DNA of 64,000 nt from Apostichopus japonicus (taxonomy: Eukaryota > Echinodermata > Holothuroidea > Aspidochirotida > Stichopodidae): positions 22,101,265 to 22,165,264 of the forward strand of contig NC_092573.1 of the NCBI RefSeq assembly GCF_037975245.1, in the 5' to 3' direction. Position numbers and translations under genes: made by a program. Shown here in pieces: positions 1 to 64,000 of the stretch. Under the pieces are notes generated by a model. The model searched no databases. It was given only the letters and a program-made list of their open reading frames with translations, and was not told the DNA's origin. The stretch's first letter is position 1. Every line of letters begins with the position of its first letter.

Positions 1-1190
1 TCAGACACAGTTAATTTATTGGTGTAGAAATATTAAACCTCTTATAACGGCTATTATAAAACTTGGTTGAAGGAAATGAAAAAATAGCAGATATTTCCGA
101 AAGCGAACACTACACACATAGGCGTAGGAGGCGCGGCGGCAGTGGCGGAGCTAGGGGTATTGGTCAGGAGGGGCGAGAATGGTCTGTAGGGGCGCTTTCG
201 ACACTATTTAAGCGGAGCGCCACCACTGGTTGGCGCGTAGCGCACAGACAAATTTTGAGTAAAGATACTCCCTAGATCGCCGGAAATGACCCTTTCAGGG
301 CCTGGCTAATTTGCAGATAAACGAAGTATAGGGTGTCATCGCCAAATTACACCAACAAAATGTGAGAAATGTCAATAAGTAGATGAGAGCGCAATAAAAA
401 AGTCAATAATCACGAATAAGTCAAAAGTGGTAAAGAGCTGAAAAAGGCGCCAGCAGTCCATTTGAGTCCGTCAGGGGGCGCATCCGCCCCCTGACCGTAT
501 GGACGCTCCGCCACTGCGCGGCGGGGGTGCAGCCCCTAATTCGCCATTACTAATGTAAAAGAGAGTTTTGACATAATTGGACCTCCATGCTTTTTATACA
601 TCTACATGAGACATGTCGTTGTTTACATTAGCATCCCGCGGTATACTGCGCAATTTGAACGGACCGTACGGTACATGATGGCATGCGATGTAATAGCCGA
701 TGCTTGCTTATATGATATTGACATTGACACGTTGAACGCGCGCTTCGCGCGCGAAAATTTTCGGTTATTTTTTCAGGCAAGTCGGACAGTTTTGAGGATT
801 TTCATCCTGGAACGCCATTTTCATGCTCACTGATATGATGTGATATTTGCTGTTTGCGTTACAAATTCGAACAGGCGCGTAGCGAGGAATTTGCCAAGAG
901 AGGGGCGAAGCCTGTAGGCAAATTATCTAAGCGTAGCGCCACCATAGGTTGGCGCGAAGCGTACAAGAAAATTTTGGCCGAAAATGCCTCCCAGATCGCT
1001 GGAAATGGCACTACCCAGGACCATTTGTTAGCGCGAAGCGTACAAGCAAATTTTGGCCGAAAATGTCTCCCAGATCGCTGGAAATGACACTTCCCAGGCC
1101 TTGTAAGTTGCATCTAAACACTTTCTATTTTGAAATTACTTAGCGATATCATTTAAAAAAATGCTGAATGGGGAGGGGGGCGGTCGCCCC
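1..1190. repeat. Dispersed repeat, copy 1 (truncated by window edge)
   Basis: Bases 1-648 align base for base by eye with 55579-56225, and 1044-1190 with 56224-56370. Copy 1 carries about 395 bp (649-1043) that copy 2 lacks. Within and next to that stretch, two roughly 70-bp units (about 955-1022 and 1029-1098) repeat the phrase GCGCGAAGCGTACAAG, so part of the extra length is a local duplication. No protein is encoded. The family is unknown to me. Confidence 0.8.
140..516. mobile_element. Non-autonomous hAT-type element, copy 1
   Basis: The ends read CAGTGGCGGAGC and its reverse complement. They are flanked on both sides by the same 8 bases, CGCGGCGG (132-139 and 517-524), the target-site duplication length of hAT transposons. 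Length is 377 bp and there is no transposase ORF, so it is a MITE-like passenger. It sits inside a larger dispersed repeat (1-1190), and the copy at 55718-56094 has the same length and the same flanking 8 bases. The insertion therefore predates duplication of the host repeat. Confidence 0.82.
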
Positions 1191-1309
1191 CATCCCAAAA
1201 TGCGTCATGTTCCCCGACGACACGGTCGAGTTCGAGACCAGCCACAGTTGGTTTCATAGCACAATTCTACACACGCGTTATGATAGACCATATATAGTAT
1301 ATATATAGA

Positions 1310-1655
1310 TCATTAGTGAGAGAGGAAAATGGAAACGTCAAAAAAATGGAGTTGTCGGTGTAAGGGGTAGGGTGAGGCACACTTTTACGAAATCATTGAT
1401 CCGTCACTGGCTACCCTTCAGCGCTGTAATGATGTCACTGTTCCTCTTTCTCCTCCCGGTGTCTTGGCAGTTTTCTTTTACTCCCTCCTTTTCTCCTTCT
1501 TCTCTCTTTCTTCTTTTTCTTTTCCCTTCCTTCCTCTCCTCCTCCTCTTTTTCCCCTCTTTTTTCCTTTTTTCTTCTCTTTTTTTCTCTCCTCTTTTTCT
1601 TACCCGGGGGGCGCGCGCCCCCGACGCCCCCCCCTGGATACGCACCTGCTATAGG
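1310..1655. repeat. Polypyrimidine module, copy 1
   Basis: A conserved leader (GAGAGAGGAAAATGGAA, then GGAGTTGTCGGTGTAAGGGG) is followed by about 140 nt of almost pure C/T on the plus strand (about 1465-1603). It ends in a GC palindrome (GGGGGGCGCGCGCCCCC) and the phrase CTGGATACGCACCTG. The same order recurs at 56467-56795 (direct) and 54640-54990 (inverted). Open frames over the C/T tract are low-complexity artefacts. Confidence 0.75.
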
Positions 1656-1690
1656 ATGTAGCGTATAGCCAGGATGAACAACAAACTTCA

Positions 1691-4600
1691 ATCCAAGTAG
1701 TACAGCAAAATGCATTGAGATATATGTGACAAACAATTTTCGCATTGGCTGCTGATGACCGAGATGGAAACTTTGATTGTATTCAGAACACAGGTTGATC
1801 TCTACCACAGAAAACAGGCTTCTTCTCAGGCCTCGACAAATATGCTTAAAAGTACTCGCTACTTGGCGACCGTGACTAAAAATCTACTCCCAAAAACGCA
1901 AAATTCACTCGCCACTATGATCCCTGTTCTAGTCTCCATAGTACAGATCTACAACATCAATACTTTCTGTGAACAAAGGTTAGGCACTTAAGCAGATACA
2001 TTGTGCTACGTAATTGCACATTGGAAAATTATGTTTCTGTGCAGTATGAAATTTTTAACTTCTTTCCACCAAAAGTAAGCGATGAACAAAGTAAAACATG
2101 TCGCAGAATCAGAAATAAGCAGCTAGACTGAGCTAGGCCTACTGCGTAGTGTCTCAAACAATTAACTCTAAATCATCTGCATAAATATCTACGACGATAG
2201 CTTGGATTATGTTATGCACCCTCCTGTACTCCTCTCCCCACCCTCCCTACCCGACACCATCTCCATCTACCGTACAATGTTTAGGAAATTGCTCGGCAAT
2301 TATGTTTCCCAGACATTTAAAGCTATAGTGACTTCTTTATTGCTATATGTATATCACTATCACCAGATTATCTTCTCTATGTCACCAGTACATGCTAAAC
2401 GTGCGTTACGTTATCTGATCAGTATATCATTGTATTAGTATAATATAATATGAACGTCGGATGTCATGTGACGTCACAGTGACGTCATGTTGCGCTAGAG
2501 CATGGAAGTTACTCAACAGAAGACCTTGCACCTTTAATATATTGTCAAATAAAAAAAACCCACATCTACCACCGTATTTATTGGGATTAATTCTGCTTCG
2601 AAATTCTGTAATGAAAAACGTTCTTTCGATTTACAATCGGCGGAGTATATGCATGAAAGAATAGACAAGTGACTCTTGTCTTTGTTTATGCAACGTATCT
2701 GATTGTAGACAATATATTAACCAGATCTTCTCTTGGATCACCAACAACATTGATGTAATTCAACGGAACACATCGCGAATCTAAGAAGATTAGCTTTAAT
2801 CGGGTGTTAATAACTTCATTATTCGATATAAATGTTGAATAAACCGGTTAAATAGTTACGGCGATATTCGAAGCAAAAATGTCCGTTCAATCGCAAATAG
2901 TAATATGTTAGTCAATGTAGAGTAACGGTATACAAATATAAAAAGGTAACATTGTGTTTTTTACTTCCTAATATTATTCGTATAAAGGGAAAATTTGTAT
3001 GCAAGTTTTTTTTAAAAGAACTTGCATTTGATTACCAGATCCCAGCATTTTCACAAATATATTCAGTATTGCTTCAAGAATTATACATTCACAAAATGTC
3101 TTTTTATCAAAGTAACGTTAAGTACTAATTAATTAATAGTTGTAAATAATTAATAATTCCGTTCGAATTTTTAACATTCTCAATTAAAAATCTTGGTTCC
3201 TTGATCATTTTTGTTGTTATTGTTTCTTCGTTGTTTGAAAAGAACTTTACACTTGACAATGAATAAACTGAATTGTAATACATTAATAACACTATTATAT
3301 CGAATATTTTGAAAATATCTAAAAAAGTAAAGAAGAAACAATACCTTAGATAGGAATCAAAATACCAAACACAGACTCGAGGAACAATTTCGTTTAGTCA
3401 TTTTTAAACTTTTCTTAATTAAAGAGGTACGAAAGATGAATTGATAAAAGTACTAGTAAAATATTTAAACATAAATTTCATTCGATATTGGTGTTCACTT
3501 CCAGCTCCTTCTCTATATAGAGTGATGTTCCACCTAGATTTGCGAATTTAAACTAATTTCCCCTTTCTTTATTCCATTATATCAGAAGGCATATTTCTTT
3601 AGAGAGGCTTAATTTTCGAAATTTGTAAATTGAAATTACACACAATTCTATAACGTTTTTTGTTTATATGTATTAGGCGATGGATGACAGGAATATTATT
3701 TTTCGAAGAACGTTGTATAATTAAAAATGTGAATTCGATTACTTCTTAAACACTGCTGATTATTTTTCACTGTTGATGTTGATTGGTCTGCCCCCCCCTT
3801 CACGCCCCCATCCCCTCCCAGCAAAGCGATCGATATATTTCTCTCTATACTTTATTTTAATATACCTTAATTAAAGTACAAAATAATAGTTTCTCATGCT
3901 TTCAATTTCTTAATCGGGGGGGGGGGGCGATCTTATGACCATGATATTCCACATAGCTTTATTAAACCTTACGAAGGATCTCTAATCGGATGATCCGCTG
4001 AAGATTAACAAAGCTATACCTAATCTCACATTGCGTTTACAGATCACAATATCCACTTACATATACAAAGATACAATTAAGGTAACAGAGAAAAAGCCCT
4101 TACCTTTAATTTATTTCTTCCGTTAACAGCTATACTGCAAAGAGATATTCTCAGTTTCGATCCTAAAAGAGATGCCAATAAAGTTTGCTTTTAATTTCCT
4201 TGGATAAATTCCAAACAATTCCTTGTATTGCGAGAACCGACGTTACCTACTGTAGATTGCTATGTGAAAATGACAGTGTGATCTATCAAACTGAACAAGG
4301 TTGTAAATTTTTCACGAGGATTAAAACGCTTTACGTTCACCAATATTGGCGCGCTGTTTCTTACAAGAAATCATCAAACGGCACTGGGGCAGTTTATTTT
4401 TCTTCTACCATACAGCTGTTGCTAAGCAATAAGAGCGTTTTTTGTCGCAAATCGCAGAGTCCGCGAGAACAAGATCCAAAACAGTTGGAAGGCCTCAAGT
4501 ACCTTAGTGTTGCATTCACCTGAATGTATGCCTCTTCGTTCTTTTCACAGAAACAAAAAAAAAATCGGTTTGTTTACCAATCGAAAATTATGAATGGTAG

Positions 4601-5508
4601 GTAGTATTCCTGAGATGGGATTGGTTTGAGATAAGTGATTGTAGTATCCAACCTGAAGTACTTGGGACCATGGAAGGTAAACAAAAGGTTGTAGGAGGGG
4701 CAAAGCGGACCCGATCGATTGAGTGTTAGGTTCCGTAAATTGGAATACAATACATTGGGACACTTCTGATAACGGGATTACTGGAGGTGATAATCAGGTG
4801 AAGGTTTGGGTGACGTGACCGTGTATGGGAACAAAAAGGTGCAGTTAGGAATAGAACAGTTATTGCTTATACAAGCCCTATGCTTATGCAGTAGACCCCT
4901 TATAATAAACAGGGTTTTTTGTAGTGCGCAATCTTGTCAATGTGTAACGGTATACCCTTCACAATACAGTAAGAAGGAATAAATAGACTGTTTGCTGCTT
5001 GAATGAAAGTCATAGCATTTACGTCTTAGAGCTTGGCAAAAATATCGACCGCTGGGATATAACTGTAAATTAAACAATGTGTGCGTCTCAAGATAGACCA
5101 GCCAAGTTATATAACAAACTCAAAGCTGTGGAACTATATATTCGTATAATGCGGGCATGACAATGGAACGTAATTATAAAAACATATGCTTGAGGTGTGA
5201 ATCCTTATATATGTAACTCCAAAGTAGGCTTGACGAGAGAGAGAAAGAGAGAGTGATAGAAAAAGATATAGGGGTGGGTCGGCGTACAACTCTGTGGTCC
5301 TGGATCAATTAGGCAACCTGAAAAAAAATACGCGGGTGCCCGTAAAATTAAGTGATTGAGAATAGTGTATATAGTCAATTTAATAATAAACTTCAGAAAA
5401 GAAGAATTGTTAAATTGGGCCCAATGACATTATGCTCCTGAGCCCTACTTGGCTGTCGATATCCTGCCTCAATGATTGTCGAAGAAACAGTCATATTACA
5501 TATATAAA

Positions 5509-5510
<2 letters not shown>
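1691..5510. other. Intergenic, no gene seen
   Basis: AT-rich sequence without a recognisable exon, tRNA or complete transposon. Two TGACGTCA (CRE-type) octamers lie close together at about 2468-2487. Short poly-C and poly-G runs occur near 3790 and 3917. An open frame at 4185-4523 shows no family motif and was not accepted as a gene. Confidence 0.6.

Positions 5511-5512
<2 letters not shown>

Positions 5513-5573
<61 letters not shown>
5513..5573. repeat. (TA)n microsatellite
   Basis: About 60 bp of uninterrupted TA dinucleotide repeat. Confidence 0.97.
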
Positions 5574-5575
<2 letters not shown>

Positions 5576-5579
5576 TTTT

Positions 5580-6980
5580 ACCGATACACGATAAACAAAT
5601 TTTGAACTCCTCCTCTAGGGTGCTTTTTTCTTTTTCTTTCTTATCCTTCTTAGAAGCGATCATTGTATACGAGATAACGCTTGCCTTTCGACATCTCTTT
5701 TGAAATTCAACTGTTTTTTTTTTACACAAGACAATAATCCGTGCTCTCTGTCAAGATTCACGTTTTATATCCTCGTCAAACTGACGAAACTAATTCGTTC
5801 TGCATTCGGTTTTGTTTTGTCGTACAAAGGTAGTCTTGAATGACAAACATAATATCTCACAAGATATATTTTTACTGACATGGTTTGGTTTAGAGAAATT
5901 AACTCATATGTCAAGTACTACGTGAATAATCGCGCCGCCTTTACATTTAATAAGCAATCGATCTACAAGTATTTTGACAGACGTTGAATCATGTAATGTT
6001 CCGTTTGTGATACCAGTTACGTGCATTAGGTCTCGCAAACAGGAAATTTATTTAGTAGATAAAAAGTTTTTTTCTTCGATATAGTCAACCGATTTAATAC
6101 CTGAGAGGAAAATGCATTCAGGGACTCATGAAGCGACGCCTGACGGGAAACAGATGCCGGGGTTTGGGATTGGGGGGGGGGGCAGGGGTGCTTTGGGCCC
6201 ATGTCAGTTCGACCAACAAAACAACACGATGTAAAAGTCATATTAATGCATACTCTGCAAGTCATATTAATGCATACGTTTATTAAAATGTCTCCATTAA
6301 TTATGAGACTGATGCCCGTCTATACATAGAACTGAAGTTTCCAGCCCTATGCATGGTAGCCCTGATGGAAACTGATACGGTAAAATACTCTATAATATTT
6401 ACTAATATCTACAGTCGTGAGAACTTGTTGTAAAGTACAATATGGTTACACGTGACCGCATGTTGCCTATAGTGTTACGGTCACTTTTTGTAATATATCC
6501 ATGGTAACTTGTTATTTGTTACATTAATATTTTAATGGTTATCTCTAGAGTGAAATGGAATATTCCATAATTTTTACATTTTACAATGATATTGGTTGGA
6601 AATTGCGCGGTATAGTGCTCGTCGAACAGGTATGTTAGCAACATATGCCAAGGAAAATATCCTTCACTAAACTTTATATAGAACTCTTATTTTGGGGTCA
6701 ATATAGTAATGTATCTTGAGACTTTAAGCAATTTATTATGATTGGGGACCAAGCAAAGATTGTGGAGTTTTGTAAATGGTCACCTCTGTCGGCCTCTTGC
6801 AATATTTGGGATGCTAAAAAATTGCCAAAGAGTATAATATACCTTAAAAGATTTTGTGTATGTATGTAACATATTCTTTGTAAGCGGCTAAATCTTCCCT
6901 CCAAGTTGTGTATCACAGTGGGTGGTATGTCATGTCATCAGGGTAAATGTTCTTAAAAAGCAACACTTTGGGGGGAGGGG
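5580..6980. other. Intergenic, nothing recognised
   Basis: AT-rich DNA with a G10 run near 6172. No exon, RNA gene or paired repeat end was found. Confidence 0.5.
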
Positions 6981-6988
6981 GTTGGACC

Positions 6989-7512
6989 CAGTGGCGTAGC
7001 TAGAGGTTTTGGCGCCCGGGTGCAAGAGTAGAAAATTGCGCCCCACACTACTGAAAGATAAATACACTGCGCGCAAAGCGCGTGAAAATTTTTGGTTATA
7101 TTTTTTGGCAAGTCGTTATAGCCCCCCCCCTACCCCTGAATCAAATTGTGCTCCTACGCCTATGATGTTTCCACCTTTCGAAATCTACTGCCTTGGAACC
7201 GTTTACTGAAATACCCGAAATTTCCGTGACATGTAGTCATTACAGAATACAGAACAGAATTGACAAAAGAGAGAAAACGGTCGAAATGGACTGAAAAGAA
7301 ATCACAATCTATAAATTTGCTAATAAAAACAACTACATTCAGTTCAGATTCTTATTATTAACTGGAAAATATTCATGCCTGACGACATACATCAATTTCG
7401 TCGTGTTTTTCTAAAAAGTGCTTATTATCTTTACTATCATTCTCCCATTTCAGTGCTCCCCCCCCTTAACCCGGCGCCCGTGCCTTCCCTTGACCCCCTA
7501 GCTACGCCACTG
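6989..7512. mobile_element. Non-autonomous hAT-type element with perfect 8-bp TSD
   Basis: The left end CAGTGGCGTAGCTAGAGG is matched at the right by the reverse complement of CAGTGGCGTAGCTAGGG. The 8 bases GTTGGACC flank it exactly on both sides (6981-6988 and 7513-7520). Length is 524 bp with no transposase. An internal GCGCGCAAAGCGCG palindrome resembles the GCGCGCTTCGCGCGC at about 740 in the large repeat, suggesting related element families. The perfect duplication suggests a fairly recent insertion. Confidence 0.88.
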
Positions 7513-7520
7513 GTTGGACC

Positions 7521-9090
7521 TGTTCCTCCAGTCGTTATCTGTGTATTAAAAAATGTATTCACCCCTGTCAACTCTTAGATACAAGAACGTGCTCTATACG
7601 ACGAGTTCTACAATGTGTATAGGGCGGAACGACTCCTATGTTCGTCATATTTATAGCGTGCTTTACAAGAGATTATGCAAATGTGACAAATGGTTTTGAT
7701 GTACCTTGGGCTGACCATGGCAGCTTATTATAAGGTCATTGAATATTTCTTGCCTATAAGTGTGTAAGTTCTGTGTAAGTTCGCTAGGAATAGTTTAAAT
7801 CATGGATTTTAAGCTTCTTGAATCAGTGACTGAACGCTTTGATTGAAGTACACAGCCTACAGGGTTTATTTTGAAGGAATTGTGTCATGGAAACGTCATA
7901 TCTTATCACATAGCTGTCTTCAATAGGTCTACAGTGAGATGTTTTATGACGTAAGGGAATTTCTTCCAGGTGTTTCAACTGTACATGTAGGTTTCATCAC
8001 ATTTTGTATAGCGGTGATATTTTGCGAATGCATTTACCTGACAACGCCAGAGCGGATTTTATCAAGGCAATATATCTGGAAATGTTTTTATTGTCTGTTA
8101 TAATGTGCAGATCATTTAGATTGTTTGAACACATAAAGTACGCGATGTTAAAGGTTTTTGCTCGAAGCTATTTGAACAGAATGGGCCAGCTATTACGCTT
8201 AAGTGGTGGCGCTAATCCCTTTTTCCAACAGTGAAATTGCCATAAAGTGTTAGTTTCCGTAGTGAACATAAGACGGATCTTCGCGGCTACTTGGGTATTA
8301 GTGCAAGTTCATCGCAAAGTTTTAGGCGTAACGACACCTCGACCAATGCGAAACCCGGTAATAGTGCCAGATATAGAGCTGTAAAACAACCAAATTTAAC
8401 AATCAATGGGGTACATTTCTTTTGAATAAAACCGATACAACTGCTACACTGGAATATTTAGGGTCATGTTGTGTTCAACTTGTTAGTGGGAAAGGGCAGG
8501 CGTGGTGGTGATATGTAAGATACGAAATGAACATCACAGTTAAAACAGAGACACGGCTAGCATTCCTTTTTTGCAGGGGTGAAGTGGGGGAGGGGGGGCG
8601 GGAGGTCGCCCAGGGGGTGGGAGCAGTGAGATGGTGGTGGATAGGGGGACTGCTTGATCAGGGAACGCAATCACTGTGTACGTCAACATATATAACCTCA
8701 AAACAACACAACCTTTACATTTCACAGAGTGGAATGTAATCTCGTTTTTTTTTTCTAATAGGTACTCATGTAATGTCAATAAAGACTAACAGTAGCAAGG
8801 CTTTGGTGTTCTTTAACTTATATATTGAATATATGAATATTCATTTAAGAATTCATCCAATCAAATATCATATAAGTTATTGTTAGTGTTTCTATTGACA
8901 CAATTCTTCTGTGCTAATATTATGCAAATACTCAATACCCCTGCAGCTTTTGCTTCTGTATGATAAGTTATTGTCCCAAAAAGTTAACATTCTGCATTTA
9001 ATTGTTTCCCTTTCTCTTTGTTGAATATATAACAATACCAGTAATGTTTCTTGAATAGCCTAGAAAAATACAGAATGGCGCACGCCAGAG
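7521..9090. other. Intergenic with a G-rich tract
   Basis: No gene was seen. At about 8576-8655 the plus strand carries many runs of three or more G, a possible G-quadruplex-forming stretch. Confidence 0.5.
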
Positions 9091-9106
9091 TAAAAACCAC
9101 AAAATG

Positions 9107-9112
9107 TTTATT
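9107..9112 (-). terminator. Candidate polyadenylation signal of the LRR gene
   Basis: AATAAA on the minus strand, about 830 bases downstream of the LRR gene stop codon at 9944. It is the first canonical hexamer I noticed in that direction; this is inferred. Confidence 0.35.
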
Positions 9113-9943
9113 TTTTGTCTCTTATTAACATACTCTGAAACACTTCAGTATTTAATACAATAATATTTTGTCATGAATGTTCAATTTCAAAACACTTTTT
9201 TTCTTTCTAAAACCAATTTCAAACAAATTTTAAAATATAAGGGGAAAGTGAGAAAACTAAATAACACAGGTCTCCAAGTAACAAAGTAGATGCACTTGCA
9301 ACATTTTCATGCCTTGTATTATTCATTTATAATCATTTTTTAAGAGGGGTGTTGATGGGGTGGGGTGTGGGACGTATGACGCTAACCCTCCCTAGATATG
9401 CCACACTGTCCCAACTTTTACATTTTGAGTAATAATTCCTAATACACAGTGCATGACATTCAGAAATAACGTACCTTTATACGTTCCTGCACATTTCAAA
9501 TAATTCCCTTTTAAAAATAACAGAGAAAATACAACAAGGTGTACTCAAAGGTAGATGAAACACTTCAATAGAATCTTGTAAAACTATTACCTCCAAATGC
9601 AATCTTTACTTTCTCACTACTCTGAAAAACGAGCAAACAGCATCCATACATACTTTGCTAAGACAAAAACTGTGACCCTAAATGTCGATTCTGACACTGA
9701 AAAATAATATCTCTTTAGAGAAAATGAAGTTCATTTCATAACCTTGGGAATGGTGGCAATCGGGGGGAGGGGTGCGGTGGAGAGGGGGAGTCTGAAGCAA
9801 ACATATAGTATCATTACTTAAAGTCAAATCCATCTTCTTGGCGTGGAAAACTCCAGAAATTTTATAAATTGTGTTTACTTGAACCAATGGGCACCAACAA
9901 ATCACATAAGAAAAAAGCACCTTTCTCTTGAGGATTAACATCA

Positions 9944-12709
9944 TTATTGGTTCACTGGCATAAGCTTAGAGGAGCTCGGCATAGGATCTGTAAACCACAG
10001 ATAAAAGCAATAGTAGACTTCTAGTGAAATGTTTCACACATTTGAAAAAAAATGGGAGATTATTCAACTGATGCCCTAAGGATGCACTAAGAATGAGAAC
10101 AAGATCTATTTCTTTCTAAGTACGGTAAGTAGTTTCAAGTACAACTAAATATTAATTTGGAGTAGAAATGCCCTTTACTGCTCTCTACATGTGACACAGA
10201 GCAGCGAGGAGACAATTAAAAATAGGAGTGTTAGCTCAGTGGTTAACGCTGGTGCCTTCCAATTATAAGGTCCCCAGTTCGAGGCACTCCAAGATTAATG
10301 TATGTCATCCAGTAACAGAGTTGTTGACAATTGACAATTCATAACCATGGACGTTAAATATGAATCTAAGAGACTGATTTCGGTCAGCTTCTGGCTTCTT
10401 TGGGAGTTCCTGCTTGCAGGAGGATCCAAACTACATACACACATAAGTCACAGACATGGTATGAAAGTAGGGAGGGGTGCAGGAAGGGGGAATTCATTTT
10501 GGCAAAAAGCAGAGTCTACACAATCAAATATTTACTAGTATGTTCAGCTCATTGTTATAAGCTTTTGAAACAACCACCAACACCCTAGTTTACCTATGAA
10601 CCCCTAATTCTCACATGCCCACCACAGTTACCCCATGGTTCCACAATACCTCCCACCAACCCCCCCCCCTACACTTTTACCATGGTTTACTAATGACTCC
10701 TCTAGTTTTCTCCATCCTCCTCTGGATTTTCTCAAGCCTCGCCTAGTCTACACCATATTTGCCAATACTTTCCACATGTTCAACCGTACCTATGGTTATA
10801 CAATCAGTACACAGCTTAATTTCTGTGTTTCAATTTCTCATCTCACCTTCAACATCCTCATCCTCATCATCTTCCTCAGAGGATGAGGTGTATATCACCT
10901 TGTTTCTTTGTCTTGCATCATCAAATGGAGTCATCCTCCCATCAGGAATATCTTCATCTGACATAAATGACTCATCTTCAAGTGAGCCTAATAATATGAA
11001 ATCCAACCCCTGGGTGTTAAAATAGAAAAGGGACAATATGGTTGATATATAGATTAATGCTGCAACAACAACAGAGAACTTTCACATAGGAATTCCTATT
11101 CTATAGTATTAAATTATGTTAAATTAATCTTATTGTTCCTGTATATGCTACAGTGTTCAGAAAAAAAGAACACAGAAGTAGGGAAGCTTGAAAGACAGTC
11201 TGAAGGGCAACCTAGGCTCGATTGACTGCACTATTTACATGTTTACAGCATCAAAATTATTTATTGCAAAGGATTTGTGAACTAGAAAGGTTAGAATATT
11301 TATTTCTGTTTTTCTAGTGACAATTTTGAATTTCTTGTCGTTAAATGACTGAAAGAAATTAAAGGTCAATTGAGATCAAATAGTTCATACAGCAGTTTCT
11401 GCTTAGAACATTGACCTAAAATGTATTGTGTGAGGCAGTGGAATTCCATTATCAAATTTTGGCAACTGCTTTAAAATAGAGCAACATATCAGTAAAAAAC
11501 TTTGTCTCATTTCATTGAACTTTCTACAAAGTTGTTTGGTGCTTTCAGAAACTACTCATACAGACAAGCTGTTTAGATTAAAGATAGCAAAATAATTAGT
11601 TTTGACTGGGGAAGGGGAATGGAGATGAACTGGAGAGTGGGATAACGGGAAACAAGAGAGCTTGGGGGAGGGGAATGGAGATGAGTAGGTGGGTCGTCAG
11701 ACAAGCTTTGAGCCACTAGCCTACTAGCCCAAGAAAATGGTCCATGCTGTCACATACATAACACTGGATCAATTTTAACCCTCATGCAGACCCATATTAA
11801 ACTGCTTGTGAAAGCTGTACAGCTGTACATGTGCAGTCCTTTGCACACTAAACAATCGCTACCGAATCTCAATAAATAACAGACTGAAACTAATACAGAA
11901 TGGAAGTCAATGCTTACCTTCCAATGACATGGCCTGACAGTCATTTCATTCTCTCTGAGATCAAATTTAATCAGACTCGAAAATCCCAGCAGCAAATCAT
12001 CTGGAAGACTGGAGATTAAATTCTTCTTCAACAGTAACGTTGACAGTCTTTGAAGCTTTGTTAGACAAGGTGGAATCTCCACTATTCGGTTCTCACTGAT
12101 ATCGAGGTATATGAGGTTTTGCAGTCTTTCAAAATGGGATGGAAGATCTTGAAGCCAGTTTCCTGCCAAGTTGAGCCATTTTAACTTCAGACATTGGCTA
12201 ATTTCGGTCGGTAGTTCTGATATCATATTATCCCTGGCTCCTAACATTTGTAAGGAAGAGAGCAAACCGATCTCTGATGGCATAGCAGCCAGCTCACAGC
12301 CTACCAGCCACAGTTGTGCTAACTTTTTCAAGTCACCAATGTCAGGTGGAAGATAGCTCAGTTTGTTATGACTCAAGCTCAGATATCGTAAATTTGATAA
12401 GCCACCAAGGCCTGAGGGCAGCACAGTCAATTGATTGTGGTCTAGAGTTAGCTCCTCCAATGTATGGAGGTTGACGATTTCCGTTGGTGGCATCAGGATG
12501 TCGTTGTTGTTCAACAACAGTCTCTTTATGCAAGTCATTTTTGCAATGCATGATGGCAAGACAGTCAGATGTCTGTGACTTATATTTAATGCTTGCGTCT
12601 CATTTTTGACCGCTCTGAGAATGTCAGATTCTGTTTCTTTTTCTGATAAAATCTGCTGGGCAAAACTTTTGTGCCCACCATTTGGCAAGGTTTTATTATT
12701 GACATCCAT
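9944..12709 (-). CDS. Leucine-rich-repeat protein with acidic C-terminal tail (3 exons)
   Basis: Exons, minus strand: 12709-11918 (264 codons, donor GTAAGC), 11009-10847 (donor GTGAGA), 9987-9944 (stop TAA). Phases agree (0, then 1), giving 332 residues. ATG 12709 has G at -3 and +4, with an in-frame stop upstream. Residues about 40-260 form nine or ten typical 23-residue LRRs (e.g. LEELTLDHNQLTVLPSGLGG, LRYLSLSHNKLSYLPPDIGD), the LxxLPxxI type of SHOC2, Rsu1 and LRRC proteins. Exon 2 encodes an acidic tail with a casein-kinase-2-like TSSSEEDDEDED stretch. There is no signal peptide or membrane segment, so it is probably a cytosolic or nuclear binding protein; the partner is unknown. I could not assign a named orthologue. 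The last exon (13 residues plus a split codon) is the weakest part. The gene is divergent from LRRC49, about 2.7 kb away. Confidence 0.82.
10225..10420 (+). mobile_element. tRNA-derived SINE, plus orientation
   Basis: It begins with a tRNA-like head: A-box-like TTAGCTCAGTGGTTAACGC and B-box-like CAGTTCGAGGC. About 125 bp of body follows, ending at GCTTGCAGG. The inverted copy at 30314-30527 matches over the whole length, including the phrase TTGACAATTGACAATTCAT in the body. It lies in the last intron of the minus-strand LRR gene. Confidence 0.85.
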
Positions 12710-12712
12710 CAC

Positions 12713-14811
12713 AAGGTCTACTCAACTTCATCATTATCGTGGCTCAATGGCTCCTGTCGCTAGATTAATGGGAGGTTCTACGACATAAGAAGAAGAAGAT
12801 TTAAGCAGTGACAATCTTTCTTGCCATTTGTTGTACATTATGCAAAACACCAATTATAGAAATAGATAATTTAAGTTAGTGTACAATATAATTTTGCTTA
12901 GAGAAACAGGGAAAAATTATACGATGCATAGTGGCAGTGTGGGCATATTTTATTAAGTTTTGGCTATTGAGCATGGGGTAATTGCTTATTGACTCAATTG
13001 CAATATGAGAGCTGAGAGACTCATCAAGTTATAGAGTATAATATTTCCATCTATGCAGGCAAAACTGCACAGTTTTCTTTATCACCACAATATCTTTGTG
13101 TACTGCTTAGAATACACAAATAATCATGGAATGATGGTGATACCTGTAAGTAGCTTAGAGGATCTATCATCATACTCCTACATGTCAAATATACTTGAAA
13201 GCACTTTTATTTTAAATTTTAGGAATGATAGTATTACCTGTTTATGTTTTTCTATACTGGTGAGAGTACAGTAGGCCTACATTGTCCATCTTTTATTTAG
13301 ACGTCTATCAGGTAAATAGGCACCAGGGCATCAGTGCACAAGAGTGCAATTCTGCTTATTTAACTAAAGATCATTTTAATGAGTCCCAAAAGGATCAGAA
13401 CAGTTGAAGGACTGTCACTATTGGCTATCTGGTAAAAAAAAGGGGGAATGGCCTGTAACACAATGCCCATATCTTGCTTCTTACACTAGTCTTACTCTTT
13501 TTTGTATTCTTACTAGTTATACATATCAAAAGAAGTCAAGTTTTGAGTATTTCATAGTTTCAATAGAATACGCTCGCTATTCCTTGTGCGAACTTGTCAG
13601 GATACAAAATGAGAAGTACTATTAATCACAAGTGTATTTACTATTTTGCATAGGTAATAGGTTTTGCAAGCAACGGTGATCGGTAACCCGTGAACCACTA
13701 CACGAGCCTATGCCTAACGAGTAATGTTACTTCTTTAATAACCTAACGTTAGGCCTACATTAGCCAATGTCAGTCATTACCTAAATTTTGTCTTTGGAAA
13801 GCTACCCGTGGATATGTTCATCTAAACGGTTAAAAATATATTAAGAGTAACATATACATACCTACTTTGTTAAAAGCATGGCATTAAATACCACTTTGAA
13901 ACTGAAACTTGCACAGTAGTCTGAACAATATTTGTTGGTTGTTGATGTAAGTTATGGTACGCCGTTTTTGTAAAAATGTGTAAACTTTTAACCGGGTTTT
14001 AAGAAACAGTCTTGATTTGATAGAAAATTACTCAATACTGCTTTACATGAAGTTTGTATAGTTAAATATTAAGGTTGAGATAATAAGGGTAGTACCGTGT
14101 AATATTGATCACTGACTATATCTGTAGATACATGGAGTTGAACATCGTATGAGTACTTTTTCATGTTGTTTTGTTTAGACAGCTCCATCACCTACCTCCA
14201 TGAATAGGAATTGTTTTATTAGTGAAGAAAAAATCGGACACAAAATCACCAAACAAAATACATAATGATTAGCGTTAACTCGTTCACATTCTTCCTCTAC
14301 TTATTTTCATGCCGTAATTACAGAGGCAGCCTCATCTGAATTTCATACCGTGGAAAACTTGTGTTTTGCAAATATATATAGCATTAGTCACATTTATGAA
14401 GCTATTATCAATAATAGCAGTGATCTCAAAGTAAGCATGGAAGACGCATTAAAGAGGATCTGAGTCCCTCGATTTCTTCAATTTACGGAGGTTTACTTAT
14501 CCTCTGTGAAATATTTGTTAAATGAGGTTACATGGAAATCATCACTAGGCCTACTATTGTAATGTAAATTTATGCAAACTTCCCAGTAGCCGAAATTCAG
14601 TAATGTGTCCGGAAAAAAATCTAGTACAAGTAGCTAAATGTAGAGCCAAATGTAAGAGGAGTAGAGCTGAATTTGTTAAAAAAATTAGAGGGAAAATAAT
14701 TGTTCACTGCATTGACTACTAATTATGAGAACCATGGCATAAAAAGATTTACAAAGGATATGTAGCCGAGGGCGGATCAAGGACTTTATAAAGGAAGGGT
14801 GTGGCCATCAG
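12713..14811. other. Intergenic between the two divergent LRR genes
   Basis: The divergent promoter space should lie here and up to 15436. I see no TATA box that decides a start, and no exon. Confidence 0.45.
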
Positions 14812-14960
14812 CAGTGGCGTACCTATAGAGTATAGTTGGTACCCGGGCGGATCCTTCATTGTCACCATGTGCAGGTGTTGTCAGGGGGCATCCTGGAGGA
14901 AGGGTCTAAGGGGGAGCTAGGTGTTCCCCCTCTCCACCCCCCCCCCACTGTGCGCCACTG
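14812..14960. mobile_element. Possible short hAT-type element, degenerate
   Basis: The left end CAGTGGCGTACC and right end GCGCCACTG resemble the hAT ends at 6989-7512. The flanking octamers GCCATCAG and GCTATGGG match at only 5 of 8 positions, so the target duplication has decayed or the ends are misplaced. Length is 149 bp. Confidence 0.5.
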
Positions 14961-15423
14961 GCTATGGGTCGTTGAAAACGACTCCAATGTATGTAATGGG
15001 GGATATCTGGGGTCCAGGCTCCCAGACGAAAATATAGACGTCGAACGGTACATTCAGAGGCAAATTATTTTTACTATAAGTTAAGTCTACATGGAGTTCT
15101 AGTTGTGCTGATAACAACTTATGCATTTATGTGTCAATTGTATTTACCTGCCCACTCCCTGGATTCGCACCTGTGTATCCTCCCATGGAGGAAAAAACAG
15201 ACTGTTTTCTTCCTCCATGATCCTCCGAACCAGAGGTGACTCCAAACGGCTACTTTGTAGCCTAGATCTAGTCAATCAGTTAGCAAAAATGTTGAAGTGC
15301 ATTCTAGTAACGGGAAGACATATTTTCACCCGTTGCTTGGTGCACAGAAACGCCGCTGTAATACCTTCGATTTCTTCATAGAATGAACTTTAGGCAGACT
15401 ACAGGAGCACTTTTTCCTATCTA

Positions 15424-15426
15424 ATG
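15424..15426 (+). promoter_or_regulatory. Upstream out-of-frame ATG before LRRC49 start
   Basis: This ATG lies 13 nt upstream of the LRRC49 start in another frame and has a poor context (C at -3). Read through the exon 1-2 junction it stops at TAG in exon 2, so it would be a short overlapping uORF that could lower translation if used. The LRRC49 start at 15437 keeps the frame open through all 16 exons. Confidence 0.5.
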
Positions 15427-15436
15427 TCGCTGAACC

Positions 15437-33843
<18,407 letters not shown>

Positions 33844-33866
33844 AGTAGTATCTTGAACTGATTTAA

Positions 33867-34205
33867 AGGGTGTGAAGACTCGCGCAAAATGAAACGTCTA
33901 ATGCCGGTAATCTGACCTATTTTCGAATGAGGTGTAACAGAAGTGTTATACACCACCACCGATCCCAGATAATATGCACACAGCTTGCTACCATCGGTAA
34001 TTAGACACTAGTGTACAGTCAGTACATACAGCTGCGGTCAATACCCACAGCACAGTGTACAAACGATACAGCTAAAGATAACAAGGTATCACGTTTCATT
34101 ACTGTCTGCATTTTGTAGCGACAAACAGAAAACTTCACTTGCAAGCAACGGAAAGTTAATTTTTTCAGAGCGCGGCATGCCGTTTGGGGCGAGTCTTCAA
34201 TGCCC
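33867..34205. mobile_element. TTAA-flanked MITE in the LRRC49 3' UTR
   Basis: It begins 23 bases after the LRRC49 stop codon. The left end AGGGTGTGAAGACTCGCG pairs with the reverse complement of the right end, GGGCATTGAAGACTCGCC, and TTAA flanks both sides (33863-33866, 34206-34209). Length is 339 bp. A truncated copy of the left end lies inverted at about 50121-50191. The next poly(A)-like hexamer, ATTAAA at 34320, lies beyond it, so the element is probably transcribed as part of the 3' UTR. Confidence 0.8.
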
Positions 34206-34319
34206 TTAATCATGCAAAGAGAAGACATGTTACCGGGAAATGTGATGCCTTATGTTTCTATGGTCCACGTACCCATCTTTGCCTAAATAATGTTAACTAA
34301 AATTGGGATACATTGTTAC

Positions 34320-34325
34320 ATTAAA
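34320..34325 (+). terminator. Possible variant poly(A) signal of LRRC49
   Basis: ATTAAA about 480 bases after the stop codon, beyond the MITE; weak evidence. Confidence 0.25.
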
Positions 34326-34448
34326 CTTTGCAGGACATTTTAGATTATAACAGGAGTAGCTAGATTATTGTGGCTACATTAATCCCTTAGTTTGATTTAG
34401 TAGTTATGTGATAATAGTGTATGGCTTGTAGTGTATTATTCAAGCTAA

Positions 34449-34645
34449 ACACAATCCTAATGTTAATCCTAATGTTAATCCTAATGTCAATCCTAATGCT
34501 TAACACGACCCTAATGTTAATCTTAATGTTAATCCTAATGCTAAACACAATCCTAATGTTAATCCTAATGTCAATCCTAATGCTAAACACAACCCTAATG
34601 TTAATCCTTATGCTGAACACAATCCTAATGCTAAACAATCAAAAT
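34449..34645. repeat. 12-bp repeat of the type AATCCTAATGTT
   Basis: About fifteen imperfect units alternating AATCCTAATGTT with CTAAACACAATCC variants. Both strands stay open (Met-Leu-Ile or Asn-Ile-Arg-Ile peptides) only because of the period. Confidence 0.93.
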
Positions 34646-34824
34646 GTAAACTTAAGAGTCAATAGTACATCCCAAAAAAATTGCCAAGAAACAAAAAAGA
34701 TGGTCACATATATAATATGACGTTAAAAGTCTTTTCATTGCCATTTAAGTTTAGAATGCCATTTAAGTCGTTAAATGCTTCTGAAGATTGGAATTTTAGT
34801 TGCCAAATAATTCACTAGAACCAT

Positions 34825-35062
34825 TGATTGGAAAAATTCAAATTAATTGTTTAGAATCATTCAAGAAAGTAATTTAAATGATTCATTTAAAATCATTCAA
34901 AGGAAACATTCATCAAAACATTCTCTTCCAATCATTCATCATATCATTCCTTACAATCTTTCAATTTGTTAAATCATTCAAGGATTCATTCAAAACATTC
35001 CTTTAGGATAATTCAAATCATTCTGTTCAACCATTCCTGTAGGAACATTCAAATCATTCTTA
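34825..35062. repeat. Degenerate ATCATTCAAA-type repeat
   Basis: Many near-copies of ATCATTCA and ACATTCAAATCATTC at irregular spacing over about 240 bp. It looks like an old expanded simple repeat. Confidence 0.7.
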
Positions 35063-35640
35063 GATGGTGACCAGGAAAAAATTTAATTGACAATTTAAAT
35101 GGCTCAGTCAGTATAAATATTTGGACAGTCACAGTAAGAGATATCTAACATTTTAATTACTGTTGACCATTTTCAGTTTTTTTCTAGCATATTTTGGAGG
35201 AAGGCATTCATAGAACATGTTAGTTAGTTTAAAATGGTTTAAAAAAAAAAGTAAATAAGCTGTTTTTATATTAATCTTTAAAATGCATTGTCAATTACAA
35301 TATCATGAAGTTGTTGTTGATCAACTTGAAATTCTCCCTCCTAACACCTGCTGCCAGGGACTACTTACATACCATACACGATTTTGTACCATTTTGCACC
35401 AATGTCCAGCCTTGTCCCAGCCAATGGCCAAGCCTTGATCCCACCACAGCATTCCTTGTCCAGGGAAAGTGTGTCAAGTTTGTTATATTTCCCTCCCCTG
35501 ATTTTCATGAACATTTATTTGCAAACTCTTATGTTTAAGGCTGCTAGTATCTTTGAACAAACACTGCTTTGGGAAAATTTTCTAAAGCTTATTCTTTGTG
35601 CATCTTTTTTTATGTGTGTGTAGAGAGAGAGATAGAGAGA

Positions 35641-35950
35641 GTTATGGTCAAGTGGTGAAGGCAGTGGACTTGTGATCTAAGGATTGCAGGTTCGAGTCTT
35701 GGCCAGATCATTGCGTTGTGTCCTTGGGGCAAAGCACTTTATCTCCATTGCCTCTCTTCACTCAGGTGTATAAATGGGGACCAGTGAGATTATTGTCAGC
35801 TGGGCACTGTTTAGCTGCTGCCATGTGGGGGGGGGGGATTATCTATGTTTGACAGGTTATTGACCACGGTAATATTGTGATGTGCCTTGTGACCTTTTTT
35901 GGTGGATAACTCTGCACTTTATTAATCTAAATATTATTGTTATTATCTTA
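35641..35950 (+). mobile_element. tRNA(His)-like SINE
   Basis: The tRNA-like head has A box TGGTCAAGTGGTGAAGGC, anticodon-like loop TTGTGAT and B box GGTTCGAGTC. The body contains GTGTCCTTGGGGCAAAGCAC and GTATAAATGGGGACCAGTGAG, phrases I recall from SINEs widespread in echinoderms and other marine invertebrates. The tail is TATTATTGTTATTATC. A GA-rich tract precedes it. Confidence 0.85.
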
Positions 35951-38550
35951 TGTTCGTTATTCTTGGTCCACAAGATTATCAGTGTCAGTTAAAGTAATTT
36001 TGGTTTTGGTTTTTTGATGGCCTTATGATGACTTGTATTTAAGAGGCAATACTTATTCCTATTACTATCGTAGAAAACAAGACAAGCCTAAGAATCACCA
36101 ATTGATGATTTTATATATAGAGTTTCTAGTTGTTTCGTATTCTCTATGCAGATGCACAACATTCTTAAATCAAATTTTCATAATTTCTTAATTTTTATTT
36201 TCTTTCTTTCTTGCAATTTGGCATTAGTACAATCAAAAATTAGTTATCAATTACTTATCAATTTTTGTGCAATATTGAAACAAAAAAATTTGATATGATT
36301 TTTTCCTAGATGAAATTTTTCTTGTCCTTTTTTTCTTTGAAACAGTGAAAACATTTTTTAATGTAATTAGGGCATGTTTGCATTCCAATAAATTTGATAC
36401 ACGTAAATACTTTTGGTTTTTTTGGTATTTCTTATATCCTTTTGTACAAAATCTTTGAAGAGAGCTTGCTGTACTGTACAGGAATAAAGTAACAAAATAA
36501 TATTTACTTTTAAAAAAGTTGACCAAAAATATGACAAAAGAAAACAACAATGAAAAAGCCAATGAAGTTTTTTGGAATTTGTCCATATACTTTTAATTAA
36601 TACAAGAGGAACAAAGATACAGAGAATGGAACTGTTTCAGTTCTGAACTTTGCTGAATTTCCACAAAAGTTACTGGAAGGGGTGCAGAGGTGTGTGGGAG
36701 GGCCCGAGGGGGGGGGGTAGAGTTATGTCTCCTTTACATATCATTAAGTGTAACTTAAACTCTGACACATTTCATATTTGTTTTCTTAAATGATATCAAG
36801 TTGGTCAAAAGTTAACAACGATGACTGCCTTAAATCCAAGAGATAAAGAATGTCAGGCAAGTCTTTAACAACCATATTAGATATTTGACCATGTCATTTC
36901 TGGCAGGGGGAATTGAATTATCGTGCAGATGGAGTGTTTTACACTTTTTGGTAGATATTACTACTTGGATGAAGTCAAACAATAATCAACAAAATATTAT
37001 ACAAATCTTGGGATATATCTGGGAGGGGTTTATAGGGAAAGCCATGTCTAGGCATACTACCAAGAAATTGAATTCACAGGGGGTCCATAACAACTATTTG
37101 ACTAAATGTGTATAACAGGTTTCTTTATGTTACTGTAACTTGGCATTATATGCTTTATACATGGTATAATGCGATGCGGGTGAACTCCAAATTTCTATTT
37201 GCATCAAGTTAATTGAAATGTTATACTGCAAAGTAAACCAAGAATTAAAGCCAAAATGAAGGAAATTAAATCTACTGCTAAAGTCCATTATTACAGACTA
37301 CATTTCAAGTAAAATTAAAATGACTTTCAAACCATCCATTTACATATGTGTGAAATAAATTGCACTCGTTCACACTTCTATGTTTAAACTGCGGTCACAA
37401 CACCGTAGGAAAACATAATCTTATCTCTTTAGTGTCTTTCACATTAGTTTATTTATACAAGGACTTTCACTTTTTAAACTTCGAGATCCTTACAATACAC
37501 ACACAGCTACAGCATAAGGTACTGTACAGAGTCCATTCATCCCAAACTGAAAATGATTCGATCACAGATATTTAGCTCGGAAACAATATGATTCTCATCG
37601 ACCTTATCAAAAGAGTTTTTAAAGGTCTCTCATGCAGACTCGGTCATATGTTGTAGCTGACCACAAGGATTGCCTGAAGAAAACAGCAGGTCGCTAGATC
37701 AATTTATTTAATTTACAGTGCATGGAGCATATGCTATACTGTACATTAATTTTTCGAACGTGAAACTGACAGGTGAAGAGAGTGTACATGCACAGGGAGT
37801 TGTTCCATATAACAACTCCCTGGTACATGGAAGCAATATTTACATGCACGTACAGGATGTACCATACGCAATTGACTATCGTTATGTAAATAATAGAAAC
37901 AGTGTAAGGAAGCTTTGAAAATCCATGCTTGCAGACGTATCATCTTTAATACATCCATACATCATGCCACGTAATATTCATCACTTTATAAATCTGTTCT
38001 ACTGAGACAATTTCGTTTTTCAGTTAAAATCGTGTTACGCAATTAAACATTTTTTTTGGGGGGGGGGGCAAAAATGTGTGGGGGTGGGGTGAAATAGTTC
38101 CAACAACTTTAACGGGTACCAAGTAAATTATAATATTTTGTAATTTGGAGGTATATCTCCGATATTTTTACATCCTTCACCTAAATTTGCAATGACTTTT
38201 TTTTTCTGTGGGCAGGAAGAGAAAACGAAAGATTTCTTTTCGATTTCTTCAAATGACTTCATAATAAAGAGCAGGAAGCTGTTAGAGCCTTGTAATTAAA
38301 CTGCATAGCTGTCTTCAGTTTCATAGAAATTCCCCTTTAGTTTAAGTATGTAACAATTTATTAACCCCATGAGAACAATTTGGCGTTCATTTTAAACACT
38401 TTTTTCGTCAGATAAATGTGTAAGTAACATGTCATAAGTTAGTAGTTTTGCAGTTTACTTTCACATTGAACACAAAATGATTATCATTCTAGTCCGGCTA
38501 CGAACACTTAACCTTTTAACTGTAGTTTGATGGTGACAATGAACCTTTAA
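35951..38550. other. Intergenic, nothing recognised apart from one hairpin
   Basis: AT-rich DNA with a G-run near 36710. A short perfect hairpin lies at 37794-37821 (AGGGAGTTGTT / AACAACTCCCT, 6-nt loop). No exon was found. Confidence 0.5.
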
Positions 38551-38554
38551 ACGT

Positions 38555-39133
38555 AGTTTTATAGTGGCAGAGTGTTGCAGGATCAAGTGAACCTTAGGTT
38601 TTAGTATGGTGGGACTTTGTTGCAGGATCAAATGAACTATAGGTTATAGTATGGTGGGACATTGTCGCAGGATCAAATAAACTAAAGGTGTTAGTATGGT
38701 GGGACATTGTCGCAGGATCAAATAAACTAAAGGTGTTAGTATGGTGGGACATTGTCGCAGGATCAAATAAACTAAAGGTGTTAGTATGGTGGGACAGTGC
38801 TGCAGGATAAAATGAACTATAGGTTTTAATATGGTGGGACATTGCTGCAGGATCAAATAAACTATAAGTTATGGTATGGTGGGACAATGTTGCAGGATCA
38901 AATGAACTATATGTTTTAGTATGGTGCAGGATCAAATGAACCGTAGGTTATAGCATGGTGGGAGAGTCTTGCAGGATCAAATGAACTTTATGTTATCGTA
39001 TGGTGGGACAGTGTTACAGGATCAAATGAACTATAGCTTTTAGTATGGTGGGACAGTGTTGCAGGATCAAATGAACTATACATCTAGTATGATGGGAAAG
39101 GGTTGCAGGATCAAATGAACTGTAGGTTACAGT
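38555..39133. repeat. 45-bp minisatellite, about 13 units
   Basis: Units run GCAGGATCAAATGAACTATAGG, then TTTTAGTATGGTGGGACA, then TTGTT; starts recur every 45 bases from 38577. One unit near 38917 lacks about 10 bp. Because 45 is a multiple of 3, the minus strand stays open for 114 codons with a 15-residue repeat. That frame is broken by the short unit, so I do not call a gene. Confidence 0.93.
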
Positions 39134-39889
39134 ATCAAGCACACATTTACAAAACGGTGATATAATGCAGAAACACTCATGATCGAAAATGACTACTCAA
39201 ACTTCATCCTGTGTAAATGACGAGGCATGTTTTCCCACTCGCTAATAACAGCGTTTATATGAACAAAATGCACACATTACACATTGTACGTCAACCGAAA
39301 ATAATTAGTATATTTCAAACTAGAAACATCGACTGCATGTGTAAAATCAACATTTAATTAGAAAATACAACAAAACCGTCTGGCTATAAATACTCATGAC
39401 GAGATTAAACTAAAACATAACCACATTGTTTCCAGAAATTAAAAGAAAAGACAAACATTCCTAACTTTTTGGACAAATGTACAAGACTGAGTACTGTTGG
39501 CTTGTGTGTATGTGTCACAAGTCAAGTATGACGACATTTGGTTTGCTACGGTATATACGGTATATATATAGATAGATATATATATGGCAGTCAGTACGTC
39601 AATGCATCAGATTAGACTTGTGATTACCTTTGACTCGCATGCATAGCGTAGGCCTAGGACTGTTAATTGTACAGCGCAGAATGGCATACGTAGCTGTCTA
39701 GCCTTGCCGCAGAGGCGTTATTCAAAATGGCTGACAAAAGCTCCAAATTTAATAGATAGTTCCCATGATAAACGGGAGTAAATATATACATATCCTACCG
39801 AAGTATACTATCACCGTTTTCTAAATTGTATAAGACCAGCCCGTTTTGACTTAAAAACACCACATGACTTTGATTTGATATTAAAAGCC

Positions 39890-39895
39890 TTTATT
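39890..39895 (-). terminator. Possible poly(A) signal of the REEP gene
   Basis: AATAAA on the minus strand, about 1.5 kb after the REEP stop codon at 41431; inferred. Confidence 0.3.
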
Positions 39896-39946
39896 TTACA
39901 TAGCAGGCAGGTTACGTCATATTCATGTCATATATAAAATGTCCAC

Positions 39947-40149
39947 CCAGTTGGGACAATGTTTTTCTATACTGTACTCTCATGTACCGCTTTCAAAGCA
40001 CTTGTATTGTCATTATGAGCAGTATGAACATCATGTTTGTATCGGAAAAAGGTTAGGAACTGTTCATACCGTCTATACGAGTGCTTTGAAGCATTACATT
40101 GGAGGGCAGTTTAGAGTGGTATTACCATTAAGAAAACTGTCCCAACTGG
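39947..40149. repeat. 203-bp fold-back repeat
   Basis: The ends CCAGTTGGGACA and TGTCCCAACTGG are perfect inverted repeats. Inner arms also pair (TTTCAAAGCACTTGTAT with ACGAGTGCTTTGAAG; CAGTATGAAC with GTTCATACCG). The whole could form one imperfect stem of about 85 bp per arm. It may lie in the REEP 3' UTR. It could be a small MITE or a long hairpin transcript. Confidence 0.7.
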
Positions 40150-40768
40150 CTGGAAATGACAAACATTATCTTCTATAAGAAGACTGTTTGCAAATATTCA
40201 CATATTCTCAACAAACACTCATATTATTTTTAAGTTCCATAATTATAAAGTTGAAGAAGTAAACAGAATTTGGGGAGCCGTCTTCCTTGATAAACAACAT
40301 GGTTAAGTTTATGTGACTATGGAAACAATATTGTTTTGCTATGTGTTTGAAAGTGTGACGTCACGAACGAAATCAACTAATAAGCTGTTAGCTTTCACGT
40401 GTACGCTAAAACCTGACTTTAAATATACCAAATCGAAAAAAAGCACACTCCTCACATCGCGAAATAACCGCACAGACTTAGCCGCTTACTAAAAAATATT
40501 CGTAATGTATTTTGACATGAAACATTATTATTTCAGAACATAGCGTCATATGAAGTAACAGGTGAAACATTTGGCACATATATTATTGCAAGAATTAAAC
40601 ATTTCATTAAAAGCCTTAGTCGAATTAACATGATTGGATATTTAGTATATTAAATTGACTAAATCATAGGAGACAACTTTTACGGTCAAGATTATTTTAG
40701 AAAGACGAGAAATTGCTATTCAGAAACTTTTAAAAAAAAAGAGAGAATAATGAAGACGAGGGACTTGT

Positions 40769-40869
40769 TCAGCTGTTGGGAAGAAGCGAGGTTTTTTCAC
40801 TTCGCGCACAGTACACATAAGGGTAGTAAAATGCACACTGGTCAGTAGTGACACCAACGATGTGTACAC
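40769..40869 (-). CDS. Alternative last exon of the REEP gene (candidate)
   Basis: It is preceded on the minus strand by a good acceptor (pyrimidines then TTTCGCAG). In phase 1 it encodes VHIVGVTTDQCAFYYPYV... and stops at TGA. It would fit only if exon 4 used the poor GTGATT donor. It has no resemblance to the REEP5 tail known from vertebrates. Confidence 0.25.
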
Positions 40870-41430
40870 CTGCGAAAGAAAACAAAAGTAACATGGTGAG
40901 TTAATGCACCCTTCCATTATACCGTGCAAGTTACGTACGATGATCATTTAGCGAGAGGGTGTGTGGAAGGGGTAGGTGGGGTTGGGTGGGGGGGGGATAG
41001 GTTAGATCTGATAACTGATCGTCAATTTTCAATGTTTTTAATTTAAATTGTTTAACATTCGGATTAGCTGCTACTCCCTTCTGTTTTTTTTTTGGCGGAA
41101 TGGAATTAAATCAACCAGATAATAATTTTCCAATCGGACATCAACATTTGATAAGAATGGTAACCAAGGCAACTACTATATAGCTCATGGTCACATATGC
41201 CGCTGTTAGAGAATACCGAGACAGGGTGAGGGGGTCATCATTAAACATTTAAAATGAAGAAATACTGACTATGTATACACTCTCATGAAGTTACACATAA
41301 ACTATATTATTATATGAAAGATCGACGTTTCTGTCCCAATCTGCATCCCGATGAGATCAATTGAATGAGTAACTTAAAAAACATTTTCAAACTTTTTAAG
41401 AATGAAGCTCACTTTCAATTTCCTGTGATT

Positions 41431-44400
41431 CTAATCACTCTTGGACGAGCCCGCGAATCTCTTCAGTACGTTCTGGTGCAAGACGTTGGACCCGTTTGCC
41501 TCAATCGGAGCCATACACCAGGCCAACATTACCACCTATATAAGACACGAAGACGAAGTATAAAGCACAACAAATAAATTAACGAAAACAAAATGGATGG
41601 TTTATAAAATTCTTCAGAGAACAAAGTTGAATGAAATATTAAAAGAGGTTCGTCAAAAAGACTTCATATATGAATTGTCTATTTGACCTTTATAAACTCC
41701 TGCACTAGACGTATACCATGTACTACGCGTAGGCTAATTTTACGACCCGGCTAATTTTACGACTATACCAAGGTTCACACCTCGTTATAAATTAATTCTC
41801 GATTCCTCGTTATAAATTCACGAGAACACTGACGAATAATTCAAGACGAAATTTGATGAAAGGTACGGAATTCCTTAATCAATCAACGCCCTTCTCACGT
41901 ATAAACAACGATACACAATTAAATGCATTTTGGCAATTTGATGCGGACACCGATTAGCGAGAATTTTAACGTAAGAAATTTGGCCAGCGTGGGACTGGGG
42001 GGGGGGGAGTTCCGACACCCATGTGGCCTTTCCTGCTATGAAAAGCACTTTTTCTTTTCCGATTTTATAAGGAACATGAGCCTTCTTTCGTTATTTACAA
42101 AGAGACCTTTCGTTGAGAACGAAGAAACTGTAATAGGAATTAAGGTATACGTTTTTGCTGAAAAACTATTTTACAAAAATTGAATTTAGTGCCGTTTCTT
42201 TTAGAATTAAACAAAATGTACAAAATGCACAGATAGTCGCAGGATGGTTTAAGGTGATTTCCCCCTAAAAGTCACATGAATATTCCAATATACCTTTCGA
42301 TAACCGCCCACCCCCCTTCCCTCCCTAAAGATGGAATCCTCTTCTGGCTATAGTGAGTCTACAAACGATATCGAAATCCTATACCAAGATCAATTCTGTA
42401 TAAAATGCTGGTATAAAACACGTGATTATATACAGTTGTGCAATAAAATTTGAAATAGTTAACATTGGTGCTAAGTGCATGGTGAATCTTCCCAAAAAAA
42501 ATGCAAACGAACCGGCACTATTAACATATGTCAATGCAGTCTTTACACTGTTATCACAATGTGCTATATAAATTCCTTATATGACTGTGAAATTCCACTA
42601 AAATAAGGAAGTGGACATTAATTTTAACCCGTTTTAGGGCAATATAGGAGTTATCGTATAATTGCACTGTTCACTATTGATTGTGTATGGTGTACCCCTT
42701 CAAAACTTTCTTGTTTCCTTGAAAAGGATAATTCATTCTAATCGGTCAACTCCCTTTTTTTTGTCTGGTATGCGAAATTCAAGGATCGTTAAGATTCAAC
42801 TTTCGCTTTCATGACGAATCCCCTCTGTTGTTGAATTTGTGTGTTTCTCGTGAGACTTGTTCTGCGTATTATATAGTTCCGCATTGACTTTACTATACGT
42901 TACGGTTAATACAGTTCATGCATGTAAGGTTGTAAAATGTGTCTGTAACATGAAGAATTACTACACGCTCAATCGAGGCTGCATGGTGGTACCATACTTG
43001 ACCTGTATTAAAGGATAACGAAGGTACTTGGAAACATGGCCTGTCCGAGTCCACCAAAATCGCGAAAGGATCGATAGAGTCATTAAAATCGATCTCAACA
43101 CATTGACCATGATAAAACAATTGCCTAAAATACAGCAACTTTGAGGGACACTGGGTGTCTGTGCATTGGTTTAACATCCTTTGTTTTTTCTTCAATAACT
43201 TTGACAATTGGGAACAGTCAACTGTATGTAACCAATAAGGTCTTCCACTGAGTACCAGGCAGAGTTGCAACGACTCCCTTTATTTTAGGGTCACTACTTG
43301 AGTCATTGACAGAGATTCCCCTGAACCAGAGCAAAGTCACTGACTCGCTGCAAAAGTATTATCTATACGACAGGAAAATTTGATAACTCGTTGAGGTATC
43401 TCCACTTTCACAGTTTAGTGACTCCAATATTACTCGTCTCAACACTGGTTTGTGGGTTCTCCAAAAGTAGTGGCTATATACTATACGGCTTAGTTTGGGT
43501 GGCATATGTAACAACCCAAGGGTACAATACAACTTTAATATTGTCATGTTTTTTTTAATGATAACATAATAGAGTGAAAATGTAAAATTGTATGTAAAAA
43601 GTAATATGTTCCTTGTTATGAAACCGGACCAGCATAGAATATAATTCAACCTAGCATGTTGCACATGCAGCCTATTACAGTCTTGACTGTTGGTCAAGTG
43701 ACCAGAACATATTGCTTTCTATAGCAAGTGTTTTAGAGGTATGCCTCCTCGGATTAGTTATTATATCATGTAGGGTGATGCACGTGTCACGTGTGGCAGG
43801 GGAACTGTGAATGGTTGACCAATAACACACAGCGCCAATATACCCAATGACGTCACAAACGGCTTCACATATGAAGTCAATTCGGTTTGCCAGTGTCAAT
43901 ACATAATTTTGAGGCATTCAAGAGATTGTCAAGAAATCTACACCTATAGACATTAAATATGAAGATACCTTCAAGATAATTTTTTTGGTAACATTTGCAG
44001 CTGGCTAAGCGGTATACTCAACAATTAATTAGCTGTAAGTACTGTAGTGTGTGATTGGCATGTCACGCATCCTATATGTGCACGTTGAAGTATATTAAAA
44101 CGCCCATTTTTGATCTTCAACGTTTGAACTAAACTTTGATCATATCCTTATTTTAAGTTGTTTACAATAACCAGGGCATACTAACTTTATCTGACGGGTA
44201 GTCAAGGGCGTAGGAACCGGGGGGGCTGGGGGGCGCCAGCCCCCAGTGAAAAATATGGTGGGGCGGAAGTATCATTCCGCCCCCCCCCCCCCGCTTCGCA
44301 AGTCAGAAAACCCCTTTTTCCAAATGAGAAAAAAAAAATCTCATTTGGAGCACCAAATTGCATCTAAGGCCAGGTGAAAATGCAAAATTATTTACAAAAT

Positions 44401-47400
44401 GGAGTGGCTGTTGAAGTGTGCTATATTGCACCAAATTGCATCTGAGGCCACCTGGAAATGCAAAAAAATTCCAAAGGGGAGGGGGACACCCCCTCCCCTT
44501 AAACCCCTCCCCCAGGCCGGCCATCAGTCTTCAGCCCCCCACTCAAAAGTACCTTCCTACGCCACTGCGGTTAGTTATTAATGTCTTTATGCATTATTCA
44601 ATATTTGACTTATGTCTTACCTTTGTAAGGTAGAAGAACGGGAAGAACTTCACGATAGCATCAGAGGCGCACTCTAAGAGAGTAAAAACTGCATAAATGA
44701 CCCAATAAGTAGACCATTGGACATCTTGTTTGTCGTTTCGACTCTTGCCAATCAACGCCACCCTGACAGTTTGAAGAAAAAAAGAATGAAATATATTAAA
44801 AGATACAGGAATATTTACAAACTGAAATATGTTGTTGATTTGATTGATCATATTTTTACTAGACGGTATAGTGTGGGCTTGCGGCTGATAGAGTACTTTT
44901 GCTTCTAACTGACTTAAACGTTGTTGTTCCTTGTTGGCTTGATTTATCATTACCGTAACACAAAAGCTCTTTCTAAGTATCAATCCCCTGTCTTCAACCC
45001 CCCCCCCCTCCCCCATAATTACAACCCCATGAGAACCATTTGCCAGTTACTTCGGTGATGTCAGAAACGTCTTGTGACGTCACTGACTTAGATGCGCTAC
45101 ACTGAGTCAATGGTCTACCTACTGACATGTGTGTAAGTTTGTATGAATGTGTGACTATTTCCGTTCAGGCAGCTCCTTCCAGACTGGATTTTTTTTCTTC
45201 ACACAGACAAATTAAGCTAAGAGAGCAGTATAAATAAGGGTAGCCATAAAAGAAAATGGTAGACAGAATCTCTGAGCAGACGGAAGCAGTTGGCCACAAA
45301 CGACAAAAGGAGATTTAGCCAAATATTAGTTTAATTCCGTGCTGAGATCATGTATAGCCTTACTAAGGTTAGGGAACTTACGTTTGGTAACACGGATACG
45401 TAATTGCCACCAGTGTCGTAACGAAATGTGTTCCATAACCAACGAGGAGTGACAATAGCGTGATTGATGCAAAACCTGTACGAGACAAAAAGGAGAATAT
45501 ATGAATGAAGGGAGCAGATGATGAGCCCAGACAAGAACAAAGGAAATGTTTAGGTGTGAAACAGGGTGGGGTGCAGGAAGGGGTGTGGCCCTGGGGTCGT
45601 TGAATCCGACTGTCATGTAGGAGGCTCTAGTGGTCCTCCCCAAACTTAAAATTTTAGAAGTGAAATGTTGAATCATTCCGAGGCATATTTAGGCTATAAA
45701 TTAGGTGTACACGAAAGTTTGTACTAATGACTAGCCTACTTTTACACACTTTGTTGGGGGTTGACATGGGGTATAACAGGGAAACGCACCTGTGTATCTT
45801 GCATATCTACTGTACACAAAGAAATTGAATTTTCTTCATGAACTCTCCCTCATAGTGACCGATGTTTGACCGAAAAGTTTCACATACAGTAAACACCATG
45901 CGGAAGTGCATCTCCCGTGGTAGCCTTTTGGGATACATGTGCTTGTAATTTATGGTAAGGTGGATTACAAAACATAATCTTGATCCATTTTAATGATTTC
46001 CTTCCGATAAAAAGCCAAACAAATTTATTCATCACGACAGATGCTGCTGTCTATTGGTGATGGGCTTTACGCCTTTGTGACACCCATTCTTAAAAATTGA
46101 CATCATAACCATGGGTTATGGGGAAGGTTGGGCGCAGGCGGAGTAAATGTGTGGTTTCCAGGGATCGACATTAATTGCTTTTAAAATTTGTGTTTCCATT
46201 AGAATTCTCCTTGTATACACAAACCTGTAGGCTGATTACACCTAGTACAATTTTATGTAGCATGAAGTTGTGTTTTGGTTTACTTCTTTATCGAGGTTAA
46301 CCTGGCCAATGTATTCAAAATACTCAAAATACATACGTAAGTGTGATGAATAAACAAAATAGCGACCGATTTATCATCAGGTGTAACACTCGGGCGAAAT
46401 GATTTTATTTGACTATTCCAAGCCATCAATCTGCATATGTCATTTACATTGAGAACCAAGAAAGGTGACGGATATCAGATACTCAGAGAACCTAAAGTTA
46501 CATCTGAGTCAGTTAGCGTATCACCCCCCCCCCCACAAGCATCCCCAAGCACCTCCTCACGCCCCATGCTGCAACTTATTTAATGTTTGGAAACTCACAC
46601 TACACAGGCCGGCTTAGGCTTCGTTTCCGGTAGACATTGAAGAAAATACTTATTTGGCTTTCCTCTTTGTTTACAAATTATGATTTAGTAACAACTGTTC
46701 AAGAAAGTGACATTTCTTCTCGCTCTACAGATACCGACATCACGTGACATATCATGGGACAACAATGCCAAGTCTGATCCCTGTAGTCTAGCTGTAAACA
46801 GATCGCCCATAGTTATATAGATAACTGTACATCTGCGGGTTTTCCATAGAAACGTGCTTTTATGTACACACACGTCAAACCATGCCAAAGAGCAGGTTGA
46901 AAACTGATACAGTATTGACATTGTGACATTCCGTATGATTGCTGCCTATGTTCAATGACAACACACAAAGTACATATAGTTCTACCGTGTTGGTGGGTTG
47001 CTCAATGAAGACTATCTATAGTGTTGCTATCTCTTTGTTCTCTACGTGCAACAGCTGGTTTACCATCAATGCAGCTGATATATATTCATCTAGTTTGGTT
47101 TTTCCTTACTTTCACCTTTAAATGACATTCCCCTTTAAATGCCGATACTGACGGGCGATCACTTTTGACTAAATTATAAATGTTAGGTAATTGATTTATA
47201 TAACTTCTTATAACGCGACCACGAATAAGTACTTTGCCTACGATAGGCTATACGCCACCAAGCATCTAAGGATGAAACAAAGTCGAAAACAATTGCAATC
47301 TATTGTGAAAGTGTTGTCTGAGTTCAAAAATTAAATTCTTGCTTTCCCATTGAGTTTAGCGTTGCTTCCGAGGTGTTGGCCTGATAGTCTGTTCGCTAGA

Positions 47401-50400
47401 GTTATTAGCCCAGTCGCTTTGATTAATGAGCCTATGATATGTAAGCAGTTTCCGTTATGCCACTGGATAAGTATTTCATCTCCAACTATAGTCAAGTATC
47501 ATTTGAGGAGAAAAAAGATAACACTTCCTTGTTCTGGTTCTGCTTATTTAGTTTTATTCTCGTAGTTGTTCACTAATAGCTTGTTTATTGTATGGTTTTG
47601 TTTGTATTCACTACTTTTTTATGTTTAATGTCGACGGGAAATCATTTCCGTTTTTTGTTTTCTGAAATGGCCAATAAAGTTTCTATCTATCTATCTTGTT
47701 GAATGTAAATATAAACACTCGTATGAAACAGTGCCTGAGTGACATTTTCGAAATTTGCCGAGTAAACGTAAGGAGCTGCTTTTTAGGTAATTCTCAAATA
47801 TTAACATGTGATTTAAATTGCAACCACCACTGGCGGCTATCGTTTTTAAATAGTCTTGATGTGCTGCTTTCTGTGCGAACCGTGTTAGTACTGAAAAGCG
47901 ACTAGGACTATGTGATGTAACGACGGCCTTTGTTGTGAAATACGTGAGCCTATATACCAAGACTCAAGCATCCAGGCAACATACAGTGGTTAGGCCATCT
48001 GAAGAAATTAAAATACTTAGACCGTAACGTTCCACATGTACGGTCATTTCCACCGTTCTACACTCATATATGGTATTAGGTTGTAGAAACGGTGTCAACG
48101 ACTATAACTGATACAGCGGCCATGATTACTTAAATGGACTCTGCTTGTTCTTAAAACTGCTGCTATAAGTAAGCCATCCAGCCACCTGTGCACATGTTTT
48201 GTTTTGCCAGTGTAAACATCTGTAGATATTTCCATTTGAGATAAGGTTAGCAGTCAAGGGTCGTATTTAGCACGTATGACGTTTATGAGTGCATGCGCCA
48301 TAAAATAATACTGTATATGACAATCTAAAGACTACAGGTGTCGAAGGATCACATTTTCGAACTTGTTCATGCAAAGACCTTAACGGCGAATCACAGACCC
48401 ACCCACCATCGCTCCTCTATATGTGATAGAGACATTTGTAATGAAAGCCCACCCCCCCCCCCCCCCTTATGATACTTACAAACACACCTGCTGAAAAAAA
48501 CGACCAAAAGTCGTCACATTTTGGCGAAAGTAACCATTGGTTCGTTACTTCAAGGTGGCCATAAATTTGTCGCATGCAACAACTTTCAGGGTTGAATGGG
48601 AACGTGCCTGGATAAAATTCGTACTAGCTTGGAATCAAGGCCATATTATTTTAAGCTTTTCTAACACCTGTAGGAATTTGCTATTGGATATAAGACAGTG
48701 CAGTATTATTTTGTGTTTTCTATACTAAATATTCTGAATCAAACAATAAGTGCACTAAAGACCAAATCATGCGCTGTATATACCATAACTGCAGACTTTG
48801 ACCCACTTGCCGCCACATGGCGTATATAAGGAAAATGAAACTATGGTTTTAATAGTAAATAAATTACGTTGTGAATAAACAAATTTATGACTGGAGTGCT
48901 ATATAGGGTAACCTACAGACATGCAGGTTAAATATGTGACTGAACTGCATGTAAAAAAAAATATGTCACGTACAAACACTGGCTGTATCTCGCTATATGC
49001 ATGTATGAATGTCCCATTTTGAGTTATGTATAAGTTAATGGTACAACATATGGCGGACATATCCTGAAGATGTGATTGAGACTGCATGGGCTGCATGATG
49101 CCGCATGCAGGCGTTCTTGTTCAGGGGTATATAGCTAGGAATGAATGTTTCAATATGATGTGCATGCGTGTGCTCATTACAATTATTATTAACATGCAGC
49201 CTAAATATGTAATACTGCAGTACATTATCCAGAAAGGTTGAAGTAGGTTAGATAGTGAGGATCTTAGAAAATCACGGATTAAGTCTTCGAATGTAGCATA
49301 ACCTCACTCAGTTTAAATGAAAATGAATGTAAAATGTCGATAAGTTTCATCCTTAATTTCATTAAAGCGAAATCGCATATTTGCTACGCGATAAAACCGG
49401 CAGTCATTTACCCCTCTCTTTTACCTCATGCCTCGTCGAATTCCTTCTAGTTGTATAGTCAGTCTCACTGTAGTCTGTATATACGCAACTCAAATATAAT
49501 TCCGTCAAACTTCGACAACACTGCCATCCAAACATTAATAGGCTAATACATATATTATAGTGGAGGATCTACATAATGAGTATGAATTTCATCCAAATTT
49601 GCTGCAAGTTATTATGCTAACAAGGTTTTCAGACTTTACCCTTAGTTTGTTGAACTCAAATAACTTTTGACATCCGCCGCTATCAATAGGGACCAGCTGC
49701 CACTCATACGATGCATCTATCCCAATTAGTATAATGTTGAACTACAATGTAGCCTACATTTTGAGTTAGTTTGCAAATCAATACGTCACACAGGCCCGGA
49801 CGGAGGTGGTCAATGTACCGTGCAGACCATGTGTTTCACGACGAGGGGAGAGGGAATACACGTATTGGATTAAGTAAAGGAAAATCATGTTTGGCCAATT
49901 ACATACGTGTAGAATTCGTACTATATTTGTGCTGAAGGTGTTCCAATGATCAATCAAGGTTCTTCTACATAACGTTCTGGTAGGCTGCATACGAACATTT
50001 TACCAAGCCTAATTATCACATGCAAGAAATTTAAAATAATGATGCAAAACCTAAAAATGAAAACACAAAGGCAGCTGGATATTGTTTTCTCTTTTCTTCC
50101 CCGTCCTTTTTTATATGCCGCCCTTCCTCATTCGAAACTAGGTCAGATTACCGGCATTAGACGTTTCTTTTTGCGCTAGTCTTCACACCCTTTAAAGGAT
50201 TGGTTCGGGTGTTTGACATGTTTTTTTTGTATAAAAGAGCATAAAACGTCAAAAAGAACAGTGAAGAAACTACCATGATAGCATGCTCTGTTAAGGAGAT
50301 ATGACACTTTGAAGATATCAAAATTTCTTTGAAAACGACTGGTGCAGAAAGACTTACTGTGAGGGTGTGATGTCATATCCTCACTTCCTTAACATTTGTG

Positions 50401-51817
50401 AATATATTTCTTTAAAAATTATTTACATTTTTTAACACATTTGAAAATAATGTAATCAAAAATTCCTCAAATGTTTAATCTCAAATACTTCCTTTGACAA
50501 ATATGAGATCTCCTGACATATCTTTTGGTCGAAAGTCATGAAATCTCACAAAATATTTAGAGAAAAAAACAAAGACTTTTCAGGAATGTGAGGATGTGAC
50601 ATCACAGCTAGTCAGATTTCAGCAGTTTCTACACAATCTGATAAAACTTTACACTTGAATATCTCTTTAACCGAAAAAGATATTTGAACAGTTTTTTTTC
50701 ACCATTGTGTTTCTTTTATTGTCCTCTTTCATATAACATAAACATGTATGACAACTGAACCAATCCTTTAAGCGGCCCTATGCAAGTATGCAGATTAACA
50801 AGGTTTCGAAACACGCCACCACACTGATGACACATGCAATTCCTATACAAGAGGGGCTTTCCACCTCGAGATATCGCGGCAAACAATTACCCAGTGTAGC
50901 GTAACACGTTAATGCTGGTTTCATACATTTCGTCTATTTTTAGAATTGCTTACCGACAAAAGAGGAACCAAATATAATGTCGATTTTCGCCTAACCATGC
51001 ATCAGCCATGCAAGGCCTACCAACTTAAGTGTTCTGAATGTATATACTAGAAGACGTTATTACAAGCAGGGTCAGCAGGCCCCTCCCTTCGTTCCTCCTT
51101 CTCAAAGAAGAAGCCTTACGAAATGTTCTCGTTTCAACAATAAATACCGAGTTCGAGAACTACTCCAATTACAGACTGTCGTGCCAAGCTTCAGATTTTC
51201 CCTCGGTATCTCAATCGTGATCGATCGGACACGTTTTGATCGGCTTGCATTGCAATAGGTCTCCTCTCTTCTCCTCTATACCCCTTCCGATTTCTTAGCC
51301 ACCCTTTACCCCGGGCTAGTGTACCCCTCCTTGCAATCACCTTCCTTTCCACACTAGAACCTATGTATGCATGTCGTACACTGAGCAAACACGTGTGCCA
51401 ATCCATGAACCACAGGATTTAGCGTGCAAAGATTCCTACACATTTCAGAAACATACAGGCGTTTTATACAGTTACAAATAACCCTTGGCCATGAATGTAG
51501 TTTCTCCACTGAACATGACTTCCTTGTATAGTTCTAAAGCGAACCACGGATATACATCGAATGCATAAAGACTAAACATGTAACAGTATGTATGGTAAAA
51601 TTCAGCACCTGCAGACCCACATACATGTTGTAGTCTGTACCGTACCGTATTCTACGTTAATAATTTGGCAATACATTCATTCTAAGGAGCAATCCTTACC
51701 TGCAAGAAGATATTCCCTTTGTAACGTCGTTTTCTTTTCGAGTACTTCTAAAAAGTCCGTGAAGTCATTCTTCTCGTATAAAGCTTTAACAAATTTAGGT
51801 GACTTTTTATCAGCCAT
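41431..51817 (-). CDS. REEP5: REEP5/6-like ER-shaping protein (TB2/DP1/HVA22 family), 4 exons
   Basis: Exons, minus strand: 51817-51700, 45475-45382, 44762-44621, 41535-41431; GT-AG sites, phases 1, 2, 0; 152 residues. The ATG context is strong (A at -3, G at +4). Residues 1-40 are the REEP5/6 amphipathic N-terminus (LYEKNDFTDFLEVLEKKT). About 41-75 is the first hydrophobic hairpin, with YPCYQ in place of YPAYI. About 82-120 contains the signature KQDVQWSTYWVIYAVFTLLE and FFPFFYLTK, then LAWCMAP. Family members bend tubular ER through wedge-like hairpins. Human REEP5 has 189 residues; the stop at 41431 removes the C-terminal helix. A weak donor (GTGATT) at 41438 could instead join an exon at 40869-40769 (phase 1), giving 183 residues ending TSLLPNS. 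The end is uncertain. REEP6 is an equal naming choice. Confidence 0.88.
44203..44567. mobile_element. Non-autonomous hAT-type element beside REEP exon 3
   Basis: Left end CAAGGGCGTAGGAACC; right end is the reverse complement of CAGTGGCGTAGGAAGG. The flanking octamers CGGGTAGT (44195-44202) and CGGTTAGT (44568-44575) match at 7 of 8 positions. Inside, the phrase CACCAAATTGCATCT occurs twice, about 80 bp apart. Length is 365 bp, ending 53 bases before REEP exon 3, in the intron. Confidence 0.8.
45476..50120. other. REEP intron 1, mostly unremarkable
   Basis: AT-rich intronic DNA. At about 47540-47700 the sequence GGCCAATAAAGTTTC followed by (TATC)n resembles the 3' tail of a non-LTR element, but no polymerase fragment was seen upstream. 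A C-run of about 13 lies near 48452. No exon of another gene was found. Confidence 0.45.
50121..50191. repeat. Truncated copy of the 33867-34205 MITE end
   Basis: The reverse complement matches 33867-33937 over phrases such as CGTCTAATGCCGGTAATCTGA. Only one end is present; its terminal TTAA (50192-50195) also serves as the left target site of the next element. Confidence 0.8.
50196..50767. mobile_element. TTAA-flanked MITE in REEP intron 1
   Basis: TIR AGGATTGGTTCGGGTG against AGGATTGGTTCAGTTG, with TTAA directly outside both ends (50192-50195, 50768-50771). Two internal GTGAGGRTGTGAYATCA motifs occur at about 50360 and 50590. Length is 572 bp with no ORF. Confidence 0.83.
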
Positions 51818-53030
51818 TTTTGGGATAAAACGAAGGTTGATATAGCCTTGTGCAATTCGAGTTCTGCAGTATCAAACGGACAGACGTATCTTTGTTTACA
51901 GCGCAAGCTTCTCAAACGACACAGTACTACTATGGACGCGCATAGTGTATTTTATGTAGCTCGCCCTTTAGCACAATACTAGTGTGTGGTTCGTATAGCA
52001 TATACTCACTCAACTGAATGAGCCACCATATTGTGCTCGCTGTATGCGTGTGATATGCAATGATGTATCCGAGGATTTGAACCCCTCCCTCGTAATATTC
52101 TCATCTCACTTTCGCCTACTAATTATGTCTCCGATGGAACGGATGAGTTCACATTCCACCAGCCTCTCAGGCATAAATCACCAGCACGGTACAATGTGGA
52201 GAAATGGAATAGGGAGCACTACAGGAAATAAACTAATTTGCTTGCCTGTAGAATGAGGTTTCCAGCAAGATATATTCAAGTGCTACGTTCATATTAAAAA
52301 CGACTAATCAGATTATATATTAACGTAGCTAGAGAGAAATTGAAACAATAAATATATAAAAGCATCTAGGAGCAACGTTGATGGATTGATAATTGGCCTA
52401 TACGCTCCTTGCGAGTAATTCAAATATTGCGTTCTTCACACACGAGCAGATCTAGCCTACGCACTTGGCTCTGTGGGGCACATGAGATATCGACCTACAA
52501 TAATTGGTCCCTGGACGAGAGAGGATACGGGCAGGATGGGGCCTCGCACGAGCTTCGGTACATAAACAGAATATCGTTACATCACTCACACATTGGAGTC
52601 ATGCAATGCATTGCACTATATAAATGGTAGCGCTGGAGTTTTCACCAAGACACACTGAAACCATTGAACGGCCATCACGCGGGCGGGGCCCCCACTATAA
52701 ATATATCCAGTTTGACCCCGGACGAAGAAGTCGTAGCATGGCAGAGGGGGCCGGGAGTAAGGGTCATGTTTTATATTTAGTAAGTTCTGCTTAACTTGTA
52801 GGCTGTTTATTAACACCAGGACGGCGGGCTTTGATGAACCGGGATCATATTTAACGCGTACGGTAAAAGTATCTAAGCAGCCAGTTGTTATAACAACTCC
52901 CTGATCTAAGCCTCACCGACGTCACGTATACTAGCGTTTTCGTACTACCAGGGACGTATATGTCTCACCGTCGGGTGATGGAATAGGCGGGGAGAATTCA
53001 CCGACAGTGTATCAATTGTGACCATGTGGA
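51818..53030. other. REEP upstream region, no other gene seen
   Basis: The REEP promoter should start here. I see no clear TATA element. A TTGTTATAACAA palindrome followed by CTCCCTG at about 52886-52902 resembles one arm of the hairpin at 37794. Confidence 0.4.
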
Positions 53031-53037
53031 TGTGATA

Positions 53038-53644
53038 CCGTAAAACGGGGTAACTTTGGCACCCGGGGTAATATTGGCAGTTAAGTGGTTTTATTAAATC
53101 GACCGACTGCCCTCTATTTTTGACAGTGTTTCAATATTGTGATTTCGTGTGATGTTTGGGGATATAAAGGGTGGAACATTTTTCCAACATGATTATTATG
53201 ATAGATACTATTTGAAATAATTTGTAAACAATTGAAATTAGGAAATAATGTGCTAATTTGCATAAATATTGTGCAAGCCCCCATTGCCGCTCTAAGTATT
53301 ATTTTTGGTTTTGAGAGTTTTGCTTCGAATCCCAGCCCCCTCAATGTCCAAAAAATAAACTTTTGCAAAAAAATGATTGAATATTTTTTTCTTCTTTTTT
53401 TATACTACTGTTTAAGTATATACCTGCCAAAGTTGCCCCAAATGTAAAAATCAATTTTTTTGGGTTTACTTCTCACATAAGTTTTAAGAACACCACATAT
53501 TTACATCAAATTTGATCTATATAAATATCTAAGAATGCCAATGTTCATTTTAAACATAAGAAACGTGTTTTTTTTAATTATTATTATACTCTTTTTTATT
53601 CGACAAATAAGCCTAAAACCTGCCAAAGTTACCCCTTTTTACGG
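53038..53644. mobile_element. TA-flanked TIR element (Tc1/mariner-like target)
   Basis: The ends CCGTAAAACGGGGTAACTTT and the reverse complement of CCGTAAAAAGGGGTAACTTT differ at one base and continue into GGCA. TA lies outside each end (53036-53037, 53645-53646). Length is 607 bp, with no transposase. The internal phrase CCTGCCAAAGTTGCCCC at about 53424 is a further partial end copy. I recall similar ACCGTAAAACGGGG ends in many invertebrate genomes. Confidence 0.8.
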
Positions 53645-54639
53645 TACTTCCTCAGTTTATACATATATATACTATAGCCCTACATGGACTTCTTGATCAA
53701 ATGAGTTTGCGTTTGATCGAGAATTTCAATTATTTCATTACCAACTTTTACCCAAATACACAATAAATTGTATCATATAGGTGTTATCCTGAATGCGGCC
53801 CTAATTACTTTAGTGTTGACGAAAGCGATTACTAAATGGATGTTATCGTTCCCATCATACATTTCGTTGCTACGGTACTTTTTCACACTTTTGATATTGA
53901 AGCTACATCAATAAACATTCAACGCGATTTTTGTTTGTATTGACCAACATCGAAAACTTGATGGCAGTCAAAAACACTTACAACTGCTTCACTATTACAC
54001 AGCCTTTGGTGCATCAGATTATATAACTTTATATTGTAACTTGTAACGAGACCCCCCCCCCCCCCTTGCTATACTTCACAAGACAGAACAAATTAAAATA
54101 CCATCACATAATATATAAAGCTTTAATTGTCAAATTAATTAAAAGAAATCAAATAGCAACGTAGCTCCTAGTATATTTCGAAAGTTTTATAAATTACGAA
54201 ATAATACAATATTAAACCTATTTAAATGGAACTTCAGGACACCTCCAATTAAGTTATACTCCCAGATACTAAAACCGCAAGAACTAGATCCGCTCTCAAC
54301 CCACGTCCCCTAACACGGAGACTGTAATAAGCGAACATATAGGCCCTACGATGTTATGTCACGTGGATATCACTTAGTACCTTCATTGGAAAGAGGCAAT
54401 AGAGCTACAGTATATCACACACAATGATCAGGACTAAATGCAACGAAGTTTTGACCAGATATTTATAGAGACAAATTAAGGAGGTTCTAAGAAGAAGCGG
54501 TGTGCTGAGAATGTATGTATTGAATGGAGGTGAATTGTTATGAATTGTTATTCAAAAGAGGTTTGCATAATTAAGATGAGGCTTAGGAGCAGGCCGCATA
54601 TATGCGGCCCTATAGGGCCATGGAAATGTAAAGAGATGG

Positions 54640-54990
54640 AATGATGTCAGGTGCGTATCCAGGGGGTGGGCGTTGGGGGCGCGCGCCCCCGGGTAAGGAA
54701 AAGAGGAGAGAAAAAAAGAGAAGAAAAAAGGGAAAAGGAGGGGGAAAAAAGGGAAAAGGGGAGAGAAAGGAAGGGAAAAGAAAAGGAAGACCTGAAGAGA
54801 GAAAAATGAGAAAAGGAGGGAGTAGAAGAGAGCCAAGACCTCGGGAAGAGAAAGAGGAACAGTCATAGTTAAAGCGCTGATCCCTATTATATACACAGGG
54901 TAGCCAGTGACAGATCAAGGATTACGGAGGGGGTGTGCCCCTCACCCTATCCCTTACACCGACAACTCCATTTTTGAAGTTTCCATTTTT
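54640..54990. repeat. Polypyrimidine module, copy 3 (inverted)
   Basis: Inverted relative to 1310-1655: CAGGTGCGTATCCAGG, a GGGGGCGCGCGCCCCC palindrome, about 140 nt of nearly pure A/G, then the reverse complement of the conserved leader. Confidence 0.75.
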
Positions 54991-55024
54991 CCTCTCTCAC
55001 TAATGTATCTATATAAATACCAGG

Positions 55025-55165
55025 CGCGTATCCAGGATTTTCTAACCCGGGGGGCGCGAATTACTATCTAAGCGGAGCGCCACCATCGGTTGGCGCGCAG
55101 CATACAAGAAAATTTCTTGTTTTGAAACCCCCCAGATCACCGGAAACGGCACTTCTCGGGCTTGA
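55025..55165. repeat. Fragment of the large dispersed repeat
   Basis: It contains AAGCGGAGCGCCACCATCGG, TTGGCGCGCAGCATACAAG and CCCAGATCACCGGAAA, shared with about 920-1015. It starts with another CAGGCGCGTATCCAGG junction. Confidence 0.65.
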
Positions 55166-55577
55166 AATGACCAACCAGATATACACTTTTTGCCTGAGAA
55201 CCAAGTATTTCCTAATAGTTTTTTTTTCCATACATAACCTTTTTGAAGATTGTCAACCCGGCATACATCATGTTCGAACTGATCGCATCTCCTGTGGGTC
55301 TTTGCTTTTGTAGGTGATTCTACGTCCCGGCCCACAATACCCGTCAGCCACACTTTTCAAGGTTTTAAGCCCCATATTTGTTCAGAATTTGAAACTTCAC
55401 ATTTCTCGCGAATAAACTCACTTCAAAACATACCCATAATGTTGTACAAAGTTTCATCTATGGACAACCAATATAGAAAAAACTTCCTTCAACCCCTAAC
55501 AGACCGGTCAAAATTGCACGAGTAGAGTGTGAAGTGGGAAGTGTGATGTAGAATGTTGGTCAGAAATTTTCTAAAAT

Positions 55578-56375
55578 TGAGACATAGTTAATTTATTAGT
55601 ATACAAATATTAAAACCTGTTATAACGGCTATTATAAAACTTGGTTGAAGGAAATGAAAAAATAGCAGATATTTCCGAAACCGAACATTACACACATAGG
55701 CGTAGGAGGCGCGGCGGCAGTGGCGGAGCTAGGGGTATTGGTCAGGAGTGGCGAGAATGGTCTGAGGGGGCGCTTTCGACACTATCTAAGCGGAGCGCCA
55801 CCACTGGTTGGCGCATAGCGTACAGAAAATTTTTGAGTAAAGACTCTCCCTAGATCGCCGGAAATGACCCTTTCCGGGCCTGGCTAATTTGCAGATAAAC
55901 GGAGAGTAGGGTGTCATCGCCAAATTACACCAACAAAATGTGACAAATGTCAATAAGTAGATGAGAGCGCAATAAAAAAGTCAACAATCTAGAATAAGTA
56001 AAAAGTGGTAAAGAGCTGAAAGAGGCGCCAGCAGTCCATTTGAGTCCGTCAGGGGGGCATCCGCCCCCCTGACCATATGGACGGTCCGCCACTGCGCGGC
56101 GGGGGACAGGCCCTGATTCTCCATTAGTAATGTGAAAGAGAGTTTTAACACAATTGGACCTCCATGCTTTTTATACAATTACATGAGACATGTTGTTGTT
56201 TGCATTAGCATCCCGCGGTATACAGCAAATTTTGGCCGAAAATGTCTCCCAGATCGCGGGAAATGACTTCCCAGGCTCTGTAAGTTGCCTCCAAGCACTT
56301 TTATATTTTAAAATCACTTAGCGATATCATTTAAAAAATGATGAATGGGGGGAGCGGTACCCTCCCCCGGCCCCC
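55578..56375. repeat. Dispersed repeat, copy 2
   Basis: Near-identical to 1-648 and then 1044-1190, in direct orientation about 55.6 kb away; the 395-bp segment of copy 1 is absent. It carries the same nested hAT element. Confidence 0.82.
55718..56094. mobile_element. Non-autonomous hAT-type element, copy 2
   Basis: 377 bp, CAGTGGCGGAGC ends, flanked by CGCGGCGG at 55710-55717 and 56095-56102, exactly as in copy 1 at 140-516. Confidence 0.82.
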
Positions 56376-56466
56376 CCCCTCTTGGCTATGCGCCTGAGCA
56401 GTTTGTGGAGGCTCTGAATCTTGTCTTTGGTTCCCATGAACATCTCTGCGATGACCATACATTACT

Positions 56467-56795
56467 GAGAGAGGAAAATGGAATCATCAAAAAATGGAGT
56501 TGTCGGTGTAAGGGGTAGGGTGGGTAACACTTTCGAGAGATCATTGCTCCGTCACTGGCTACCCTTCAGAGCTGTAAGTATGGTACTGTTCTTCTTTCTC
56601 TTCCCGGTGTCTTCGCATTTTTCCTTTACTCGCTCCTCCTCTTAAATTTCTTTCCTTCTTCCCCTCCTATTCACCTTCTCCCCCTCCTCCTCCTTTTCCC
56701 CTCTGTTCCCCTCCTTTTTTCTTCTGTTATTTTCTGTTTTCTTTGTCTACCCGGGGGTGCGCGCCCCCAACGCCCCCACCACTGGATACGCACCT
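56467..56795. repeat. Polypyrimidine module, copy 2 (direct)
   Basis: Conserved leader, a C/T tract at about 56620-56745, then CCCGGGGGTGCGCGCCCCC and CTGGATACGCACCTG, in the same order as 1310-1655. Confidence 0.72.
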
Positions 56796-56799
56796 GAAT

Positions 56800-57838
56800 A
56801 CTACATATAGTCTATCATAACCGGTGTGTGTGTGTGTATGGACGCCTTAAACAATTGCAGAAATTGCAGTACAAATGTTCAATATAGAACCAACTGTGGC
56901 TGGTCCTGAACTTGACAAGTAGGGCTTTTGGATATCTGACAAATTACCTAGAATCACCTACAAAAGCAATGAAACGTAGCAAGTACCAGGGAGCAGATAA
57001 TTATTCATAAAAATTCATAGACTTTCACACTAAATCACAATACCTAGTGCACTGTTCAACAGTGTTTGAGATCAAATTAACCAAAGTATGAGTTTTTGAA
57101 TCCCTTTTGCGGTTTACTGCAACACTATGACACTACCACAACATGTGTTGTTGAATCCGTTTGCGGTTAACTGAAACACTACAGTATGAACTGCAGAAGG
57201 AGTTCTGAACAGACTGAAGTTTGTAACGGAGAATAACGATTGCGCAATAGCAGGAGAATGTTATAACGTGTTTGTCCGTTCAACGTTTCAATTGTTTACG
57301 GAACAGTTTATAGGTGGCTTCTTATCAGCATAATTCTGGTCATTGCATATTGACTATGCTTGAGCAGTGCACTAGATGTTCTCGTTTTTTGTATGTCCTT
57401 ATTGGAACTTATTGTTCATTTAGCTACCGATGAGCGCGTGATATAGTTATTTCCTATCATTTTTGTTATATTTGTTCGAAAATTGTTAAGGGTGTTTGAC
57501 TTTTTTTCTTTTTGCTTCCATTGCCGCAGTGAGCCCTTTCTATGTTAGCCCAGTAAATAGCAGACCGCTTTACTTACGTTCGTGCTGGATAATAACCTTG
57601 CTTTTTAGAAGCAACTTAACGATATATTTTGGAAATGAAAATTTGGTAAGGCAACGTTGTACTGCATTGAGGAAACGTTACAAAGCTGTGTTACAACGTT
57701 ATTACAAAGCTGTGTTGTCGGCTGTGTTTTCTTTGAGCACAAGGTATTTCAACATCGTATTTAACTGAGCTGGGCTGTATAATACATCGGTGTTCAGAAA
57801 AACAAAACGGTCACAACTTTGTCACAACTTCACGTTAT
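56800..57838. other. Intergenic, no accepted gene
   Basis: A GAACCAACTGTGGCTGGTC phrase at about 56889 is the inverse of one at about 1236-1254. An open frame at 57496-57768 has an internal duplication (TTACAAAGCTGTGTT twice) and no family motif. Confidence 0.4.
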
Positions 57839-57839
57839 C

Positions 57840-57885
57840 ATGGGGCGCTGTTTCTCTAGAGATTCTATTTCTTTTCCTCCAGCTG
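57840..57885 (+). CDS. Possible first coding exon with N-myristoylation motif (partial gene)
   Basis: ATG is followed by 15 codons (MGRCFSRDSISFPPA) and one base, then a strong donor GTAAGT. Gly2, Cys4 and Ser6 fit the MGxxxS consensus for N-myristoylation with a neighbouring palmitoylation cysteine. A TATA-like TATAATAC lies at about 57778. The window ends in a pyrimidine tract and CAG (acceptor to 63999), which could open the next exon, leaving a 6.1-kb intron. No family is recognised. It may equally be chance. Confidence 0.3.
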
Positions 57886-58639
57886 GTAAGTTACACTTAA
57901 ATCGCAGCTTTCATGTTTTATTCTTCTCTTGTCTTCTACATAACTCTCCTATTTCTGGAAAATTGAACACTGTATGTTAAGAGAAATGTTTAGATTAATA
58001 ACATGTGAAAGATAGATAACTGTTTTGATTTTGTGGCTTTGATGTTGTACGTTTTTGAAATTTTTTCCAATCCTTTCGCTCTATCAGCAGCCTCAAAGTT
58101 CGTAAAATATAAGACATGTTACAATAGCATATTAATAGCTATACTCACATCAGGACCTAAGCGCTGAGGCCGGTGTCACGTCGTTCGGCATTTAAGTGAT
58201 TTAAATTCTTAGTCCCAGTGCTCCTTCGTTCCACAAACATGGATTTAAGAAATACTTTGGATGATGAAAATTTTTTAGGAGGAATGAGGAAAGAAAGGAG
58301 GAGCCGTAAAGTCCTTGTAGGTTGGCTAAGACTTTGGATATTCGAAAATTATTTTTGAATTCAAATTTAACTTCGTTCTGTGTTTATTCGATAATGTAGC
58401 CAGGCTTGTTACAATATACCTCCCGGCAGCCCCCCACCCCCCCTGCATTCTGTCAGGTCTGCCCACCAGGACCTAGAAATACATGCCACATGTATTTGGT
58501 GCTTTAAACGAGAAACGAAGAGAAAAACAAAGACCCCGAATTCAAAATCTTCCGGAGAATCCGCCCAGTTTTCCGCTTGTAACCCCAACATGCACAATCA
58601 GCCCAAGCCAGTGCACTGAAAACTTAAATTGGTTCACCG

Positions 58640-58990
58640 ACTAACATAACGTTAGTCCATCTGGTGCCTCTCCCGACTAACATAGCCTTAGTCAGTTGCT
58701 ATACCGACTAATTTATTCCTTAGTCAGTTGGATTTCTTAGTGGGTCATCTTAGTCCGTCAACTTAGTCGATCAACAATTTCTTAGTCGGTAAATGTATAT
58801 TAGTCAGTTACATTAGTTGGTGACATTAGTCGGTCTTTACCGACTACTTTATATGAGCCACCGACTAGTTTATAGCAGGTTTTACATTAGTCAGGATGGT
58901 GCCTCTCCCGACTAACCTTTCTTAGTCGGTATCGACTGACTAGTTGCACTGACTAGAATCACTGAAAGAATTAAACCCGACTAGTTTCAC
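58640..58990. repeat. Left GACTAA/TTAGTC motif array
   Basis: By hand count about 20 copies of GACTAR/YTAGTC in both orientations within 350 bp, often extended to TTAGTCGGT, TTAGTCAGT or GACTAACNNAACGTTAGTC palindromes. The phrase GGTGCCTCTCCCGACTAAC occurs twice (about 58660 and 58900). Confidence 0.88.
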
Positions 58991-59632
58991 TGACTAGCAT
59001 CACTGAAAGAAAAGAGAGCAGAAGAAACACAAATAATGTGTACGTTGGCAGTATTTATTTCTGATAAAACTTCTGATGTCTACAAAGGCTGACTTTCGAC
59101 AGATAGGGAAGAAATCACTGTAAACAAAAATCTGAAAATATGATTTTATTCCAACAAAGTTAAGACAAGTTAATGGATCAAACATGAATCGCAAAAGTAT
59201 AGCACTGCACAATAATGCAAAGTTGAATCTTGGGCAAGGGTTCCTCATGACTTTCGTTTTAAAGTGGTACCCCAAATCGACACCAGTTAAGTCTTCACGA
59301 ACAAAGAGTGTTTCTCCTAACTACAAATGGCCTCCCACTTGTCTTCAGGAAGCCAAAATCTGCACCATAATTGACCTGTGAACAGAAAATATGATATACG
59401 TGTAAGCACAGATACAGATATAGCACATGATAACTCACATTATCATAAACATACATTTACATTAAAATTTTATAACATATTGGGAAGTATACATTTAAAT
59501 CTAGGTCCCTCAAATTATAAGCCAGGAATAGCAGCTTTACCAAATAATTATTAGCTTTGCACAGCATAACACCAAGTTATTTTTCAAAGCTTAATAATTA
59601 TGTTAATCATGTTAATAATGATCCCAATAGAC

Positions 59633-60858
59633 CGGGAGCCCAGAGGGTTTGGTTAGCTGGGAAGGTAACCAATTGCCTTGTACATCACAATGTTCACAGT
59701 GCATTCCTGTATATGAAACCAGACGACTTGCAAACCGACTGTGGTGGGTGTGGCTGGGAGAGCAATTTTAAAGTCACCTGATAGCTAACCTAGATCAGTT
59801 TTCATGGTAACACATCTAAGTAAGTACAATGTGTCAGGTATGGCCCCAAGAGCAACAAATGGCCATTGCCAGTAATTATTGGTGGTGGGGTACCCCTGCC
59901 AGTGATCTATAATTGACCCCTCAAGGCTGACCTAGGTCAGCTCATGAGGAAACCACTTGAAACCTACTGGAAAATGTTGGTTAGGACTTCAGATACAACT
60001 GATGGGCATTGCCAGTAATTTTTATTGGTGGGGTACCCCTGCCAGTAGACCCCCAAAATGCCCATCCCCCATTGACCTAGATGAGCTCATGATGTAACCA
60101 GTTGAAAACTACTGGAAAATGGTATCACTTCATATGTAAGGGATGGGCATTTCCAGTATTTTATATTAGTGGGGTACCCCTGCCAGTAGACCCCCAAAAT
60201 GCCCCCCCCCTCATTGATCTAGGTCAGCTCATGATTTAACCAGTTGAAAACTACTGGAAAATGATTGACAGGATTCTATATGTAAGGGATGGGCAGACTC
60301 TGGCAGTGGTGGCCCACCAATATAAAATACTGGAAATGCCCATCCTTACATATGAAGTGATACCTATCATTTTCCTGTAGGTTTCAACTGGTCAAATCAT
60401 GAGCTCACCTAGGTCAATGAGGGGATGGGCATATTGGGGGTCTACTGGCAGGGGTACCCCACCAATAAAAATTACTGGCAATGCCCATCCCTTGTATCTG
60501 AAGTCCTAACCAACATTTTCCAGTAGGTTTCAAGTGGTTACCTCATGAGCTGACCTAGGTCAGCCGTGAGTGGTCAATTGTTGATCACTGGCAGGGGTAC
60601 CCCACCACCAATAATTACTGGCGATGGCCATTTGTTGCTCTTGGGGCCATACCTGACACATTGTTCTTACTTTGATGTGGTTACCATGAAAACTGATCTA
60701 GGTTAGCTGTTAGGTGACTTTAAAATTGCTCTCCCAGCCACATCCACCACAGTCGGTTTGCCAGTCGTCAGGTTTCATATACAGGAATGCATTGTGAACA
60801 TTGTGATGTACCAGGCAATTGGTTACCTTCCCAGCTAACCAAACCCTCTGGACTCCCG
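59633..60858. repeat. Large fold-back with internal tandem units
   Basis: The left arm 59633-60175 pairs with the right arm 60308-60858 over almost its whole length (outer phrase CCAGAGGGTTTGGTTAGCTGG-like, inner phrase GGGGTACCCCTGCCAGT). Arms consist of roughly 140-bp tandem units, each with GGGTACCCCTGCCAGT, a GACCTAGGTCAGCTCATGA-type block and CTACTGGAAAATG. One extra unit forms the loop. Confidence 0.9.
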
Positions 60859-62844
60859 CTCTACAGATCAGTGAAAATTTGACCAAACTTATGAAGCTTG
60901 CACGTAAATGATATACTAGACTGTTTTTTTTTTAAAACAGGTTATGAAAAGTATCTTTAATATCATTAAACAGTTGGGTACAATAGTTAAACTCACTCTT
61001 CCATCTTTTTTCTCTATGGTACTTGTTCCTTTGCTTTTTGGACTCTTGGATAAACTCTTTTGTTCTGCGAAGGGTACCAATATATCATCTTAAAACATGT
61101 CTTTAAGCCATATATAACACAGTTCTCCTCTTCTGTTGTTGCCTCCACACTGGTGTCGTACATCACAGGAAACCTCACCCTTGACTTAGATATTTGGCTT
61201 TTCAATTCCTGCTGGAAAAAAGAAACAGCAAAGTATTCATCATTTGAAAAAATAAATAAATAAAGTTGTCACCACAAAGTTATGTGAGATTTGCTTCCAC
61301 TATAGTCTCAAAAAACAATCCCAAAGTTTGAAGCAGACTGTATAAAGCTGAAAATTTGAACAAGAGTGTCATCACCATTGCAACCAGAATCAAATGCCCA
61401 GAATACAGAGATAATAAAACATGGGCTAAATCTTTGTTTGTTTTTATGATCTTTAAAAATATAAAATTTTAGAAACAGAAATGCACTGAGCCAACTTATT
61501 TATAGGCCTAATCGTTTTTAGTTGTTATTTTGCTTGCTCACATAACAAGCCTGTTTAGACCTAGGCTAGAGGAGAATCAATACTTTGTTACACTAAGTTT
61601 GTCTTTCGGTCGTTTTGATTTAGTCTTACTAGTAGTACTAAAGTATATAATGGACCGGCGAAGACTAGAGAATACCCAGAGTTTTAGCAACTGCGTTAAA
61701 CTGTATCATCTGATCTATTATTTACGTCAATGAGTTTCATTCAATCTAGGATCAAAAAGAGAAAACTAATTAATCTTAACCTTTAAACTTTGCTACTAAA
61801 CAGATATGCTTGAATTACAAATAAATGTCAAAAAACATCATAATCTACGAATCGATGCATATACATATACATAAACAGAATAATTTGAATTCGCGCAAGT
61901 GAACCCTGCACTACATTGGACAGAAAAAAAAACGTGCAATTATAGACCAAACTAAACATACTAAATTTTCCGTTACTTCTACATAAAATATCAATACAAA
62001 TACAACAACTTACTCTTTTGGCAGTATACTAAAAGCACATGTTATAATAACTTCAGACTATCAAGCTTTCCTGAGAAAAAACGGTTAATACTTCTTACAG
62101 TAAACAAGTCGACCGTGAAGGAATGTACGCAATTGTTTCATGAGCGTGACCGGAAATTAAATACTAAAAAATGATAAATGAAAAGGTTAAATAGAACTGA
62201 AGCGTGCATCCTGACTGCTCGCAACATATAATACCGTTGACTAGCCAACATAATTTGTTCAGCCTACTGTGACTGTACGTTTGAAGGTCTAGCCTTGCTT
62301 ATTCAATATCACAAAGCCTACCCATTTAGATTCACATGGGATATTACAGGAAATCTTTACCAAATGAGTGTAGACTTCAAATAAACTATTGAGACTTATA
62401 GTTCCAGCATTTGTTTGGGAATAAATTAGAAGATTATGTGCCACTGTTCAGTCTAGCCCAATACACACATAACACATTTTTAATTGGTGTTTAGAATGCA
62501 CGCTTTAGTGTTGAGAATGCACTGCAGTACCCAGTAGAAGCCTATAGGCTACTCACTGTCATTGCACTTGTGTATTGCGAAAAGCCAGCGTGACAACGGT
62601 AGCGTTACACTAACCATAATACATGAGTACTAGTGCCAGTGGCCTAACAATTAACTTTAATTTTACCTTCAAGTTAAAGGAATAACAGGTAGGCCGATGA
62701 TGGCAGTTAATACCTCCATTCTTCTAAAGACCTTCTTGGGTGATTTACGGTTGAAAGTTGCTTAGAGTGATCGTATGAAACTATGCCAAGTCCAGCAAGC
62801 TGCCGTTGCCTCTCGGTTTCCAAATTGAAGTGAATCGAATTGGG

Positions 62845-63090
62845 TTAAAATACATTAGTCCGTCGACCGACCGACTAAGCTACGATTATGGCGTAAATCG
62901 GGTGTCCGTATCGTTCTTAGTCCATGGGTTAAAATACCTTAGTCCGTCGCCATCGACTAAGCTGCGATTATATTTTCCTTAGTCAGTGTAAACTGACTAA
63001 GAAGCAGCGATGAAACGAAGATTTTTGCTAGTTCGTGTGCATTGACTAACGTTACAAACTAATTTAACGTTAGTCCGTGGCAATATTGAC
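62845..63090. repeat. Right GACTAA/TTAGTC motif array
   Basis: A unit GGGTTAAAATAC, then TTAGTCCGTCG, then CGACTAAGCTRCGATTAT occurs twice (about 62840-62890, 62928-62975). It is followed by TTAGTCAGT, GACTAACGTTAC and TTAGTCCGTGG up to the right end. Confidence 0.85.
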
Positions 63091-63108
63091 TAGTTTATTT
63101 TTTCAGTG

Positions 63109-64000
63109 TGGTGCGGCCGTTCCACAGAATAATTTCATTTTTTTAGGTGCTTTACAGTGCTTCTGATATTTTCAAATTATCTACTTTACTTAAGAAAATG
63201 ACTTTTCATCTAAAAATATTGATGTTTTATATCAACCATTTGGTGTTTTTCCTTAAAACCTTAAAGCTTTACGGGGAATCCACCAATTTCTATGTTAACG
63301 TTAGGGCGCTTTTTCGTCTAAGTTGGATTTTCACTTATGGTAATGATGTTTTATAGAAAAAAACGAAATGTTTAATTCGGAATTGTTCACTCAAAACTCA
63401 AAACTTTTATCTCCAAAATATGATATTTTTCTATAAAATGGCGAAGTTTTAACTGTAAAGTTTTGTCGTATTTCTCTTAAAATTTTGAAGTTGTATTTTA
63501 GATGTTTCTACATTTTATCTCAAAAATTTACATGTTTATTAGTGACATGATGCAACTTGAAATTTCTATGAATTATGAGAATTAAATGGACTAGTGAATT
63601 GTTCATTGTATGATAGTGGAGTATCAACGTCCATTTCGATCGAGCTGAAATTATGTGTTATGGGATATTCGAGACTTGTTGAAGCGGCAATCAGAAATAT
63701 TTTGTCAAAAAAAAATTGCCAGAACCCCCCTCCTAATCAACCCCTCTCCTCCTCCATCCGGCCAGTCTTTGATCCTTAGTGACGCCCTTACAGTGAAGGA
63801 TTGAGTGTTCACAATTATAAGTAACTGACGGTATAGTGTTTCCTCCTAACTTATAGCTTATGTTAGCATGAAAACCTGTCTTTGAGTAATTCTGACATCT
63901 CAATTACACTCGTGAGATTAGACGTATTTGCTATAACCTTTATCTTTGTGTCACATCATTGATATTTCAGATCTGGTCTTTACATTGTCTGTTTTTCAGA
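63109..64000. other. Right edge, no gene seen
   Basis: AT-rich DNA. The last bases (TGTCTGTTTTTCAG then A) form a good splice acceptor at the window edge. Confidence 0.4.

Follow-up and report, generated by a model that had tools for sequence, protein, structure and literature searches.

Plant CACTA/EnSpm transposons (En/Spm, Tam1, soybean Tgm) have short terminal inverted repeats (TIRs) starting with CACT, carry, immediately inward of each end, a dense array in which a short motif recurs in either orientation, and include deletion derivatives that are mobilised in trans. How non-autonomous transposons switch masters is an open question: coevolution of arrays with transposases is assumed, yet families arise suddenly. 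CACTA arrays are described as sites where TNPA-like proteins bind and as acting in cis to determine excision (PMC2613891), and CA..TG tips as usual in the wider clade (PMC12730594). Animal CACTA elements of the TRC type (SmTRC1, Aedes, Tribolium and Hydra 'Spongebob') are reported to make a 2-bp target-site duplication, and SmTRC1 to carry a Transposase_21 domain (PMC1636069, PMC4298943). Galileo, of the P superfamily in Drosophila, is described as forming chimeras in which one subfamily supplies the TIRs and another the middle, with arms whose tandem repeats expand and contract (PMC3573991). Metazoan Pack-TIR elements are reported to keep their ends around a foreign interior through gap repair with template switching, with small captures (median 224 bp; PMC8277862), and Foldback elements (Tetris of Drosophila virilis; FB) to hold tandem units within inverted repeats, of ~220 bp in Tetris (PMC4079207).

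In a 64,000-nucleotide stretch of Apostichopus japonicus DNA, referred to as the window, we analysed a 4,495-bp element, el, that resembles CACTA/EnSpm. Its extent and ends are as follows.

58614..63108, plus strand: whole element el, non-autonomous; 32 of 33 fetched copies are complete, with the same two end points
58612..58613, no strand: left copy (TG) of the 2-bp target-site duplication; the 2-bp flanks are identical in 32 of 32 complete copies
63109..63110, no strand: right copy (TG) of this duplication, pairing with the left TG
58614..58622, plus strand: left TIR, CACTGAAAA, imperfect to ~20 bp
63100..63108, minus strand: right TIR, the inverted 9 bp of CACTGAAAA
58636..58997, no strand: left subterminal array of ACCGACTAA, 23 sites in both orientations with a recurrent spacing of 13 bp
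62855..63078, no strand: right subterminal array of ACCGACTAA, 11 sites in both orientations

Since copies at other places in this genome share both end points, the limits given for the element in the original prediction were exact, and we found neither arrays recurring independently of these boundaries nor homologues breaking at other points. At 31 independent sites (L023 was left out, as its flanks are common to L023 and L019), the flanking dinucleotide was TA at 19, AA at 5, TG at 3, CA at 3 and TT at 1; L029, with a truncated right end and a changed left tip, was left out of the end and duplication counts. TA/TA flanks were also seen in L034, L036 and the C2 copy, outside the 31-site count. 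Empty sites, the proposed check on these duplications, had a single dinucleotide for three el copies (L009, L030 and L021); L004 was excluded from this count because its empty-site alignments were gapped at the insertion point. el has transposed as one piece, into no fewer than 31 independent sites, and leaves a 2-bp duplication. Genome-wide, a tag from the el body had 276 matches and TA-flanked el left ends numbered 193, with 0 in the backwards control for each. Of 31 el copies compared, 29 diverged from the consensus by 0.16–2.3%; the values for L019 (5.5%) and L029 (14.7%), inflated by rearrangement or truncation, were not used, and L018 and L028 were left out of the tree and the divergence calculation. 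L021 and L022 are identical over the 3.1 kb of outer sequence compared, yet occupy different sites. el is a young, non-autonomous DNA transposon.

Counted with at most 2 mismatches, ACCGACTAA sites reached 56.5 per kb in the left 407 bp (23 sites) and 40.9 per kb in the right 269 bp (11 sites), versus 2.0 per kb over the 58.6 kb that precede el and 2.4 per kb in its middle, a density 20–28 times background. The predicted dense arrays in both orientations were therefore confirmed at both ends, with the figure of about 20 sites in 350 bp fitting the left one. GACTA/TAGTC occurred up to 16 times per 300 bp, compared with a maximum of 5 in 100 first-order Markov simulations of the window. Motif sites were not clearly more conserved than spacers in the left array (25 of 202 versus 31 of 205 positions variable) or the right (10 of 94 versus 25 of 175). 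The inverted tips were also as predicted. The CACTGAAAA tip alone is within chance, with 3 matches in the window, a number reached in 11 of 100 shuffles; it counts because el copies carry it, not for its frequency in the window. CACTG...CAGTG was present at both ends in 28 of the 32 complete copies, tip bases being changed in L005, L010, L015 and L016.

el has the CA...TG tip of CACTA/EnSpm (CMC) elements, in a form other than strict CACTA, together with their short target-site duplication, of 2 bp in all 32 complete copies, and subterminal arrays in which a short motif occurs both ways round. It is like the plant elements in its TIR starting CACT and its arrays just inside both ends, and the mobilisation of deletion derivatives in trans is a further likeness. 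It differs from them in its duplication (2 bp versus 3 bp), tip (CACTG versus CACTA) and motif, and in having a mosaic body, a nested fold-back and no transposase found at the 5 of 20 places read. The 2-bp duplication is shared with animal TRC-type elements as described. Chapaev and Chapaev3 make 4-bp or 3-bp target-site duplications and were rejected on this ground, as was hAT, for which 8 bp (5–8 bp) is reported (PMC12730594). A literature search on CACTA, palindrome and fold-back brought up no like element by title or abstract opening, which does not imply absence from print.

The original prediction saw no coding capacity, and our results agree. None of 10 interior frames had a Pfam match above cut-off (best FAINT/DUF529, E 0.0032), and a substitution test on seven interior frames found no coding constraint. 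Among 23 aligned copies, the minus-strand frame 59003–59320 had 33 non-synonymous, 1 synonymous and 2 stop differences, and the minus-strand frame 61017–61208 had 10, 1 and 1, respectively. These alignments comprised 23 of 27 extracted copies, leaving out L018, L019, L023 and L028; the 27-copy extraction lacks L013 and L029–L033. We therefore rejected a coding interior on the sub-cut-off Pfam matches and the substitution pattern, and a protein-coding transposon because none of the seven interior frames tested showed selection.

The suggested autonomous copy with the same arrays was not found at the 5 of 20 Transposase_21 places read or in the 14.7-kb C2 copy. Transposase_21 had 20 matches in the genome, 15 of them above the Pfam cut-off, and GACTAA arrays were absent around the five places read (L038 with L040/L041, L039, L042, L043 and L044). 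As autonomous partners, L039 (880-aa frame), L042 (820 aa) and L044 (877 aa) were rejected since the stretches read were without GACTAA arrays, as was L043 (750 aa), which has an array of another motif, CCGCGGTA. A CCCAGG-ended relative abuts the end of L038 (660-aa frame), and convincing outer ends were not found for L038, L042, L043 and L044. Positions of TA-flanked left ends cover 100 of the 193, as far as C12. The C2 copy (L045 plus L046), with 14.7 kb between its ends, was the longest end pairing among the matches listed. As an autonomous copy by size it was rejected, being an ordinary el copy with a nested insert of ~10 kb, whose borders overlap by 8 bp (el 3506–3513), and the copy has no reading frame longer than 135 aa.

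Between its ends, el is 82–92% identical to the body of a second family, which has CCCAGG ends and AACAGGT arrays.

59092..59610, plus strand: body segment A, 90–92% identical to the CCCAGG-ended family
60864..61661, plus strand: body segment B, 83% identical, overlapping the second insert by its last ~10 bases
62226..62829, plus strand: body segment C, 83% identical
61652..62225, no strand: second insert, 574 bp, absent from the CCCAGG-ended relative
59628..60863, no strand: nested fold-back transposon with TAGA...TCTA ends, arms ~95% complementary and tandem units of ~143–148 bp
59625..59627, no strand: left flank of the fold-back, CAA, a probable 3-bp duplication
60864..60866, no strand: right flank of the fold-back, CAG, one mismatch to CAA

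Segment A contains a deletion junction near 59222–59226, where 1.6 kb of the CCCAGG family is gone at a 5-bp microhomology, GTTGA, and copies of ATATAAT at 61645–61651 and 62226–62232 bracket the second insert. As el is without the 1.6 kb at GTTGA and carries two inserts with direct or near-direct repeat flanks, the direction runs from the CCCAGG body to el: the el body is the CCCAGG/AACAGGT body after shortening and two invasions, and this family is older than el. Its body is also more diverse, the 40 scored places being 84–100% identical to the query; ends were inspected at five of these 40, and most of the 40 were assigned to CCCAGG by body similarity alone. The family's CCC tip is like that described for the TRC type, from which el differs with its CACTG tip. 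A 2-bp duplication, GT/GT, was present in the C3 copy, one of three checkable copies. Elsewhere in the family, the right tip of L047/L048 is changed (CCTGGA) and its flanks are mismatched, the flanks of L053/L054 (CA and GA) differ, the tips of L051/L052 are eroded, and L049 stops short of the left end.

The symmetric tandem-unit fold-back predicted for the centre was confirmed, with inverted arms at 59628–59811/60680–60863 (95%) and 59811–60069/60421–60679 (96%) and units of ~143 bp. This 1.24-kb fold-back is missing from the CCCAGG-ended body, where the empty site reads CCCAAATCAGT. Free fold-backs were looked for first among 474 candidates, of which 40 were scored; the checkable places all lay inside el copies. 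By tag search, with 705 fold-back tags in all, five fold-back ends at four places outside el begin at the same TAGA, beside unrelated DNA, and one inverted pair of free ends sits between AAT/AAT. Since it is absent from the related body and present elsewhere without el, the fold-back is a separate nested transposon rather than a built-in part of the array-ended element. The proposal of a non-autonomous transposon with its transposase encoded elsewhere was thus supported by the shared ends, 2-bp duplications and empty sites, and fell short only in treating the fold-back as integral. The Foldback label does not suit el as a whole, whose perfect TIR is 9 bp and whose long inverted repeat is internal; the nested 59628–60863 alone has long inverted repeats as its ends. 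It is like Tetris and FB, as described, in its tandem units within inverted repeats, and differs in its TAGA tips, its probable 3-bp duplication and its position inside another transposon.

el is assembled from parts of at least three mobile elements, and it is probably a young CACTA-like transposon that is non-autonomous, moves by cut-and-paste and has a mosaic origin, combining a CCCAGG-family body, a nested fold-back and swapped end modules. An unlikely competitor makes el and the CCCAGG family sisters from a common ancestor, in which TIRs and arrays evolved fast and the body slowly. Related subfamilies of CACTA elements are reported to differ widely in their subterminal repeats (PMC2613891), and a TGAAAA core is common to both TIRs (CACTGAAAA and CCCAGGTGAAAATT). 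However, the 82–92% homology breaks off abruptly on both sides, in segment C ~25 bp short of the first right-array site, and neither el 1–478 nor el 4217–4495 aligned to the CCCAGG-ended relative at E up to 0.01. At four diverged body places, moreover, AACAGGT-type arrays were found on 7 of the 8 sides read and a GACTAA array on 0 of 8, which argues against gradual divergence.

Alternatively, the arrays and fold-back might form a single purpose-built system, such as a protein-binding locus or a source of hairpin RNA, rather than a transposon with passengers. The two do co-occur, since at least some of the fold-back, judged by distance, is kept at each of the 59 TA-flanked left ends for which a downstream body tag is listed, and a fold-back transcript would make a long hairpin. 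We nonetheless regard this as very improbable: the fold-back has an end point independent of el, is lacking in the related body and occurs outside el, where its ends largely refute such a system, and there is no coding evidence and deletions within the fold-back are tolerated (L030–L032 and L034). Least credible is a Tc1/mariner-type element with TA targets and CAGT-like tips. Its TA target is obligatory, and the 19 of 31 independent sites with TA agree with this, whereas the other 12 have AA, TG, CA or TT with a perfect 2-bp duplication.

For the mosaic transposon, the best reading is that an end module of CACTA-like type took over a body from another family. This exchange of ends is inferred because homology is lost sharply, not from an intermediate. 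The TIR and ACCGACTAA array at each end would constitute a recognition module, in which the array may act as a multimeric platform putatively binding the transposase or a helper protein of an autonomous relative. These modules could have joined the foreign body through template switching while a break or excision gap was being repaired, or through ectopic exchange; the arrays, not the interior, would then set the choice of mobilising transposase. Galileo is similar in its exchange and in its arm repeats that expand and contract, as described, but the exchange there takes place within the subfamilies of one family and involves long TIRs, while the two end sets here are unalignable and the fold-back is internal. 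Pack-TIR elements similarly keep their ends, although their reported captures are small and the filler of el is most of another transposon's body, in a few hundred copies.

Within a single genome, the same body thus occurs between two sets of ends and arrays that are unrelated to each other, suggesting that the terminal pieces by which the cutting enzyme recognises its substrate are exchangeable like a plug. The stronger proposition, on which we are evenly divided, is that TIR plus array forms a self-sufficient, exchangeable 'address' module, so that a CCCAGG/AACAGGT body gained CACTG/ACCGACTAA ends and was multiplied, together with a third transposon riding along, to a few hundred copies by another transposase, one reading the new array. 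Whether recognition modules are exchanged can be tested here, since the earlier state can be read together with the deletion junction and the empty site of the passenger.

As a passenger, the fold-back would have expanded and contracted its tandem units after insertion. These units (~148 bp) differ in whole steps between el copies, and a palindrome of more than 1.2 kb at a few hundred sites with stepwise unit changes provides a natural series for palindrome and tandem-unit instability. Homogenisation of the arms within a copy was not seen among the 27 copies with both arms: left and right arms differed by 5.1% within and 5.2% between copies, compared with 1.75% for left–left and 1.5% for right–right differences between copies. 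In L017 and L025 a few positions are common to both arms, which could reflect local conversion.

Three features had been described within 58614-63108, namely two GACTAA/TTAGTC arrays, CACTGAAAA tips in inverted orientation and a fold-back at the centre, and the sequence contains all of them. The left array contains 23 sites with at most two mismatches to ACCGACTAA (56.5 per kb) and the right array 11 (40.9 per kb), against a background of 2.0 per kb in the 58.6 kb before the element. Exact GACTA/TAGTC occurred 16 times in the densest 300 bp, versus a maximum of five in simulated windows (n = 100). The third position of the motif was C in 17, T in 10 and G in 6 of 34 sites, and a spacing of 13 bp recurs. 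The arms of the fold-back are as follows:

59628-59811 with 60680-60863, outer arms, 95-96% complementary
59811-60069 with 60421-60679, inner arms, 95-96% complementary

A search of the 671.6-Mb assembly (35 contigs) with the element, a check proposed in the original prediction, revealed near-identical copies sharing both boundaries, equivalent to window positions 58614 and 63108. The copies were complete in 32 of the 33 fetched, all 32 with identical 2-bp flanks on the left and right; 28 carry CACTG and CAGTG tips and four a changed tip. Taking L019 and L023, a single insertion within duplicated DNA, once, there are 31 independent sites, with target dinucleotides TA (19), AA (5), TG (3), CA (3) and TT (1); base composition predicts a chance flank match of ~0.07 per site. 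Empty sites with a single dinucleotide, likewise proposed for scrutiny, were identified for L009 (in a repeat also present at window 55770-55829), L030 (found in L035) and L021 (found in L033). Since L021 and L022 occupy different sites but are identical across the 3.1 kb compared, movement of the element is recent. Genome-wide, the left-end pattern with a TA flank matched 193 times and the body tag 276 times, with no matches for either backwards control. The shared ends, duplications, empty sites and copies support the reading of a non-autonomous transposon, and we conclude that 58614-63108 is a transposon. The absence of coding capacity also held: none of ten interior frames scored above a Pfam cut-off, the frame at 59003-59320 (minus strand) showed 33 non-synonymous, one synonymous and two stop differences among 23 aligned copies, and the substitution test likewise found no constraint in six further frames (seven in all). 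The element thus has no recognisable coding content.

In L018 (C23:10206729-10212447) a right-array region of ~250 bp (element 4066-4314) is tandemly duplicated at locus ~4540-5040. L028 (C7:4055978-4062067) has an extra 562 bp at element position 3023 (locus ~1988-2550), which matched no other fetched locus, the window or the CCCAGG element. The copy in L045 and L046 (C2:3082400-3097341) is interrupted at element 3506-3513 by a nested insert of ~10 kb with an 8-bp overlap at its borders and no long reading frame. Two copies of a dispersed repeat lie at window 140-516 and 55718-56094, ~85% identical to the L009 flanks; elsewhere, this repeat is the target of an insertion of the element.

The genome contains 20 matches to Transposase_21, 15 of them above the cut-off. 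DNA adjoining the match at C3:12237942 aligned collinearly with the element:

element 479-613 and 609-997, 90-92% identity to the C3 element
element 2251-3048 and 3613-4216, 83% identity to the C3 element

The C3 element is a distinct element of 5.46 kb with GT on each side, starting with CCCAGGTGAAAATTCC and ending in a near-identical inverted equivalent. AACAGGT/AACTGGT arrays lie at both its ends, 68 of its 69 AACWGGT sites falling in the terminal regions, and neither end of our element aligned with it. A search with the C3 body gave 668 candidates, of which 40 distinct places were scored (84-100% identity); 28 of these match without a break from the first query base to base 1771 or beyond, and therefore lack the fold-back. 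At four more diverged places, AACAGGT-type arrays were present on seven of the eight sides read, the eighth (left of the C2 place, L049) stopping short of any array; the CCCAGG left tip was seen on two sides and a GACTAA array on none. The remaining places are assigned to the CCCAGG family by body alone.

Relative to the C3 element, ours lacks 1.6 kb, with GTTGA common to the gap borders, and has a 574-bp insert bounded by two ATATAAT copies with no counterpart in the relative; the fold-back sits between CAA and CAG where the C3 element reads CCCAAATCAGT. Given this gap, the two inserts and the greater body diversity of the CCCAGG family, our element's body is the derived one. Homology sets in ~95 bp inward of the left array's last site and is lost ~25 bp short of the right array's first, so the arrays and tips are a separate set of modules enclosing a body taken from elsewhere. 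By sequence comparison, the recognition ends seem to have been swapped, a foreign body coming to lie between other end modules; no intermediate was seen. The element is a three-part mosaic with apparently exchanged recognition ends. Its most likely origin, on our analysis, is template switching during gap repair, the mechanism put forward for metazoan Pack-TIR elements (PMC8277862), or ectopic exchange, as proposed for chimeric Galileo copies (PMC3573991).

The third part, the fold-back, also occurs outside the element. Its outer-end tag matched 705 times with up to two mismatches (backwards control, 0), ~150 above the 552 expected if 276 copies each had both ends, a rough comparison because both tags miss mutated copies. 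Among 100 exact matches listed (C1-C7), 25 lay more than 6 kb from any listed sign of the element, whether an end or a body tag; some may still belong to the element, as those lists are incomplete. The five read (L055-L059) all have TAGA as their precise starting point, next to flanks with no relation to the element. L055 and L056 form an inverted pair that spans 2,934 bp, is flanked on each side by AAT and has arms agreeing at 100 of 101 bases. L057 and L059 share flanks, so the fold-back there is carried within a further repeat; in all, the five ends represent four places in three different surroundings. The CAA/CAG flanks within our element are one mismatch short of a 3-bp duplication. The fold-back is a separate transposon in its own right. 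Eight plus-strand ends between C7:6749327 and C7:12383190 have no listed element sequence nearby; L057 and L059, two of these, have flanks 99% alike, suggesting that a chromosome-7 repeat carries the fold-back.

The fold-back is unstable and changes in steps. In 27 extracted copies, two to seven units were recognisable in the left arm and two in the right. The tag list stops within C11, and 80 of the 100 TA-flanked left ends listed precede that position. Downstream of 59 of these 80 an exact body tag is listed, its distance differing from that in the window copy as follows (bp, number of left ends):

-276 to -808, 4
-135 to -158, 3
-10 to +8, 8
+136 to +183, 12
+238 to +312, 27
+363, 1
+437 to +453, 4

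Most differences are steps of ~148 bp, one unit, and by distance none of the 59 had lost the whole fold-back. Six of the other 21 are known to have it, and for another five a fold-back end is listed at the expected distance. Internal deletions were present in L030-L032, and the left arm is gone in L034. The arms are not kept alike, diverging by 5.1% within a copy versus 5.2% between copies (27 copies). L019 (C7:2133309-2138985; element 4,677 bp) and L023 (C7:4421276-4426266; 3,991 bp) represent a single insertion lying in duplicated DNA, the two positions being separated by 2.3 Mb of the same chromosome; as their fold-backs differ in length, the fold-back changed after duplication.

In En/Spm, TNPA is described as binding subterminal repeats, which act in cis as determinants of excision, and defective elements as mobile in trans (PMC2613891). 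By analogy, we read the two arrays as putative binding platforms through which the ends would be marked for a transposase of CACTA-like type or its helper protein, a model in which the fold-back would have no necessary role. A 2-bp duplication is reported for animal CACTA elements (PMC1636069, PMC4298943), as in ours. We regard the element as CACTA-like by mechanism and probably a member of the CACTA superfamily. No autonomous partner was found in the surroundings of the five of 20 Transposase_21 matches read, none of which had a GACTAA array, or among the TA-flanked left ends listed. In a by-eye comparison across C1-C11, no listed PF02992 match lay within a few kb downstream of such an end; these figures cover matches listed, with TA flanks only and little of C12-C23. 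At L042, L043 and L044 the Transposase_21 frames are open over 820, 750 and 877 aa, with three, two and two equal-scoring places, respectively, in the match list; an array of CCGCGGTA lies near L043.

The window also contains exon-like frames encoding leucine-rich repeats and a TB2/DP1/HVA22 domain, which are host genes near the element:

11753-12721, minus strand, exon-like frame
22525-22830, plus strand, exon-like frame
25630-25953, plus strand, exon-like frame
44597-45046, minus strand, exon-like frame

At 38560-39135, a 45-bp unit is repeated in tandem in 13 copies.
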